DNA from: Ferroplasma acidarmanus Fer1
GTDB lineage: Archaea; Thermoplasmatota; Thermoplasmata; Thermoplasmatales; Thermoplasmataceae
Reading direction: 5' to 3'
DNA length: 64,000 bases
NCBI RefSeq assembly: GCF_000152265.2
Contig: NC_021592.1
Location: 930,001-994,000 of the forward strand
Shown here piece after piece: positions 1-64,000 of this stretch (within the stretch, counting starts at the first letter, position 1; each line of letters starts with the position of its first letter). The position numbers and the translations under genes are program-made. The notes under the pieces were generated by a model. It searched no databases and was not told the origin of the DNA. It was given only the letters and a program-made list of their open reading frames with translations.

Positions 1-385
1 AACTCATTATGAAACTGTCATTATATTTTATATCGTGGTGTATAACTTTAGAAGTAATAATCGCCTTTATACTTTCTATATCCCATTTCGATACATATGA
101 TTTCATAAACGATTTTATCTGGGGCGGGACTGCGAACAGTGCTATTTTAGCATTGTTTATCACATGCCGGTTAATTGCTGTAATCAGAATATCCACATCA
201 TCATTGCTTATTGTTGTAGCTTTATCTATATCATCGCGGTATGATGTCTCATATAATTTCAACCTTATATCTTTAATATCAAGTTCAAGAAGTGATTTTA
301 CAAAACTATCGCTAAGATAATCATTGAAATGTATCTTTAACCTTCCATAACTTCCTGAATATGTAGTGTTAATTGGAACCACCAT
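1..385 (-). CDS. atpC: A-type ATP synthase subunit C (N-terminal part, cut by window edge)
   Basis: First ~128 residues of the central-stalk subunit C (V-type d-like), which seats the rotor on the membrane ring. I translated it from the reverse strand: it begins MVVPINTTYSGSYGRLK, and later shows a PPQIKSFMKSY segment followed by WDIESIKAII, the repeated helical pattern of this family. The start codon shares its A with the stop of the upstream subunit E gene (TAATG), so the two are translationally coupled. The order K-E-C on one strand matches archaeal A-ATPase operons. The rest of the gene, and presumably F-A-B-D, lies outside the window. Confidence 0.85.
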   Translation of the reverse strand, partial: MVVPINTTYSGSYGRLKIHFNDYLSDSFVKSLLELDIKDIRLKLYETSYRDDIDKATTISNDDVDILITAINRHVINNAKIALFAVPPQIKSFMKSYVSKWDIESIKAIITSKVIHHDIKYNDSFIMS

Positions 386-954
386 TATTTAATATTTTCA
401 TATAGATATGTTTCTACATCGTATGAAATTTCATCAAAAATACTGCTTAAGCGCATATCTACTTCTTTTTTCCCATCTGCACTGACCGCTATAATTCCAG
501 ATTTTATTGATTTGTCTATAATAAATTTAATTGAATCCGGGAATTTAAAACCCTGAAGTTTCTCGTTTTCCATTTCATCACAGTATACGGTGAACTTATT
601 CCCAAGTTCTTTTTTCGATTCATTAACCATAGCTTTTAGCAATTCAGGGTAATTGGAAGATTTGTTAAGTGATGTGACATAGGACCTTAGTTTTTGCATA
701 GTGTTAACCAGTATTTCCTTTTTTTTGTCATCAATGATTTTTTTTGACTGCAATCTAATATTGTCCTCGTACTGCTTTATTATATTCTTAACATCATTAT
801 CAGATTTTACAGCATAGTAATTCTTAATCCTGGATATTTTATCATTGCAGGATTTTATAATAGCCTCTATTTTGGCAGAATACTCATCTCTTATGGCTTT
901 GAGCTCTGCCTGGGTCGTATTATCTATCTCATTTAATATATTTTCAAGTGACAT
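385..954 (-). CDS. atpE: A-type ATP synthase subunit E
   Basis: Peripheral-stalk subunit E (189 aa) that ties the catalytic A3B3 head to the membrane sector. The first ~100 residues are a charged, Lys/Glu-rich helix suited to the coiled coil with subunit H; the C-terminal half is mixed alpha/beta and ends in VETYLYENIK. Identity rests mostly on this architecture and on the position between subunits K and C. It begins 12 nt after the stop of atpK and overlaps the atpC start by one base. Nothing looks broken. Confidence 0.85.
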   Translation of the reverse strand: MSLENILNEIDNTTQAELKAIRDEYSAKIEAIIKSCNDKISRIKNYYAVKSDNDVKNIIKQYEDNIRLQSKKIIDDKKKEILVNTMQKLRSYVTSLNKSSNYPELLKAMVNESKKELGNKFTVYCDEMENEKLQGFKFPDSIKFIIDKSIKSGIIAVSADGKKEVDMRLSSIFDEISYDVETYLYENIK

Positions 955-966
955 AAAAAATCTTTC

Positions 967-1194
967 TTATATTACGTGCAACAGTAATATAATTCCCAGA
1001 ACAAAACCAATAATCCACAGGGTTTCCGGTATTACAAAGAAAAACAATACCTGACCAAATTTTTCTGGTTTTTCTGCAATTATACCCATTCCAGCAGCTC
1101 CGATACCCTGTTGAGCCATTCCAGTTCCAATCAATCCGCCGGCAATGGCAATTGAAGCTGCCAAAGCCAATATAGCATCCGGTGTAGTAATCAT
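967..1194 (-). CDS. atpK: A-type ATP synthase subunit K (proteolipid ring)
   Basis: Membrane rotor ring subunit, 75 aa with two transmembrane helices (about residues 5-28 and 48-74). Helix 1 is Gly/Ala-rich (AASIAIAGGLIGTGMAQQGIG). Helix 2 carries the ion-binding acid in FFVIPETLWIIG, with Glu about residue 57. It is the first gene of the atp unit here. Subunit I, often just upstream of K in archaea, is not next to it: the next gene upstream is an ABC permease, so atpI must lie elsewhere or downstream. A TATA-like box sits 30-38 nt upstream of the start. Confidence 0.93.
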   Translation of the reverse strand: MITTPDAILALAASIAIAGGLIGTGMAQQGIGAAGMGIIAEKPEKFGQVLFFFVIPETLWIIGFVLGIILLLHVI

Positions 1195-1222
1195 AAATAT
1201 CCTTAATTCCCCATTGAAATAA

Positions 1223-1232
1223 CTTATATAAA
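1223..1232 (-). promoter_or_regulatory. TATA-like box of the atp operon
   Basis: On the reverse strand the sequence reads TTTATATAAG, 29-38 nt before the atpK start codon. AAGGAT, a weak ribosome site, lies between box and start. This fits an archaeal promoter giving a very short leader. Inferred from sequence only. Confidence 0.5.
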
Positions 1233-1293
1233 ATTATTTATTGCGAAGTGTTATATTTAAACTATATGTATTTTACAATAATAAAAATAAGTC

Positions 1294-2778
1294 CTAGTCC
1301 TTCTTCCTGGCAAAATATAAAGCCAGTAAAGACGGAACCAGTATCCAGATAAGTCCGACTGCGATTATAGAATATATGTTAATGCCAACTGCCGACGCCT
1401 TATATGTACTGTATGAACCGAGATGGTAATCCGATATTAAATCAGGGAAATATGATGGAGAAAAAGAATTGACTATAAGGAGGTCCTTGAAATATGCAAT
1501 TCCCGTAGATTTAACACGCAGTAAATACAGGATAGCTGGTGAAACTATAGTTGACCACATGAATCCCATAATAAATAACATTCCAAGCCCTGTTCCTAAT
1601 ACCTGCCCCTGGGTCTTTTCAAACTGGGAAACCAGGTAAATAATTCCTGCAAATCCTATTATTTCTACAAGGTATCCTAAAAGTATTGTAAGGAACGTTC
1701 CGGATGATATAAAAACACCTGTATAATGATACAGGATAAAATCAGCAAGACCAAGAGCTATCAATAATCCTGCAAGGAAGCTAACGGAATTTCCAGCAAA
1801 TCTGGACATCATAAGTTTGCCTTTTGTTATGGGCCTGACTATTATTGATTCCAGGACTCCTGAAGTCTTATCCTTGCTGTAATAGAAATATGCTGAGAAT
1901 ATCCCCATTATTGGTATCAGCAATACACCGAAAAATATGGCAAGCTCATCCTGTAATATTGAACCGGGCTTTATGTAAGTGTACTCGTAATTTAGAAATG
2001 GTACTATCACTGCACCTGTGCTGTTAACAATATAAATATTTACAGATTTGCCGGCATCTGCGGTCTTCAGGGGTGGTGTGACAATAAACCTGTTCGAGTT
2101 TACTTTTCCTATGTATACTGTATTCGTTTTGTTAAAGTGATCGGTATTTAAAAGCGTAGAAGATGTATTATAATAGACATCAGGGCTATCTGTGGATTTA
2201 TAGTCCGGGTTATATATCATTGTGCTTACCAGTGCAGGGTCAGATTTATCCTTCAAATTTACTGCATATAATGGATATTTAGAATCGTTAAAATTGATTG
2301 AATAATATGGTGCTGCAAAGGTGAATGCGTCATTTATTAAAATATTCTGCCCATTATAATAATTCATGGTATTATTGGATCCAACCAGTGCGATTCCATC
2401 CCGATAATATTCGTTATAGCGGTATGTTAAATTTGTAGATAAATTCTTAATGCTAAAATGAACGTAGCCTGTACCATTGGTTGTTCCACTGAAGTGCTTT
2501 ATTAAACTATTATTCAAATTGTAATATAAAGATGAAGTTATATGCAACCCTGAAACCGGGTCTCCATAGCCATTTATTACATAATCAGTTATATTTACTG
2601 AATTGCCAGTTTGGTTAATATATGGCATTACGATAGCGGTATTGCCTGGATGTGCATAGTCAGAACTGACTCCGGCTCCATAAGCAGATGCTGCGGTTAC
2701 CAGTACAAGCAGAACTATGAGTATAATGGTAAATTTTCCTGTAATAGTACGTTTTATATCATATAAAAATCCATTCAT
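1294..2778 (-). CDS. ABC-2 type transporter permease
   Basis: Membrane subunit of an ABC exporter (494 aa). One N-terminal transmembrane helix (residues ~16-36) is followed by a ~230-residue extracytoplasmic region rich in Asn, Thr and Tyr. About six further helices fill residues ~275-490. The permease half contains KTSGVLESIIVRPITKGKL, the cytoplasmic coupling segment typical of ABC-2 permeases. It begins 1 nt after the stop of the ATPase gene, so the two form an operon. The substrate cannot be told; the large external domain suggests a lipid, peptide or surface-associated cargo rather than a small ion. Confidence 0.85.
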   Translation of the reverse strand: MNGFLYDIKRTITGKFTIILIVLLVLVTAASAYGAGVSSDYAHPGNTAIVMPYINQTGNSVNITDYVINGYGDPVSGLHITSSLYYNLNNSLIKHFSGTTNGTGYVHFSIKNLSTNLTYRYNEYYRDGIALVGSNNTMNYYNGQNILINDAFTFAAPYYSINFNDSKYPLYAVNLKDKSDPALVSTMIYNPDYKSTDSPDVYYNTSSTLLNTDHFNKTNTVYIGKVNSNRFIVTPPLKTADAGKSVNIYIVNSTGAVIVPFLNYEYTYIKPGSILQDELAIFFGVLLIPIMGIFSAYFYYSKDKTSGVLESIIVRPITKGKLMMSRFAGNSVSFLAGLLIALGLADFILYHYTGVFISSGTFLTILLGYLVEIIGFAGIIYLVSQFEKTQGQVLGTGLGMLFIMGFMWSTIVSPAILYLLRVKSTGIAYFKDLLIVNSFSPSYFPDLISDYHLGSYSTYKASAVGINIYSIIAVGLIWILVPSLLALYFARKKD

Positions 2779-2779
2779 C

Positions 2780-3673
2780 TTATTTCACCATATTCAAAAA
2801 GTAATCTTCCAGTGTTTCATTCTCCATGCTGATATAATCCACCCTGTAATTTTTAATTACAAGTTGCCTGTTAAGTTCAGAAACATCAACTTCACCATTA
2901 TTTTTGATGTAATAATAGGTGCCATCTGATGTAAATTCCCCGAATTCCGATAATATTTTTTCCATACCGGCATCGGGGTTTTTTATGTGTATTTTTGTTC
3001 CTGTTGTCCCTAGATGCATCAGATCATCCCTTGAAAGCGTTTTGACTACAGAACCATTCTTTACTATTGCAATTTTGTCTGCAACGTTCTGCAGTTCTAA
3101 TATGTGGGATGAAAGGAGTATAGATTTTCCCTGCTTTTTTAGATTAATAATTAAATCCCTTACCTCTTTAACACCGTTTGGATCAAGCCCATTCAATGTT
3201 TCATCGAAAAGATAATTGTCAGGATTTCCTATCATTGCAGCTATGAGTGCAAATCTCTTTTTCATTCCCTGGGAGTAATACTTTAATTTTCTATTCCTGT
3301 AATTGTAAATATCAAACTGTTTCATCATTTCAATAGCATTTTTCTCCGCTTCGTCCGGTTTTATACCGTAAAATCCTGCATAATATTTCAGAAGGGGTAC
3401 TGGCCTGGCATCTGGTTCAAAATTTGGCAGTTCCGGAACCCAGCCAATGTTTCTGGATGCTTTTATTTTTTCTTTAACTATATCAAAATTATTAACGGTG
3501 ATCGTTCCTGAAGTTGGAAATATTATACCGCATGCAGCCCTTATTGTTGTTGTTTTTCCGGCACCATTCAGGCCTGCAAGCCCCATTATTTGCCCGTTGT
3601 TTATTTCAAGGTTTAAATCTGATACTGCTTTAAAATTTTTAAATGATTTTGAAAGGTGTAAAATTTCTATCAT
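2780..3673 (-). CDS. ABC transporter ATP-binding protein
   Basis: ATPase partner of the downstream permease (297 aa). Visible motifs in order: Walker A GLNGAGKTT (34-42), signature YSQGM (133-137), Walker B YLFDET with catalytic Glu158, D-loop LNGLDP, and the switch His190 in LSSHILE. The signature has YSQGM rather than LSGGQ, common in DrrA/CcmA-type exporters. The ~90-residue C-terminal extension after the nucleotide-binding domain is also typical of that group. A TATA-rich 47-nt gap separates it from the ZPR1-like gene upstream. Confidence 0.92.
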   Translation of the reverse strand: MIEILHLSKSFKNFKAVSDLNLEINNGQIMGLAGLNGAGKTTTIRAACGIIFPTSGTITVNNFDIVKEKIKASRNIGWVPELPNFEPDARPVPLLKYYAGFYGIKPDEAEKNAIEMMKQFDIYNYRNRKLKYYSQGMKKRFALIAAMIGNPDNYLFDETLNGLDPNGVKEVRDLIINLKKQGKSILLSSHILELQNVADKIAIVKNGSVVKTLSRDDLMHLGTTGTKIHIKNPDAGMEKILSEFGEFTSDGTYYYIKNNGEVDVSELNRQLVIKNYRVDYISMENETLEDYFLNMVK

Positions 3674-3720
3674 TGATATGGAATAAGATTGGATATATAT
3701 TAAATTTCTTATAAATAATG

Positions 3721-4221
3721 CTATTTCTTTTTAATTATTTCAACCCTGCTGCTATTAATCCTGCTCTGCCCTGAATCATCGTCCAGTATTATGGTTACGC
3801 TCTCCTCTGCGCCGCTTATTATACCTTCTATTCTTTGCCTCAGTACATTTATATTTTCATCGTCGCCCATGATAGAAAGTTTCTCTTTTATGCTTGTTAA
3901 TATGCCTTCTATGGTTGTAATATAGCCTTTAGATGCTATTCCAGGGGATATTTCAGCCTCCAGTTCTGGAATATGGACACTTGCGTCTGGAGACCGGTAA
4001 ACTATTGTTTTTAAATCGTTCTTATTCTTTATCTTAAACTTTATAATTTTTGGCTCTCCCTTTTCATGCCTGTCTATAGTGATATTTTTATAGTTGCAAT
4101 TTTTGCATACGTATGTATGTATGGTAATTTTGCCTTCGTATGGTATTTCATTGTCTGCTTCAATATAATATAAAAAACTATTGCAATTCGGGCATCTTGA
4201 TTCTGTTTTCTTTTCATCCAT
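3721..4221 (-). CDS. ZPR1-type zinc finger protein
   Basis: Archaeal relative of eukaryotic ZPR1 (166 aa): a zinc finger followed by an all-beta domain. The finger is CPNCNSFL (Cys10, Cys13) paired with CKNCNYKN (Cys38, Cys41). The segment RSPDASVHIPELEAEISPG and the following TTIEGIL match the conserved core of ZPR1 domains. Single-domain ZPR1 proteins are usual in archaea and their role is unknown; eukaryotic ZPR1 acts in eEF1A folding. It abuts the isoprenoid gene fni with no gap, so it is the last gene of that operon here, a link with no obvious biochemical meaning. Confidence 0.82.
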   Translation of the reverse strand: MDEKKTESRCPNCNSFLYYIEADNEIPYEGKITIHTYVCKNCNYKNITIDRHEKGEPKIIKFKIKNKNDLKTIVYRSPDASVHIPELEAEISPGIASKGYITTIEGILTSIKEKLSIMGDDENINVLRQRIEGIISGAEESVTIILDDDSGQSRINSSRVEIIKKK

Positions 4222-5271
4222 TTAATCACCCTGGTTTAGCCATGAATATAATGGATCTAAAACTATATATCTTTTGTTTTTAAGTTCTGATACATCCTTC
4301 GAAGCTGTTAAAAACATAGAAATTTTAATATCTTTTATTATATTTTTTATATGGAATACCAGATCTTCGTATGATGTGTCTGCGTCCTTTAGGAAATTCC
4401 TCGCCATAGCACCCATGTCTGCCCCCATAATTATAGATTTTACTACGTCCTGGCCATTTCTTATTCCTCCACTCCCTATAATTGGCAAACCAACGGAACA
4501 GAATTTAATAGATGCTGGTGAAGGTACTCCCCAGTTCCAGAATGTCTGGCCGGTGTGCATTTTTTCTTTATTCTGAATTTTTTCAGCCCTGTAATATTCT
4601 ATTGCAGCAAATGAAGTGCCACCAAGACCCCCAACATCTATTGCTTTGACACCTGCATCTTTTAGTTCCAGAGCATCATCCCTTGAGAATCCGCTGCCGG
4701 TTTCTTTAGCTATGACAGGATAAGATTTTGCTATTTCCTTTAGCCTTGACATCACTCCTCTAGCATTTTTGTCCCCTTCCGGCTGTACCATTTCCTGTAA
4801 AAAATTAAAATGGACAATCAGGTATTTAGCACCTATAAGATTGAATATGTATTCAATGTCTTTATCAGAAATAGGAGGCTTTTCCTGCCCGATTAGCTGT
4901 GGTGCCCCGATGTTTGCAAATCTTGCCGGTATCTTATAATTATTTATAACTGAAAATGTATCTGCTATATTTTTATTTTCTATAGCAGCCCTCATGCTCC
5001 CAACACCCATGCCTATCTTGAATTCTTCAGCTGCCCTGGCAAGGTTTTCGTTTATTTTTCTTGCTTTTTCAGTACCGCCTGTCATGGAAGATATAAGGAA
5101 TGGCAAACCGAATTCAGTTCCTAGAAAATTAATTTTTGTATTTATAGAATCATAATCAACTTCAGGTATAGCCCTGTGTATTAATCTAATATCATCCCAG
5201 AAATTGTGCTCTGAAGTAACATTCATATTCTCAGCAATATTAATATGCTCTTCCTTTCTGTTTTCTATCAT
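4222..5271 (-). CDS. fni: Isopentenyl-diphosphate delta-isomerase, type 2
   Basis: FMN- and NADPH-dependent enzyme interconverting IPP and DMAPP, the two building blocks of archaeal lipid chains (349 aa, normal length). Recognisable segments: RKEEHINIA at the N-terminus, LISSMTGGTEKARKIN, the flavin-site region IGMGVGSMRAA, KETGSGFS, DVGGLGGTSFAAIE, and the C-terminal phosphate site IIGSGGIRNGQD. The start overlaps the ipk stop by one base (TAATG). Pairing with isopentenyl phosphate kinase puts the last two steps of the archaeal mevalonate route side by side. Confidence 0.95.
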   Translation of the reverse strand: MIENRKEEHINIAENMNVTSEHNFWDDIRLIHRAIPEVDYDSINTKINFLGTEFGLPFLISSMTGGTEKARKINENLARAAEEFKIGMGVGSMRAAIENKNIADTFSVINNYKIPARFANIGAPQLIGQEKPPISDKDIEYIFNLIGAKYLIVHFNFLQEMVQPEGDKNARGVMSRLKEIAKSYPVIAKETGSGFSRDDALELKDAGVKAIDVGGLGGTSFAAIEYYRAEKIQNKEKMHTGQTFWNWGVPSPASIKFCSVGLPIIGSGGIRNGQDVVKSIIMGADMGAMARNFLKDADTSYEDLVFHIKNIIKDIKISMFLTASKDVSELKNKRYIVLDPLYSWLNQGD

Positions 5272-5999
5272 TAAACCACCGTTCCTGTAAAATTATCCTT
5301 TCCTATATTATATATTCGTTCCGGATAAAGTCCATTAATGAGGTATACAGGTATTCCTATATCAGAAATTAGTTTCATTTTATTATATTTATTCATTATT
5401 CCTCCTGTGACATCTGGATTAATAGTATCATATTGAAAATCTGTTGAAATTGTTTTTAAGAGCTTTGCATCAGGGTTATTTTTCGGATTTTTATCGAATA
5501 TGCCATCAACGTCTGAAAAGAATATTACAAATTCGGGATGCAATATTTTTGAAATATCATATGCAATATTATCGCCAGAGTATATACCTATTTCATTGCT
5601 ATGTATGTATGTATCTCCATATGAAATGGGGGTTATGCCCAGTTCCAGATATTTTGAAAAAATATTATAATTTTTTTTATTATTATAAACAAGTGATGAA
5701 ACAGGAAGTGAAATATTATAGATTTTATTTTCCTGAAAAATTTTTGAAATTTTAAGATCCAATTCTGCCATATCATTATGTACGATATTCATGCCCTCCA
5801 TTGTTCTTTCAGAAACCTGGCCTGGCAAACCATATTCTTTAGATTTTATATGGCCAAAAGAACCACCCCCATGAATTATTACCATTTGTTTATCTATACG
5901 TTTTAGAGTTTTAACAATGTTTTCTACTATTTGCCCATTGAATTTTTTATACATTGATTTGTCTGTTATAATGCTCCCACCGATCTTAATTACAATCAT
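5271..5999 (-). CDS. ipk: Isopentenyl phosphate kinase
   Basis: Phosphorylates isopentenyl phosphate to IPP with ATP (242 aa). Amino-acid-kinase fold: N-terminal MIVIKIGGSIITDKS, the glycine loop IIHGGGSFGH with His50, the catalytic His that sets IPK apart from other family members, then FSDVDGIFDKNP and VTGGIMNKYNKM for nucleotide binding. A longer reading frame extends 41 codons upstream, but those residues are not kinase-like and the ATG at 5999 gives the normal family length. In Thermoplasmatales this enzyme completes the branch running through mevalonate 3-phosphate and mevalonate 3,5-bisphosphate. First gene of the ipk-fni-ZPR1 unit. Confidence 0.93.
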   Translation of the reverse strand: MIVIKIGGSIITDKSMYKKFNGQIVENIVKTLKRIDKQMVIIHGGGSFGHIKSKEYGLPGQVSERTMEGMNIVHNDMAELDLKISKIFQENKIYNISLPVSSLVYNNKKNYNIFSKYLELGITPISYGDTYIHSNEIGIYSGDNIAYDISKILHPEFVIFFSDVDGIFDKNPKNNPDAKLLKTISTDFQYDTINPDVTGGIMNKYNKMKLISDIGIPVYLINGLYPERIYNIGKDNFTGTVV

Positions 6000-6125
6000 T
6001 GTATAAATAATATAAAAAGTGTTATTAAATTTGACTATTGCATCGGTAGTAAGAATCTGGTTAAATAGCAAATCTAGGTTTAATAATACAGATAACATAT
6101 TTTTAAAAAGCATTGTATCCAAATA

Positions 6126-6197
6126 TGGACCGATCGGGATTTGGACCCGAGCCCTCTTGCTTGCAAAGCAAGCGATCTACCGCTGATCTATCGGCCC
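6126..6197 (-). tRNA. tRNA-Ala (anticodon TGC)
   Basis: Reverse strand reads GGGCCGA ... TCGGTCC plus discriminator A: a 7-bp acceptor stem with one G-U pair. The anticodon loop CTTTGCAA gives TGC, and the T arm contains GGTCCAAATCC. CCA is not encoded. It lies between ipk and the A+T-rich block downstream of gcvT. Confidence 0.96.
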
Positions 6198-6286
6198 ATC
6201 ATAATTCAATGGAAATTATACTAAAATTATTAAATGTTTCTAAACTGGATTTAATTTATTGACATAGAAAATTAGTTCGGATAGCC

Positions 6287-6319
6287 GGGAGGGGGGGAGA
6301 GGTGCATTTCCAGTGGAAC
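6287..6319 (+). other. Origin recognition box-like site 1
   Basis: A G-run (gggagggggggagagg, 6287-6302) followed at once by a near-perfect dyad TTTCCAGTGGAAC (6307-6319). The dyad matches the core of archaeal ORB/mini-ORB elements bound by Orc1/Cdc6, which pair a TTCCAGTGGAAAC-type dyad with a G-string. In classical ORBs the G-string follows the dyad; here it precedes it, so the match is to the parts rather than to the exact layout. An A+T block follows directly. Confidence 0.6.
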
Positions 6320-6330
6320 GTAAAAAAGGG

Positions 6331-6502
6331 TATGTGGGTATAATGATATTATATTATTATAAATAATAAATATATAATTAATAGGATATGATATATAATA
6401 TAATATAAAAGTTTAAATTATATTATTATAAAGTGACACACTTTTTTTATTATTAATAATAAAAAAATATATTATTATATTAATTAAAAAGTAAAAAAAT
6501 TA
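6331..6502. other. A+T-rich block (possible duplex-unwinding element)
   Basis: About 170 nt made almost only of A and T, between ORB-like site 1 and the 3' end of gcvT. The one clear structure is a small hairpin AAAGTG-ACA-CACTTT (6430-6444) followed by T residues, which could also end transcription of some unit. No coding frame is supported. Next to ORB-like sites this is what a DNA-unwinding element looks like, but A+T richness alone is weak evidence in this genome. Confidence 0.45.
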
Positions 6503-7609
6503 TTATTTCAAAATTTTTGGCTTTACAATTTCAGCTTTTACCATATTATCTCTTATCTTGATAAAAGCTTCAGTTCCACTTTTGCTGTATTTTCTATTAA
6601 TATATCCCAATCCAATCCCCGTATTTAGAATAGGAGATACAGTTCCACTTGTTATTGTTCCTTCTATATTTCCATTTATATATATATTAAACCCATTTCT
6701 CGGTATATTCCGGTTTTCCAGTTTAAATCCCCTAAAAATATCCGTATACTCATTTTTCTGTTTCATCAAAGCTTCTTTTCCAATAAATTCATGGTCGATA
6801 TTGACAATAAAAGATATAGACGCTTCATATGGGTTCTTATTTTCATTAAAATCCTGTCCGGATAATAGCATTCCTTTTTCCATTCTTAAGGTATCCCTGG
6901 CGCCCAGTCCGCATGGAAGCCCGTTCAACTTTTTAACTTCATTTAATACACTATTCCACATATCTGCTGCAAGTTCATTTGGAACTATAAGTTCTACACC
7001 TTTTTCACCTGTATAACCTGTTCCTGATATTATTATTTCATTTTTTCCAGTTATTGCATTATACTTTTTTGCATCTGAATATAAAAATTTAAACTGTTCA
7101 GGGAATTCCATTCCTAAATTTTTCAAAACATCTACAGATTTAGGGCCCTGTACTGCAATATGGCTGATTATATTTGAATAATTTTCTATTGTTACATCGT
7201 AATCTTTTTTATTATCTATCATCCACTTATAAATTTTATCGATATTGGACGCATTTGGTATTAAAAAGAATTTTTCACCGGATAATCTATAAATTATTGT
7301 ATCGTCAATCATATTCCCAGATGGGTTAAGAAATGCAGTGTACATACATTCATTGTTCTTTAATAATGAAATCCTGGATGGGAAAATATAATCAACATAA
7401 TTGTCTGATCCCGGACCGGATATTACAATATCGCCCATATGTGAAATATCAAACATTCCAACATCGTTTCTTACAGACATATGCTCTTTTATAATGGATG
7501 TATATTGAAGCGGCATATCCCATCCATGGAAATCTATCATTGTAGCATTCAATTTTTTATGTTCATCATAAAGAGCAGTTCTCAGGGGGGTACCATTTTT
7601 CACTTCCAT
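6503..7609 (-). CDS. gcvT: Aminomethyltransferase, glycine cleavage T protein
   Basis: Moves the aminomethyl carbon from lipoyl-H protein to tetrahydrofolate (368 aa, normal length). Conserved segments: FHGWDMPLQY, VGMFDISHMGDI, HIAVQGPKS, GTGYTGEKGVELIVP, GLGARDTLRMEKGM and the C-terminal barrel segment GTITSGTVSPILN. The start at 7609 is supported by the normal N-terminus TPLRTALYDEHKKL. gcvH and gcvP are not adjacent. Odd point: the start codon lies inside an ORB-like sequence (7604-7632), so binding there could repress or mark this gene. Confidence 0.94.
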   Translation of the reverse strand: MEVKNGTPLRTALYDEHKKLNATMIDFHGWDMPLQYTSIIKEHMSVRNDVGMFDISHMGDIVISGPGSDNYVDYIFPSRISLLKNNECMYTAFLNPSGNMIDDTIIYRLSGEKFFLIPNASNIDKIYKWMIDNKKDYDVTIENYSNIISHIAVQGPKSVDVLKNLGMEFPEQFKFLYSDAKKYNAITGKNEIIISGTGYTGEKGVELIVPNELAADMWNSVLNEVKKLNGLPCGLGARDTLRMEKGMLLSGQDFNENKNPYEASISFIVNIDHEFIGKEALMKQKNEYTDIFRGFKLENRNIPRNGFNIYINGNIEGTITSGTVSPILNTGIGLGYINRKYSKSGTEAFIKIRDNMVKAEIVKPKILK

Positions 7610-7632
7610 AGGAAATACACCCCTCCCCCCCC
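7604..7632 (-). other. Origin recognition box-like site 2, overlapping the gcvT start
   Basis: On the reverse strand an 8-G run, AGGGGTG and TATTTCC lead into TTTCCTATGGAAG. This differs from site 1 mainly by TA for AG at the dyad centre and keeps the same G-run/dyad spacing. The ATG of gcvT is inside the dyad. The site has the opposite orientation to site 1. Confidence 0.5.
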
Positions 7633-7703
7633 TATATAAGTGCGGGTATTATTTTTCATTTCAATTAATAATTTTTTACTTTCATAACACTTATAAATAA
7701 ACA

Positions 7704-7727
7704 GTTTCCACTGGAAATACACCCGTG
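7704..7727 (-). other. Origin recognition box-like site 3
   Basis: Reverse strand reads CGGGTGTATTTCCAGTGGAAAC. This contains the exact mini-ORB core TTCCAGTGGAAAC, preceded by GGGTGTA as in sites 1 and 2 but with a shorter G-run. The dyad TTTCCACTGGAAA is at 7705-7717. It is oriented opposite to site 1. Confidence 0.6.
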
Positions 7728-7843
7728 CCTTATAATTTATCGCCTTTGCAACACCAAACCCTCTTTTAAGCATACCATTACAATAAAAACCAATATATTT
7801 ATTTATCCACAATCCTGAAAAATTAATAAACAATTTTTTAAAT

Positions 7844-8071
7844 TTATTTTTTAATCAGCTTTCTATTCTCTTTTTCTTTTTCATTTCCTAGCCATATTGT
7901 TAAAAGGCCTAAAAGTATCAATGGAACAACAAAGGATATAAGGCCAGAATCTTTCCATCCAGAATATTCTATTCCCCAGAATAAGTAAAAAACAAATCCA
8001 CTAAGGAATAGAATAATACCTGTTAAACGGTAGAAGAAGAATACGGTGAAATATTCTGAAAATTTTCTCAT
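7844..8071 (-). CDS. Small membrane protein, unknown function
   Basis: 75 residues with two hydrophobic segments (about 11-31 and 44-62) joined by a short loop WGIEYSGWKDSG, and a Lys/Glu-rich tail (NEKEKENRKLIKK) likely in the cytoplasm. No family recognised. The start at 8071 is preceded at a suitable distance by an A+T-rich promoter-like sequence, and the next gene in this direction is gcvT after ORB-like sites 2 and 3. Probably a real gene because of its clean topology, but the support is only compositional. Confidence 0.55.
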   Translation of the reverse strand: MRKFSEYFTVFFFYRLTGIILFLSGFVFYLFWGIEYSGWKDSGLISFVVPLILLGLLTIWLGNEKEKENRKLIKK

Positions 8072-8372
8072 CGAGATAATGAATAAACTTAACTATATAT
8101 ACTTTAGCCCTATTTTTATTGATATATATTGATTTTAATTATATGTCTTATAGCCAGTATGCATCGAAAGGGTTGTTGTACACATTCCATGGGATTCATG
8201 TTCTGTAGCCTATAGATAAAAATGAGCGAAAAGTTTATCATTATCCGAACAATAAACACAGGATAGTTTAAGGCTATAATGTGTACAGCGCTGAAATTGC
8301 TGGTACAGTGTTATATTGAACACTATCAAATGTAAATTGAGACTATTCTGAATTTACCAGTGTAACTATGTA
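8072..8372. other. Gene-free stretch with small inverted repeats
   Basis: No coding frame is supported on either strand. It lies where leftward and rightward gene blocks diverge. Visible structures: an inverted repeat TGTACACATT (near 8175) / AATGTGTACA (near 8280), and a 6-bp-arm dyad AGTGTT-6 nt-AACACT (8307-8324). It must hold promoters for the small membrane gene and for tRNA-Phe. No known RNA gene is recognisable. Confidence 0.4.
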
Positions 8373-8445
8373 GCCGTGATAGCTCAGTTGGGAGAGCGCC
8401 AGACTGAAGATCTGGAGGTCGCTGGTTCAATCCCGGCTCACGGCA
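8373..8445 (+). tRNA. tRNA-Phe (anticodon GAA)
   Basis: Acceptor stem GCCGTGA/TCACGGC is perfect over 7 bp, with discriminator A at 8445. The D loop has AGCTCAGTTGGGAGAGC, the anticodon loop ACTGAAGAT gives GAA, and the T arm contains GGTTCAATCC. No encoded CCA and no intron. A T-run follows. Confidence 0.97.
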
Positions 8446-8486
8446 TTTTTAATTTTGTATTTGATTCAAGAGCAGTTATAGATATA

Positions 8487-8494
8487 TTTATATA
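8487..8494 (+). promoter_or_regulatory. TATA box of the leu operon
   Basis: TTTATATA, centred about 27 nt before the ATG at 8518. With usual archaeal spacing, transcription would start at or just before that ATG. The leuA message would then carry about 85 nt of leader including a leaderless 16-codon ORF. Confidence 0.5.
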
Positions 8495-8517
8495 ACATTA
8501 TGTTAATTCACCTGTAG

Positions 8518-8568
8518 ATGAATTCGATAATGTTTATTGAGCAATTGTTCTTTTTGTTGCTTGAGTAA
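8518..8568 (+). CDS. Possible leucine-rich leader peptide before leuA
   Basis: A 16-codon ORF translating as MNSIMFIEQLFFLLLE, with four Leu and two Ile. Its ATG falls where the predicted transcript begins, so it could be translated leaderless. The stop is 35 nt before the leuA start and 22 nt before the leuA ribosome site. Bacterial leucine operons use Leu-rich leader peptides for attenuation; whether archaea do so is not established. There is little room for a terminator hairpin, so any control would act on translation of leuA or on early termination. This may be coincidence. Confidence 0.35.
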   Translation: MNSIMFIEQLFFLLLE

Positions 8569-8603
8569 ACGTTATCTTCATTAGAATTTTTGGAGGTAAT
8601 AAG

Positions 8604-9770
8604 ATGTATTTTTATGGTGGCGGAAGCTATAGCGATTTTTTCAATATGGGTGAATACAGCAGAATGGGCTATGAATTTAACAGGGAAAATATAAGTATAT
8701 TTGATACAACACTGAGGGATGGAGAACAAACACCCGGAGTATCATTTAACACAGATCAGAAATATAAGATAGCAAAAATGCTGTATGATGCTGGTGTCAA
8801 TATAATAGAGGCTGGATTTCCTGCCGTTTCTAATGATGAAATGAAATCAATAAAAAAGATAAATCATGATATGGAAAATATATGTTCACTGGCAAGATGC
8901 AATAGAAATGATATAGATAAGGTAATAGAGTCAGATTCTAGAATAATACACCTGTTTATTGCAACATCGGATATCCATATGAAATATAAATTAAAAAAAA
9001 CCAGGGAACAGGTTTTTGACAGTATAATGGAATCTATAGATTATGCAAGGAGCTATGGCATGAGAATAATTTTCTCTCCAGAAGATGCAACACGAACCAG
9101 CATGGATTTCCTTAAGCAGATAGTTTCTTCCATTAAGGTTGAAACTATAAATTTTCCAGATACTATAGGCATAATGAATCCAATCTCTATGTATTATTTT
9201 ATTAACAAAATAAAATCATTTACCAGCACCGGCATAAGCATCCATTGTCATAACGATTTTGGAATGGCTACAGCCAATACCCTTGCAGGTTTAATGGCTG
9301 GTGCAAATGAAGCCCAGGTAACAGTAAACGGAATCGGTGAGAGAGCTGGAAATGCCTCTTTAGAGGAGGTTGTGTCATCAATTTATGGATTTTTAAATTC
9401 ATACACAGATATAAAAATGGAAAAACTATACAGCATATCAAAATATGTCAGTGCAGCAAGCGGAATAATACCTCAGAAGAACAAAGCCATAACAGGAGAA
9501 AATGCGTTTTCACATGAAGCTGGCATACATGTCCAGGGCATAATAAACAACCCGAAAACATACGAGGCTATAAACCCGGAAATTTTTGGGCTCAATAGAA
9601 GAATAGTTATAGGCAAGCATTCCGGGAAGGCAGCAATAAAATACATACTGGAGAATAATGGTATGCATAAAACTGATGATGAAATAGATAATATATTACA
9701 GATAGTGAAGAAAGAAGGAAATAAAACAATTGATGACAAATTTTTATTAGAGGTGGCAAGAAATGAGTAA
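8604..9770 (+). CDS. leuA: 2-isopropylmalate synthase (short form)
   Basis: Condenses acetyl-CoA with 2-oxoisovalerate, the first step to leucine (388 aa). DRE-TIM metallolyase motifs: FDTTLRDGEQTPGVSF, with the Arg-Asp of the metal/substrate site, then SIHCHNDFGMATAN and SHEAGIHVQGI. A strong ribosome site GGAGGT lies 6 nt before the ATG, so this start is preferred over the downstream Met at about codon 26. At 388 residues it lacks the C-terminal allosteric LeuA domain of ~500-residue enzymes, so leucine feedback by that domain is not expected. Homocitrate or citramalate synthase are alternatives by family; the leuCDB neighbours favour leucine synthesis. Confidence 0.85.
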   Translation: MYFYGGGSYSDFFNMGEYSRMGYEFNRENISIFDTTLRDGEQTPGVSFNTDQKYKIAKMLYDAGVNIIEAGFPAVSNDEMKSIKKINHDMENICSLARCNRNDIDKVIESDSRIIHLFIATSDIHMKYKLKKTREQVFDSIMESIDYARSYGMRIIFSPEDATRTSMDFLKQIVSSIKVETINFPDTIGIMNPISMYYFINKIKSFTSTGISIHCHNDFGMATANTLAGLMAGANEAQVTVNGIGERAGNASLEEVVSSIYGFLNSYTDIKMEKLYSISKYVSAASGIIPQKNKAITGENAFSHEAGIHVQGIINNPKTYEAINPEIFGLNRRIVIGKHSGKAAIKYILENNGMHKTDDEIDNILQIVKKEGNKTIDDKFLLEVARNE

Positions 9771-11004
9771 GACAGCGGTAGAGAAAATATTTTCAGAGAA
9801 GAGTGGAACAGATTCAAAAAGTGGCGATTATATAGTGGCAAATGTGGATTATGTAATGGCCAATGATATTACGGCCCCAATAGCCATAGATGCTTTTAAC
9901 GAACTTGGAATGAAGCCAAAAAGCGACAAAATAATAATTATACCGGACCATTTTGTTCCGCCGAAAGACATCAATTCTGCGAAACAGTATAAAAAATCCA
10001 AGGATTTTGCGCTTGAGAATGGAACATGGTTTTATGATATAGGCCATGGAGGCGTCTGCCACCAGGTTATGATGGAGAAGGGTTTTGCTGCACCGGGAAG
10101 GCTAATAGCAGGTGCAGATTCCCATACAAACACATATGGTGCACTGTCAGCAATTTCTACCGGCATAGGAAGTACAGAAGCAGGCGTAATATTTGCTACT
10201 GGCAAAATGTGGTTCAAAATTCCTGAAACAATTAAGATAAACCTTACAGGAAAACCTGGAAAAGGCGTAGAAGGGAAGGATATTATACTGCATGTATTAT
10301 CAAAAATCAAAAACGGTGGTGCAGCATATAAATGCATGGAATTTTCCGGAAATATAAAGTATATTGATATCAACGAAAGAATGACAATGGCCAATATGAC
10401 AACAGAAGCAGGAGCTAAATGTTCATTTTTTGATACAGATGAAAAAACAATAGAATACCTGAACCAGAGAAATACAGGCAGCTATAAAATAGTAAAATCA
10501 GATGAAAATGCTGATTTCTCTCAAACATTCAATATTGATATGAATAATATAGAACCCTCTATTGCAATTCCCAATTCGCCTGACAATGTTAGAATTGCTT
10601 CTGCAATACATGAGAAAATAGACCAGGCATACATAGGGTCATGCACGAATGGGAGAATAGAAGATATAAGAAAAGCAGCTGCAATACTGAAGGGCAGGAA
10701 AGTTAACAGAAATGTCAGGCTTATGGTAGTTCCTGCAAGCCAGGAAGTATATAACCAGGCACTGAGGGAAGGACTCATAAATACTATAGTGGAAGCCGGT
10801 GGCTATTTTTCAGGCACGACATGTGGTGCCTGCCTCGGTGGATATATGGGCGTACTGGGCCCTGATGAAGTATGTATTTCTTCAACAAACAGGAATTTTA
10901 TAGGGCGGATGGGAGATAAAACTTCTAAAGTATACCTGGCAAATCCATCAATAGTTGCATCATCAGCCATACTTGGAAGAATTGGAACACCGGAGGAGAT
11001 ATAA
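9763..11004 (+). CDS. leuC: 3-isopropylmalate dehydratase, large subunit
   Basis: Fe-S isomerase of leucine synthesis (413 aa, archaeal length), working with LeuD. The [4Fe-4S] ligands are Cys294 in IGSCTNGR and Cys354/Cys357 in GTTCGACLGG. GADSHTNTYGALSA and GIGSTEAG are the conserved aconitase-family active-site stretches. It overlaps leuA by 8 nt, so the two are coupled. Archaeal enzymes of this type may also act on related substrates. Confidence 0.94.
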   Translation: MSKTAVEKIFSEKSGTDSKSGDYIVANVDYVMANDITAPIAIDAFNELGMKPKSDKIIIIPDHFVPPKDINSAKQYKKSKDFALENGTWFYDIGHGGVCHQVMMEKGFAAPGRLIAGADSHTNTYGALSAISTGIGSTEAGVIFATGKMWFKIPETIKINLTGKPGKGVEGKDIILHVLSKIKNGGAAYKCMEFSGNIKYIDINERMTMANMTTEAGAKCSFFDTDEKTIEYLNQRNTGSYKIVKSDENADFSQTFNIDMNNIEPSIAIPNSPDNVRIASAIHEKIDQAYIGSCTNGRIEDIRKAAAILKGRKVNRNVRLMVVPASQEVYNQALREGLINTIVEAGGYFSGTTCGACLGGYMGVLGPDEVCISSTNRNFIGRMGDKTSKVYLANPSIVASSAILGRIGTPEEI

Positions 11005-11005
11005 A

Positions 11006-11488
11006 ATGGTAAATAATATAAAAGGAAGGGCAATTGTATTAGGAGACAATGTTGATACAGATCAGATAATACCGGCAAAATACCTTAACACATCTGAACC
11101 GGATAAACTGGCACCACATTTCATGGAAAATGAATACCCTGACCTTGCGGCAAATATTATGAAGGGCGATATTATAGTTGCAGGGAAAAATTTCGGGTCC
11201 GGTTCAAGCAGGGAGCATGCAGTAATAACAATTAAAGGCCTTGGCATATCATGTATTATTGCTGAAAGCTTTGCAAGGATATTCTTTAGAAATGCAATAA
11301 ATACAGGGATACCGGTAATAGAAGCAAAGATAGAAGCTACAGAATATGGTGAAATATCAATAGATTTTGATAAAAGCATTATAATGCACAATGGCATTAC
11401 AACACAGTTTAAAAAATACCCTGAATTTCTCAGGAACATTATAGATAGCAAGGGGCTTGTCAATTATGTGAGGTCCGGGAAATGGTAG
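11006..11488 (+). CDS. leuD: 3-isopropylmalate dehydratase, small subunit
   Basis: Swivel-domain subunit (160 aa) that completes the LeuC active site. Motifs: GDNVDTDQIIPAKYL near the N-terminus, GKNFGSGSSREHA, the substrate-selecting loop region, and SFARIFFRNAINTGIP. The frame is open 17 codons further upstream inside leuC, but the ATG at 11006, one base after the leuC stop and behind GGAGGAG, gives the standard N-terminus. It overlaps leuB by 7 nt. Confidence 0.95.
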   Translation: MVNNIKGRAIVLGDNVDTDQIIPAKYLNTSEPDKLAPHFMENEYPDLAANIMKGDIIVAGKNFGSGSSREHAVITIKGLGISCIIAESFARIFFRNAINTGIPVIEAKIEATEYGEISIDFDKSIIMHNGITTQFKKYPEFLRNIIDSKGLVNYVRSGKW

Positions 11489-12552
11489 ATATAGCTGTCA
11501 TACCAGGTGATGGCATTGGAAAGGAAATAATACCCCAGGTCTGTGATCTGGTAACCTCTATAGACCCATCAGTTAATTTTACGTTTTATAATATATCGTC
11601 TGAAAGATATATTAATAAAGGCATAACAATAAAAGATAGCGAAATAGATGAATTAAAAAGCTACAATTCAATTTTTTTCGGTGCCATAGGTGATTTCAGG
11701 GTAAAGCCAGGAATCATGGAACAGGGTGTCATACTCAGGCTCAGAAAGGAACTGGATCTTTATATGAATATCCGCCCTGCCATCTCATTTAGCAGGATAA
11801 CAGGGAATAATATACATATGACAATTTTAAGGGAGAATAAGGAGGATTTTTATTCTGATATTTCAGGATCATTAAATGAACATAAACTGTTCAGGCAAAA
11901 AGGAAACTTTTACAATTATAATATTGATATAAATTCTGAATCAGATGATACTATTTATTATACAATGGGCTTCCTTTCAAGAAAAAATTTAAAACGCTTT
12001 TTTAATATGGCATACAAAATTGCTGACACTGAAACTGTGACAATTACAGATAAGGCTAATGCTGTAGACATGTATTCATTATGGCGTGAAATAGCTATAG
12101 AGGAATCAGAACCTGCCGGTAAAAAAATAAACTTTGAATATGCGGATTCACTTGCTTACAATATGATAAATAACCCGTTGAAATACAGGTATATAATTGC
12201 TCCAAACCTATATGGGGATATACTTTCAGATATGTCCAGTGCTATGGTAGGGGGCCTCGGGTATGCACCAAGTGGCAATATAGGCGACTATTCGTCTATG
12301 TTCGAACCGGTACATGGCAGTGCGCCTGACATAGCAGGGAAGAATATAGCAAATCCTGTAGCATCAATACTTTCATGCATAATGATGTTAAAGCATTTGA
12401 ACCAGACAGAAACTGCAGGCATCATGGAGAAATCAGTAGAAAATGTAATAAGAAATGGTACAATTCCAATAGAATCTGGAGGCAATGCCGGGACACATGA
12501 ATTTATAAATAAGGTTAAAAATTATTGCACAATGACGAAAAATAATATTTAA
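11482..12552 (+). CDS. leuB: 3-isopropylmalate dehydrogenase
   Basis: NAD-dependent oxidative decarboxylase, the last enzyme specific to leucine synthesis here (356 aa). Family marks: VIPGDGIGKEI at the N-terminus, LRLRKELDLYMNIRPA with the substrate arginines, TDKANAVDMYSLW, NLYGDILSDMSSAMVGGLGYAPSGN with the metal-binding Asp residues, and the cofactor-site stretch EPVHGSAPDIAGKNIANP. Isocitrate or homoisocitrate dehydrogenase are close relatives, but the operon context supports LeuB. Last gene of leuACDB; the following 186 nt are A+T-rich and gene-free. Confidence 0.92.
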   Translation: MVDIAVIPGDGIGKEIIPQVCDLVTSIDPSVNFTFYNISSERYINKGITIKDSEIDELKSYNSIFFGAIGDFRVKPGIMEQGVILRLRKELDLYMNIRPAISFSRITGNNIHMTILRENKEDFYSDISGSLNEHKLFRQKGNFYNYNIDINSESDDTIYYTMGFLSRKNLKRFFNMAYKIADTETVTITDKANAVDMYSLWREIAIEESEPAGKKINFEYADSLAYNMINNPLKYRYIIAPNLYGDILSDMSSAMVGGLGYAPSGNIGDYSSMFEPVHGSAPDIAGKNIANPVASILSCIMMLKHLNQTETAGIMEKSVENVIRNGTIPIESGGNAGTHEFINKVKNYCTMTKNNI

Positions 12553-12735
12553 TGCCTTATTATGTTATTAATTATCAATTTACATCATATTATTTATTTT
12601 TTTACAATGCATATATAAAACTATACTGTGCTATATATAAAATAACTACAAAAAATTATACTAAAAAGGTATTTTTCTTCACAAATGTGATAAAAAACTT
12701 AATATATAACTATAATATTATAATCTAAGTGGTGA

Positions 12736-13974
<1,239 letters not shown>

Positions 13975-13980
13975 TTTAAT

Positions 13981-14628
13981 ATGATGTCTGAAGATGAACA
14001 GTTAGAAAAATTGATGAAACCGGAATATATTTCCAGTTTGACCAGGGCAATTGAGCTTATAAGAAAGCTTGATAACCTTGGCTTTCTCGATGTAATATCC
14101 GGAATATTGAGTGACGATGAAACTTTAAAGACAGTCTTCAGTCTACTGACAAGCGATGATGTACTATCACTTACTACCAAAACAGATTCAGTAATGGTAT
14201 TGCTAAAAATAATGTCAGAGGAGAAGAATGTAAAGGCGCTCAGCAATCTGCTTGAAATAGTAACAGTAATACAGAACAAGGGCCTGATTGATCCAGTTAT
14301 GGGGATTCTGAAAGATGATGCTGCAATGGGAGCTATTATGGGACTGCTGTCCAATGATTTTACCATGAATCTTCTCATGAATGAGAAACCAATTCTTGCT
14401 TCCCTTGGAACACTGGACCTTAGCGTTGCACCGCATTACGTAAATATGATTAAAGCAGTAGAAAACGCGATAAAAACTGATACGGTAACGCCTGTTGGGG
14501 GTATGATGGGAACTCTTCGCGCAATGAAAGATGAAGATGCCCAGAAAGGCCTTGGAATAGTATTTTCTATACTGAGAAGCCTTGGAAAAACATGCAGTGA
14601 TGAATTTAACTGCTCTGCCAAAAAATAA
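13981..14628 (+). CDS. DUF1641 family protein (SQR partner)
   Basis: Helical protein of 215 aa made of repeated Leu/Ile-rich, Asp-containing units (GFLDVISGILSDDETLK, GLIDPVMGILKDDAAMG), as in DUF1641. The family often sits beside SQR-like flavoproteins or formate dehydrogenase subunits; its exact job is unknown. The C-terminus has two Cys (KTCSDEFNCSAKK). With only 6 nt between them, co-transcription with the flavoprotein is almost certain. A T-rich stretch after the stop may end the transcript. Confidence 0.8.
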   Translation: MMSEDEQLEKLMKPEYISSLTRAIELIRKLDNLGFLDVISGILSDDETLKTVFSLLTSDDVLSLTTKTDSVMVLLKIMSEEKNVKALSNLLEIVTVIQNKGLIDPVMGILKDDAAMGAIMGLLSNDFTMNLLMNEKPILASLGTLDLSVAPHYVNMIKAVENAIKTDTVTPVGGMMGTLRAMKDEDAQKGLGIVFSILRSLGKTCSDEFNCSAKK

Positions 14629-14693
14629 AATATTTTTTTTATAAGCAATTTTCTCAACAGATTTTAATATTTATTTACGATTATGGTAATTAT

Positions 14694-14766
14694 AGCTCCG
14701 TGGTGTAGTGGACAAGCATTCCGGACTTTGGATCCGATGACGGCAGTTCGAATCTGCCCGGAGCTG
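14694..14766 (+). tRNA. tRNA-Gln (anticodon TTG)
   Basis: Acceptor stem AGCTCCG/CGGAGCT is perfect over 7 bp with discriminator G. The anticodon loop CTTTGGA gives TTG; the anticodon stem has one C-A mismatch. The T arm has CAGTTCGAATCTG. The next gene's ATG starts 2 nt after the mature 3' end. Confidence 0.94.
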
Positions 14767-14768
14767 TT

Positions 14769-14963
14769 ATGATAGAAATAATAGGAAAAGAAAAAAGAAA
14801 AATTCACATTGAAGAATCTAAAAAACTTAGCGATATCTATAGTGCTTTTAATATAGATGAGGATGGATTTGTGGCTATACTTAACGGTAACCCCGCAACT
14901 TCCGATGCTATTGTAAATCCTGAAGACAATCTGGTATTCCTTGAAATTTTTTCCGGTGGATAA
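14769..14963 (+). CDS. Ubiquitin-like sulfur carrier / small modifier (MoaD/ThiS/SAMP type)
   Basis: 64-aa beta-grasp protein ending in the FSGG di-glycine tail that is adenylated and thiocarboxylated by an E1-like enzyme. The pattern ILNGNPA...NPEDNLVFLEIFSGG is that of MoaD/ThiS proteins. Roles could be thiamine or molybdopterin sulfur transfer, tRNA thiolation or protein tagging. The ATG lies 2 nt after tRNA-Gln(TTG), so 3' processing of the tRNA would itself create an almost leaderless mRNA. An E1-like protein is encoded at 52.9-53.7 kb. The stop is 3 nt from the end of the convergent cca gene. Confidence 0.85.
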   Translation: MIEIIGKEKRKIHIEESKKLSDIYSAFNIDEDGFVAILNGNPATSDAIVNPEDNLVFLEIFSGG

Positions 14964-14966
14964 TAT

Positions 14967-16250
14967 TTAAAATAAAGACTTTGAATAGAATTTTTTAGCC
15001 ACATTTAACTTATTGACATCTTTTCCGGATACTACTTTTATTTCGCCTTTATACTGATTCAGGTTTTTGCCTATATCTGATTTTTCCAGTTCAATTTTAA
15101 TTATTTCTTCTAATTCGGTATATCTTGGCTTTGTATCTACATATATTCTGTCTCCCATAATATAAGGCCCACGCATTAACCGGCTATTTCCTTTCCATGC
15201 ATCTATGAATTTTATAGACTCGTTTGATTCGGCTGGCGGGCCCATATGTTTCTGTGCATCTGGCAATTTATTTCTCATATATTCAATCAGAATTTCTATA
15301 TTTTCCCCCATATACAATTCGGATGAGAATGGCATGAACCCTGACTTCTGGAATATATCCCATATCCGGTTTTTAAGGCGTACGGCCTGGGGGTATATTA
15401 TATCATCTATTATGTCCGGTTTTTTTAATACAAATGCTTTCATTATAGTTTTTCTATCGTATTTTATTACAGGTTCTGGATTGAAAAGTATATCTTCACG
15501 GCGTGTTACATATAATTTTGCTGCGAGTTTCAGTTTTGAAAGGTTTTCTACACTTACAGCTGCCCCTGCATTTCTTGTGGGGTCTACCGGATCAATTATT
15601 ATTACCGGCTCGTTGAATTCTTTATCACAGTTTTCCGGCACTATCAACTTTCCTTTTAAATTTGCCATGTATTGAATAAACTTTTCGAATGTGCCAAATG
15701 CAATTATTGCAATTTCACAGATATATCCTGAAAATCCTGATTTTGCTACTTCCGAACCATAAACGTTAATTTCCTTCAGAAACACCTTTAGCAGCCTTAT
15801 ATCATGCACCATTTTACTATCTGTCCTGCTTTTAACATAGATTGTATGTAGTGGCGTCCTGTCAACACTGGATACTATTCTTTCACCTTCATTTATCCTG
15901 AAAGCGGGGACTATATCGATCTTAATGCCGGATACAGACCCGGAAACGTATGGATGTTCTGCATATTTCTCTATGGCATTTTCCAGTACAGCATGTCCAA
16001 TTTCAAGCCCCTTCTTTTCTATATATTCAACAGGGTATGACCTGGAAAAAGTAATAAATAAGTCAATATCACTCGATTTCAGATTTGTACCCTTTGAAAC
16101 TGATCCGACTTCTAAAGGAGTTGCGTCTATCCCTTCTGTTTTGCATATAGCATTGATATCACTGGCAATAGCAGATACTATGTTTTTTAATTTCTCCTGT
16201 TCCTGCAATGTGGGAGTCTGTTCCTGTAACTTATTTTCTAAATAATTCAT
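14967..16250 (-). CDS. cca: CCA-adding enzyme (archaeal class I tRNA nucleotidyltransferase)
   Basis: Adds CCA to tRNA 3' ends, needed because none of the tRNA genes seen here encode CCA (427 aa). The nucleotidyltransferase motif is EVGSVSKGTNLKSSDIDLFITF with catalytic Asp residues in DID, and a third carboxylate in IKIDIVPAFR. The central VDPVDPTRNAGAAVS segment is typical of archaeal class I enzymes. It starts one base after the nac stop, so the two form an operon. Confidence 0.95.
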   Translation of the reverse strand: MNYLENKLQEQTPTLQEQEKLKNIVSAIASDINAICKTEGIDATPLEVGSVSKGTNLKSSDIDLFITFSRSYPVEYIEKKGLEIGHAVLENAIEKYAEHPYVSGSVSGIKIDIVPAFRINEGERIVSSVDRTPLHTIYVKSRTDSKMVHDIRLLKVFLKEINVYGSEVAKSGFSGYICEIAIIAFGTFEKFIQYMANLKGKLIVPENCDKEFNEPVIIIDPVDPTRNAGAAVSVENLSKLKLAAKLYVTRREDILFNPEPVIKYDRKTIMKAFVLKKPDIIDDIIYPQAVRLKNRIWDIFQKSGFMPFSSELYMGENIEILIEYMRNKLPDAQKHMGPPAESNESIKFIDAWKGNSRLMRGPYIMGDRIYVDTKPRYTELEEIIKIELEKSDIGKNLNQYKGEIKVVSGKDVNKLNVAKKFYSKSLF

Positions 16251-16583
16251 TTAATTTCCAAGGTCTATAATTGCCTGTGCAGGTTCCCCATCAGCTTTCC
16301 TGAGTGCCTCTATTGCTTTCTCCCTTGAAACATTGCACTGGGACATAACCAGTTTTATATCTTCATCATCAAATTCTTCAACAGATGCCGATTTGGGTTT
16401 TTCCTTCATGGTGCCCAGAACCTGGAATGTTTTCTGCCCCTGTGCCTCTATCATTGTGACAGACGCGTTTTCTATTATGTAATCTTTATCCTTACCTTTC
16501 AGTATAACTTCCTTAACGTCCGGCATTTCGGTGGATTTAATTCCCATCTGGTTCATCATCCTTCTTACGTCCCTTGGATTCAT
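16251..16583 (-). CDS. nac: Nascent polypeptide-associated complex protein (archaeal NAC)
   Basis: Ribosome-bound chaperone, 110 aa. N-terminal NPRDVRRMMNQMGIK, a NAC domain (GKDKDYIIENASVTMIEAQGQ, then FQVLGTM) and a C-terminal UBA domain (IKLVMSQCNVSREKAIEALR). Length and domain order are those of archaeal NAC homodimers. It is followed directly by cca. Confidence 0.95.
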   Translation of the reverse strand: MNPRDVRRMMNQMGIKSTEMPDVKEVILKGKDKDYIIENASVTMIEAQGQKTFQVLGTMKEKPKSASVEEFDDEDIKLVMSQCNVSREKAIEALRKADGEPAQAIIDLGN

Positions 16584-16607
16584 GTAGATTAATTATAACT
16601 TCTTTTA

Positions 16608-17801
16608 TTAATTTTTATATTTTGCCGGTGGTATTATCTCCGGATAATTGATAAATTTCAGGCACATAATCAGTGCAATTAAAGAAGCTAGAAGTTCAAC
16701 TATAATTGCATACATAGGAAAACCAATAAAAGTCAGAATTATAAAAGGTACGGTGATTAAAAAAATCCCGCTAAAAAAATTTGTAAATTTATTTACATAA
16801 TACTTTTCACTTCCAGGGAACTTTCTTGTGATATACGTTCTATATCCTGGTACCAGAAACGCAACGGCCGGGATAAAAAGAATGCTAATATTCAGATCCA
16901 GAGGCGTATTTTTTATGGATATCAGGAATCCTATTACAATGAGCAGTGGAAATATGGATACAAAAGAAATTCCCTGAAAGGTTTTTGATTTTACCATACT
17001 ACCCAGAAACACAGTAAAAAATGATGCTGCTGAAATTACTACAAACCTGTAAATTAAATTAATATCGCCTGCTTTTACAGCCAGCAATGGAATGGTGATT
17101 AATATAAGCGCAATAGCCATATATAAAAGTGAATTAATAAAAATTGTATAAAGCAGCTCTAACCCATTTCTTACCCTCTTTATATCACCTATTGATACTA
17201 TATACCGTTTTAATTTTTTTGTCAGCACTGTTTTCTTATAATTTATGTTCTGGTGAGTGAATAATATATAAATTATTGAAAAAATTCCCAGCAATACAGA
17301 TAATATAAAAATAATATAGATTGAATTTAAATGTATAAAATATATGGTTGCAAAAATACCTGCCAGTGCAATTCCTGTATAGACATTAGTAATATTGTTC
17401 CCACGCCTGTATGTATTGTTCCAGTTGTCTATAATCGATCCGCCAAAGGCAAGAATGGCAATCATTACAACCAGAATCAAATAACTCCTGATATACAGGA
17501 TAAAAGGCATAATAATAGCAAAAATAGCCCCTCCTAAAAACACTGAATATTTTTTCACAAGTTCTATAATATTTCTGGACATAATATATGATAAGTAATA
17601 AATTATTTCAAAAGAAATAATGATAGCGGGAAATATATAAAGTTTCATGGAATTATTATATAAGTGATATGGAAATAAAATAAACAAGAATAATAGAGAC
17701 GCATTTTTTATTGAATAAATTAGATCAATTACACTATTTTTATTTAAAATATTCACTTTTTGATTATTATAAAAGGATATTAAATGTTTTCCGATACCCA
17801 C
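16608..17801 (-). CDS. Polytopic membrane protein, unknown function
   Basis: 397 aa with about eleven hydrophobic helices spread over almost the whole length and short charged loops (GSEKYYVNKF, KSKTFQG). I do not recognise the family: no transporter signature, prenyltransferase DxxxD or glycosyltransferase motif stands out. The low GC content and heavy Ile use match the membrane genes around it. It ends 24 nt upstream of the nac start and could share a transcript with nac-cca. Divergent from glnA across a 92-nt gap that must hold both promoters. Confidence 0.7.
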   Translation of the reverse strand: MGIGKHLISFYNNQKVNILNKNSVIDLIYSIKNASLLFLFILFPYHLYNNSMKLYIFPAIIISFEIIYYLSYIMSRNIIELVKKYSVFLGGAIFAIIMPFILYIRSYLILVVMIAILAFGGSIIDNWNNTYRRGNNITNVYTGIALAGIFATIYFIHLNSIYIIFILSVLLGIFSIIYILFTHQNINYKKTVLTKKLKRYIVSIGDIKRVRNGLELLYTIFINSLLYMAIALILITIPLLAVKAGDINLIYRFVVISAASFFTVFLGSMVKSKTFQGISFVSIFPLLIVIGFLISIKNTPLDLNISILFIPAVAFLVPGYRTYITRKFPGSEKYYVNKFTNFFSGIFLITVPFIILTFIGFPMYAIIVELLASLIALIMCLKFINYPEIIPPAKYKN

Positions 17802-17893
17802 CTATATTAACATAGAACATACCAATTTTAAGCAAAATCATTTATCCGGATTATCCCCGTAAAAGTATTTATTACCTATTTGCATTATGCTAT

Positions 17894-19219
17894 ATGCAGG
17901 ATGAAGAGTCCTTTATTGAAAAGTTAAAGAAAGATGAAGTTGAATTTTTGCAACTGCAATTTACAGATATTTCTGGCTCAGTTAAATCATTAACCATACC
18001 ACATAACAGGTTTGAGGATGTTATTTACAACGGTGTTATGTTTGATGGGAGTTCCATTGTTGGATACAAACAGATAGAGGATTCCGATATGAAAGCAGTA
18101 CCGGAACTCTCTTCTTATACTATACTTACCAATGAGAACTATGCAGGGAAAACTGTAAGGTTTGTATGCAAGATATTCAATTCAGATGGCACAAGGTTTG
18201 AGGGAGACCCAAGGTATATACTGGAAAAGCAGGTTGAGAAGCTAACAAAGGAAAATAAAACCTATTATCTGGGCCCTGAACTTGAATATTTCCTTTTCAA
18301 GCAGGATGAAAATGGTGAGCCAACAATAGAGCCAAGCGATTATGGCGGTTACTTTGACAAGGAGCCACTGGATAGGGCATTCACGGTAAAGCAGGAGATA
18401 ATAAGGAAGCTTGAAGGGTTGCACTATTACCCTGAGGCATCACACCATGAGGTAGCATACAGCCAGCATGAGATAGATGTAAAATATTCAGATGCTGTTA
18501 CAATGGCTGATAGAATAATTATGATAAAAAGCGTTGTAAAGGAAACTGCCAATGAATATGGATATTATGCTACATTTATGCCAAAGCCGGTAAAGGGTGT
18601 AAATGGCAATGGAATGCATGTGCACCAGAGCATATTCTCAGGCGATGAAAACCTCTTCTATAACGAGTCCAGTAAGTATGGATTGAGCGACTATGCAATG
18701 CATTACCTTGGTGGCATATTGCATAATGTAGCAGATGCATCACTTGTTCTTGCATCAACTGTAAATTCCTATAAAAGATTGGTTCCAGGCTATGAAGCAC
18801 CTGTATACATTGCATGGGCAAACAGGAACAGGAGTGCTCTTGTTAGAATACCTGCTGCACCGCCTAAGGGAAAGAGAATGGAGTTAAGGTTCCCTGATGC
18901 TGCTGGAAACCAGTATCTTCAATTTGCTGCAATACTTGGCATGGGCCTTGATGGCATAGAAAATAAAATAAATCCTCCGGAAGCAATTGAGAAGAACATA
19001 TTTGAAATGGATTTAGCAGAAAGGCAGAAGAATGGGATAAAGTCCATGCCAGGTTCACTTGGACAGGCTATAGAATCATTCCGTAACAGTGAATTGATGA
19101 AGAAAATATTCGGTGAATCTGTATTCAATAATCTGCTGCGCATAAAAGAAAATGAATGGAATGAGTTCAGGTCAGAGGTCACGGACTGGGAGATTAATAA
19201 GTACCTGGATATCTATTAA
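17894..19219 (+). CDS. glnA: Glutamine synthetase, type I
   Basis: Makes glutamine from glutamate, ammonia and ATP (441 aa, GSI-alpha size). Segments in order: TDISGSVKSLTIP, VMFDGSSIVGYKQIEDSDMKA, GPELEYFLF, EASHHEVAYSQHEID for metals, KPVKGVNGNGMHVHQS, IAWANRNRSALVRIP, and MELRFPDAAGNQYLQFAAILG. The short length argues against a bacterial-type adenylylation site. A TATA-like ATTTATTA about 25 nt upstream suggests a near-leaderless message. The 3' end overlaps the convergent valS by 4 nt. Confidence 0.96.
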   Translation: MQDEESFIEKLKKDEVEFLQLQFTDISGSVKSLTIPHNRFEDVIYNGVMFDGSSIVGYKQIEDSDMKAVPELSSYTILTNENYAGKTVRFVCKIFNSDGTRFEGDPRYILEKQVEKLTKENKTYYLGPELEYFLFKQDENGEPTIEPSDYGGYFDKEPLDRAFTVKQEIIRKLEGLHYYPEASHHEVAYSQHEIDVKYSDAVTMADRIIMIKSVVKETANEYGYYATFMPKPVKGVNGNGMHVHQSIFSGDENLFYNESSKYGLSDYAMHYLGGILHNVADASLVLASTVNSYKRLVPGYEAPVYIAWANRNRSALVRIPAAPPKGKRMELRFPDAAGNQYLQFAAILGMGLDGIENKINPPEAIEKNIFEMDLAERQKNGIKSMPGSLGQAIESFRNSELMKKIFGESVFNNLLRIKENEWNEFRSEVTDWEINKYLDIY

Positions 19220-21534
19220 TTTTCAATGTAAGTATCCTCTGAATTTATTATTTCCATACTATTTATGTGCATCATTCCTTCCAGTATATAATCATATTTT
19301 TGTATAATTTTAGCATCTCCGTGCAATTTTAAAATGTCCAGTGGTGCTGCCATTGACAGTTTCATCTGGCTTTTCAGATTCCGTATTTTGTCTATTACGC
19401 CTATTATATAATCAACTTCATTTTCTTCATTATAAATCATCTGCCCATCAAATTCAGGATACGGCTCAAGGCCTATGCTGCCTGAAAAAGATGGATTAGC
19501 CTGGTGGAAAAGCTCTTCAGTTATAAATGGCATTATGGGTGAGTACATCTTAAGTATATTTTCAAATACAGAAAATGCAGTCGAAAGTGTTTCATCTCTC
19601 CTGTCATCTTTGGATGATTCGTTTTTTATCATTTCAAGATAATTGTCACAGTATTCATTCCAGAAAAATTTATCAAGGCTTATTCTGGCTTTCATGATTT
19701 CATTATTTTCCATATACTCTGTTACCTCTTTTATGGTGCGTTCCATCTTTGTAGTTATCCATCTATTTACAGGAAACTCCGGTATTGTGTTCCCGGGTTT
19801 TTTATTATTTGCAAGCATCATAATAAGTTTCAATGAATTTTCCAGTTTTATTACTGTTTTGCGCCCCCTCATCAGGTCCTGTTCCCTTAGTTTTATGTTC
19901 TCCCCCTGCATGGTTGTTGATGCCCAGTATCTCAGTGCATCTGCGCCATAATTCTCTATAATTGCCCGCGGTTCAACTATATTTCCCTTGCTTTTGCTCA
20001 TTTTCTGGCCAAAGGGATCATAAACATTCCCACTGATGACTATTTTGCGCCATGGTATTTCGCCGTAATGTAAATACGACCTCAGTATTGTGGTAAAAGC
20101 CCATGATGTAATTATGTCGTGCCCCTGGAACCTGGAGTCCATCGGGTATAAATCCATCTGGTTTATGTGTTTAAGATATAATGTTGGGCTTAATGATGAA
20201 GTTGCCCATGTATCCATAACATCGGTTTCCGGAACTATATTATCAGACCCGCATTTTTCACATTTTCTTTTTTTATTATCCAGCCTCGGGTCCACCGGAA
20301 GTTCTTCATTTCCAGCAAGAATAATCTCACCGCAATTGTCACAATACCATACAGGGAAAGGAACACCAAAGTATCTCTGCCTGGATATGCACCAGTCCCA
20401 TTTCAGCCCTGTTACCCAGTTATCATACCTTGTTTTCATGTGCCCTGGTACCCATTCTATTTTATTCCCGAATTCTATTAGTTCATTTTTAATATCAAGA
20501 TCTTTTATATACCACTGCTTGCTTATTCCTATTTCAATAGGAGTTCCACACCTTTCATGGGTATTTACGGAATGTTTTATTTTTTCAATTTTTATTATAT
20601 AATTTTTACTCTGAAGCTCGTCAATAATTTTCTTTCTTGCATCCTTTATTGGCATGTTAATAATAACGCTCCCGTCATTTATCCTGTTATTTTTGAGAAT
20701 TATCCTAGCTTTGATGCCATATTTTTTCCACAGTTCAAGGTCATGCTGGTCTCCAAAGGTGCATAGCATTTCAGCTCCAGTTCCGAATTCCATATCAATA
20801 GACGGGTCAGACATAACCTTTACAGGATATCCATACACCGGAACATTTACAGTGGTTCCTACAAATTTTTTAAACCTTTCATCATCTGGATTTACAAAAA
20901 TAGCTACACATGCACCCAGCATTTCTGGTCTTGTTGTGGCTATTTCAATGCCGTTGAAATTAATATATACAAGTTCTGTGCTGATAATGGCATCCTTCAT
21001 CTCTATCTGTGATATTGCTGTACGGCATGTTGGGCATGTTATATACGGTGCTTCATCCCTGTATGCCCTTTTTTTTGCAACAAGGTCAAGAAACATTTCC
21101 TGTGATATTTTAATTGAAAAATCGGATGATGTGTCGATATAGTTCTTAAAGTCAGCACTTATGCCCGTATCATACCATGCTTGATACAGGCCTTTTTCTG
21201 ACTCCCTGCTCACTTCCCTGCATATTTCTATATAATCCTTTAATGGCGTATTATCTATGGTTACCTTTCTTTCCTTCTCAACAAATTTTTCTGTTGGTAG
21301 CCCGTTATCATCAAATCCCCATGGATAGAATACATTATAGCCCTTCATCCTTTTATATCTTGCAATAAAATCCTGCTGCGGGTATGAGAATGCGTGTCCT
21401 ACATGCATTTTTCCAGAAACTGTAGGTGGTGGCGTATCTATAGTATAATTCTTATCACCCTTCTTGAATGCGAAGATATTATTGTTAAACCAGTAGTCTT
21501 TCCATTTTTTCTCAATTGCCACAGTGTCTATCAT
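19216..21534 (-). CDS. valS: Valyl-tRNA synthetase
   Basis: Class I synthetase (772 aa, compact archaeal form). HIGH motif as HVGH in PPPTVSGKMHVGHAF, editing-domain segment TTRPEMLGACVAI, WCISRQRYFGVPFPVWYC, and QKMSKSKGN as the KMSKS loop. Zinc-binding pairs CPTC and CDNC...CEKC are present. A C-terminal anticodon-binding helical domain follows, but there is little of the long C-terminal coiled coil of bacterial ValRS. It ends against glnA in convergent orientation. Confidence 0.96.
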   Translation of the reverse strand: MIDTVAIEKKWKDYWFNNNIFAFKKGDKNYTIDTPPPTVSGKMHVGHAFSYPQQDFIARYKRMKGYNVFYPWGFDDNGLPTEKFVEKERKVTIDNTPLKDYIEICREVSRESEKGLYQAWYDTGISADFKNYIDTSSDFSIKISQEMFLDLVAKKRAYRDEAPYITCPTCRTAISQIEMKDAIISTELVYINFNGIEIATTRPEMLGACVAIFVNPDDERFKKFVGTTVNVPVYGYPVKVMSDPSIDMEFGTGAEMLCTFGDQHDLELWKKYGIKARIILKNNRINDGSVIINMPIKDARKKIIDELQSKNYIIKIEKIKHSVNTHERCGTPIEIGISKQWYIKDLDIKNELIEFGNKIEWVPGHMKTRYDNWVTGLKWDWCISRQRYFGVPFPVWYCDNCGEIILAGNEELPVDPRLDNKKRKCEKCGSDNIVPETDVMDTWATSSLSPTLYLKHINQMDLYPMDSRFQGHDIITSWAFTTILRSYLHYGEIPWRKIVISGNVYDPFGQKMSKSKGNIVEPRAIIENYGADALRYWASTTMQGENIKLREQDLMRGRKTVIKLENSLKLIMMLANNKKPGNTIPEFPVNRWITTKMERTIKEVTEYMENNEIMKARISLDKFFWNEYCDNYLEMIKNESSKDDRRDETLSTAFSVFENILKMYSPIMPFITEELFHQANPSFSGSIGLEPYPEFDGQMIYNEENEVDYIIGVIDKIRNLKSQMKLSMAAPLDILKLHGDAKIIQKYDYILEGMMHINSMEIINSEDTYIEN

Positions 21535-21576
21535 ATATTCTCTTAATGTTTCATATAATTATATATTTTTTTATCT

Positions 21577-21614
21577 GTGTGTGAAAATTATTGATGAAGG
21601 AACTGGTAAGTCAT
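21577..21614. repeat. Imperfect direct repeat, left copy
   Basis: Contains AAAATTAT ... AACTGGTAAGTCAT and resembles 22411-22446 (AAAATTAT ... AATTGGTAAGTTAT). The two copies flank a pair of small membrane-protein genes. Possibly the ends of a small mobile unit or remnants of insertion; the match is imperfect. Confidence 0.35.
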
Positions 21615-21768
21615 AAATATAAAAATTAATTGACAAATTAATAAACAATAAATTATTTTCTAATAATTTTACCAATATTTATATATTTACGTGTTAATAT
21701 CATTATGAGCAACAAAAGGTTATGACAGGCATATTGATGGTAGCTATATATTACAGAGGAGTCCACAT

Positions 21769-22032
21769 ATGATACACTATTGGAAAAAATATTTAATATA
21801 CGCAATATTAGGATATACAGCATATATGTTATACGCTGTCATCTTTTTCTATTACGCAAAAAGTGTACACCTCCAAATGGGCACTTTTCATTATTTTGTT
21901 TATAGCCATCTTAATTTCATCATAATGGGTATAGCACTATTTTATCTATCAAAGGCAATAGCTATAAAAAGGGCACAAGCTCCCCGAACTAATATCAAAA
22001 CAACTGTATATGTGAGGGTGAAAAAAGAATGA
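21769..22032 (+). CDS. Small two-helix membrane protein, unknown function
   Basis: 87 aa with hydrophobic helices at about 8-28 and 43-63 and a basic tail (KRAQAPRTNIKTTVYVRVKKE). GAGGAG lies 7-12 nt before the ATG, a better ribosome site than most genes here have. The stop overlaps the next start (ATGA), so the two are a coupled pair. No family recognised. Lies between two imperfect direct repeats, so it may be accessory DNA. Confidence 0.55.
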   Translation: MIHYWKKYLIYAILGYTAYMLYAVIFFYYAKSVHLQMGTFHYFVYSHLNFIIMGIALFYLSKAIAIKRAQAPRTNIKTTVYVRVKKE

Positions 22033-22361
22033 GATTTCCATTTTTTGAAACTGTATTAACTGTTGCTATTGCAGTGGTTATGTCCGTCATTGCGTATGTC
22101 TATTTGCCCGGGCTGTATTTGTCAATGAGAATAACAAAAAAGCAGTTCCTAAGGACATTGCCCACAGCTTTGATATCGATTGTAATAGTCATAACACTAT
22201 TCTTCCTTTTTAACCCACAAAAATTAAATCTTTCTGATCCTTTATCATATGCCTGGGAGCTTATTGGTAGTTCTATGTGGATATTTATAATGGATTGTAG
22301 GGGGTATTTCCTGCATTTCGGTAAAAAGAACTTAAGAAGTACTTTGGAGGGTGTAGCTTAA
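22029..22361 (+). CDS. Small membrane protein, unknown function
   Basis: 110 aa with about three hydrophobic segments (9-30, 46-63, 80-100) and a basic linker ITKKQFLRTLP. Overlaps the preceding gene by 4 nt. The pair could be a two-component membrane complex, but no known family or motif is visible. The C-terminus RSTLEGVA is polar. Followed by a short region holding an IS-end-like sequence and then the 3' end of argH on the other strand. Confidence 0.5.
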   Translation: MRFPFFETVLTVAIAVVMSVIAYVYLPGLYLSMRITKKQFLRTLPTALISIVIVITLFFLFNPQKLNLSDPLSYAWELIGSSMWIFIMDCRGYFLHFGKKNLRSTLEGVA

Positions 22362-22410
22362 TAAGGTGATCAAATATGTCTCCCATGCCCAAAAAGATGT
22401 GCCCTGCATA

Positions 22411-22446
22411 AACACACAAAATTATGGGGACAATTGGTAAGTTATC
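22411..22446. repeat. Imperfect direct repeat, right copy, with an IS-end-like sequence
   Basis: Right partner of 21577-21614. It includes ACACAAAATTATGG (22414-22427), whose exact reverse complement occurs at 58849-58862. That sequence resembles terminal repeats of IS256-type elements (inference from memory, not searched). Confidence 0.35.
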
Positions 22447-22450
22447 CACT

Positions 22451-23767
22451 TTATAAATTAGATATTATATCATTTACCATTTTCAATAACCTGTTTTTGC
22501 TATTATCCATAGAAGAAATATTATTTTCTATTTTATCCCTGATAAAATCAAAATTCCTGTATGATACTACATCCTCTGGCATATATGGCTTCAACGCTTT
22601 TCCTGACCTAATCATGTCCCCAGTCATTTTATAGGATTCCTTCCAGTTCCCATTATTTTTAAAATTTAACTTTGAATTGTATGTTGCATAAATGGAATTG
22701 CCTATTATTCTTTCACTGGCCTCTTTATTGAACTTAATTCCGGAGAATAATTCTGGAAACCCATTTAACACACACTTTAATTCAACCATAAACGGTATTA
22801 CTTCATCCTTTAATATCTGGAAATCTCTATGATACCCGGTTGTCTTATTTATCGTCCCGGAATATAGCAAATTCATCAGTGAAATGGATTTTGCCGCATA
22901 TCCCTGGAATATTTCAAGAAAATCAGGATTAACTTTATTTGGCATCAATGAGCTTCCAGTAACATATCCTGCTGGCAATTCAATAATCTTCATTTCATCT
23001 CCGCTGAAAATTATCATGTCCTGGAATATTCTTGATATATCTATTAAAAATGAATTTATTGCGGATAAAACTTTGATATAATTGTCTGAATAAAGCATGA
23101 AAGAGAATAATGGATTCTTTATCTGCTTTTTCATCCCCATATATTCTGCAACTTCTTTGAAATTTGCATCGGACATTGAACCGAAACCGGAACCATAGCC
23201 TAATGGGAGCTCTTTCAATTCATTTAATATTGAATCAATATTATTGAAGTTATATACCATTATATTTTTAATGAAATCAACATAGGTCTGGAATGTAACT
23301 GGCATGCCCTGCCTGTAATGTGTATATCCCGGCATAATTCCATTCTGTGTTAACTTCTCTAACCCTGTAATTGTGTTGTATATGATTTTCTCGTATTCCA
23401 GAAGGATATCAATAAGGAAAAAATTCACATCGGTATGTACCTGTTCATTCCTTGACATGAACATCCTCATATTATTCGCAGCCCCATTTGTTTCCCTTAT
23501 AGCTATGTTTTCTATATTCCCATGCACATCTTCAAGATCTGGATCAAGTGAAATTTTTCTATTATACAGGGATAAAAGCTCCTTTAGAGTTGCTTTTGAG
23601 TTATTTCTATCAGATATATTTCTCTCATATATGTTGAGGTTATATGCCATTAATGATAAAATTTCATAGGGTATAAGGTACTTATCAACATCAATATCTT
23701 TCTCAAGCATAATTCTGTACGCTTCGTTGCCCGATTCAGGCGCTGCACTGCCAGACCATATTTTCAT
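22451..23767 (-). CDS. argH: Argininosuccinate lyase
   Basis: Last step of arginine synthesis, splitting argininosuccinate to arginine and fumarate (438 aa). Fumarase/aspartase superfamily marks: N-terminal KIWSGSAAP, EQVHTDVNFFL, PGYTHYRQGMPVTF with a catalytic His, and the signature loop GSSLMPNKVNPD. The start at MKIWSG (23767) is preferred over a Met five codons upstream because it gives the standard N-terminus. It lies 32 nt after argG, in the same operon. Confidence 0.93.
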   Translation of the reverse strand: MKIWSGSAAPESGNEAYRIMLEKDIDVDKYLIPYEILSLMAYNLNIYERNISDRNNSKATLKELLSLYNRKISLDPDLEDVHGNIENIAIRETNGAANNMRMFMSRNEQVHTDVNFFLIDILLEYEKIIYNTITGLEKLTQNGIMPGYTHYRQGMPVTFQTYVDFIKNIMVYNFNNIDSILNELKELPLGYGSGFGSMSDANFKEVAEYMGMKKQIKNPLFSFMLYSDNYIKVLSAINSFLIDISRIFQDMIIFSGDEMKIIELPAGYVTGSSLMPNKVNPDFLEIFQGYAAKSISLMNLLYSGTINKTTGYHRDFQILKDEVIPFMVELKCVLNGFPELFSGIKFNKEASERIIGNSIYATYNSKLNFKNNGNWKESYKMTGDMIRSGKALKPYMPEDVVSYRNFDFIRDKIENNISSMDNSKNRLLKMVNDIISNL

Positions 23768-23799
23768 AATTGTCAATCCCAATATAGAATAAATAAATT

Positions 23800-24990
23800 T
23801 TACTGGATTAATTTTATTTTCTCTTTCCTGGCATTGCTAGCATATACTGTATTGTTTTTGTAAATATCTATGAATCCTTTAGCTGAGTCCTGATTGAAAT
23901 TGCTGTTGTCATAGCTTATCTTATCATAGTTGTATATTGAATTTTCACTTTCTATAGATTGCATTACTATATTCCCCTTGTAAAGCTTCAATTTTATATT
24001 TCCATTGACGTATTTATTTATGCTGGATTCAAACTGGTTTATGTGTTCCATCACCGGGTCATACCATAATCCATTGTAAACAAAATTTGACCATTGATTA
24101 TCCATATAATTTTTAATATCCAGTTCAGATTTATTCAGGGTAAGTGATTCCATCATTTTATGTGCCTGTATGATAGCCATAGCTCCCGGGACCTCATAGA
24201 CTTCATGGCTTTTAATTCCGGTTACCCTGTCTTCCATGTGATTTATAAGCCCTATTCCATTGTTCCCTGCTATAACGTTCAGTTTCTCCACAAGTTCTTT
24301 AAGGGCGTACTGTTTTCCATTCAGTGAAACGGGAACCCCATTTTTAAATTCAATATCTATTATATCGCCATTTCCTGTTTCCTCAAGTGGCTTAACCCAT
24401 TCATAAACATCGTATTCAAGCGGATTTGATACAGTTTCTATACTCGATCCTTCAACCGACCTCCCCCATATGTTTTCATCAACGGAATATTTTCCACCCA
24501 TGGGGATATCTATGCCGTTTGCCTTTGCATATTTAATCTCATCCGGCCTGTTCATATTCCAATCCCTTACGGGTGCGATTACATTTATATCTTCATTGAG
24601 GGCTTTCATTGTAACCTCAAATCTTACCTGATCATTGCCCTTGCCTGTTGAACCATGTGCAATTGTGTTGCAGCCATATTCTTCAGCATACAGTACCGCT
24701 TTTTCTGCCATCAGCGGCCTCGCAATAGCAGTAGATAGGGGGTAACCCTCATACATGCCGTCTGCATAAATCTCTTTTGCAATATATTTTTCTGAAAACT
24801 CGTTCTTTACATCCAGTACTATTGCATCAGAAACTCCCAGCCCGAGAGCCTTCTCCTTTATTTTTTGAAGATTGCTGTTGCCTATGTTCAATGTGAGTGT
24901 AACAACCTCTTTCTTCATTTCCTTCTGAATCCACTTTGCCATAACAGATGTGTCAAGGCCGCCTGAATATAATAATAATACTTTATCCAT
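23800..24990 (-). CDS. argG: Argininosuccinate synthase
   Basis: Joins citrulline and aspartate with ATP (396 aa). N-type ATP pyrophosphatase motif LLYSGGLDTSVMAKW at the extreme N-terminus, LSTAIARPLMAEKA, HGSTGKGNDQVRFE, and the citrulline-site segment YSVDENIWGRSVEGSS. The frame extends 17 codons upstream; the ATG at 24990 gives the normal start. It leads argGH, divergent from a small ACT-like gene. Confidence 0.95.
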   Translation of the reverse strand: MDKVLLLYSGGLDTSVMAKWIQKEMKKEVVTLTLNIGNSNLQKIKEKALGLGVSDAIVLDVKNEFSEKYIAKEIYADGMYEGYPLSTAIARPLMAEKAVLYAEEYGCNTIAHGSTGKGNDQVRFEVTMKALNEDINVIAPVRDWNMNRPDEIKYAKANGIDIPMGGKYSVDENIWGRSVEGSSIETVSNPLEYDVYEWVKPLEETGNGDIIDIEFKNGVPVSLNGKQYALKELVEKLNVIAGNNGIGLINHMEDRVTGIKSHEVYEVPGAMAIIQAHKMMESLTLNKSELDIKNYMDNQWSNFVYNGLWYDPVMEHINQFESSINKYVNGNIKLKLYKGNIVMQSIESENSIYNYDKISYDNSNFNQDSAKGFIDIYKNNTVYASNARKEKIKLIQ

Positions 24991-25111
24991 GGGTATCAAA
25001 TATTTTCTGTATATATGATATTTTTTGTAAATATTTAGCATATTAGTGGTATTAATAACATATAATATGTATTAATGTAAAATATTATATTATAATTATA
25101 CATATCATATT

Positions 25112-25702
25112 ATGTCAAGAACAGGCAGGGGAAATGTGGAAACTATGGTGAGGGATTACATTAAAAAGAATCCTGAGCTCATAATTTCCATGAGAATGGG
25201 AATACTTAATGTAAGCAAGCTCTCCAGGAAAATATCACAGGAGGAAACCGGATATAATATAATTTCTATCAGGTCTGCATTGAACAAGATATTTATGGAA
25301 AATTCTTCGGCGGACACAGTTCATATTGACAGGCTTCTATCGGAAAGCAAAATTACATTGCAGGATAAAATAATGGTTATCACTGTTGATAGGAAAATAG
25401 ACAACCTGAACTTCCTTTCTGCTACTTATTTAACCGATTCAATTGTGTATATAGTGGATGAAACAAAAAATAAAAAATTGGATCTTCCAAAAAACGCTGT
25501 TATTGAACGCAATGTTAGTTCCCTGCATATATTCTCATCCATGGAGATAGTGAAAACGCCGGGTTTTGTTATGAAAATAAATGAAAGGCTTTTCTCCTAT
25601 GAAATAAACGTACTACAATTAATATCCTGTTCAAACGAGACTATAATAATAGTAAATAGAAAGGATGCAATAAGAGCCTATGAAGCTCTTATGAATCAAT
25701 AA
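25112..25702 (+). CDS. HTH plus ACT-like domain protein, possible regulator
   Basis: 196 aa. Residues ~10-70 (VRDYIKKNPELIISMRMGILNVSKLSRKI) look like a helix-turn-helix of the type found in archaeal ACT-domain regulators. The C-terminal ~110 residues alternate strands and helices (IMVITVDRKIDN, IVYIVDE, VLQLISCSNETIIIVNRKDAIRAYEAL) in an ACT-like pattern. The VLQLISCSNETIIIV stretch recalls the second half of aspartokinase ACT domains. A TATA-rich sequence just upstream suggests leaderless expression. Divergent placement next to argG makes control of arginine genes possible, but this is inference. Confidence 0.6.
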   Translation: MSRTGRGNVETMVRDYIKKNPELIISMRMGILNVSKLSRKISQEETGYNIISIRSALNKIFMENSSADTVHIDRLLSESKITLQDKIMVITVDRKIDNLNFLSATYLTDSIVYIVDETKNKKLDLPKNAVIERNVSSLHIFSSMEIVKTPGFVMKINERLFSYEINVLQLISCSNETIIIVNRKDAIRAYEALMNQ

Positions 25703-25712
25703 ATTAAGGTAT

Positions 25713-26147
25713 TTACTCGTTGTTTACCTTAATTACACTCCACGGGCAGGCTGTTACACATGCCATGCAGAATATACATTCTGATTCCCTTACGGGGTTT
25801 GACTTGTCTGTTCTGTATTTTTCCCATTCCGGTGTTCCTTTTTCTACCTTTTTGTCGTTTCCAGTTCCGGAATTTCCAGGATTTAATTTCCATTCAAACA
25901 GGTCAACAGGGCAGACATCCATACATGAACCATCTGCAATGCATCCGTCCCAATCAACGGCAACGGTTGTTCCATGAATTCCTAATTTTGTAGGGTATGG
26001 TTTTCCATTGTCATCCATTCTCTGCATTCCGCCTGCTCTTACTTTAAGCCCATCCTCTTCTCCTGTTACAGGATAGTTCTTCTCATCGCTCATAAAATTT
26101 TCATCTATATGTTTAGGGTCAAAATCTACGTCTTCTCTCTGAACCAT
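25713..26147 (-). CDS. zfx: Zinc-type dicluster ferredoxin
   Basis: Soluble low-potential electron carrier (144 aa) of the kind known from Thermoplasma and Sulfolobus, the likely partner of 2-oxoacid:ferredoxin oxidoreductases. An N-terminal extension contains His13 and His58 as candidate zinc ligands. Cluster ligands are Cys69, Cys75, Cys79 (C-x5-C-x3-CP) and Cys124, Cys127, Cys130, Cys134 (CIFCMACVTACP). Seven cysteines imply one [3Fe-4S] and one [4Fe-4S] cluster. A ~30-residue insert (GNSGTGNDKKVEKGT) separates the two cluster motifs. Monocistronic; it ends 10 nt from the convergent ACT-like gene. Confidence 0.92.
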   Translation of the reverse strand: MVQREDVDFDPKHIDENFMSDEKNYPVTGEEDGLKVRAGGMQRMDDNGKPYPTKLGIHGTTVAVDWDGCIADGSCMDVCPVDLFEWKLNPGNSGTGNDKKVEKGTPEWEKYRTDKSNPVRESECIFCMACVTACPWSVIKVNNE

Positions 26148-26412
26148 TTATGTCACCTTATAGAGTAATGCATTATCTATTTAAAATATTTGCCTTTTCC
26201 ATTAAGTCCTATAACCAACAGGTTAGTGAAATCAATGCTATACTATCTTTATTGTTTAAATTTTAAATAAAGTAGTTACATTGCCATATCCTTTAATGAA
26301 TATAATTACCACCACACATTATTTTGCTATTTAAACTCCTATTTTCTATTCTTATGCTGGAAATAATTTATAAAAATATATAAACTTTTATTTAAGAATG
26401 TAATTATTATAC

Positions 26413-27420
26413 ATGGAAAGGAAGATAATAGACAGGAAATCACAGGGAGAATTTGTTTCCAATTTTCTGAGGCAGATAAAATTTAAGAGGTCCGATTTCA
26501 AGACAATCAATTCACTTGGTGGATTTACATCACTGATAGACCTGGGCAATTTCGCCGTTTCTTTTAATAATGATGGTGTTGGCACTAAAACTATAATAGC
26601 AGCTGAGACAAACAAATACAATACTATAGGCATAGATTGCGTTGCAATGAATGTAAACGATGCCATAACAGTTGGTGCAGAACCCATAGCTATGCTTGAT
26701 TACCTTTCACTTAAGGAGATGGATAATGAAATAGCACGGCAACTTGGCATCGGGTTTAACGTTGGTGCCCAGATAGCCAATCTAAATATTGTGGGAGGAG
26801 AAACAGCAATAGTTCCGGATCTGGTAAAAAACATAGACATATCTGCAACAGCCCTGGGATTAATACAGAAAGACCAGATAATTACAGGAGAAAAGATTTC
26901 AGACGGGGACCTCATATTCGCTTTGAAAAGCAGTGGTCTCCATTCCAACGGTTTCACCACTGTGAGGAAAATAATAAAGGATAATGAAATCGATTACGAA
27001 GACCAGTTCCCAGGAGATAGCAAAAGAGTTGCAGATGTACTTCTTGAACCAACAAGGATATATGTAAGGGAAGTTCTTGACGCCATGAGCATTGTGCCTA
27101 TTAAGGGCATGGCAAATATTACCGGCGGGGGAATAAAAAATATTGCAAGGATGAAAGATATGAAATATGTTATTGACAATCCTTTCGATGTTGATAATGT
27201 GTTTTTGCGCCTGATGGATATGGGAAACCTTTCCTTCAGTGAAATGTTTGAAATATTCAATATGGGAATGGGGTATATTGTTGTAATAGACCCTGAGAGC
27301 AAAACAGACTTTTTAAATATAGTAAGAAATCGTGTTCCCGTAAAGGAAGTAGGGCATGTTGAAAACGGCAGCGGTATTACTATATCTGAATATTCTGTGG
27401 AAATGCACGGGTATTACTAA
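26413..27420 (+). CDS. purM: Phosphoribosylformylglycinamidine cyclo-ligase (AIR synthetase)
   Basis: Fifth step of purine synthesis, closing the imidazole ring with ATP (335 aa). Conserved stretches: NNDGVGTKTIIA, IDCVAMNVNDAITVGAEPI, IVGGETAIVPDL, LKSSGLHSNGFTTVRK, MANITGGGIKN and FNMGMGYIVVI. TATA-like TATATAAA about 35 nt upstream; little or no leader. No other pur genes in the window. Followed by a short gene with its own promoter. Confidence 0.95.
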   Translation: MERKIIDRKSQGEFVSNFLRQIKFKRSDFKTINSLGGFTSLIDLGNFAVSFNNDGVGTKTIIAAETNKYNTIGIDCVAMNVNDAITVGAEPIAMLDYLSLKEMDNEIARQLGIGFNVGAQIANLNIVGGETAIVPDLVKNIDISATALGLIQKDQIITGEKISDGDLIFALKSSGLHSNGFTTVRKIIKDNEIDYEDQFPGDSKRVADVLLEPTRIYVREVLDAMSIVPIKGMANITGGGIKNIARMKDMKYVIDNPFDVDNVFLRLMDMGNLSFSEMFEIFNMGMGYIVVIDPESKTDFLNIVRNRVPVKEVGHVENGSGITISEYSVEMHGYY

Positions 27421-27478
27421 TTTTTTTAGTTTTAAAATATACAATCACCTTAAATTTTTTGTTATATTTACCTTAGTT

Positions 27479-27832
27479 ATGAAAGTAGCATGCGTAGTAG
27501 ACGAAGAAAATATGTTGAGCCCTCTGGAATATGGCAATTCAATATTCCTTATAGACGATGAAACAAAGAAGATAGAAGAGTATGAAAATCCAGGATTTGG
27601 CAGAACACATGGTGGGAGAGAGGTTGCAATGGCCGGAATTCTATCCTTAAAGCCAGATATGTTCGTAGTGACAGAAAACTCACTGTGCCCCGGATCATAC
27701 AATATGTCTCTTGGAAAAGTAAAATATGTGGTTACTGAGGAAAAACCAATTTCCGACGTAATAAAAAATCTGAAAGAACTTGAAGGTAAAGCTGTTGAAG
27801 AGTTAGAGCCAGTTCTTTACAGAGAACATTAA
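27479..27832 (+). CDS. NifX/NifB-like dinitrogenase cofactor domain protein
   Basis: 117-aa protein of the small single-domain NifX/NifB-C group (MKVACVVDEENMLSPLEYGN, then AGILSLKPDMFVVTENSLCPGSY). In organisms without nitrogenase these bind Fe-S or Fe-Mo type clusters or act in unknown redox roles. The frame is open 41 codons further upstream into purM, but TATATTTA about 20 nt before the ATG at 27479 and the family-like N-terminus support the internal start. One Cys, in NSLCPGS. Convergent with the AhpD-like gene across an A/T palindrome. Confidence 0.7.
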   Translation: MKVACVVDEENMLSPLEYGNSIFLIDDETKKIEEYENPGFGRTHGGREVAMAGILSLKPDMFVVTENSLCPGSYNMSLGKVKYVVTEEKPISDVIKNLKELEGKAVEELEPVLYREH

Positions 27833-27847
27833 AAAAATATTTTTTTA
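27832..27847. terminator. A/T palindrome between convergent genes
   Basis: A7-TA-T7 symmetrical sequence just after the NifX-like stop and before the 3' end of the AhpD-like gene. T-runs end archaeal transcription, and this one presents T-runs to both directions. Inferred only from sequence and position. Confidence 0.45.
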
Positions 27848-27852
27848 TTAAA

Positions 27853-28191
27853 CTATTTTTTATAAAATTTTTCTATTGCGTCCAGCATACTGTTAAGCTC
27901 CATCATTGCCTGTGAGCCATACATGAGGACAACCACATATCCCGTTTCCATCAATTCTTTTTTAGTTGCGCCAGCTTCTATGGCTGATTTTACATGATAT
28001 GAAATGCACCATTCACATCTGGCTGCTATGCTGAGTGCCAGGGCAATTAGTTCCTTCTGTTTTACAGAAAGTGTTCCGGCCCTCATTGTATTTTGCATTA
28101 GCCCCATAAATGCACCCATATATTCCTTATTATCTTCTGATATTGATTGCATTACCCTTCCTACTTCTTCCATTTTTTTCCCTGCGTCCAT
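27853..28191 (-). CDS. AhpD/carboxymuconolactone decarboxylase-like peroxidase
   Basis: 112-aa helical protein with the AhpD active-site pattern: Cys59-x2-Cys62-x3-His66 in ARCEWCISYHV, and an upstream Glu in KQKELIALAL. Such proteins reduce hydroperoxides or recharge a peroxiredoxin through the Cys pair. It follows the peroxiredoxin gene with no gap, a strong hint that the two work as a redox pair. Substrate is inferred only from family and context. Confidence 0.82.
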   Translation of the reverse strand: MDAGKKMEEVGRVMQSISEDNKEYMGAFMGLMQNTMRAGTLSVKQKELIALALSIAARCEWCISYHVKSAIEAGATKKELMETGYVVVLMYGSQAMMELNSMLDAIEKFYKK

Positions 28192-28806
28192 TTATCTCAC
28201 CGCCTCATAGGTTAAATACCATGTTTTGCTGCCATTCTTTTCCCTATTAATTGCTTCATCAAGAGTTCCTGGAGCTGAAACAATGCCATCGTTACCGGGT
28301 TGCCAGTTGACGGGCGCGGCCAGCTTTCTGTCCCAGTTCATCTGCAATGCTTTTAATGTTCGCATAATTTCATCTATGTTTCTTCCTGTTTCAGCAGGAT
28401 AATATATCATTAACCTTACAATCATATTCGGGTCTATAATAAATACGCCCCTTACAGTCGAACCTGTTTTTTCGTCCATCATGTTGTATTCCCTTGCCAC
28501 ATCTTTATTGATATCGGCGATTACAGGAAACGGTATTTCTATGCCAAATTTCTCTTTTATATTTTTCATCCACTCTATATGGCTATAGATACTGTCAACA
28601 CTCAAACCAATTAACTCTGTATTAATTTTTTTAAATTCATCGTATCTTCTAGCAAAGGCCATGAATTCTGTTGTGCACACCGGCGTAAAATCTGCGGGGT
28701 GCGAAAACAATATCACCCAATTTCCCTTATAATCTTCCAGGCTCAATGGCCCCTTTGTTGTATTAACAAGGAAACCCGGAGCTTTCTGTCCTAAATATAC
28801 TGCCAT
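28192..28806 (-). CDS. Peroxiredoxin, 1-Cys (Prx6-type)
   Basis: Thiol peroxidase of 204 aa. Peroxidatic Cys44 in HPADFTPVCTTEF, the PxxxTxxC motif. No second cysteine anywhere in the protein, so it is a 1-Cys enzyme and needs an external reductant. The C-terminal extension (~160-204), with VNWQPGNDGIVSAPGT, is that of the archaeal Prx6-like group. The adjoining AhpD-like Cys-x2-Cys protein is a plausible recycling partner. A small winged-helix regulator lies 67 nt upstream on the same strand. Confidence 0.93.
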   Translation of the reverse strand: MAVYLGQKAPGFLVNTTKGPLSLEDYKGNWVILFSHPADFTPVCTTEFMAFARRYDEFKKINTELIGLSVDSIYSHIEWMKNIKEKFGIEIPFPVIADINKDVAREYNMMDEKTGSTVRGVFIIDPNMIVRLMIYYPAETGRNIDEIMRTLKALQMNWDRKLAAPVNWQPGNDGIVSAPGTLDEAINREKNGSKTWYLTYEAVR

Positions 28807-28873
28807 ATTATTACCTTATACACCTATGAAAAAATTCTATAATATGGTTGTTTAAGATGCAAAATTTGCACCT

Positions 28874-29098
28874 TTATTCATTGATTTTAATGCAGTAAAA
28901 CCTCTGTCTGGTATCTGAAAGGCAAATGCTTATCTCAATTAAACCCAAAGAATTCAGTTTTTTAACGGAATAAAGAACAGACCTCCTGGAAAGCCCTGTG
29001 CTTTCAATGATCTGGCATAATCTTGCAACCTTCATCTGCCGGAGCATCATAAACACCAGCCTTGTGGAAGGTGTAAGCATTTTAAGTTCCTGTTCCAT
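28874..29098 (-). CDS. Small winged-helix transcriptional regulator
   Basis: 74 aa forming a single winged helix: RLVFMMLRQMKVARLCQIIE, recognition helix GLSRRSVLYSVKKLNSLGLIE, then a beta wing ending FYCIKINE. MarR/ArsR-like single-domain size. Three cysteines (CQII, ICLS, FYCI) are many for so small a protein and would suit redox sensing. It sits just upstream of the peroxiredoxin gene on the same strand, so it may control the peroxide genes and itself; this is inference. Confidence 0.75.
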   Translation of the reverse strand: MEQELKMLTPSTRLVFMMLRQMKVARLCQIIESTGLSRRSVLYSVKKLNSLGLIEISICLSDTRQRFYCIKINE

Positions 29099-29183
29099 AC
29101 ACTTATAGCATATATCATCTTATTATTTTTTTGTTAGGTGCAATGTTACCTGCTTTTTAAGTTGACGTATATTATTATAATCT

Positions 29184-29423
29184 ATGATAGAAATGGATTA
29201 CAGAAATGTTTCGTGCGGCGGTGACCCCTTTAATTTCTTAATGTCCAGCATAAAATCCATACAGATAGAAATTGAACCTTCAGATACTGTAAAAGTTATG
29301 CTTATTAAAGACAAATTCCCCTACGACAATAAAACATTTGAGAAGATTGTAAATTACTGCAAATTAAGCATTGTTGATATATGCAGGGAAAATAATGAAA
29401 TTTATTTACTTTTAAGAAAATAA
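29184..29423 (+). CDS. TusA/SirA-like small protein, atypical
   Basis: 79 aa with the strand-helix-strand-helix-strand layout of TusA sulfur relay proteins. The N-terminal MDYRNVSCGGDPFNFLMSSI keeps the Cys (at the TusA active position) but lacks the CPxP dipeptides that define TusA. Cys residues also at KIVNYCKLS and VDICREN. Start may be the Met at codon 4. Placed between the small regulator and the 23S promoter region, facing away from both. Function uncertain: sulfur transfer is a guess from fold pattern. Confidence 0.45.
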   Translation: MIEMDYRNVSCGGDPFNFLMSSIKSIQIEIEPSDTVKVMLIKDKFPYDNKTFEKIVNYCKLSIVDICRENNEIYLLLRK

Positions 29424-29592
29424 CAGGCCACTTTATTAATCACGTTAAGGGTCTGCAGATTAAATTTAATGCAGTAATTTTGTTTTAACATCCGTATATT
29501 TGTGCTATCTGTCTAATATATAATAAAATACGACGAGTATTTAAATATTATGTTTTGAATTAATATATAATTATAATAAATTTACAATATTA

Positions 29593-29611
29593 CAATTTAC
29601 AATGTAAATTG
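29593..29611. repeat. Perfect palindrome, possible operator
   Basis: CAATTTACA-A-TGTAAATTG: 9-bp arms around one base, about 240 nt upstream of the mature 23S. ATTTACAAT also occurs just before it, as a partial extra half-site. Dimeric regulators bind such sites; no candidate protein is evident. Confidence 0.4.
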
Positions 29612-29717
29612 ATAGGTTCTGGGCAATTTTGATATTTTTATAATTTAAGTGGCAAAAAATAAGATATTTTATTCATATACAGGTATATTTTTCTATTGTC
29701 TTACCTTTATCAAAACG

Positions 29718-29724
29718 TTTATAT
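29718..29724 (+). promoter_or_regulatory. Candidate 23S rRNA promoter (TATA box)
   Basis: TTTATAT preceded by AAAACG (BRE-like). Usual spacing puts the transcript start near 29748, about 85 nt before the mature 23S 5' end and upstream of the processing stem, as required. Other TATA-like sequences lie nearby, so this choice is tentative. Confidence 0.45.
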
Positions 29725-29814
29725 CACAGTTTGTAATATCAATTATACCAATAAATGAATGCACCTATTGATTTAATAATTAATAGGGAAGGGCGAGGTT
29801 ATTTATAACCGATG

Positions 29815-29826
29815 ATACCGGATAAT
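29815..29826 (+). other. 23S processing stem, 5' arm
   Basis: ATACCGGATAAT pairs perfectly with ATTATCCGGTAT at 32757-32768. An inner helix, 29834-29843 with 32742-32751 (TATAGATTGT/ACAATCTATA), follows after unpaired stretches of 7 and 5 nt. This resembles the bulge-helix-bulge precursor cut by archaeal splicing endonuclease. Confidence 0.75.
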
Positions 29827-29833
29827 TATGAGA

Positions 29834-32751
29834 TATAGATTGTGTATCATACAAACTGCTTGGGGAATGGTTTTGGTTTGAGAACCGATGAAGGACGTGC
29901 CAAGCTGCGATATGCCTTGGGGAGGTGCATGGAGCCATTGATCCAAGGATTTCCGAATGGGACTTCCTGTTTAACACTCCGAAAGGAGAGGGAACCCCGG
30001 GAATTGAAACATCTTAGTACCGGGAGGAAGAGAAATCAATAGAGATACCGTTAGTAAAGGCGATCGAAAGCGGTAGAGGGCAAACCGAATCTTTTCTGTA
30101 AAGAAATAGATATGTGGAGTACGGATCTTTCTCAATGCCTACTTTAGGAATTCTAAAAAGTTGGAAAGCTTTACCAGAGAGGGTGATAGTCCCCTGGAAG
30201 TAACTAAAGAGGCTACGAGGAAAGATATCCTGAGTACCATGCGTCATTATTCGCGTGGGAATATGGGTGGCATGAACATCCAACCCTAAATATTACTCAA
30301 GTCCGATAGCAAAGAAGTACCGTGAGGGAAAACTGAAAAGCAACCCGGAAGGGCTGTAAAAAGAGCCTGAAACCAAGCAGTGAAAACTTTATAGGGCACT
30401 AAAGGAATGATCTCGAAAGAGGGACCGGTGTTCTATAGTCCGTGTTGAAGAACGGGCCAGGGAGTTGTGATGGATGGCGAGGCTAATTCTAAAAGAAGCA
30501 GCCGTAGCGAAAGCGATTACTCGCACAGCAATGGAGGAGTAACGTAATAAATGCGTTTAGTCATCTGTGGCAGACCCGAAGCCACTCGATCTATACCTGA
30601 GCAGGTTGAAGTTTAGCGAAAGCTAGATGGAGGACCGAACCAGTTCTGATGTGCAAATCGTTTGGATGACTTGGGTATAGGGGTTAAAGGCTAATCTAGA
30701 GTGGCAATAGCGGGTTCCCCCCAATACTACCCGCAGGTAGACCTTGGTGGAGATGTCTAGTGAGGTAGAGCGACCGATTGGGTGGCCAGCAGTAGAAATA
30801 CTGCACCACTTTGTCAAACTCCGAACTTGCTAGAATCGAAGATACCAGGTGCTAGGGCGTAGGGATAAGCTTTACGCCCGTGACGGAAACAACCGAGACT
30901 AATGTTAAGGTCTCTAAAATTGGCTAAGTGCGATTTAAAGAGGTTAATGACCGAAGACAGTGTGGAGGTTAGCTTAGAAGCAGCTATCCTTTAAAGAGTG
31001 CGTAACAGCTCACTCACCGAGGTTATTTGCCTCCAAGATGGAAGAGGCTAAAGCCAGTTACCGATACATTAGACCACCGAAAGGTGATGTGGTAGGGGGG
31101 CGTGCTATATGGATAGAAGTTTCTTCGAGAGGAGGGATGGACCGTATAGTATCGCGGATCCTGGTAAAAGTAGCAGAATAGAATGGTGAAAATCCATTCC
31201 GCCGAAAGGGCAAAGGTTCCTTGGCAATGTTCGTCAGCCGAGGGTTAGCCGATCCTAAGGTCACCCCTAACAGGAAGTGATCGAAAGGGAAGCTGGTTAA
31301 TATTCCAGCGCCTCAGGTGTTTTGCCATATATATACGCTTTGGGATAGAGAGTGTATGCTTGTCTACGTATGGGTATTTATAAGTAAATGGAGAGTTGTA
31401 ATGACGAGAAGTTTACAAAGTAATATCTGTTCCCGTATGGGAATTTTTTCAAGTCCCGGAGCCTATGAAAGATATATATGGGTCAAGCCTGAGTTCGTAC
31501 CAAGAACCGACACAGGTGCCCCTAGATGAATAGTCTCAGGCGTTTGGGAATAATGGATGTGAGGGAACTCGGCCAAATAGTCCCGTATCTTAGGTAGAAG
31601 GGATGCCTATCCAGAAATAGGATAGGTCGCAGTGGCAAGGGGACCCCGACTGTTTACCAAAAACACAGACCGCTGCTAGTCCGTAAGGATGTGTATAGCG
31701 GCCGAAACCTGCCCAGTGTTGGTACCTGAAAGCTCTTTTCAAGGAGAAGAAGGGCCAATAAACGGCGGGGGTAACTATGACCCTCTCAAGGTAGCGTAAT
31801 ACCTAGCCGCTTAATTGGCGGCTCGCATGAAGGTTCAACGAGAGTCCCACTGTCCCCACATTCAGCCCCGTGAAATTAATGTACTGGTGCACAATCCAGT
31901 CTCTCCCACATGAAAGCGAAGTCCCCGTGGAGCTTTACTGCAGCCTGTAGCTGTGACGCGATTTTTAATGCGTAGGGTAGGAAGGAGCCGTCGATGTTCT
32001 GGTCGTGGCCAGAATGGAGGCAACGATGAAACACTTCCCTTTAAAAGTTGCGTCACTAACCTCGAAGAAAGGGACAACTATTGGTAGGCAGTTTGGGTGG
32101 GGCGCCACGCCTCTAAGAAGAAAACAGAGGTCTCCAATGGTTAGCTCAGAAGGGTCAGAAATCCTTCAAAGAGTATAAGGGTAAAAGCTAGCTTGACTGT
32201 GTTCCAGCCAATAGGGAACGCAGATGCGAAAGCAGGGCCTAACGAACCACCTAGTTCCCTCTTTATGAGGGCAGGTGATAAGAGAGAAGTTACCCCAGGG
32301 ATAACTGAGTTGTCCTCGGTAAGAGTACACATCGACCCGAGGGTTTGCTACTTCGATGTCGTCTGTTCCTATCCTGGTGCTGCATAAGACACCAAGGGTG
32401 GGGCTGTTCGCCCATTAAAAGGGATCCTGAGATGGGTTCACTACGTCGCGAGACAGTAGGGTTGCTTCTCTGTGGGAGTGTTCAATGTCTGAAGGGAAGG
32501 AGCCTTTAGTACGAGAGGAACGGGGGTTCGTGACCTCTAGTTTATCGGTTGTCCGACAGGGCAGTTGCCGAGTAGCCACGTCATACGCGAATAAAAGCTG
32601 AAAGCATCTAAGCTTGAAGTCGCCCCTGAAAATAGACATTGTTTGAGATCACTCTTAAAAGAAGAGGTTGATAGAGTCGGGATATAAGTACCAAGCTTTT
32701 GCGAGGTATTAAGTCCACGACTACTAATTGATCGAAAATCTACAATCTATA
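29834..32751 (+). rRNA. rrl: 23S ribosomal RNA
   Basis: About 2918 nt with universally conserved stretches: ACCGATGAAGGACGTG near the 5' end, AAGTACCGTGAGGGAAA, GCGTAACAGCTCACT, the domain V region AACTATGACCCTCTCAAGG followed by TAGCG, and the sarcin-ricin loop AGTACGAGAGGAAC. The ends are set by the terminal helix TATAGATTGT/ACAATCTATA, so they are accurate to a few bases. No intron or intron-encoded frame is visible. There is no 16S upstream and no 5S downstream: rRNA genes are unlinked, as known in Thermoplasmatales. The open frames inside it are meaningless. Confidence 0.98.
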
Positions 32752-32756
32752 AATCG

Positions 32757-32768
32757 ATTATCCGGTAT
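32757..32768 (+). other. 23S processing stem, 3' arm
   Basis: ATTATCCGGTAT, the perfect complement of 29815-29826. Beyond it the ~190 nt to the next gene are A+T-rich and gene-free. Confidence 0.75.
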
Positions 32769-32962
32769 TGCCATTTCATTGGTATTATTTTAATTATTTA
32801 TTTTAAATTACATTATTATCTTCCCATATTCTAAAATTTCAAAACTTAATATACATTATACAACATTCTGTATATTTTATCGAGTTTTAATGCAATTATA
32901 TGACTTATATATGACAAATAGAATATGTTTCAAATAAAAATTATATGTACAAAATTAAAAAA

Positions 32963-33793
32963 TTATTTTTTCAAATTCTTAATTAAATTATCTGCCACAA
33001 CATCGAAAAATTTCTTTATATAATCATTATTAGCCACTGCAGGTATGCCTGAATCAGAATCCTGGACTATTTCTGGCATAATAGGGATATTTCCTAGATA
33101 GGGTATGTTGTATTCCTTTGCGATCTGTTCTGTACCACCTTTCTTGAATATGTCAGTTTCCTGGCCACAGTGCGGGCATACAAATCCACTCATATTTTCA
33201 ATAATTCCAAGAATAGGCATATTAACTTTCCTTGCAAAATTTATAGCTTTCTTTGCATCAAGGAGGGCCACTTCCTGTGGAGTTATAACTATAACAATTC
33301 CATCTGCATCAGGTATAAGCTGGCAAATACTTAACGGTTCATCACCTGTTCCTGGCGGAAGGTCTATAACAAGCAAATCCTTATCAGTCCATGAAGTATC
33401 TTCAAGGAACTGCTGAACCGCTTTATGCCTTATTGCCCCTCTCCATACTACGGGGGTATCATGTGTGGGCAATGCCATTTCCATTGAGATTACATCTACA
33501 TTATATTTCGTTTTAGCTGGTTCTATTTTCCCTTCCTCATTTCCAAAGGCTTTCGCTTCCTCAACGCCAAGCATTTTCGGGTCATCAGGCCCATTTATAT
33601 CGGCATCCAGAAGCCCTACTTTAAATGCTTTCTGTGCAAGGGTAACAGCCAGATTGGTAGCTACAGTTGATTTTCCAACTCCGCCTTTTCCACTCATAAC
33701 CATTATTGTATGTTTTACATTATATTTAACAGATTTTCCGGGCGTTAATGACGGCCTTGGCGGCGGGTCATTTATCTTTATTGTTCCTGCCAT
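32963..33793 (-). CDS. mrp: Mrp/NBP35-type ATP-binding Fe-S carrier
   Basis: P-loop ATPase that carries and delivers [4Fe-4S] clusters (276 aa). Deviant Walker A MSGKGGVGKSTVATNLA, LLDADINGPDDPKMLG, Walker B LLVIDLPPGTGDEP, and the cluster-binding CxxC in SGFVCPHCGQETDIF. An N-terminal DPPPRPSLTPGKSVKYNVKHT extension is short. Single gene between the 23S rRNA and a ribokinase-like gene, 44 nt after the latter. Confidence 0.94.
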   Translation of the reverse strand: MAGTIKINDPPPRPSLTPGKSVKYNVKHTIMVMSGKGGVGKSTVATNLAVTLAQKAFKVGLLDADINGPDDPKMLGVEEAKAFGNEEGKIEPAKTKYNVDVISMEMALPTHDTPVVWRGAIRHKAVQQFLEDTSWTDKDLLVIDLPPGTGDEPLSICQLIPDADGIVIVITPQEVALLDAKKAINFARKVNMPILGIIENMSGFVCPHCGQETDIFKKGGTEQIAKEYNIPYLGNIPIMPEIVQDSDSGIPAVANNDYIKKFFDVVADNLIKNLKK

Positions 33794-33837
33794 ATTCTTG
33801 TATTTTATATTAATATATAACGTTACCCGGTTTCCAT

Positions 33838-34734
33838 TTATTCATCTTCCATTATGGAAATAATCTGGTTTCTGTATGGGAAAGACGGGAATGCGCCATA
33901 ACCTGTAGTTGACAGCGCAGCTGCTATATTGGCAAATTCCATGCTTTTATCTACATCTCCGGTCCTGAGGAATTCCGACGCAAACGCACCATTAAAACAA
34001 TCACCTGCACCTGTTGTATCAACAGTTTTTACATTATACGGCTTATGATATTTTATCTCTCCCTCAAAATTTGATATTGAACCTCTGGAACCAAGTTTTA
34101 TGATAACATTGTTTTTGTATTTCCCGGATATTAATGTGGAAGCTTTTTCCGCATCTTCTATGCTGTTTATAGCGCATCCAGCTATTAACTGGGCTTCGGT
34201 TTCATTTGGAGTCAAAATGCCACTATTCTCCAGTATATAGTTATCTTCAGAAAATGGGCTTGGGTCTGTAATGAACAGATTTCCATTTTCCCTATTACTG
34301 GATATAAAATCCCTTATTGTCTTTAAAGGTATTTCCTGCTGGAACATTACAATAGAATTTTTCAGTTCAATATTATGGAAATCATCATAGGACATATTCC
34401 CATTTGACCCGGGATACACAGTGATCATATTTTTGCCTGATGATTCAACATTAATCATTGCAATGCCGGTTTTATCACCATAGGTTAAACACAAATCCAG
34501 ATTTTCCTTTCTAAGGTAATTTGTAATCATTTCAGCAAAATAATCATTTCCAATCTTGCCGATTAACTGTGGCTTTACGCCGGTGCGGGCAACAGACACA
34601 GCCTGATTTGCACCCTTTCCGCCAGGATACATATAATATTTATCTGCCTTTATTGTTTCACCGGTTTCTGGCAATCTAGCCGAAGACATAATAATATCCA
34701 TATTGATACTGCCGACAACCTTTATCCCTTGCAT
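33838..34734 (-). CDS. rbsK: Ribokinase-like sugar kinase (PfkB family)
   Basis: 298 aa with PfkB-family marks: VVGSINMDIIM, the glycine turn YPGGKGANQAVSVARTG, and the catalytic anion-hole segment VDTTGAGDCFNGAFASE with the base Asp. The NQAV/GGKGANQ pattern is closest to ribokinase; archaeal relatives can instead phosphorylate other sugars or nucleosides, so the substrate is not certain. Possibly co-transcribed with mrp, 44 nt downstream. Confidence 0.85.
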   Translation of the reverse strand: MQGIKVVGSINMDIIMSSARLPETGETIKADKYYMYPGGKGANQAVSVARTGVKPQLIGKIGNDYFAEMITNYLRKENLDLCLTYGDKTGIAMINVESSGKNMITVYPGSNGNMSYDDFHNIELKNSIVMFQQEIPLKTIRDFISSNRENGNLFITDPSPFSEDNYILENSGILTPNETEAQLIAGCAINSIEDAEKASTLISGKYKNNVIIKLGSRGSISNFEGEIKYHKPYNVKTVDTTGAGDCFNGAFASEFLRTGDVDKSMEFANIAAALSTTGYGAFPSFPYRNQIISIMEDE

Positions 34735-34875
34735 GCCGGATTATACCGGTATAATTTATATATTTAGTGAAATGTACCGGAAATTAATAATAATCAGTGG
34801 CTGAAATGTCTGGAAATGTCATGAATGCGAAATTATGTTCGTAAAAACAATAAGTCATATACATAACATCCGGAC

Positions 34876-34895
34876 TTTTCGACTGGAAATATACA
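34876..34895 (-). other. ORB-like site 4, near cdc6
   Basis: The reverse strand reads GTGTATATTTCCAGTCGAAAA, one changed base in the dyad compared with site 3 and the same GTGTA prefix. It lies between ribokinase and HIT genes, about 2.9 kb before cdc6. Single copy without a G-run, so a lone Orc1/Cdc6 site is possible but unproven. Confidence 0.35.
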
Positions 34896-34982
34896 CATTA
34901 GCCCGGATAAATTATATGGGATGATGGAAATTATTTAAATCCAAACGAAAATATTTTTTATACTGTGTACAATATACATTAA

Positions 34983-35408
34983 ATGTACGATGAAACATGT
35001 ATTTTCTGCAGGGAAATAGCTAACAAAGGCAATGCCGCATTTGTCTACAGAGGTTTAAACATACTTGCATTTATGGATAATGCACCTATAGAAGAGGGGC
35101 ACGTTCTTGTAATACCAAGAAACCACTATGAAAACATATATGATATTGATAAGGATATATACCTTGAACTGCAGCTTGCCGTGAAACGCATATCTATAGC
35201 TGTTAAAAACGTACTTAAAACAGATGGCCTGAATATAGGACAGAACAATGGCAGGGTGGCAAACCAGGTAGTTATGCACTATCATGTTCATATAATACCC
35301 AGGTATTACAGGAAGAAGATAAACTGGGAAAGGGAAAATGCAAACATAGATGATCTTGAAATCATTGCTGTCAAAATCCGGGCAGGCATAAAAGAGGTAA
35401 AATTATGA
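34983..35408 (+). CDS. HIT family nucleotide hydrolase
   Basis: 141 aa with the histidine triad [12 protein letters not shown] and N-terminal [19 protein letters not shown], the Hint/HinT branch that splits nucleotide phosphoramidates or dinucleoside polyphosphates. TTTATACTG about 30 nt upstream suggests a leaderless message. It overlaps the next gene by 4 nt (ATGA) and heads the HIT-PRTase-lysK unit. The link to a lysyl-tRNA synthetase is notable because HIT proteins remove lysyl-AMP made by such enzymes in other organisms. Confidence 0.92.
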
Positions 35409-35986
35409 AAAGTCTTGAAGAATTGTATAATAGAGCGCTGGAACTGAAAAATAAGGGAATGTCCGATAAGGAAATATCAACGGAGTTACATCTTTCCGTA
35501 AATACCATAACATGGCTTCTGAGCAAGGACCTTAAGGGAAACAGGGTATCTGATACAAAGATTGGATGGCGCAGCGTGGGTGTATATGGCAACAGGATAG
35601 AGAAAATAGCAGAGGTCATGGCTGATATCGTTACTGAAGAAATATCCATGGATAATGTAACATCAATAATAGGAATAACTATAAATGGAATACCATTTGC
35701 AACAATGCTCTCAGATTTACTGGATAGGGAGCTAATAGTATACAGGCCGCACCCTTCAGGGAAGGAAGGAATGTTCAGCAGCAATTTTGCCGGTGTTAAA
35801 GGCAAGAAAATAGTCATAATAGACGATGTTATAAGCACAGGAGAAACAATGAAGAGGACTATTGAAGACGTACACAACCAGGGTGGAGAAGTAGTGTTGT
35901 GTGTCGTACTTGTATCCAAATTAAATTCTGATGAAATAAATAATGTTCCCGTAAGGTCACTTATCCGGGCTACTATGGTGGGATAA
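35405..35986 (+). CDS. PRTase-family regulator, GfcR/PyrE-like
   Basis: 193 aa: an N-terminal helix-turn-helix ([21 protein letters not shown]) joined to a type I phosphoribosyltransferase domain with the PRPP loop [13 protein letters not shown]. This architecture is that of archaeal orotate-PRTase-like proteins, one of which (GfcR in haloarchaea) is a transcription regulator of sugar catabolism. A real enzymatic role is less likely with the HTH present. Translationally coupled to HIT upstream and 2 nt before lysK. Confidence 0.83.
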
Positions 35987-35988
35987 TA

Positions 35989-37512
35989 ATGTACTGGGCA
36001 GATGCACTGGTCGAAAACCTGAATGGCACACAGCTTATATCTACAGGCATATCACCTTCCGGTCCAATACATGTTGGAAATATGAGGGAAATACTCACAG
36101 GCGATATACTTTATAAAGCATCACTTGATAAAAAACTTGAATCAAGATTCATATATTTATGTGACGACCTTGACCCGTTGAGGAAGGTTTATCCATTTCT
36201 GGATGGGAGTTATTCACAGTATGTAGGCATGCCACTCAGCTATATACCTGCTCCAGAAGGAGATGGAAAATATTCAGATTATTTCCTGAAACCTTTCCTT
36301 GAAACCTTAAAAAAGATCAATGTAAATGTGGAAGTTATCAGCACTACAGGACTATACAGGGAAGGAAAGCTTGCAGAAGCAATTGACATAGCCATGAACC
36401 ACAGGGAAGAAATAGCGAAGATCATGCATGATGTAGCAGGATACGATATCGGTCCAGAATGGTATCCCTATGAACCCAGATGTTCTAAATGCGGAAAAAT
36501 TAATTCATCAACAGTTACTAAATATGAAAATCCGTATGCATATTATAAATGCAAGGCATGTGGCAATGAAGATAAGGCAGATATAAGGAAAGACGATGGG
36601 AAAATGCCCTGGCGTGTTGAATGGCCTGCAAAATGGTATGCACTTGGTGTTACAATAGAGCCCTTTGGAAAAGACCACGCAGCCTCAGGAGGTTCATATG
36701 ATACCGGAAAGGAAATCGCAGCTAAAATTTTTAAAATATCTCCTCCGGTGCCTTTGATGTATGAAAGAATACTGTTAAAAGGCGTCGGGGTAATGCACTC
36801 CTCAACAGGTGTGGCAATAACTGCATCTGAGGTAACAACATTTGCACCTCCAGAGATATTGCGATTCCTTATAGCAAGGAATGACCCTGGAAGGCATATA
36901 GATTTTGATCCCGGAATGGGATTATTGAACCTTATAGACGATTACGAAAAGATGGAGAGAGCTTACTTTGGCCTGGATGAATCAAACAATGAAAACTTTA
37001 AGCGCATTTATGAGATGTCCCGCATTAAAATACTTGATGCACCTGAAAAAATAAATTTCAGGCATATAGTAACCCTGATCCAGATATACAGGGATGACAA
37101 TAGTTTCTTTTCTGCACTTAAAAGAAGCGGGTACGACAAGGATCAGATAGACGATTATCTCAAAAATGAAATAGTTATTGCAAAATACTGGCTATCTAAA
37201 TATGCCCCGGAAAACATTAAATTCTCATTGACAGACAAGCAATTCCTACTTACAGATGATCAGAGATCGATATTACAGGAATTCCTTGATAAACTCGCCA
37301 GTGCAGAATGGACATCAGATTCCATACATACAGTGATTTACGATATAATTGGAGACCGCAAGCTTACACCTAAGGACGTATTTACTTTATTTTACCGGGT
37401 TTTTATAGATAAGGATAAGGGGCCACGCCTTGGATATTTCCTGTCAAGCATGGACAAAAATTATGTGGTAAACAGGATTAAAAGCCTTATCCAGAATAAT
37501 TCTGCACAGTAA
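35989..37512 (+). CDS. lysK: Lysyl-tRNA synthetase, class I
   Basis: Archaeal-type class I LysRS (507 aa). HIGH-like motif ISPSGPIHVGNMRE, a zinc-ribbon-like CSKCG...CKACG, and WRVEWPAKWYALGVTIEPFGKDHAASGGSYD, all typical. The KMSKS position is odd: where KxSSSKG is usual the protein has VMHSSTG, lacking both lysines. The surrounding APPEILRFLIAR is intact, so this is not a frame error. Such a change should affect ATP activation; either another residue helps or a second LysRS exists elsewhere. Third gene of the HIT-PRTase-lysK unit. Confidence 0.92.
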   Translation: MYWADALVENLNGTQLISTGISPSGPIHVGNMREILTGDILYKASLDKKLESRFIYLCDDLDPLRKVYPFLDGSYSQYVGMPLSYIPAPEGDGKYSDYFLKPFLETLKKINVNVEVISTTGLYREGKLAEAIDIAMNHREEIAKIMHDVAGYDIGPEWYPYEPRCSKCGKINSSTVTKYENPYAYYKCKACGNEDKADIRKDDGKMPWRVEWPAKWYALGVTIEPFGKDHAASGGSYDTGKEIAAKIFKISPPVPLMYERILLKGVGVMHSSTGVAITASEVTTFAPPEILRFLIARNDPGRHIDFDPGMGLLNLIDDYEKMERAYFGLDESNNENFKRIYEMSRIKILDAPEKINFRHIVTLIQIYRDDNSFFSALKRSGYDKDQIDDYLKNEIVIAKYWLSKYAPENIKFSLTDKQFLLTDDQRSILQEFLDKLASAEWTSDSIHTVIYDIIGDRKLTPKDVFTLFYRVFIDKDKGPRLGYFLSSMDKNYVVNRIKSLIQNNSAQ

Positions 37513-37531
37513 TGTGGATTAAAACTACCAT

Positions 37532-37657
37532 TTAAATTCCATTATGCCGATTCTTTTTAACAACCCACACAACTTCATCAAAAGTTAATGAGCTGGTAGA
37601 TGCTTCCCTGTTTCGATTTTCCAATCTTTCTAAAATAAGTTTAGCACTTTTAAAAAT
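37532..37657 (-). pseudogene. VapC-like PIN-domain remnant
   Basis: Reverse-strand frame of 41 codons: KSAKLILERLENRNREASTS then SLTFDEVVWVVKKNRHNGI and stop. This resembles the middle of PIN-domain toxins (STSxLTFDEVxW). An in-frame TAG stands directly before it, and both the N-terminus with the first catalytic Asp and the C-terminal half are missing. Taken as a dead fragment left by deletion. A separate short frame on the + strand at ~37654-37743 (IYQKESHRVYDADKFLELL) may be a second gene scrap. Confidence 0.5.
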
Positions 37658-37730
37658 CTATCTACCAGAAAGAAAGCCACAGAGTTTACGATGCGGATAA
37701 ATTTCTGGAATTGTTAAAATATGTAGAGGC

Positions 37731-37759
37731 CCGGTATTACCGGTAAAATTTATTACCGG
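37731..37759. promoter_or_regulatory. Cluster of CCGGTA/TACCGG half-sites at the cdc6 promoter
   Basis: A 13-nt palindrome CCGGTA-T-TACCGG (37731-37743) overlaps a second dyad CCGGTAA-6 nt-TTACCGG (37740-37759). The A+T spacer of the second dyad (AATTTA) is the only TATA-like sequence at a suitable distance (~28 nt) from the cdc6 ATG. A protein bound here would cover the promoter, so this looks like an operator, perhaps autoregulatory. Confidence 0.5.
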
Positions 37760-37777
37760 AATGGGACTTCATATAAA

Positions 37778-38866
37778 ATGATAGTCGCAAATCCAGCACC
37801 GCTTGACACTTCTTACGTTCCGGAAAAACTGTTTTTCAGAGATGATAAGATAGCAGCTATCAGGTCTGCAGTACTGGCGCCAGCAGGAAATGGGATATCA
37901 AACAATATAATTATTCACGGGGACTCAGGCACAGGCAAAACTTCAACTGTAAAATTCCTCATGAGAGAGAATAAATCTATAATTTATGAAAATGCATTAT
38001 CATTTAAAAATGTAAAAAATCTGCTTGAACATGTTATTTCGAGGCTTGGAAAGCCAGTATCCTATCACGGGCTTTCATATTCTGAAATCTTTTCTATGCT
38101 CAACTCTATAATATCATTCCGTGGCGACATAGTTCTTGTAATAGATGAAGCCACCGGCTTTTTAAAAGGCGATACTGCGGGGTTGTATAACCTGTTCAGG
38201 GCGTCTGAAATCTACGGGACCGGATTAAGCACTATACTTATTTCCATAGAAAGCCCATTCATGTATATGGAAAGAAAATACGGGACAATTGTGGAACTCA
38301 AATTCAATAAATATAGCAGCGATGAGATCCAACGGATTATAACAGATCGGGCATCCATGGCACTGGAGCCTGGAACATGCACAGATTCTATATTGGGATA
38401 CATATCAGAAATTTCAGGGAAGTTCGGGAGTGCCCGGTTTGCCATAGAACTCCTGCAAAAAGCTGCATATATGGCAGAATACCGCCTTTCAAAAACAATT
38501 GAGAACGATGATGTCCGGTCCGCTGTTTCACTCATAAATCCATATATAACGGAAAGCAAACTTTCACTGTTAGATAGAAGGGAACTTGTAATACTCCTTG
38601 CAATATGCATTCTGCTTCCCGATACACTTTATGTGGACGTACCATCAATAGAAAAAGAGGTTCAATTGCAGGGAGAAGAATATGGCATTCAATACAAAAA
38701 AACCGAAATATACCGGGTAATACGCAAACTTGAAAGCCTTGACATTATTTCATCATCCCTGAAGAGCAGCGGAAACCGGTCAAGTGTATCAAAGCTGGTG
38801 TCTATAAACGATGTACCTGTTTCTATACTTTCAATAAAGATCAGGGATCTTATTAGCAGACTCTGA
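37778..38866 (+). CDS. cdc6: Orc1/Cdc6 replication initiator-type AAA+ ATPase
   Basis: 362 aa. AAA+ core with Walker A GDSGTGKT (48-55), Walker B VLVIDEATG (119-127), and KFNKYSSDEIQRIITDRA, the conserved stretch after sensor 1. GSARFAIELLQKAAYMAEY is the sensor 2 region, and a C-terminal winged helix ends in IYRVIRKLESLDII. Binds origin boxes and loads MCM, or in some archaea acts as a regulator of the DNA-damage response. N-terminus PAPLDTSYVPEKLFFRDDKI is standard. It faces a degenerate DNA polymerase gene and overlaps its 3' end by 36 nt. Confidence 0.92.
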   Translation: MIVANPAPLDTSYVPEKLFFRDDKIAAIRSAVLAPAGNGISNNIIIHGDSGTGKTSTVKFLMRENKSIIYENALSFKNVKNLLEHVISRLGKPVSYHGLSYSEIFSMLNSIISFRGDIVLVIDEATGFLKGDTAGLYNLFRASEIYGTGLSTILISIESPFMYMERKYGTIVELKFNKYSSDEIQRIITDRASMALEPGTCTDSILGYISEISGKFGSARFAIELLQKAAYMAEYRLSKTIENDDVRSAVSLINPYITESKLSLLDRRELVILLAICILLPDTLYVDVPSIEKEVQLQGEEYGIQYKKTEIYRVIRKLESLDIISSSLKSSGNRSSVSKLVSINDVPVSILSIKIRDLISRL

Positions 38867-40744
38867 AATAACAAAATCAAAGGGCTTAAATGATCGTTTC
38901 AAAAGGTTCTCATAATATTTCCTGTCGAAAAATTCGGAGTGGCTTTTTATAACGTTATGTTTTTTGTCAACTACAATTCCGGAAATAACCATACCGGGAT
39001 ATATCTTTTTTTCCCTGCCAAGGCTTTTTAGCAGATAATATGTACTATTTCTGGTTTTATAATCATCAATGTGCCTGTTGATGCCGAATTCTATCCTGAA
39101 ATCCTCAATAGGGAAGTTTTCAAGTTTCATATAACGGTTTTTCAGGTCATCCAGTTTTTCTTTTTTTAAGGGCAATTCATCAAAATCACAGTTCAATACA
39201 TCAAGTGCCTGCTCCTGGAACTTCCTGACCAGGGGTGGTGAATCTCTTCTTCTGAGTTCTATGCCCCTGACTTTAAACGTCCCATCCTTCCTTAATCCTA
39301 TATACCTGTTTGCGGAGCCTATGCCGTTGGCCTTGGGCATAAAAGCAATCCATCTATAATTTGAATCCAGAACTATAGGTATGCCCGTTTTTTCATATAT
39401 TTCTTTGAGTGTTTTCTCTATATCGCCATTTCCGGATAGCCAGAGCGAATCAACAACACCATGTAAAACGTTGAAACCATTTTTCTCTGAAATTCTCATG
39501 GAATCTGCTATTATTTTTCTCCCTATGCCTGTTATTTTTTCATGTACATCTATCCTTCCAAATTTTGCATTTTTATAACCGGTGTACCCGAAGGAATTAA
39601 GAAGCAGGATTTTCAATGCCTTATTTCTGCTTGCATAGATATCCGATCTGCTGTTCACATATTTATACAGTAGCCTCCTGTCCAGCAATCCTCTGAGAAA
39701 CTGTGATAAATAGGCAGTATTTCCTCCAGAAATGCTCTCCGGAGATATGCCATATTCAACTATTATTCCAGGATACATGGATGAAAAATCAATTTCGTAC
39801 ACATCTGAATAAATTCCCGGTTCCGGATTAAAAACTATTCCACCTGCGTCTGCACTGAATAATTCAAAAGGATTCTTTGCAATCTCATAATCATCTTTTC
39901 TAAACGGCACAAGTATTTTTCTTTTTAATGCTTCTTTTTCCTCAATAGAAGAAACAACGGTGCCAGGAGTTATGCTGGAAACTATTTCAACTGGAAGGGA
40001 TGAAACCCTTGATAACTCAAACAACCCAGGGATTCCAGCTTCCCTGTATACAAATGAATCCGAATCTATGCATATCCTATCCCTTATTTTTACCGCCCCG
40101 GGCATATAAGAATGCCTGCCATAGGATTCAAAGGTTCTTTCCCTGTAAAATCTGGCATTAATATAATATCCATGTTTTTTCATCTGGTCAAGCAAAATGC
40201 TGAATTCGTTTTGATAGTTTCTATATATTATAATTATGTTTTCCTCTATAGCCCTTTTTGTTTCTTCATAGATATTGCTGGAATATCTATTGCCATTTAT
40301 GGCAACATATTTTATCCTGCCATACCTGGATACAGGTTCTATTACCGCTGCAGGCAAACTTATATCCTCCTCATATGGATTTTTCAGGCTATAGAATTCC
40401 ATTCCCCTGCTTACCATAAACCGTAAAATATTATTTATGTCAGCATTATAAATTTTCAACCTGGAACCAAATGATTCCTCTATCCTGGATGCCATATCAC
40501 TTGATTTAGAGGGGCTGAGGTATATCTGTATTCCCTTTTGCAATCCATAAATATCGTTCATTGTAGCATAACGGTAGATATAATTTGTTGCGTCCAGGCT
40601 CTTCTCAAGCATGGTTAAATAATAGAGGTCACCTGAAACAAATATCCATGTCCTGTTATTGAAATATTTTTTAATGATCTTTCCGTTCCTGTATATCCAC
40701 AGTTCTATTACATCAGAACCAGTGGCGTTTATTATATTCTCCAT
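38831..40744 (-). CDS. Family B DNA polymerase, divergent (PolB2-like)
   Basis: 637 aa from the Met at 40744; an upstream extension of 23 hydrophobic codons lies inside the preceding gene and is not polymerase-like. Polymerase motif A is YEIDFSSMYP with Asp319; motif B has NKALKILLLNSFGYTG; motif C is HGVVDSLWL where YGDTDS is expected, keeping only one Asp (432). The proofreading domain is degraded: VIEP stands where DIE is expected and the ExoII Asp is Ser (NEFS). This fits the archaeal PolB2 group with inactivated exonuclease and altered motif C. Activity may be weak, translesion or lost. Confidence 0.8.
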   Translation of the reverse strand: MENIINATGSDVIELWIYRNGKIIKKYFNNRTWIFVSGDLYYLTMLEKSLDATNYIYRYATMNDIYGLQKGIQIYLSPSKSSDMASRIEESFGSRLKIYNADINNILRFMVSRGMEFYSLKNPYEEDISLPAAVIEPVSRYGRIKYVAINGNRYSSNIYEETKRAIEENIIIIYRNYQNEFSILLDQMKKHGYYINARFYRERTFESYGRHSYMPGAVKIRDRICIDSDSFVYREAGIPGLFELSRVSSLPVEIVSSITPGTVVSSIEEKEALKRKILVPFRKDDYEIAKNPFELFSADAGGIVFNPEPGIYSDVYEIDFSSMYPGIIVEYGISPESISGGNTAYLSQFLRGLLDRRLLYKYVNSRSDIYASRNKALKILLLNSFGYTGYKNAKFGRIDVHEKITGIGRKIIADSMRISEKNGFNVLHGVVDSLWLSGNGDIEKTLKEIYEKTGIPIVLDSNYRWIAFMPKANGIGSANRYIGLRKDGTFKVRGIELRRRDSPPLVRKFQEQALDVLNCDFDELPLKKEKLDDLKNRYMKLENFPIEDFRIEFGINRHIDDYKTRNSTYYLLKSLGREKKIYPGMVISGIVVDKKHNVIKSHSEFFDRKYYENLLKRSFKPFDFVISESANKIPDLY

Positions 40745-40949
40745 ACCTATCCAGCTTTTTATATAATTCCAGAATAATAGCAGCAAAAAACTGGTTAAAA
40801 TTTGAAATCTCATTTGAATGTTTCTCTGCCATAGACATAATAACTTTCAGAATTTCAATATCTTCTTTTTTCATATATGTGCGCATGGATAAAATTTCTT
40901 CTTCCATAGATTTTACATATTCCCTCGACGACTGTGTGTTCCTTCCCAT
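40713..40949 (-). CDS. Small helical protein in the PolB2-like operon
   Basis: 78 aa starting MGRNTQSSREYVK; almost entirely helical and charged (EEEILSMRTYMKKEDIEILK) with an aromatic C-terminus. No family recognised from sequence alone. The start at 40949 lies one base after the upstream stop (TAAAATG), while an earlier Met would overlap the upstream gene. It overlaps the polymerase start by 32 nt. Small proteins accompany PolB2 in other archaea, so this may be a polymerase accessory subunit. Confidence 0.6.
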   Translation of the reverse strand: MGRNTQSSREYVKSMEEEILSMRTYMKKEDIEILKVIMSMAEKHSNEISNFNQFFAAIILELYKKLDRYGEYNKRHWF

Positions 40950-40950
40950 T

Positions 40951-41301
40951 TTACCATCCCATAAATTCTTCATTCACTGTTTTTGAACCCACAATATCAA
41001 ATATTACCACACTGCCATTATATACTGATTGTTCCATCACATAATTTATCTCACCAATAACAGAAAGGCCCCATGAATCAAGCACAAACGATGATATCAA
41101 TATAAGGTATTTTTCGATGCCACCTTCTATAACTATTCTATTCAGTTGATATGGAGTCATAATTCTCTGGATTTTTATATTAAAATTTAAAATGTTCTTT
41201 TCAAGCATAATTCCATCAGATATCAATAGTTTTGTGGGCATGTAATGTGTTATTTCCCGCAAAATATCAAAACTTCCGCTTCTAATGCTGAACTGCCCCA
41301 T
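40951..41301 (-). CDS. Unknown protein, first gene of the PolB2-like operon
   Basis: 116 aa from the Met at 41301 (a Met 13 codons earlier gives a hydrophobic, less likely N-terminus). Alternating strands and helices: KLLISDGIMLEKNIL, QLNRIVIEGG, KYLILISSFVLDSW, SVVIFDIVGSKTVNEEF. The pattern could be a reduced RecA-like alpha/beta domain without a P-loop; such inactive RecA-like proteins are said to travel with PolB2. That assignment is inference. It is followed after one base by the 78-aa gene and preceded by a cyclophilin gene 74 nt away on the same strand. Confidence 0.55.
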   Translation of the reverse strand: MGQFSIRSGSFDILREITHYMPTKLLISDGIMLEKNILNFNIKIQRIMTPYQLNRIVIEGGIEKYLILISSFVLDSWGLSVIGEINYVMEQSVYNGSVVIFDIVGSKTVNEEFMGW

Positions 41302-41374
41302 AAAAATTAAAATAGCAATTTTAAGAAATAGTTTCTGCAATGGTTAAAAAAATGAGAAAATGAGATGTATAATT

Positions 41375-41830
41375 TTATTTTATAAAAGCTTTTTTTATTA
41401 CAATTTTTTCAAGGGGTTTATCGTTCCTGTCTCTCTTTGCCTTGCTTATTTTATCTGCAACATCAAGCCCTTTTACAACTTTGCCGAATACGGGGTGCAT
41501 TTTATCAAGATAGTTGTTATTCACCACATTTATGAAAAACTGGGACCCGCCAGTATTCGGCCCGGCATTTGCCATTGCTATGGTTCCCCTATCATTCCTG
41601 TTGTTTTTTGTAAATTCATCTTTTATTTTGTATCCCGGGCCGCCCATTCCTGTTCCTGTCGGGTCTCCACCCTGTATCATGAAATCAGGTATAACCCTGT
41701 GAAATATTGTATTATTGTAGAATCCCTGCTCAACAAGCTTTCTGAAATTGCCTGCTGTAACAGGCATATCTTTCTCAAACAATTCTATTTCTATATCTCC
41801 CATGCTGGTTTCAAGTACTGCTGTTGCCAT
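41375..41830 (-). CDS. Cyclophilin-type peptidyl-prolyl isomerase
   Basis: Cytosolic protein-folding enzyme, 151 aa. Signature elements [41 protein letters not shown] and [10 protein letters not shown] are all present, with the catalytic Arg in FHRV. No signal peptide. Divergent from the MFS transporter across a 241-nt A+T-rich gap. Confidence 0.96.
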
Positions 41831-42071
41831 ATCATCGGATAATATCTACAATTATATACTTTTCCAGATAGCCTATTCTGTTAATATTAATTTCCCATAG
41901 CTATATATTATAATAGATTAAATACAACACAGGAAAAAATTAAAAAATTACCATATATATTATTATATTGCAGAGCTATTTTTTAATAATATGCTTAATT
42001 ATTCTTCATTATATTAAAATAATATGTAAAAAAATAGGCTATACTTAAATATAATGACGTAATATAATTTT

Positions 42072-43484
42072 ATGGTTGAAAACGATGCTTATTCTGTACT
42101 TGATAATGCAAAAGTAGGAAAGTTTCAGAGGAGGCTGGCTGTAACGGCCGCACTTGGCCCATTTACAGATGCTTTCAATGAATTTGGTGCATCAATATCC
42201 CTTATAGCTGTCGGAATACTTTTCCACCTGCCACCTGTACTGGTTGCAATGGCAACAGCAGCGTACTGGGTAGGTGTAGCGGCGGGTGCAATATTAGGTG
42301 GCATAGCATCCGATGCAATAGGAAGAAAGCAGATATTTTTATACGATACAATTGGCATGGCCGTTTTTGCAGTTATCAGTGCCATAGCCACGGGATATAT
42401 TTCATATTTCCTTGCACGGCTGGCACTGGGGCTGTTCATAGGTATGGATTATGCAGCTGCAGTGCCACTACTTTCAGAGTATTCCCCATCAAAGAAACGT
42501 GGAGGACTCCTTTCCACTGAAAAACTGTTTTTTATGTTCGGCACAATTGCCACCGTTGTTATAGGCATGGTTTTCACATATTATGTCGGTGTGCTTCTGG
42601 CATGGAGATATGATTTCCTGATAGCAGCAGTACCGGCAATAATACTATTCGGATTAAGGTTTGATATGCCCGCATCGCTCAGGTGGGCAAAGGCTTCCGG
42701 CAGGAAAGACCTGATACCAAAAATATTAAAGAAACTCCACAAAGAAGGAATAGATATAGACCCTGAAACAGTGAAAGTGGATAAGCCCCAGTCTATAAAG
42801 GAAAACATACACGAATTCTTCAACTCAAAGAATAAAAAAACAGTTGCATACATATTCTGGATCGGCGCGGCATATGCATTGACGGTAAACCTTGTAAGTG
42901 TATATGCTAGCGTTGTCCTGGAAGACCTCGGAGCAAGCTCATTCTTTGCAGAGGAAGGGACATTGATAATTGATATAGTGGGAACACTTGGCGTTGTATT
43001 GACACTGATTGTTGTTGACAGGATCGGAAGGAGGCTTATGGGGCTCTTCGGTTTTGTCCTTGGAGCCATACCACTTACCGTCCTTATAGTGGCAGATATA
43101 TACCACGCAATGACAATACCGCTTGTAATATCTATGTTCGGGCTATTCTTCTTCATAAACGTTGGCCTGGTAGGCACACTTCAATATCTCCCGGCTGCAG
43201 AGGTTTCTACCACAAAATCCAGGGGCCTTGCTGTAGGGTGGGAGAAACTATTTGAATTCGGCCTTTCATTGCCTGCACTGACATTATATGCATTGATAGG
43301 GCTGTTCTATTCCTTCATATACGATGCCATAATGGTAATAATTGGCGGGATAGTTCTTTATTTCCTGTCATTTGAAACAAAAAACAGGTCTCTGGAGAGA
43401 AATGCAATGGAAGCAGAGAAAAGGCATACAAAATCCAGGGAGGGAAAATCAAAGACAGTACAGGAAACAAAACGGATTGATTGA
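42072..43484 (+). CDS. MFS transporter (sugar/organic anion porter-like)
   Basis: 470 aa with twelve predicted helices and a central cytoplasmic loop (~200-255). Major facilitator marks: GGIASDAIGRKQIFLYD between helices 2 and 3, and VDRIGRRLMGLFGFVLG between 8 and 9; the first half has the RLALGLFIGMDYAAAVPLLSEYSP stretch typical of metabolite porters. Substrate unknown. C-terminal tail is basic and polar. Preceded by TATA-like sequence; a 45-nt gap with TTTAAATATT separates it from the dehydrogenase gene. Confidence 0.9.
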   Translation: MVENDAYSVLDNAKVGKFQRRLAVTAALGPFTDAFNEFGASISLIAVGILFHLPPVLVAMATAAYWVGVAAGAILGGIASDAIGRKQIFLYDTIGMAVFAVISAIATGYISYFLARLALGLFIGMDYAAAVPLLSEYSPSKKRGGLLSTEKLFFMFGTIATVVIGMVFTYYVGVLLAWRYDFLIAAVPAIILFGLRFDMPASLRWAKASGRKDLIPKILKKLHKEGIDIDPETVKVDKPQSIKENIHEFFNSKNKKTVAYIFWIGAAYALTVNLVSVYASVVLEDLGASSFFAEEGTLIIDIVGTLGVVLTLIVVDRIGRRLMGLFGFVLGAIPLTVLIVADIYHAMTIPLVISMFGLFFFINVGLVGTLQYLPAAEVSTTKSRGLAVGWEKLFEFGLSLPALTLYALIGLFYSFIYDAIMVIIGGIVLYFLSFETKNRSLERNAMEAEKRHTKSREGKSKTVQETKRID

Positions 43485-43529
43485 ATGGAACATTAACAAT
43501 TTTTAAATATTTATTTAATATTTTAACTG

Positions 43530-44540
43530 ATGCAAGCTGGATTTCTTAATAAATTAAATTCTGAAATAATTTTAGAAGATTATGAGCCACCGGAACCGGG
43601 GGATAATGAGGTAACAATAGAACAGAAATATACCGGTGTATGTTTCAGGGACATACTTACACAGCAGGGTTTCTTTCCTAGAGTCTCACTTCCAGTAATA
43701 CCTGGCCATGAAATAGGGGGCACCATAATAAAAAAAGGCAAGAATGTTAAAGACTTTAATATTGGAGATCGGGTTTCCAGCCTTATATACGTGCCATGCG
43801 GAAAATGTGAATTCTGTTTATCAGGAAATGAAAATCTATGCCCTAATAAAGTTGCATATGGCGAAGGCAGAAATGGCGGTTATTCCAGATATGTAAACGC
43901 AGATGAGAGGTCTCTGGTTAAAGTTCCCCCGGAAGTTCCAGAGGAAACAGTCCCTATTGCAGCCTGTGTCATAGCAATGCTTTATCATGCGATAGGGAGG
44001 GTAGGAAAAATAAAAAAGGGTGATTATGTTTTAATCACCGGTGCAGGCGGTGGCGTTGGTGTACATGCAGTGCAGATGGTAAAGGCACTTGGAGGCCATC
44101 CCATAGCCGAAACCGGATCCAAATGGAAAGAAGAGGAATTGTATAAACTCGGTGCGGAATATGTTGTATCTCCGGAAAGGGAATATAATAAGGATGTTAA
44201 GGAAATTACAGGCCAGGGTGCAGATATTGTACTTGAAGATGTGGGAATTGCAACATTTTCGAAAAGCCTGAGAAGCCTTAAGACAGGGGGCAGACTGGTA
44301 GTTATAGGGAATTTGAAGCCAGAGCCTGTTGAACTACCTCTCGGGCTTATTATCCTCAAGGGCAATAGCATAAAAGGGAGCATAAGCTCCACAAGAGATG
44401 ATTTAAAAAAAGCCCTGGAACTTTCAAAATCGCAGATATCCCCTGTAATAGGCAATAAAATAGAACTTCAGGATATAAATGATGGTTATGCAAACATGCT
44501 TGATAGGAAAGTACTGGGCAGGTTGCTGATAAAATTTTAG
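43530..44540 (+). CDS. Zinc-dependent MDR alcohol dehydrogenase family protein
   Basis: 336 aa medium-chain dehydrogenase/reductase. Catalytic zinc region VCFRD and PVIPGHEIGG, structural zinc cysteines CGKCEFCLSGNENLC, and NAD(P) site ITGAGGGVGVHAVQM. The VCFRDILTQQGFFPR stretch is like acryloyl-CoA reductase/quinone-reductase-type archaeal members, so the substrate could be an enoyl-CoA or an alcohol. Next to an MFS transporter but with its own promoter. Confidence 0.88.
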   Translation: MQAGFLNKLNSEIILEDYEPPEPGDNEVTIEQKYTGVCFRDILTQQGFFPRVSLPVIPGHEIGGTIIKKGKNVKDFNIGDRVSSLIYVPCGKCEFCLSGNENLCPNKVAYGEGRNGGYSRYVNADERSLVKVPPEVPEETVPIAACVIAMLYHAIGRVGKIKKGDYVLITGAGGGVGVHAVQMVKALGGHPIAETGSKWKEEELYKLGAEYVVSPEREYNKDVKEITGQGADIVLEDVGIATFSKSLRSLKTGGRLVVIGNLKPEPVELPLGLIILKGNSIKGSISSTRDDLKKALELSKSQISPVIGNKIELQDINDGYANMLDRKVLGRLLIKF

Positions 44541-44616
44541 CATCATATATTCCATGTTAAAATTTAACTTAACAAAAACCTTTTTTAAAAGTTTATAATG
44601 GAGTATAGATAATAAA

Positions 44617-45480
44617 ATGTATATTGTGCCCTCATCTACCGCTTATAATGTATCCAGGAAACTGGCAAGTATTTTTTCATGCAACGTTTCCGGGGTTGTC
44701 AGGAAAAGATTTCCGGACAATGAAATGTATTTGAAGATTATTGACGATGTTAAAGGAGAGGATGTACTTCTTGTGGGAAACACAAGGAGTGATCAGGATA
44801 TAATTGAATACCTCCTGCTTCTGGATGCTATAAAGGAGGAAGAGCCGAAAAGTATAACTGCAGTGGTGCCGTTTTTCGGGTACGCAAGGCAGCATATGAG
44901 ATATAATAACGGCGAACCGGTGTCTTCAAAGGTTTTTACACAGGCAATAAATCAGTATGCTGACAGGATTATAACTGTTGAACTTCACGATGAGCAGACA
45001 CTGAATTATTCTAAAGTTCCATTTACCGATATTAAAATTATAAATCCAATATATAAATATTTTATGGATAAAAACATAGATTTTGTTATATCCCCTGACG
45101 ATGGCGGATATGAACGCGTTAAACTGATGGGTTCAAAACTGGGCATTCCTGCCTATTATATTGACAAAAAAAGAATTGATTCAACCACGGTAAAAATGAC
45201 CCTTCCGGAGGAAGACTATAAAGATAAGAATATTCTTATTCTCGATGATATAATTTCAACCGGGGGCACAATAATCAAAGCCTCCGGGATGTTAAAAGAC
45301 AAAGGTGCCAGAAACATATATGCCTGCGCAATACATGGCGTATTTGCAAACAACAGCAATGAGAAAATAGAGAGATATGTAAATGAGCTCACTGTAACAG
45401 ATACCATAGAAACAAAATATAGCAATATAACAATTTCAGGGGAAATCGCAGAATCCCTGAAAGACAAGATAAGTATATGA
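44617..45480 (+). CDS. prs: Ribose-phosphate pyrophosphokinase
   Basis: Makes PRPP for nucleotide, His and Trp synthesis (287 aa, the short archaeal form). Marks: VVRKRFPDNEMYLKI, VVPFFGYARQHMRY with the ATP-site loop, the flexible KxR region KKRIDSTTVKM, and the PRPP loop LILDDIISTGGT. ELHDEQTLNYS carries the metal-site His. It overlaps DUF99 by 4 nt (ATGA), so the two genes are co-translated. Confidence 0.96.
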   Translation: MYIVPSSTAYNVSRKLASIFSCNVSGVVRKRFPDNEMYLKIIDDVKGEDVLLVGNTRSDQDIIEYLLLLDAIKEEEPKSITAVVPFFGYARQHMRYNNGEPVSSKVFTQAINQYADRIITVELHDEQTLNYSKVPFTDIKIINPIYKYFMDKNIDFVISPDDGGYERVKLMGSKLGIPAYYIDKKRIDSTTVKMTLPEEDYKDKNILILDDIISTGGTIIKASGMLKDKGARNIYACAIHGVFANNSNEKIERYVNELTVTDTIETKYSNITISGEIAESLKDKISI

Positions 45481-46049
45481 AAAATGGGCTCAGGGTTCTC
45501 GGGCTAGATGATGGCCCGTTTAACCGGAATTCCGATACAAAAACTGTTATGGTAGGGGTTTTAATGAGATTAAACTCCTATGTTGAGGGAATCTCAACAG
45601 GAACTATAACGGTTGATGGCATGGATTCCACGGAAACTATAATGTCTATGCTAAATGGGAGATTCAGCAAAGATATAGATTTTATAATGTCAAATGGGAT
45701 AACATTTGGCGGTTTCAATATTATGGATATCCCGATGATAAACCGGTTATCAGGAATCCCAATAATCTCAATAACAAGAAAGAAACCGGATATGGATTCT
45801 ATGTTTTCCGCACTTAAATTGCATTTTTCAGATTATATGCAAAGAACAGAACTTTTAAAAAACACTTCAATAAATAAAATTGAATTTTCTGGAAAGACAG
45901 TGTATGCAAACTGTTGCGGGATATCTGTGAATGATGCCCTTTATCTTATAAAGAAAACCACTATAATGGGTAATATACCTGAACCTGTTAGAATGGCACA
46001 TCTCATAGCAACAGCCATTGTAAGTGGAGAAAGCTATGGAAAAACATAA
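45477..46049 (+). CDS. DUF99 family protein (endonuclease V-like fold)
   Basis: 190 aa with DUF99 hallmarks: RVLGLDDGPFNR at the N-terminus, MVGVLMRLNSYVEGI, MSNGITFGGFNIMDI, and RKKPDMDSM. The family is nearly archaeal-specific and distantly related to endonuclease V, so nucleic-acid repair is a guess. Coupled to prs. 93 nt after its stop begins an insertion sequence, whose left target repeat is at 46137. Confidence 0.88.
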   Translation: MKNGLRVLGLDDGPFNRNSDTKTVMVGVLMRLNSYVEGISTGTITVDGMDSTETIMSMLNGRFSKDIDFIMSNGITFGGFNIMDIPMINRLSGIPIISITRKKPDMDSMFSALKLHFSDYMQRTELLKNTSINKIEFSGKTVYANCCGISVNDALYLIKKTTIMGNIPEPVRMAHLIATAIVSGESYGKT

Positions 46050-46136
46050 AACACTCAAAATATATAAATAAATATAAAAAATCTAATTTATTTGCTGCTT
46101 GAAATACAACCAGTATGCACTTTACGTTATCCTCAG

Positions 46137-46142
46137 TTTCAC
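46137..46142. repeat. Target-site duplication, left
   Basis: TTTCAC immediately before the IS left end; repeated exactly at 47601-47606 immediately after the right end. Confidence 0.75.
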
Positions 46143-47600
46143 CCTTAACTCGGCACATTTTTAGGGAACAGCTCCGGTTTAAGTTCCAGGATTTCGGCAA
46201 GTTCCCTGACTTTCTTTGGTATCTCTGCCATTATAATTTTATCACCAATGTCAGTAAGGTATATCTTTGACAGCTGCAGAAGAGCATCCTTTACACTAAT
46301 TTTATTGTTGATTTTCTTTTCCTTTAACAGTTTCAAGAGCCTGTAATATGCAATGAGAGATATGAAGGAAACAAATACATACCCTTTTAAAGTATCGTCA
46401 CCCCTCAGGTATGGTGTATCCACCTGTAAAAGGTTCTTGAATACATCGAATGACTCTTCTATGTCATTCCTGAACTTGTATAATTCAAATATTGACTGCG
46501 GCTTTTCCCTTACATTGGTAATAAGTGCAATCTTTCCTGCCTTTTCAGGTGAATATAATGGTTTCTTTCCGGAGTCAACAAGCGAATAGTACTCATTCTC
46601 CTCCATGGCTCTGAGCATTATATCCTCGAATACATGAATATCATAGTTTTTTATTGTAGTGGAAGAGTATCTTATAGCCCTTTTTCTGAACATGAAGAAA
46701 TTATCTCCATTTATGGAATAGTCAGGGAGCTTTGAATCCCTCTTCAATGGCGTTATAAAGTACAATCCATTCGTATCCATTTTACCAAAATTATTATCAT
46801 CTATGAATCCACGGTCCATAACGAATAATGTTCCAGTATGGACTTCCTGTTCTGTCTTTCTTAATGTATCAATATCTGCAACACTTCCCGGTACCAGGCG
46901 AATATAGCATGGCTCATTCCTTAACCTTGAAAATCCCATAATGATCCTTATCATTGGAAGATTGATGTCATTGTTGTTATGCCCGAACTCAGCCATCCTT
47001 ATTCCGGGTGAATAGGAGAATAAAGCTGATGTATCATATGCTATGATCTCATTCTTTTTCATCAGTTTCATATAGATACTCTTCTGCTTATCCTGATCCT
47101 GCCCTATGCGCTTTAACATAGCTGACAATGATTTTGGTGATAGTTCATGTATTGTTCTGGAGAGCCATGTTTTCTCTACCCATGATTTTATGGACTTCAA
47201 TGGCATTGGAAATATTAGCCTGTTAAGGGAGAATGCAACGAGCTTCATATAATCATCAGGATATTCTTCCCTTAATAATGACAATACATCTTTCATAAGG
47301 GAGAACACAAGCTCCAGATGGCCAATCTCATATATTCCATGGATTGATACAATCTCTCTTACCTTTTTAGGATTCTCTATGTCACCATTAATTACCTTTC
47401 CAACATATTTGGAAACCTTGTGCCTTTTACTGTGTTCTGAATCCCATACCATGCTGCTTTCATATACGTAATTGTATTTCCCTACCTTTTTAATTTCCCT
47501 TGTCATGTTCTGTATATAGGGAACACATATAAGCAAATAAATCTTTCGCCAAATACTGGATAATAATTCAAATGTTCCCTAAATAAGCTCGGAGTTTAGG
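46143..47600 (-). mobile_element. Intact insertion sequence, IS1634/IS4-like
   Basis: 1458-bp element with imperfect ~28-bp terminal inverted repeats. The left end is CCTTAACTCGGCAC...TTTAGGGAACA; the reverse of the right end is CCTAAACTCCGAGC...TTTAGGGAACA. Both ends are flanked by TTTCAC, a 6-bp target duplication. It encodes one full-length DDE transposase whose stop codon lies inside the left repeat. Intact ends, duplication and open frame point to recent insertion. Confidence 0.85.
46145..47506 (-). CDS. DDE transposase, IS1634/IS4-like
   Basis: 453 aa from MTREIKKVGKYNYVYES (an in-frame Met ten codons upstream is also possible). DDE residues: first Asp in IIAYDTSALFSYS, second in LFVMDRGFIDDNNFG, and the Glu in the Y-x2-R-x3-E block YKFRNDIEESFDVFKNLL. 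Domain order and size are those of IS1634-type enzymes. The frame is uninterrupted, so the enzyme is probably active. The N-terminal ~150 residues have no recognisable DNA-binding motif beyond basic helices. Confidence 0.9.
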   Translation of the reverse strand: MTREIKKVGKYNYVYESSMVWDSEHSKRHKVSKYVGKVINGDIENPKKVREIVSIHGIYEIGHLELVFSLMKDVLSLLREEYPDDYMKLVAFSLNRLIFPMPLKSIKSWVEKTWLSRTIHELSPKSLSAMLKRIGQDQDKQKSIYMKLMKKNEIIAYDTSALFSYSPGIRMAEFGHNNNDINLPMIRIIMGFSRLRNEPCYIRLVPGSVADIDTLRKTEQEVHTGTLFVMDRGFIDDNNFGKMDTNGLYFITPLKRDSKLPDYSINGDNFFMFRKRAIRYSSTTIKNYDIHVFEDIMLRAMEENEYYSLVDSGKKPLYSPEKAGKIALITNVREKPQSIFELYKFRNDIEESFDVFKNLLQVDTPYLRGDDTLKGYVFVSFISLIAYYRLLKLLKEKKINNKISVKDALLQLSKIYLTDIGDKIIMAEIPKKVRELAEILELKPELFPKNVPS

Positions 47601-47606
47601 TTTCAC
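47601..47606. repeat. Target-site duplication, right
   Basis: TTTCAC, identical to 46137-46142, directly after the IS right end. Confidence 0.75.
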
Positions 47607-47659
47607 ACATTAATCATTAATATCTTAATTCATAGCATAACATTTAAGATCAATATAAA

Positions 47660-48487
47660 TCATATGAATTTATATTTCTCAGATGGAATCCCGGAAATCT
47701 CATTTTTAATTTTATAAAGATTTCCACCATCTCCATTTTCATCCATAGCAGTTGTAATATAAAGGGTTTTTAAATCATCCCCTCCAAACACGCAGGAATC
47801 AACATTTTTTGCACTCACATAAATTTTTTTTATAACCTTTCCATTGCTGTCAAAAACTATTACAGACGAACCACCATGGAAGGCTACATATAAATTGCCC
47901 ATAGAATCTATTGTCATACCGTCCGGTACACCAGGAAATACTGAAACATCTATACTTTCCATTTCATCAAGAATAGCCGAATTCCTATTATCATAGTTAA
48001 AAACCCTTATTTTTCTTGTGGGAGAATCTATATAATACATAATTTTTTTATCGTAATTCCATATTGTTCCATTTGATATGGTGATCCTGTCAAGCACTTT
48101 ACTCTCTTTATTATCAAATCCATATAGTGAACCAAGGGGGTCTTTTTCATTCATATCCATAGTACCGGCGAAAAGAACTCCGTTCATATCGCATTTGCCA
48201 TCATTGAATCTAACAATCTCATCGAATTTCATCTTAAAAATAGTTTCAACTTTTCCACTCTTTAAAATTAAATGTTTTATAGAATCCTTTGTGGCAAAAA
48301 TCAGTCCATCATCGCATGGGACTATGAAAGGTATAATACTGTCAGTATGCAGCTGAGTTATATTCTCACCATAAGAGTATATTTTTCCGTTTAATATATC
48401 AACATAATATAGCAACCCATCTCTCCATATTGGGGATTCCCCCAGTTTTAACTGTGGCGACTCATGTATTAATTTAGCTTTTAACAT
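47660..48487 (-). CDS. SMP-30/gluconolactonase-like lactonase
   Basis: 275-aa six-bladed beta-propeller. Metal ligands of the family can be seen: Glu in GESPIWRDGLLYYVDI, Asn in RFNDGKCDMNGVLFAGTMD and TISNGTIWNYD, and Asp in GVPDGMTIDSMGNLYVAF. Likely hydrolyses gluconolactone, the step after glucose dehydrogenase in the non-phosphorylative Entner-Doudoroff route used by Thermoplasmatales; another sugar lactone is possible. It lies just right of the IS, which may have separated it from former neighbours. Confidence 0.88.
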   Translation of the reverse strand: MLKAKLIHESPQLKLGESPIWRDGLLYYVDILNGKIYSYGENITQLHTDSIIPFIVPCDDGLIFATKDSIKHLILKSGKVETIFKMKFDEIVRFNDGKCDMNGVLFAGTMDMNEKDPLGSLYGFDNKESKVLDRITISNGTIWNYDKKIMYYIDSPTRKIRVFNYDNRNSAILDEMESIDVSVFPGVPDGMTIDSMGNLYVAFHGGSSVIVFDSNGKVIKKIYVSAKNVDSCVFGGDDLKTLYITTAMDENGDGGNLYKIKNEISGIPSEKYKFI

Positions 48488-48558
48488 GTAAACATTATTA
48501 CATTAATGCTATATATTCTTAGCAGATAATTTTTATCCCGGTAATTATTATTCACGAT

Positions 48559-48605
48559 CAGGTGGCAAGGAAGCCCACGTGCTCTAGCCACGGGTAGTTG
48601 ACCTG
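48559..48605. mobile_element. Solo IS200/IS605-type end (hairpin remnant)
   Basis: 47-nt structure: outer arms CAGGT/ACCTG enclose GGAAGCCC, an imperfect hairpin (CCC-AC-GTG ... CAC-GGG) and GGGTAGTTGAC. The AAGCCC-hairpin-GGGTAGTTGA pattern is that of IS200/IS605 right ends, which also form the 3' part of TnpB guide RNAs. No tnpA or tnpB is nearby. It lies in the promoter space between the divergent lactonase and Rieske genes. Confidence 0.5.
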
Positions 48606-48651
48606 CAATATCCCAGAAAAGTTATAATACCTATAATCATTCATAAATATT

Positions 48652-48969
48652 ATGTGGGAAACTCTGTTTAAAATGGATAAAATTGAGGACAATGCCTTGA
48701 AGGATATTACAGTAAAAGGGGTTCCTTTGCTTGTATCAAGGATAGATGGGAAAATATATGTCACAGATCTGTACTGCACACACGAGCAAACCTCCCTTTC
48801 TGAAGGATTCATAGAAGGTTGCAGTGTTGTATGTTCCGCCCATTTTGCTTCGTTTAACCTGAAAGATGGGAAGGTTATTTCAGGGCCTGAAGGTGAGACC
48901 GGAACAATTAAAGATTTGAAGTCATACAATACAAAGATAGAGAATGGGATGATAATGGCGGATATATAA
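48652..48969 (+). CDS. Rieske-type [2Fe-2S] ferredoxin
   Basis: 105-aa soluble Rieske protein. Ligands Cys42-x-His44 (YCTHEQ) and Cys61-x2-His64 (VVCSAHFASF), with 16 residues between pairs; no disulfide-type extra cysteines in the bc1 positions, so it is a ferredoxin, not a respiratory Rieske subunit. Its stop overlaps the etfBA start by one base (TAATG). That coupling suggests it donates or accepts electrons with the flavoprotein. Confidence 0.92.
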   Translation: MWETLFKMDKIEDNALKDITVKGVPLLVSRIDGKIYVTDLYCTHEQTSLSEGFIEGCSVVCSAHFASFNLKDGKVISGPEGETGTIKDLKSYNTKIENGMIMADI

Positions 48970-50642
48970 TGAAAATCATAGTTCTGGTTAAACAGGTACC
49001 TGATGTCAATGCAATACGATTTGACGAAAAGACTAAAAGGATAATAAGGGCAGGGGTAAAATTATCATTTAACTCCTATGATAAAAAGGCAGTTGAAGCA
49101 GCAGTAAGGCTGTCAGAAAAATATAAATGTGAAACATACGTTGTTTCTATGGGCCCCGGGGATGCCAGAGATGTACTGAACGATTCAATGAAAATGGGAA
49201 TTAACCATGCTATACTGTTAAACGATCCAAATTTTGCAGGTTCAGATACCTATGTAACATCCAGGATTCTATCCTCATTAATAATGCACATTAGCCCGGA
49301 CATAGTTTTATCCGGCAAATCTTCACTGGATGGCGAAACATCCCAGGTTCCTCCGGAAACAGCAGAGATGGCAGGATACAACTTTGTTTCAAACGTATCA
49401 TCAATAGAAATAGCCGAAAATAGGGTAATAGTGGCCAGGGATGAAGATAATGGCATAAGGAAACTGGAAGTTTCATTTCCGGTATTCCTCTCAGTCAGCG
49501 AGAAAATTAACAGGGCAAGGCAAATAGACCCATCTGCAAAGGTTGAAAATATTGATATATATGACTCCAGATTTACCGCATGGAAGGGAAGTGATTCGCC
49601 CACAAGTGTGGTTGATACATTTTCAATGGCCAATACAAGGAATAATAAATTTATTACTTTTCAGGAATTTCTGGGAATACTTAACTCCTCGGGAGAAGTA
49701 AAACAGGATCCAGACTATAAGATTCTGGATGACCCGGCAACAGAGGAAATTTTTCTGGGGTTAGCAGTGGACGATCCAGGGACATCCCTTGAAATTTCTT
49801 CTAAAATAGCAGAGATTGGAGGCCATAGAATAGTTGTAATAGGGAATATAAACCCATCCAGGCTGAATGGCATGGCATGCCACAAATACATATATCTTGA
49901 TAACTCAGACTATGTTTCATTTTCTGAATATGTTGCGGAATTTATAAGGAAAAATAAAGTGCGCCACGTTCTCGCACCCTCAAATCTTAACGGAAGGGAC
50001 ATATCATCACACATAGCTGCATCTATTGGCCTTGGCCTCACTGCAGATTGTGTGGATATAAAATTTGAATCAGGAAAAATGGTCCAGTATAAACCCTCTT
50101 TTGGAGGTGGCATAATAGCAGTCATTAAATCAAAAACTGAACCTGATATGGCAACTGTGAGAAAAGGCATGTTTCCTATTAAATTCAGGAGCAAATCATA
50201 TGATGTGCAGACCGTAAATCTGGAAAAAAATGAAAATTTCCACGAAATTGATAACACACCCATTGACAGCAATCTACATCCCCTTGATACCCCTGTGATA
50301 TTTGGAATCGGCACAGGCGTGCATGCTGAAGATATCCCGCACATTCTGGAAATAGCGGAAAAAATAAACGCTTCTGTTGGTGCAACAAGAAGGGTGGTAG
50401 ATATGGGAAGAATTCCCAGGCAATTCCAGATTGGCCTTACCGGAATGTCAATATCACCTTCCTTATATGTTGCTCTGGGCATATCGGGATCTGATAACCA
50501 TATAGTTGGCATCCGATACGCAGGCAAGGTAATGGCTGTTAACAACAATCCTGATGCAGATATATTTAAACATTCAGATTTTGGCATGATTATGGATACG
50601 CATGAATTTATTGAAAACCTCTATACGTTTGTTAATAAATAA
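48969..50642 (+). CDS. etfBA: Electron transfer flavoprotein, fused beta-alpha subunits
   Basis: 557 aa combining EtfB (about 1-235: MKIIVLVKQVPDVNAIRFD, GPGDARDVLNDSMKMG, VLSGKSSLDGETSQVPPETAE) and EtfA (about 255-557). The C-terminal FAD site is complete: GATRRVVDMGRIP, FQIGLTGMSISPSLYVALG and VMAVNNNPDADIFKHSDF. Fused Etf is known in archaea. It carries electrons from acyl-CoA or other dehydrogenases to a quinone reductase. The usual FixC/FixX partners are absent here; the coupled Rieske protein may take the ferredoxin place. Confidence 0.95.
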   Translation: MKIIVLVKQVPDVNAIRFDEKTKRIIRAGVKLSFNSYDKKAVEAAVRLSEKYKCETYVVSMGPGDARDVLNDSMKMGINHAILLNDPNFAGSDTYVTSRILSSLIMHISPDIVLSGKSSLDGETSQVPPETAEMAGYNFVSNVSSIEIAENRVIVARDEDNGIRKLEVSFPVFLSVSEKINRARQIDPSAKVENIDIYDSRFTAWKGSDSPTSVVDTFSMANTRNNKFITFQEFLGILNSSGEVKQDPDYKILDDPATEEIFLGLAVDDPGTSLEISSKIAEIGGHRIVVIGNINPSRLNGMACHKYIYLDNSDYVSFSEYVAEFIRKNKVRHVLAPSNLNGRDISSHIAASIGLGLTADCVDIKFESGKMVQYKPSFGGGIIAVIKSKTEPDMATVRKGMFPIKFRSKSYDVQTVNLEKNENFHEIDNTPIDSNLHPLDTPVIFGIGTGVHAEDIPHILEIAEKINASVGATRRVVDMGRIPRQFQIGLTGMSISPSLYVALGISGSDNHIVGIRYAGKVMAVNNNPDADIFKHSDFGMIMDTHEFIENLYTFVNK

Positions 50643-50951
50643 TAGGGGAACTTTTAGATTCTTACAGATAATTTATTTTTCAATACGTCTGTCATTTTGA
50701 TCAGAAATACTTACCGATGATATAACGGTAAAGAAGCAATAAAAAACTCTTATGTAATCATCATTTCGCAAATTTGTCCGGTTGTTTTCGAGCTCGGTCC
50801 TCATATAATCAAATGGCTATGCACCTTTCTGATTGTACATTAAATAAATATTTTCTGGATTGCCAGCAATATTTAGCATCATTGTAACTATGGAAACATG
50901 GGAATAATAAAGAGTAGAATGTATGTTCCCTGTAAATTTGTGGAGTTGAGG
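50641..50951 (-). mobile_element. Decayed IS copy between etfBA and an orphan gene
   Basis: Right-end repeat at 50923-50951 (ATGTTCCCT...GGAGTTGAGG), recognisably like the right end of the intact IS at 47570-47600. A trace of the left end (AGGGGAAC) lies at 50644-50651, and a transposase scrap lies between. Only ~310 bp remain of ~1.4 kb, so this is an internally deleted relic. It accounts for most of the 347-nt gene-free gap. Confidence 0.5.
50673..50804 (-). pseudogene. Transposase C-terminal fragment
   Basis: Reverse-strand frame of 43 codons including LENNRTNLRNDDYIRVFYCFF. This is similar in pattern to the end of IS1634-like transposases (L-x-x-R-T-x-LR-x-D-D, then a hydrophobic helix); the intact copy has VDTPYLRGDDTLKGYVFV at the same place. 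Non-functional remnant. Confidence 0.45.
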
Positions 50952-50989
50952 TTTAGAAATAATAATTTACTACCCCGGTATTAACTATA

Positions 50990-51571
50990 ATGGATATGCA
51001 TAATGTCACCATAAATTTTCCAAAAAATATAGTTCTTGAAAATGGGGAAAGTATACATATTGAAAGGGATAAAATTACTGACGAGTCATTGTTTTCAATG
51101 CTATTTCCGGAGAAATCTACCGATCGTATTGCAATAAATCTCATAAAAAATGGATTCCACGACGCAACTCCGAGTTTTTTCAAAGGCGAGAAATACAGTA
51201 TGGCTAAAGAAATAGCGTTTCCATGGGAACTGCACATCAGGCTCTTTAATTATGGTAAGCAATATGGAAAAATGTTTGCGCACGTTGAAATATCAAGAAA
51301 ATACTTTGAACATCTTTTTATAATACAACCCTCCGTGTTTGAGCCCTTTGAATTTTATAAGAGTATATACCGTGAATTCAACGTTATGTATGAACCATCC
51401 GGAAAAAAAGTTAAAGAATTCAAGAATTATTATAAAGTTAAGCTCATACCACCGGAAAATCTTATAGAGTGGATGCCACTTGTTTTAAATTTATATAGCA
51501 ATTTCTCCCAGTACAAGGAAAAAATCAGGGAAATTATTGATGTAATAGATTTTGAATTGCACCGTAAATAA
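50990..51571 (+). CDS. Hypothetical protein
   Basis: 193 aa, soluble, mixed alpha/beta, rich in Phe, Tyr and Lys, no cysteine and no recognisable motif. The middle part (KEIAFPWELHIRLFNYGKQYGKMFAHVEISRKYFEHLF) is strand-rich; the C-terminus is helical (REIIDVIDFELHRK). It stands alone between an IS relic and the convergent nob1 gene, 2 nt away. No function proposed. Confidence 0.7.
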   Translation: MDMHNVTINFPKNIVLENGESIHIERDKITDESLFSMLFPEKSTDRIAINLIKNGFHDATPSFFKGEKYSMAKEIAFPWELHIRLFNYGKQYGKMFAHVEISRKYFEHLFIIQPSVFEPFEFYKSIYREFNVMYEPSGKKVKEFKNYYKVKLIPPENLIEWMPLVLNLYSNFSQYKEKIREIIDVIDFELHRK

Positions 51572-51573
51572 AT

Positions 51574-52047
51574 CTATTTTTTTGAATAGCGCTTCACATC
51601 ATGCCCGCATATGGGGCATGTTTTAATATATTCATCATATATTTTATGGCAGCCGGTACACCTGTATTTCCATATTATGCCCTTTTTTATGCCAGATATC
51701 CCGCCTCCTGAATAGGCAATCCCACAATATTTTGCAACATTCTGTATGGCATAATCGTCTGTGATTATTATCCCATTTAATTCAATTGCAAGTGCGAGCA
51801 CATCAATATCAGTGGCACTTAGCGCATTGTAATCCCCGGTACTTAAAGCTGCTTCACGGGCTTTTGCAATATACTCCTTTCCAGGGCTGCGTGTCGTTAT
51901 ATTCGCTACTTCAAGGATCTTTTCAAGTGACCCTTTTTTTATTTCATTGATAACAGACTCAGGGTAAACATAACCATCCTCTGAAATATTGAGATTCCCA
52001 GATAACATTGCTGAGGTATCTATAATATATTTTTTCTTCCCTTCCAC
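51574..52047 (-). CDS. nob1: rRNA-processing endonuclease Nob1 (PIN domain plus zinc ribbon)
   Basis: Cuts the 3' end of 16S pre-rRNA in archaea. PIN domain with catalytic acids in YIIDTSAML, Glu in PESVINEIKKG, and Asp residues in LSATDIDVLALA and IITDDYAIQ; then a zinc ribbon CTGC...CPIC. A GTG at 52047 gives 157 aa beginning directly at the PIN domain. The frame also runs from an ATG at 52089 through a hydrophobic stretch that is not PIN-like, so GTG is preferred. Confidence 0.88.
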   Translation of the reverse strand: MEGKKKYIIDTSAMLSGNLNISEDGYVYPESVINEIKKGSLEKILEVANITTRSPGKEYIAKAREAALSTGDYNALSATDIDVLALAIELNGIIITDDYAIQNVAKYCGIAYSGGGISGIKKGIIWKYRCTGCHKIYDEYIKTCPICGHDVKRYSKK

Positions 52048-52148
52048 ATGGCAAAATATTATTATTAGTAATAAATCTACCTTAAACAATACATAAATGA
52101 TTTTCCATTTTTAATAGCATATTTTAACTTCTGTGTAATTTCGATCCC

Positions 52149-52919
52149 ATGTTACTGGTATACATTATTATGCTCATTATAGGAATAGCCGTTGGCGCCC
52201 TGACAGGAATTACCGGTAGCAGTGGCGTGCTTGTTGTTGTTCCTGTCCTTTCATATATGGGAATCAATTTTAAAACATCTGTAGGTACAAGCCTGCTGGT
52301 AGACGTGGTAACTACAACAATTGTGATATATGTATATCTCAGGAAAAAAACCCTTAATCCCGGAATAGGTATAGTACTTGGAATCGGTGCAATAATTGGT
52401 GCACAGCTTGGCTCCCTTATTGCAGGAATATTGCCTGTGCTTCCACTGGAAATCATTTTTACTGCCATGGCAGCATATATGAGCTATTATGTGATTAAAA
52501 AATCGTACAACATCGATAGCCATGGGGTCAGAAAGATGGAATTAAGCCGTAATTTAGCGTTGATAATCGGTTTTGCCCTGAGCATCCCGGTTGGCATTCT
52601 CACAGGGGTTATAGGAACCAGTGGTGGAATTATGTTTGTTTTAATTATCATGGTATTTTTCTCAATGAAGGCACAGAATATGGTAGGTACCGCAACACTT
52701 GCAATGTTTCTGTCCGCAGCAAGTGGTTCTATAGGTTATTATGACATAGGGCATATTGACTTCCTGGCAGCAATACTTATAGGTGTTGTGGCACTGGTTT
52801 CCGGCTATTATTTCTCAATATTTGCACATAAAATTAAGCAGAAATATATATACCGGTTTATAGGCGTTGTCTTCATAATTGTGGTCATAAGTGAAATTGT
52901 GAAGATTGTTGTCCTATAG
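52149..52919 (+). CDS. TauE/SafE family membrane transporter
   Basis: 256 aa, about seven or eight helices in two repeats, each starting with a glycine-rich block: GALTGITGSSGVLVVVPVL and GILTGVIGTSGGIMFVLI. These are the signature of sulfite/sulfoacetate-type exporters. Given the SQR and sulfur-carrier genes in this window, export of a sulfur oxyanion is plausible but not shown. The 3' end overlaps the convergent E1-like gene by 6 nt. Confidence 0.88.
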   Translation: MLLVYIIMLIIGIAVGALTGITGSSGVLVVVPVLSYMGINFKTSVGTSLLVDVVTTTIVIYVYLRKKTLNPGIGIVLGIGAIIGAQLGSLIAGILPVLPLEIIFTAMAAYMSYYVIKKSYNIDSHGVRKMELSRNLALIIGFALSIPVGILTGVIGTSGGIMFVLIIMVFFSMKAQNMVGTATLAMFLSAASGSIGYYDIGHIDFLAAILIGVVALVSGYYFSIFAHKIKQKYIYRFIGVVFIIVVISEIVKIVVL

Positions 52920-53687
52920 AAGAATTGATTTTCCTATGCCCGAATATTCTTTACCGAGGTACTTATAATCCTTATCATGGCAACACCTGCATTTACTGTT
53001 TCTCTCAACATTTATTTTATTAATTTCAAAATTGAAGGCATCTATAAAATAAATGCTGCCATCTATTCCATAATCCAGTAAAATTTTCACGGCAAGGTTG
53101 ACACCATATGATGCGATTAGGGCCGGCACAGTATTCAATACACCGGTTACTTCACATGATGGCAATTCAGCAGGTTCACTGTTAAAGCAGGCATAGCATG
53201 ACGTTTTTCCCGGTATTATAGCTTTAAATTCACCATACATTTCTATAGCGGATGTAAACACCCATGGTATTCCGTATTTGTCACAGGCATCATTTATTAT
53301 AAATCTGGTGGTCATATTGTCTGTTCCATCAAAAACCAGGTCTGCTGAATTTACCATATAAGCCAGAGAGGAATCAAAAGCACTATTATGGAACTCAACC
53401 TCCACATCAGGATTAATTTTCTGCAATTTTTTTGCTGCTGTTTCCGCTTTGTACTCTTTCAAATCATCCATATCATAAAGTATCTGCCTGTGAAGGTTTG
53501 TAATCTCTATCCTGTCCCTGTCCACAAGTATTAACTTCTTAACTCCTAATCGTGAAAACATCTCTGCCGCAGCACTCCCGGTGCCACCAAGGCCAATTAT
53601 GAGAATAGTTTTTTCGAGAAGCTTTTTCTGGTTAGCTTCTCCAATTTGCTTTAAAACAATTTGCCGCGAATACCTTTTCATGTCCAT
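52914..53687 (-). CDS. E1-like adenylyltransferase (MoeB/ThiF/UbaA)
   Basis: Activates a ubiquitin-like sulfur carrier at its C-terminal glycine (257 aa). Nucleotide loop GLGGTGS (32-38), RQILYDMDDL with conserved Arg, adenylation Asp in FDGTDNMTTRF, zinc cysteines Cys164/Cys167 (CYAC) and Cys233-236 (CRCC), and a candidate thioester Cys178 in ELPSCEVTGVL. The likely partner is the 64-aa carrier next to tRNA-Gln at 14.8 kb, the only one in this window. No rhodanese domain is attached. Confidence 0.9.
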   Translation of the reverse strand: MDMKRYSRQIVLKQIGEANQKKLLEKTILIIGLGGTGSAAAEMFSRLGVKKLILVDRDRIEITNLHRQILYDMDDLKEYKAETAAKKLQKINPDVEVEFHNSAFDSSLAYMVNSADLVFDGTDNMTTRFIINDACDKYGIPWVFTSAIEMYGEFKAIIPGKTSCYACFNSEPAELPSCEVTGVLNTVPALIASYGVNLAVKILLDYGIDGSIYFIDAFNFEINKINVERNSKCRCCHDKDYKYLGKEYSGIGKSILL

Positions 53688-53831
53688 TGGTACTTATTAT
53701 AACAATAACTTAAATATTTTCAGGTTCAATAAATCGATGCCACTCATAGTTTATAATATTAATCTATAATTAATATATGTGTTCTATAATATATAGAGCA
53801 AAATTTAAATATGTAACTATTATAGTCTAAT

Positions 53832-54362
53832 ATGGGAAAGGCAGGTTTGGGGGCAAAGGCCGGCGTTGTTGCAGGCCTTGTATATGGTATTTTAGATGGC
53901 ATATTTGCATATGTAGTGCTGGTAATATTTAAAACGGACGTAATGAAAGTTATGTCTACCTTAGCAGCAAAGGAAACTTCACTGGGCATAAAAGTCACAG
54001 GTGCACAACTATATTCTACAGACCTTACACTTGCACCTGTAGAGGGTATAGTAGGAGGCCTTATTATCGGTATCATCCTTGGCATAATATTTGCTTATAC
54101 ACATAATAAAATACCGGGCAAGAATATGATTATAAAAGGTGAGATTTTTGGTCTTATTTTATGGATTATATTTGATGTGCTTATCGGCGCAGTAGATATC
54201 AGTACATACGGACTTACATATTATATTGCATCCATTGCATTTGATATTATTCCTCTGGTGGTATTTGGATTTATCCTGGGCACACTATATAATAAATGGG
54301 AAGTTAAAGATACACCGGTGACAGATGAGGAATTTAATAAAATGAATTCAGGAAATCTTTAA
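53832..54362 (+). CDS. Four-helix membrane protein, unknown function
   Basis: 176 aa. Hydrophobic helices at about 8-33, 75-95, 103-120 and 132-152; both halves start with Gly-rich stretches (AGVVAGLVYGILDG; EGIVGGLIIGIILG), so it may be an internal duplication. C-terminal tail is acidic. No known family recognised. A TATA-like sequence (ATTTAAATATG) 20-30 nt upstream supports its own promoter. Confidence 0.65.
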   Translation: MGKAGLGAKAGVVAGLVYGILDGIFAYVVLVIFKTDVMKVMSTLAAKETSLGIKVTGAQLYSTDLTLAPVEGIVGGLIIGIILGIIFAYTHNKIPGKNMIIKGEIFGLILWIIFDVLIGAVDISTYGLTYYIASIAFDIIPLVVFGFILGTLYNKWEVKDTPVTDEEFNKMNSGNL

Positions 54363-54414
54363 TATTTTCCTAAGATAACTTAATGCCGGATAAAGAAATA
54401 AATGTAAGATATTT

Positions 54415-55290
54415 ATGGATGCCGATGTAAAAAATAAATATATTCTCGCCGGCAAAATAGGCAGAGATGCACTGGAATACGCTCAAACACTCATAGAGCC
54501 AGGCGCATTATTCTATGATGTTGCAGAAAAAGCAGAGCAATTTATCCGGGATAAGGGTGCTGTACCATCATTTCCGGTCAATTTATCCATTAACAATGAA
54601 GCCGCACATTATACACCATATGAGGGGGACAAAAAGAAATTCAAGACCGGTGACCTTGTTAAAGTAGACCTCGGAGCTATGGTAGATGGCTATATGTCGG
54701 ATAACGCCGCTACCATTGAAGTTGGAAATACCGGTAATTACAGTGACCTGATAGATGCAACAAGGGATGCCTTGAACTCCGCCATAAAAATACTGCGCCC
54801 ACTTATTAATATATATAGAATTGGAGAAGAAATAGGCAATGTCATAACATCCCGTGGATTCAACCCTATAAAAAACCTCGGTGGACATGGAATTAACCGC
54901 TATGATCTGCACTCTGAAATTTTTATACCAAATTATGATGACGGGAACGATGAAACAATAAAAACGGACAAGGTTATTGCAATTGAACCATTTGCCAGCA
55001 CAGGCATAGGAATGATACATAGCGGGCAGATGGGGAATATTTACATTATTGACAAGCCAGGGGTAAGGGACAGGGATGAGATTTTATATAAAAATTTCAA
55101 TACGGCTCCATTCGCCGAAAGATGGGTTTCCAGGCTGATGAAAAATGACCAGGAATATATAAGGAAGAAAATGTCAACAAAATATGTTTCAGGATTCCCT
55201 GTATTGAAAGAACACAGCAAGTCGATGATAGCCCAGTCAGAACATACTATCATGGTATTGGGAGACGAAATAATTGTTACAACAAAATAA
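54415..55290 (+). CDS. map: Methionine aminopeptidase, type II
   Basis: Removes N-terminal Met from new proteins (291 aa). Dinuclear metal site residues: His in NNEAAHYTPYE, Asp in VKVDLGAMVDGYMSDNAATI, His in NLGGHGINRYDLH, and Glu in IAIEPFAS. The terminal SEHTIMVLGDEIIVTT supplies the last Glu-type contact. The ~60-residue insert typical of type II enzymes follows NLGGHG. Monocistronic; convergent with tmk, with no gap. Confidence 0.95.
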   Translation: MDADVKNKYILAGKIGRDALEYAQTLIEPGALFYDVAEKAEQFIRDKGAVPSFPVNLSINNEAAHYTPYEGDKKKFKTGDLVKVDLGAMVDGYMSDNAATIEVGNTGNYSDLIDATRDALNSAIKILRPLINIYRIGEEIGNVITSRGFNPIKNLGGHGINRYDLHSEIFIPNYDDGNDETIKTDKVIAIEPFASTGIGMIHSGQMGNIYIIDKPGVRDRDEILYKNFNTAPFAERWVSRLMKNDQEYIRKKMSTKYVSGFPVLKEHSKSMIAQSEHTIMVLGDEIIVTTK

Positions 55291-55911
55291 TTATTTTTCA
55301 ATAGTTTTATTTATTATATTTTTGGCCTTATAAAGGACATCTTCCATTGGGCTATTTGCATTTATTCTCTCAATTTTTATCTGTTTTTTGGTAAACATTT
55401 CTATATTGCCCAGGAAGTATTCATAGTAATCCTGTATTGCTTTCAAACCTTCCTTCTCCTCCAGAATTGATAATTGCTTTCCCCTGAAATTCAAATTTTT
55501 CCTGCTATTCCTTATTCTTTCCAGAGCAACATCCAGATGAGCATCCAGATAAATTATCATATCTGGCAATTTTAGCATTTTTGACACTTCCAACATCCAG
55601 AGTACCGTTTCCTTCTTATCCCCAAAAAGTTCCTCAATCATGGGCCCCTCATAGGCAATGGACGATGCAAGATACCTGTCGCATATAACATTTTTAAATC
55701 CGTTTATTTCATCCTGGTGCTCCAGCCTGTCATATGTAAACAGGAAAAAATTATAAAATGAATTGAAGGGGGTACTGAGGGTTTTCAGGTTTGCCAGCTG
55801 GAATTTATCTGTCGGCTCCCTGGTGAAGTGAATGTTATCAAATATTTTCCTGAGTGAATTTACAAGTGTTGTTTTTCCTGACCCGTCAATGCCTTCTATA
55901 GTGATAAACAT
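55291..55911 (-). CDS. tmk: Thymidylate kinase
   Basis: Phosphorylates dTMP to dTDP (206 aa). P-loop ITIEGIDGSGKTTLV at the N-terminus, the DRY-type motif VICDRYLASSIAYEG, IIYLDAHLDVALERI, and a lid region RKNLNFRGKQLS. HFTREPTDK carries the nucleotide-contacting TREP. The start at 55911 gives the standard N-terminus. Confidence 0.95.
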   Translation of the reverse strand: MFITIEGIDGSGKTTLVNSLRKIFDNIHFTREPTDKFQLANLKTLSTPFNSFYNFFLFTYDRLEHQDEINGFKNVICDRYLASSIAYEGPMIEELFGDKKETVLWMLEVSKMLKLPDMIIYLDAHLDVALERIRNSRKNLNFRGKQLSILEEKEGLKAIQDYYEYFLGNIEMFTKKQIKIERINANSPMEDVLYKAKNIINKTIEK

Positions 55912-56007
55912 TAAATGGTTATAATTAACGGTTATAAATTATTATTTATGTACCATGTCCATGGGAATTTAAAATAATTATTAATAGTAATTAATTATAA
56001 CATATAA

Positions 56008-56586
56008 ATGCTTCCTAGTATTGAAGAATTAAGAAAAATGCGAAAATCACTGGGTATAAGCCAGAAAGAACTGGCCCGTATCAGTGGGGTCAGCCAATCT
56101 TATATCGCAAGGCTGGAGAAGGGTGAAATCAATCCTGCATACGATAAAGTAAGAAAAATTTTTGAGTACCTCAACAATTCTGGAAACCGTGCCAAGGATA
56201 TAGACATAAAGGCTGAACTTATAATGACAAAAGACGTTGACACATGCGAGATGAACGATTCTATAATATCAGCACTTAACAGGATGAGGGAAAAAGGATA
56301 TTCACAACTTCCTGTTGTAACATCGGATAAGAGGATTATAGGAACTATTACAGAATCCAATATAAACGACATGTTAATAAAAGGGACAAGCATAGAATCG
56401 CTGAAGCATCTCATAATAAAGAAAGTTATGGGCAGCGTTCTCCCGCAACTTGACAAGAATAGCCCTATATCCATGATATACCCGCTTTTAAAATACTCCA
56501 ATGCCGTTTTAATAGTTGATGGGACAGAACTTAAGGGAATAATAACAAAAGCAGATGTGCTTAAAGCAGTTGAAACATATGGGTAA
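56008..56586 (+). CDS. XRE-type HTH plus paired CBS domain regulator
   Basis: 192 aa: a Cro/C1-type helix-turn-helix at 5-58 (RKSLGISQKELARISGVSQSYIARLEKG) followed by two CBS repeats (~70-130 and 135-190; SQLPVVTSDKRIIGTITESN, AVLIVDGTELKGIITKADVL). CBS pairs bind adenine nucleotides, so this is probably an energy- or metabolite-sensing transcription factor; the fusion is common in archaea. It overlaps carS by 8 nt and heads the unit regulator-carS-pth2. Confidence 0.93.
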   Translation: MLPSIEELRKMRKSLGISQKELARISGVSQSYIARLEKGEINPAYDKVRKIFEYLNNSGNRAKDIDIKAELIMTKDVDTCEMNDSIISALNRMREKGYSQLPVVTSDKRIIGTITESNINDMLIKGTSIESLKHLIIKKVMGSVLPQLDKNSPISMIYPLLKYSNAVLIVDGTELKGIITKADVLKAVETYG

Positions 56587-57136
56587 TATAGTACTTTTCA
56601 CATTATACGCAATCATTCTATTTGCTCCTGCGTTCATAGCCAATCCCGGTGCCGTAATAACCGGCGGGCACTGGGTAATAGACCGGGGAAAAACATACAA
56701 AGGCAAACGCATACTCGGGGATGGGAAATCATGGTCAGGATTTATAGGTGGCTCATTTATAGGAATATTATCGGGCATAATAATTTATTATATTGTTATA
56801 GTGTTGAAAATTCCATATCCTGATTACGGAAAAAACATTATAGACGCCATACTCGTCCTTATACCAATGAGTTTTGGCTCACTTCTGGGGGATATGTCCG
56901 GGTCATTCATAAAGAGAAGAATAGGGATGAAGCGTGGCGCTCGTGGGTCAATACTGGACCAGTGGCCATTTGTTATAGTATCTTTCCTGCTAGTATTCAT
57001 ATTTGCAAGGGGATTTTTTATGCAGCTCTATGGAGACCTTATACCTGTTGCTGTAATATTGATTATAACGCCGCCAATACACAGGGGCGTAAATATACTG
57101 GCATATAAATTTAAAATGAAGGATGTTCCATGGTAA
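56579..57136 (+). CDS. carS: CDP-archaeol synthase
   Basis: Membrane enzyme that joins CTP to unsaturated archaetidic acid in ether-lipid synthesis (185 aa). Start MGNIVLFTLYAIILFAPAF is preferred over a Met eight codons upstream. Motifs: ANPGAVITGGHWVIDRGKTYKGKRILGDGKSWSGFIGG and SFGSLLGDMSGSFIKRRIGMKRGARGSILDQ, matching the CDP-alcohol cytidylyltransferase-like CarS family (DUF46). About five helices. Overlaps the regulator upstream and pth2 downstream by a few bases. Confidence 0.93.
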   Translation: MGNIVLFTLYAIILFAPAFIANPGAVITGGHWVIDRGKTYKGKRILGDGKSWSGFIGGSFIGILSGIIIYYIVIVLKIPYPDYGKNIIDAILVLIPMSFGSLLGDMSGSFIKRRIGMKRGARGSILDQWPFVIVSFLLVFIFARGFFMQLYGDLIPVAVILIITPPIHRGVNILAYKFKMKDVPW

Positions 57137-57480
57137 AAATGGTAATTGCTGTAAGAAAAGACCTCGCAATGGGGAAAGGTAAAATAGCCGCCCAGGTGGC
57201 ACACGCAGCGGTAGCTTGCACACTTATTTCTATGAAAAAGAATAAAAAAACTTTTAATGAGTGGTATGAAACAGGGCAGAAGAAAGTAGTTGTAAAGGTA
57301 GATAACCTGCAGGAAATTTATAAAATCAAGGAAGAGTGCAAAATCCTTGGAGTTATAAGTGAAACAATAACCGATGCAGGATTCACGCAGATTATCCCAG
57401 GCACAGTAACATGCATAGGCTTAGGCCCTGATGAAGACGACCTCCTCGATCAGATTACAGGAAGTTATGGATTGCTTTAG
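57130..57480 (+). CDS. pth2: Peptidyl-tRNA hydrolase, Pth2 type
   Basis: Recycles peptidyl-tRNA (116 aa). Conserved MVIAVRKDLAMGKGKIAAQVAHAA, KVVVKVDNLQE, and ITDAGFTQIIPGTVTCIGLGPD match the archaeal/eukaryotic Pth2 fold. Overlaps carS by 7 nt, so translated with it. Confidence 0.96.
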   Translation: MVKMVIAVRKDLAMGKGKIAAQVAHAAVACTLISMKKNKKTFNEWYETGQKKVVVKVDNLQEIYKIKEECKILGVISETITDAGFTQIIPGTVTCIGLGPDEDDLLDQITGSYGLL

Positions 57481-57588
57481 CCATGCATCCTGTTCAAACA
57501 ATTTCCCATATTGAGGTAGATTTGTCGAATATAAACCAAAATTTCAGGAAATAAAAAACTATATATGTTTTATGATTGATGTTATACA

Positions 57589-58647
57589 ATGCAAAATCAT
57601 GGTTCTTCAATAATGCCATTGCATTACGGGCATCCTCCGGAATACCTCTATAAAAGAATGGTAAAACTTGGTGGGATTATATCAGACCTTATGATTCAGA
57701 ATTACAGTGAAAACTTCTTCCTTGAAAAAATTGCAGACCCGTTCTGGTTCCATTCATTATCCCTTGCAATTGGATTTGACTGGAACTCCAGTGGAACAAC
57801 AACTGCTACACTGAGTGCATTAAAAGATCATATCAATAAGGGCGATAGTTTAAGAATTATAGGGGGCAAGGGGAAGCATATGGGAAATATAGGGCAGGAG
57901 ATCGCCAAGATTGAATCCGAAGGAAATGTTGAGGATAAATATCTCTACCGGATAAAGAAGGATGCGAAATCAATAGCAAAGGTCGATGAAAAGCTGCTTC
58001 AGGACGGATTTAACCTTTATATGCAATTTATTCTGATGGATTATAAAGGAAATTATACAATAGTCAACCAGGGAATGAATACTGTTTCAAGCCTTGCCAG
58101 ACGGTACCACTGGAAAAACAATGATATTTCTTTATATGATGATAAACGGAATGGCATTTCTGGCTATGAAGAAAATATTGCACTTGACCTTTCAACCAAA
58201 AAAAGTGAAAAAAATAGGGAAGGAATAATAAATATAATACAGGATAATCCCCTAAAATACAGCAAACAACGTTCTCTTGACAATTTTATGGAATCAGCAC
58301 CTGTTCTTGACATGAATTATAAAATTAACTGGCAGAAAATGAAAGAACTTTACGAGTATAATCCTGGCAAGTTCGATGAATTAATGGACATGCCCGGACT
58401 TTCCAAATCAACTATAAGGGCACTTTCATATCTTGCTGAAATTGTTTATGGAAATAAACCATCCTTTTCAGACCCGGTTAAATATTCTTTTTGCCTTGGT
58501 GGGAAGGATGGCGTTCCAAAGCCCGTGAATATAAACGATTATGATGAAGCTATAAAATTTTATAAGGAAATACTTAACGGAAACAGCAACTATGCAGAAA
58601 TATCAAAGCGCCTTGCCAGAATGAGCTATAGTCTATCCAGTAGATAG
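57589..58647 (+). CDS. DUF763 family protein
   Basis: 352 aa. Begins GSSIMPLHYGHPPEYLYKRM, a diagnostic DUF763 start, with SLAIGFDWNSSGTTTATLSALK and GGKGKHMGNIGQEIA following. The C-terminal region DELMDMPGLSKSTIRALSYLAEIVYG is a helix-hairpin-helix-like segment, hinting at DNA binding. Function is unknown. TATA-like ACTATATATG about 35 nt upstream. It marks the left edge of the accessory cassette at 59 kb. Confidence 0.9.
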   Translation: MQNHGSSIMPLHYGHPPEYLYKRMVKLGGIISDLMIQNYSENFFLEKIADPFWFHSLSLAIGFDWNSSGTTTATLSALKDHINKGDSLRIIGGKGKHMGNIGQEIAKIESEGNVEDKYLYRIKKDAKSIAKVDEKLLQDGFNLYMQFILMDYKGNYTIVNQGMNTVSSLARRYHWKNNDISLYDDKRNGISGYEENIALDLSTKKSEKNREGIINIIQDNPLKYSKQRSLDNFMESAPVLDMNYKINWQKMKELYEYNPGKFDELMDMPGLSKSTIRALSYLAEIVYGNKPSFSDPVKYSFCLGGKDGVPKPVNINDYDEAIKFYKEILNGNSNYAEISKRLARMSYSLSSR

Positions 58648-59091
58648 AAAATCAATTTTTTGCTGGGTACTATTTATATGCAATATTTGGTCTCCTATTC
58701 TAAAACTTGCTTTCTGGAGCCTTACTATTGGAATAACGTGTATGGCGTGTGTAAATAGTCGGTGCAATTTTGATAGTTGTCAATAATATAATTGATGCAT
58801 AGCCAGCAAATACTGATGCTTAAATAGCTGATACTATAGAGACCGTGTCCATAATTTTGTGTAAATATAAACTCTATACTCTCAATGAATTTAATAATTA
58901 AAGAGCAGAGAAAGCCTCGTTTTTTGAAATTAATTCGACTAATAAGTAGGAATAAATTTATTAATGAAACTATTTCTGGATATTACAACTACAGGGTATA
59001 ACAAATAATTTAAATTATATAGTAAGACATACAAAGAATTTGGCTATATAGAAAAGTTTAAATATAATTTATATATATATATATATATATT
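58648..59091. other. Gene-free region before the bacteriocin-like cassette
   Basis: 444 nt with no supported coding frame. It contains an IS-end-like sequence (GACCGTGTCCATAATTTTGT, from 58841) that resembles IS256-family termini and matches 22414-22427 in reverse, and an uninterrupted (AT)10 tract at 59071-59090. TTTAAATATA at 59057-59066 is a candidate promoter for the cassette. Confidence 0.5.
59071..59090. repeat. (AT)10 dinucleotide tract before the cassette start codon
   Basis: Twenty bases of pure AT alternation ending one base before the ATG at 59092. If transcription starts downstream of the TTTAAATA box near 59057, tract length would set promoter-to-start spacing and could vary by slippage. 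Confidence 0.6.
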
Positions 59092-59565
59092 ATGTTTGAA
59101 ATAAACATAGTTGAGAGTAGTGTATTCTACCATAAAAGAACAGGGTTATCTTCAAACATGGCAATTGGGTCCATGCGAAAAGATAATAGGGAGCACTACA
59201 AGAGAGTTGCAAAAGCTATTGTGATGGTATCACTCTTCTGTATGATAGCGGGAGCAGGATACTTAAATATTGCCGGAGTTCCTATTATTGAAGACGCGAG
59301 TCATATGCTTCCCGGAGCACTAGTTAATACAGGTACGTCACATGGAAATTTCTTATATTATTACTTCACGCATGGTCATTTTCCTTCATCATCCACCTGG
59401 TTTAATTGGTTAACTGTTACTATGGGGCTGGAACCCTCGATCGCAACTATTGTCGCTGATGCATTAGGGGCTGCAGGATGGATTACAGCAGCAACTGCAG
59501 ATACAATTTTAGCGGCAAGTGGATATGTTGGTGCGGCCATTGGCGCTGCGATAGCAGCTTATTAA
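59092..59565 (+). CDS. Putative circular-bacteriocin-like precursor (archaeocin candidate)
   Basis: 157 aa. A basic N-terminus (~1-41) leads to a transmembrane/signal segment (~42-62, AIVMVSLFCMIAGAGYLNIAG). A linker with HGNFLYYYFTHGHFP follows, then a C-terminal hydrophobic Gly/Ala-rich segment from about residue 111: GLEPSIATIVADALGAAGWI, TAATADTILAASGYVG, AAIGAAIAAY. The pattern G-x-P-x-x-A-x-x-V-x-x-x-x-x-A-x-G-W-[VI]-T matches the start of circular bacteriocins such as enterocin AS-48 (GIPAAVAGTVLNVVEAGGW). Family identity is by eye. The two following genes support it. A later start (Met23 or Met28) is possible. It could instead be an unrelated exported membrane peptide. Confidence 0.5.
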   Translation: MFEINIVESSVFYHKRTGLSSNMAIGSMRKDNREHYKRVAKAIVMVSLFCMIAGAGYLNIAGVPIIEDASHMLPGALVNTGTSHGNFLYYYFTHGHFPSSSTWFNWLTVTMGLEPSIATIVADALGAAGWITAATADTILAASGYVGAAIGAAIAAY

Positions 59566-59580
59566 TAACATAGATATGAG

Positions 59581-60585
59581 ATGAATAATTTCCAAAAACA
59601 CATAATAATCGGTACATTGTATCCGATATCTATGTTTTTATTTATACCATCAATTATTATTTATCATTTTATACTGTTAATATGGTTACTCACTCTTATA
59701 GGTTCAGAATTTGTAGCGTTTATTCTCGTTTTTTTAACATATCTTATTGACAGGAAAGATAAGGGTATATCGGCAACATTTGCCGAATATCTAAAATTTA
59801 ATATCTATGGGCCACTATTCGTGCTCATATTATTCTTTATGTTCGTTTCCGCATATTATATTATGACTCATATGTATATTGAGACTTTATTATACATAAA
59901 TATTGCATTTGTCATATTCCTACTTCTGGTACTGTTTCAACCAATCTCAAATATAAAATATAATAAGACTCCATCAATAGAAAATAACGAAGACCCAAAG
60001 ATACAGGCAATACTTAAGGTTTTTAAGGATTACAACATAACACCACACATAAAAATAATAGATACAAACAGCGTTAAAATAGCAAATGGATACCAATCGG
60101 ACAAATACTATATTTATATTACAAGTTATCTGTTTTCAAATCTGTCACAGATAGAATTAGAAGCTGTTGTGGCACATGAAATAGGGCATTTAGTCATGAA
60201 ACACAATTTAAAACATTTTTTGATTGACTGGTTGGCACTGGTAATTGGTATTAACGGTTTCCTGTTTGCATTGATTGAAAAAAGATTTTATATACTGATT
60301 CCTATCTCAATCGCTTACCTTTATATTTTTATCATATTGATATTTCCATTATTACAACGGAAAGATGAAGTTAAAGCCGATCTGTTTGCCTGTAAAGTCG
60401 TAGGCTCAGATGCTGTTAAATCAGCTCTTGTGAAGATAGACAACCTCAATAAGACCCCGTTAAAGTTTAGTCCTAAGTACATGTATACTTTTTCTTTAAC
60501 TCTCGGTCATCCATCTACCAGTGTCAGAATAAAAAAAATCAATGAATGGAGTTATAAGCATGGTGAAGAAAAATTCCCAAGTTGA
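59581..60585 (+). CDS. Membrane M48 metallopeptidase (HtpX/Ste24-like)
   Basis: 334 aa with about six helices (two at 10-55, one each near 77-97, 102-122, 213-231, 236-256). Zinc site HEIGH at 199-203 in VVAHEIGHLVMKH; the third ligand is Glu263 in KDEVKADLFACKV. The catalytic loop is therefore complete. Usual M48 roles are quality control of membrane proteins, but placement 15 nt after the peptide gene makes it a candidate maturase or leader peptidase for that product. It overlaps the next gene by 26 nt. Confidence 0.85.
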   Translation: MNNFQKHIIIGTLYPISMFLFIPSIIIYHFILLIWLLTLIGSEFVAFILVFLTYLIDRKDKGISATFAEYLKFNIYGPLFVLILFFMFVSAYYIMTHMYIETLLYINIAFVIFLLLVLFQPISNIKYNKTPSIENNEDPKIQAILKVFKDYNITPHIKIIDTNSVKIANGYQSDKYYIYITSYLFSNLSQIELEAVVAHEIGHLVMKHNLKHFLIDWLALVIGINGFLFALIEKRFYILIPISIAYLYIFIILIFPLLQRKDEVKADLFACKVVGSDAVKSALVKIDNLNKTPLKFSPKYMYTFSLTLGHPSTSVRIKKINEWSYKHGEEKFPS

Positions 60586-61582
60586 AGTAGCAACTTTCTT
60601 TCAAAGGACATTTGCATACATTATAGATCTAACTCTATTAATTTGCATAACATCATTTATTCTTTATCCTTTACATAAGCAGTTTGAGCTTTTTGATTTA
60701 GTGGAAGTTTATTCCTATGGCACTGCTGGAATTACTACATCATATGCCGATAAATTACTGATTTCATCTATAATATTTGTTCTTGTTTCATTTGTATATT
60801 TCTTTTTTGAAATATATGGAAATTTCTCATTGGGAAATAAGCTTGTCCATGGCAAAATAGTTTTATTGAAAACGAATAATAATTATATAAGCAAAATATT
60901 AACGAGAACCGCCATCAAAGCATTCCCAATTGCAAATATTGTAGATTCTCTCGGTTTGCTAAGGAAAAGAGAAAAGCCACAAAAATTTACTGAACAGGTA
61001 TTCCATATATTTTATGTTGATAATGCTAAAAAGAAGCATATATATGATTACATACTTATATCAGCAATATTGTATTACCTCCCATTATTCACTATATCTA
61101 TCATAACTTTAATGATTGGTAAAACATATTTTTCAGGTGGCTCTGGTTCGATAGCACCCTATCACAATCCCACATTTAACCAATTGAATAATATACTAAT
61201 TGGGAATAACACATCGTATGATCTTCAATTGGAAATTGGTGGGCTTTTTTTGTTAATACCTACAATTTTTGTATTATACACTTCCTCACTACTGGAGGGG
61301 TCTATAATGGGTATGGCACTTCTTGGGAATAAGTACACTTTTGCGGATAAAGTCCTTCCACAATTTTTCCCGGAAACCTTTGCATATGTTTTAGGAATCG
61401 CATTTGCAATGTGCGTGGTTACAATTGTAACCAGTTTTTTAGAGAATTACATTAAAGGAATCAGCTACAAAAAGTTTCAAAGCATTTTAAAAGCACAGAT
61501 ACCTATGGGAGTATTTTATTTTGCCACTTCTATGTTTCTCATATTTATCGCCGCTAATATAGAATCTTATATGTTAAGGTAA
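60560..61582 (+). CDS. RDD domain fused to SpoIIM/DUF95-like membrane protein
   Basis: 340 aa from the Met at 60560, behind GGAG; an in-frame Met six codons earlier lacks this site. The N-terminal half is RDD-like: FFQRTFAYIIDLTLL with Arg-Asp, then FFEIYGNFSLGNKLVHGKIVLLK. The C-terminal half (165-340) resembles SpoIIM/DUF95: FLLIPTIFVLYTSSLLEGSI, PQFFPETFAYVLGIAFA at the place of the PHGxxE block, and a last helix ending FIAANIESYML like AxxIEA. DUF95 proteins are required in circular bacteriocin production and immunity. Domain calls are by eye. Confidence 0.6.
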   Translation: MVKKNSQVEVATFFQRTFAYIIDLTLLICITSFILYPLHKQFELFDLVEVYSYGTAGITTSYADKLLISSIIFVLVSFVYFFFEIYGNFSLGNKLVHGKIVLLKTNNNYISKILTRTAIKAFPIANIVDSLGLLRKREKPQKFTEQVFHIFYVDNAKKKHIYDYILISAILYYLPLFTISIITLMIGKTYFSGGSGSIAPYHNPTFNQLNNILIGNNTSYDLQLEIGGLFLLIPTIFVLYTSSLLEGSIMGMALLGNKYTFADKVLPQFFPETFAYVLGIAFAMCVVTIVTSFLENYIKGISYKKFQSILKAQIPMGVFYFATSMFLIFIAANIESYMLR

Positions 61583-61780
61583 GGCAAACGCATTAAACTA
61601 AATTCCATTCAATGGACCTCATTGTGATAGTGTACATGAATTTGAATCGCTGTAATTTCGAAAAGTCATGTAAAACTCTAATCTACCTTTGCGTTAATAA
61701 ATGGTAAAAGCCATCAATATATAGTAAAAATTTAAAGTTTCCGTGAAAATATTAATAATGTAAAAGCTAATCCCAAGTAT

Positions 61781-63736
61781 ATGGTTACAGTATCAATTGA
61801 TATAGGTGGGACTTTCACTGATATTATTGTAATAGATGAAGAAATACACTATTATAAAGTTCCAACAACGCCTGCCAATCCTGAACAGGCTGTCATGGAC
61901 GGATTAAGTAAATACCTTAATAAAAATATTGATGAGTTTGTGCATGCAACAACAATCGCTACAAATTCACTGCTGGGGCAGTATGGCCTTGAATTGCCAA
62001 AAACCGCCCTTCTGACCACAAAGGGTTTTAAGGATGTAATAGAAATAGGAAGGCAGAACAGGCCTGAACTTTATAATCTTGATTTTCACAGGCCCAGATC
62101 ACTTATACCATCAAAATTGCGCTATGAGTTAGATGAACGTACTGATGTTAATGGGCATATACTTAAAAAGGTTGAAACATCTGATCTTGAATCCATAAGG
62201 GCATCTATGGCTAAAAATAATGTAAAATCCCTTGCAATATGCTTTTTGCATTCCTATTTAAGGCCTGAAAATGAAATGAATATTAAGAATTATTTATCAA
62301 AATACTTTGATAATATTTCCATATCATACGATGTTTCACCGGAACCCAGGGAATATGAAAGGACATCAACTACGGTTGTTAATGCTGTCCTTATGCCTGT
62401 GGTTTCGGGCTATCTCAAAAGATTGAAGTCTGTACTGGATAAATTCGGTTCGCCGGAAATAAATATGATGTCCAATGCAGGAGGCCTGGTTTCCGTTGAT
62501 GAAGTTATTAAAAAGCCGGTCAATATAATAGAATCAGGGCCAGCAGCAGGGGTAATTGCAGCCAGTGAATTTGCAAGCATTCTTGGCATTGACCATGTAA
62601 TAAGTTTTGATATGGGTGGAACAACATCAAAGGCAGGTACGGTTATTAACTATAATGTGGACATCACCGCAGAATATGAGGTTGGCGGATCTTCACACCA
62701 TGGGCGTATAGTGAAAGGATCCGGCTATCCTGTGAGGTTCCCATTTATAGACCTTTCAGAAGTGTCATCAGGCGGTGGCACAGTTATATGGAAAGATAAA
62801 ACAGGTGCACTTAATATAGGGCCTATGAGCGCAGGGTCTGAACCGGGGCCTGTTGCATATAACAGGGGTGGAAAAGAGCCTACACTTACAGATTCAAACC
62901 TTGTCATGGGCATTATAAATGATAAAATGTCTGGTTCTGACAAAATATTAAGGAAAGACCTGGCTTTAAAAGCACTCCAGAAGCTGGGCGATCCATATGA
63001 AGTGGCCGAATCAGCCATTAAGCTGGCAAACCTTGAAATGGCCAGGGCCATAAGGCTTGTTACTGTTGAAAGGGGGCTTGACCCTACTGAATTTACATTA
63101 TTTGGCTTTGGCGGGGCAGGGCCGCAGGTTACCATGCCTGTTGCTGATGAGCTCGGAATAAAAAATGTAATAATACCTCCAGAACCTGGAGTATTCAGTG
63201 CTCTCGGGCTAATGCTTGCAGATATAAAATACGAAGCCAGAATGTCATATCCCGAGGATCTGAAAGCCGGATTCAATGAACTGGAACAGAGGCTTACGTA
63301 CCAGGTAAAAAATCCTGAATTTATAAAATATGCCGATTGCAGGTACGTTGGGCAGGGGTCAGAGCTTACAATACCTGTTGAAATAGTAGACAGGGATGAG
63401 ATCATAAAATCCTTTACTGATACCCATAACAGGACTTTTGGCTTTACACTGGATCGCCCGGTTGAAATACTTACTATCAGGGTTTTTGCAATAAAGAAAA
63501 GGGTAAAACCTGATATGCATAGTGTAAAAAACAAGGAACTGGCTCCACAGAAGAGAAATGTATACATAAATGGCAAATGGGAAAATGTTGAGGTTTACCA
63601 GCGGAATTCATTGCCAGTAAAGAAGGAGATAAAAGGGCCATCTGTAATTGAAGAAGATGGGTCAAGCACCTTTGTTCCGCCTGGATGGACAATATTCCGC
63701 GGAGAAAATGATGAATTGAGGGCGGTGAGATTATGA
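61781..63736 (+). CDS. hyuA: Hydantoinase/oxoprolinase subunit A
   Basis: ATP-dependent amidohydrolase subunit (651 aa) of the N-methylhydantoinase/5-oxoprolinase/acetone carboxylase group. Actin-like ATPase motifs: [16 protein letters not shown] at the N-terminus, [14 protein letters not shown], and [15 protein letters not shown]. Also [31 protein letters not shown] and LFGFGGAGP. Substrate cannot be told from sequence. Overlaps hyuB by 4 nt (ATGA). It begins 198 nt after the accessory cassette. Confidence 0.93.
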
Positions 63737-64000
63737 CTGATTGGGAAATAGTTGGAAAGGCTACACAGTTTATAGCAGAGGAAATGGGAGTTGCGTTAAA
63801 GAGATCGGCCATATCGCCTAACATAAGGGAAAGAATGGACCACAGCTGTGCAGTGCTTGATTCAGAAGGGCGCATAATAGCACAGGCAGAACACATACCT
63901 GTACATCTAGGATCATTTAAAATCGGTTCAAGAAATATTATAAATTATATGAGGGAAAAGAAAATTACATTGAAAGAAAATGAAATGCTCATAACAAACG
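63733..64000 (+). CDS. hyuB: Hydantoinase/oxoprolinase subunit B (N-terminal part, cut by window edge)
   Basis: First 89 residues: [60 protein letters not shown]. These are the conserved HyuB start with the RxDxS-type block. Coupled to hyuA by a 4-nt overlap; the two subunits work together. The rest lies beyond the window. Confidence 0.93.

Follow-up and report, generated by a model that had tools for sequence, protein, structure and literature searches.

A conserved tRNA-Gln(UUG)/ubiquitin-like carrier gene pair as a probable tRNA-mRNA transcription unit in Ferroplasma and its relatives

Introduction

Bacteria possess mixed tRNA-mRNA operons, such as thrU-tyrU-glyT-thrT-tufB of E. coli, in which tRNA genes share a transcript with the gene of a tRNA-acting protein. 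In mitochondria, tRNAs punctuate longer transcripts and their excision by RNase P and RNase Z sets the 5' ends of mRNAs that have almost no leader (PMC5474008). Among the archaeal ubiquitin-like proteins (Ubls) that work with thiolation enzymes, SAMP2 of Haloferax has been placed alongside NcsA, for which thiolation of the Lys, Glu and Gln tRNAs has been proposed (PMC4048286), while Thermococcus relies on one ThiS-type Ubl for thiolation at both U34 and U54 (PMC11323500). A survey of archaeal Ubl gene neighbourhoods described an association with PAC2 in Thermoplasma, and its main text makes no mention of a tRNA gene, tRNA-Gln or CCA (PMC2948915). Our literature search, which left most subscription papers outside its reach, found no earlier report of a link between tRNA-Gln and a Ubl in Thermoplasma or Ferroplasma. 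Here we describe a locus of Ferroplasma acidarmanus Fer1 in which a tRNA-Gln(UUG) gene lies directly upstream of a gene for a Ubl that is a putative sulfur carrier.

Results

The DNA analysed is a stretch of 64,000 nt (the window; G000:C1:930001-994000) from a 1.94 Mb genome that forms a single contig and is labelled G000 in our comparisons. ARAGORN called a tRNA-Gln(TTG) at window positions 14693-14767 (+) and the Rfam tRNA model matched positions 944694-944766 of the genome, equivalent to 14694-14766 of the window, with 56.4 bits; the acceptor stem (AGCTCCG/CGGAGCT) and the discriminator base G14766 are consistent with the Rfam ends. From here to the Ubl ATG at 14769 there are exactly 2 nt (TT, 14767-14768), and the geometry first proposed by a sequence-only reading, with the carrier ATG 2 nt past the tRNA 3' end, is borne out by the ARAGORN and Rfam boundaries together with the open reading frame. 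The features of the locus are as follows.

14660..14693, plus strand: TATA-like A/T-rich region with ATTTTAATATTTATTTA, which begins 33 nt upstream of the tRNA; it presumably serves as promoter for the entire unit, with its position placed from the sequence
14694..14766, plus strand: tRNA-Gln(UUG), discriminator G14766, CCA not encoded (ARAGORN, Rfam tRNA)
14767..14768, plus strand: 2-nt spacer TT; a predicted tRNase Z cut after 14766 would give an mRNA starting UU-AUG
14769..14963, plus strand: beta-grasp Ubl, a ThiS/SAMP2/TtuB-like putative sulfur carrier of 64 aa with C-terminal FSGG (Pfam, NCBIfam, AF2 and fold matches)
14967..16250, minus strand: CCA-adding tRNA nucleotidyltransferase, convergent with the Ubl (TIGR03671, 388.6 bits)
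16251..16583, minus strand: NAC-like protein adjoining the CCA enzyme (the window and L122 have similar ORFs; NAC call made by eye)

The Ubl ORF starts with ATG and its protein ends in EIFSGG. It scored 24.1 bits against Pfam ThiS, above the cut-off of 22.5, and homologues were found in 46/61 genomes searched, which together show the ORF to be a real gene. Against Pfam SAMP2 it fell just under the cut-off (26.5 bits versus 27), and in NCBIfam it reached 73.8 bits with PRK06437 (cut-off 85) and 18.4 bits with the SAMP2 equivalog (cut-off 70). Because this last cut-off was missed, we term the protein, on its sequence scores, SAMP2-like and not a SAMP2 ortholog. An AF2 model with a pLDDT of 89.8 has the beta-grasp fold, and a Foldseek search with this model placed Thermus TtuB in complex with TtuA (5ztb, 5gha) at the top with a TM of about 0.85, with MoaD, Pyrococcus SAMP2 and ThiS next in rank. 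The protein terminates with Gly-Gly, and FSGG was invariant among 25 aligned sequences; in a few relatives (L025, L028, L029) the GG is followed by one further residue, which the alignment omitted.

We also examined the genome for genes that could partner this protein, and a single E1-like gene was present within the window, which confirms the E1-like gene that had been placed at 52.9 kb from the sequence.

52914..53687, minus strand: E1-like adenylyltransferase of the ThiF/MoeB/UbaA type, the sole copy in the genome (ThiF PF00899, 230.5 bits, E=2e-68)

Its scores against the NCBIfam ThiF, MoeB and UbaA models were all under the equivalog cut-offs. There is likewise one NcsA/TtuA-type gene in the genome, which scored higher with the NcsA model (227 bits) than with TtuA (185 bits), both values lying under the respective equivalog cut-offs of 500 and 450; it encodes a PP-loop ATPase whose C-terminal family, TIGR00269, was matched at 103.7, above the cut-off of 62.75. 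The only other Ubl of the genome is a MoaD-like protein encoded beside MoaA, and three relatives (G010, G019 and G035) gave no MoaD match and have kept the Ubl, E1 and NcsA-type genes. This gene complement, together with the MoaD-less relatives, makes the Ubl next to the tRNA the natural client of the E1 for tRNA thiolation. Most likely, the Ubl supplies sulfur as a thiocarboxylate for tRNA 2-thiolation, acting with the single E1 and NcsA, where both the sulfur-carrier activity and the target nucleoside are what we infer from genes and fold; the tRNA-thiolation role suggested earlier for the carrier thus gains good indirect support from one E1, one NcsA-type enzyme, MoaD as the sole other Ubl and the TtuB fold. 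We think it unlikely that the main role of the Ubl is protein modification, through SAMP-like conjugation, or that it is a carrier for cofactor synthesis, in place of tRNA thiolation. Haloferax SAMP2 and the Thermococcus Ubls do act in conjugation as well as in sulfur transfer (PMC4048286, PMC11323500), and the Ubl of Thermoplasma follows a gene for PAC2, a proteasome-chaperone homologue whose association with the ThiS-family genes of Thermoplasma has been described before (PMC2948915), but the closest fold is that of TtuB and the genomes without MoaD retain the whole Ubl, E1 and NcsA set, although dual use is possible.

Turning to conservation, the Ubl was present in 36/37 genomes examined from the GTDB family of the window genome. 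In 32 of these 36 loci the gap from the end of tRNA-Gln(UUG) to the first base of the Ubl gene was at most about 20 nt, a count that includes L029, where the tRNA is partly masked as N, and L064, where the acceptor stem is irregular. Two loci had wider spacing (118 nt in G017 and about 206 nt in G030), and in the other two the tRNA was absent and the Ubl was preceded by a PAC2 gene; both belong to g6, which we call Thermoplasma by inference, with the PAC2 neighbour among the grounds. Prefoldin was also considered as the identity of this upstream gene in Thermoplasma and rejected in favour of PAC2. A strict motif, composed of the tRNA 3' part, 2-20 nt including the discriminator, and ATGAT, was found in 53/77 family genomes and 15/19 genera with zero matches in the reversed control, where the figure of 53/77 rests on a DNA motif and a few extra matches, in G029, G062, G063 and G064, may be tRNA-Gln(CUG). 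Three further genera (g8, g9 and g13) hold the pair in variant sequence, so that motif and locus inspection combined give the pair in 18/19 genera, with Thermoplasma the sole genus without it. With 32/36 loci tight, and the strict motif in 53/77 genomes against zero control matches, the adjacency of tRNA-Gln and Ubl is not due to chance, and the check for conservation in relatives that accompanied the original proposal comes out in its favour. The pair was not found in the examined loci from other families of the order. A narrower-alignment search for related loci returned 15, one of them from the same-genus 'Ferroplasmaceae archaeon UBA567'.

A tree of the CCA enzyme, rooted on other families and with moderate backbone supports (mostly 80-90), grouped the genomes with spacers of 1-2 nt into one clade (SH-aLRT 100). 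Thermoplasma was nested among linked genera and the linked genus g10 branched first, a topology that favours an ancestral link followed by one loss. Thermoplasma is therefore apparently without the pair through loss, and an origin of the linkage at or before the base of the family is favoured.

Downstream, the stop codons of the Ubl and CCA-enzyme genes lie 3 nt apart (window 14961-14969), and the 3' ends of their transcripts probably overlap as antisense. This convergent adjacency is retained in most family loci including those of Thermoplasma, where the NAC-like gene also belongs to the conserved block. Upstream of tRNA-Gln the genes vary among genus groups (DUF1641/SQR, ferredoxin-like, MBL-like and others), and in G001, G022, G026 and G015 the downstream flank no longer includes the CCA enzyme, with the pair retained. 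As the flanks change while the pair persists, tRNA-Gln and Ubl have stayed together more steadily than the genes around them, although the Ubl-CCA synteny is also well conserved.

Spacer lengths were bimodal across 55 genomes, with 1-3 nt in 15 (g1, g18 and g19, which are Ferroplasma and sister genera and form one clade) and 7-16 nt in 40, and in all 55 this same-strand junction of 1-16 nt is too short for a promoter. A TATA matrix trained on the regions upstream of 44 tRNAs had too little power against the A/T-rich background, so A/T-run statistics were used instead. The longest A/T run within the window tRNA-Gln is 3 nt, which is seen in 0.36% of 73-nt windows, and the internal maximum was 3-4 nt in every relative examined, while most relatives carry an A/T run of at least 6 nt that begins about 30-37 nt upstream of the tRNA. 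Since there is no promoter-like A/T stretch between the genes or inside the tRNA, a TATA-dependent promoter for the Ubl does not fit and one transcript from the tRNA promoter is simplest; a promoter within the tRNA, which had been named as the observation that would overturn a shared transcript, has no candidate at this level. From these sequence features, expression of the Ubl most likely comes solely from the 3' portion of the tRNA-Gln transcript. Counter to this, the gaps of 118 and about 206 nt in G017 and G030 could house an independent promoter.

It is quite unlikely, in our judgement, that the linkage merely reflects gene-order inertia, with tRNA-Gln, Ubl, CCA enzyme and NAC forming an old neighbourhood in which the Ubl has an internal or alternative promoter. 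Part of the linkage does look like ordinary synteny, given that the Ubl-CCA adjacency is conserved too, even in Thermoplasma, but the tRNA stayed through several exchanges of its upstream genes, the pair persists without the CCA neighbour in G001, G022 and G026, and neither spacers of 1-16 nt nor a tRNA without an A/T stretch above 4 nt offers room for such a promoter.

In the long spacers, a Shine-Dalgarno (SD) complement of at least 4 nt occurred in 23/36 distinct sequences, compared with 10.1 +/- 2.6 after shuffling and with 0/5000 shuffles reaching the observed value, and the anti-SD sequence was found in 8/8 genomes checked. The leaderless mRNA envisaged by the sequence-only reading is accordingly predicted in near-leaderless form for Ferroplasma and its sister genera, whereas elsewhere that idea gives way to a 7-16 nt spacer, usually with an SD.

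We then compared 44 tRNAs between G000 and G019, where the only tight, conserved downstream pairs were tRNA-Gln(UUG)-Ubl and tRNA-Lys(UUU)-rpoH; tRNA-Gln(CUG) has a conserved downstream gene at 53/105 nt. The rpoH gene begins 12 nt after tRNA-Lys(UUU), with an SD in the spacer (L047:1229-1577, about 1.141 Mb in G000), and a motif similar, though not equal, to that of the Ubl pair found this arrangement in 13/77 family genomes and 4/19 genera. Two other candidate tight pairs were discarded: tRNA-Ala(UGC)/ORF 5271-6122, which has an unlikely TTG start and a conserved kinase-like part that begins, by eye, about 40 residues in, and tRNA-Glu(CUC)/Usp, which is not conserved in G019. Several further arrangements were seen. 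Behind tRNA-Pro(CGG) lies a gene for a 435-aa protein with no Pfam match (L050:1568-2997, about 1.355 Mb in G000), about 99% identical in G019, which is of a different genus, and it seems to be a recombinase-like element that was exchanged recently; downstream of tRNA-Thr(GGT) there is a phage-integrase gene (L049:247-1598), possibly an integrated element. tRNA-Arg(CCG) begins on the last base of a gene for a 160-aa protein (L032:1036-1590), and this overlap (-1/-2 nt) is retained in G019 at 59% identity, making another mixed protein-tRNA unit. Lastly, in several genera, Thermoplasma among them, a same-strand tRNA-Ile(GAU) comes 36-172 nt after the ncsA-type gene (L120:1040-2083, L140-L144, L147), and this adjacency is absent in G010, G019 and G035. 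We set aside an obligate ncsA/tRNA-Ile co-transcript, as these gaps hold A/T-rich stretches and co-transcription is not required.

Discussion

Taken together, we consider it probable that tRNA-Gln(UUG) and the Ubl constitute one tRNA-mRNA transcription unit, in which tRNase Z makes the 5' end of an mRNA for a thiolation carrier and the arrangement is held by promoter lock-in. The tRNA promoter would drive a single precursor spanning both genes, from which RNase P and tRNase Z would excise tRNA-Gln, and the tRNase Z cut after the discriminator base would become the 5' end of the Ubl mRNA. This mRNA is predicted to start as a near-leaderless UU-AUG in Ferroplasma and sister genera and with a leader of 7-16 nt, usually bearing an SD motif, in the others. 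The protein would then donate sulfur, with the E1 and NcsA, to U34 of the Gln, Lys and Glu tRNAs and/or to U54. The linkage would be kept mainly because the Ubl gene has no other promoter, with steady co-expression with a tRNA as a possible benefit.

A stronger proposal is that the shared transcript ties the carrier to its substrate, such that the maturation or thiolation state of tRNA-Gln sets carrier output, for instance by modification-dependent precursor processing that would give feedback from substrate to carrier. A putative thiolation carrier does stand behind a classic s2U34 tRNA across the family, the Haloferax proposal names Gln among the tRNAs thiolated by NcsA with SAMP2 (PMC4048286), and the convergent neighbour is the CCA-adding enzyme. 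The tie is not supported by our comparison, however, as the equally tight tRNA-Lys(UUU)-rpoH pair has a like anatomy and involves no tRNA modifier, which means that shared-promoter lock-in suffices, and Thermoplasma, which has lost the pair, manages without it, making the link dispensable. Furthermore, spacer length varies and initiation switches between SD and near-leaderless forms, which speaks against a fixed regulatory RNA element, and since U34 and U54 share one Ubl in Thermococcus, any tRNA could be a substrate and tRNA-Gln may not be a privileged one (PMC11323500). We therefore give little credence to this regulatory coupling, or to a substrate-to-carrier circuit in which carrier supply depends on thiolated-tRNA maturation, through tRNase Z mRNA release, and in turn feeds back on it; were such a circuit true, it would be an archaeal case of tRNA processing as an expression switch for a tRNA-modifying pathway. 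On the preferred reading of one transcription unit kept by lock-in, the pair offers a naturally varying test case of how archaeal tRNA 3' processing makes translatable mRNA ends, and its analysis identifies the likely tRNA-thiolation carrier of the acidophilic Thermoplasmata.

Compared with known systems, the components resemble those of Haloferax volcanii SAMP2/UbaA/NcsA (PMC4048286), with Ubl, E1 and NcsA-type enzymes all present, although the window Ubl is far under the SAMP2 equivalog cut-off, its gene sits behind tRNA-Gln and the pathway here is predicted from its genes. TtuB-TtuA of Thermus and UblA of Thermococcus (5gha, 5ztb; PMC11323500) provide the closest fold and a ThiS-type thiouridine carrier, but identity is about 20% and the partner enzyme here gets a better score with the NcsA model than with the TtuA model. 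In the same genomes, tRNA-Lys(UUU)-rpoH shares the tight same-strand tRNA-mRNA junction with an SD spacer, and differs in having an RNA polymerase subunit downstream and in reaching fewer genera (4/19 versus 15/19). Relative to the tufB operon of E. coli, the unit is archaeal, has a spacer of 1-16 nt and carries a putative thiolation carrier in place of EF-Tu. The predicted setting of an mRNA 5' end by tRNA excision, with almost no leader, recalls mitochondrial tRNA punctuation (PMC5474008), whereas here only one conserved pair is involved, the organism is a free-living archaeon, the leader is near-leaderless or SD-bearing and cleavage is predicted. The tRNA-Gln/Ubl pair is thus a conserved new form of a known tRNA-mRNA arrangement.
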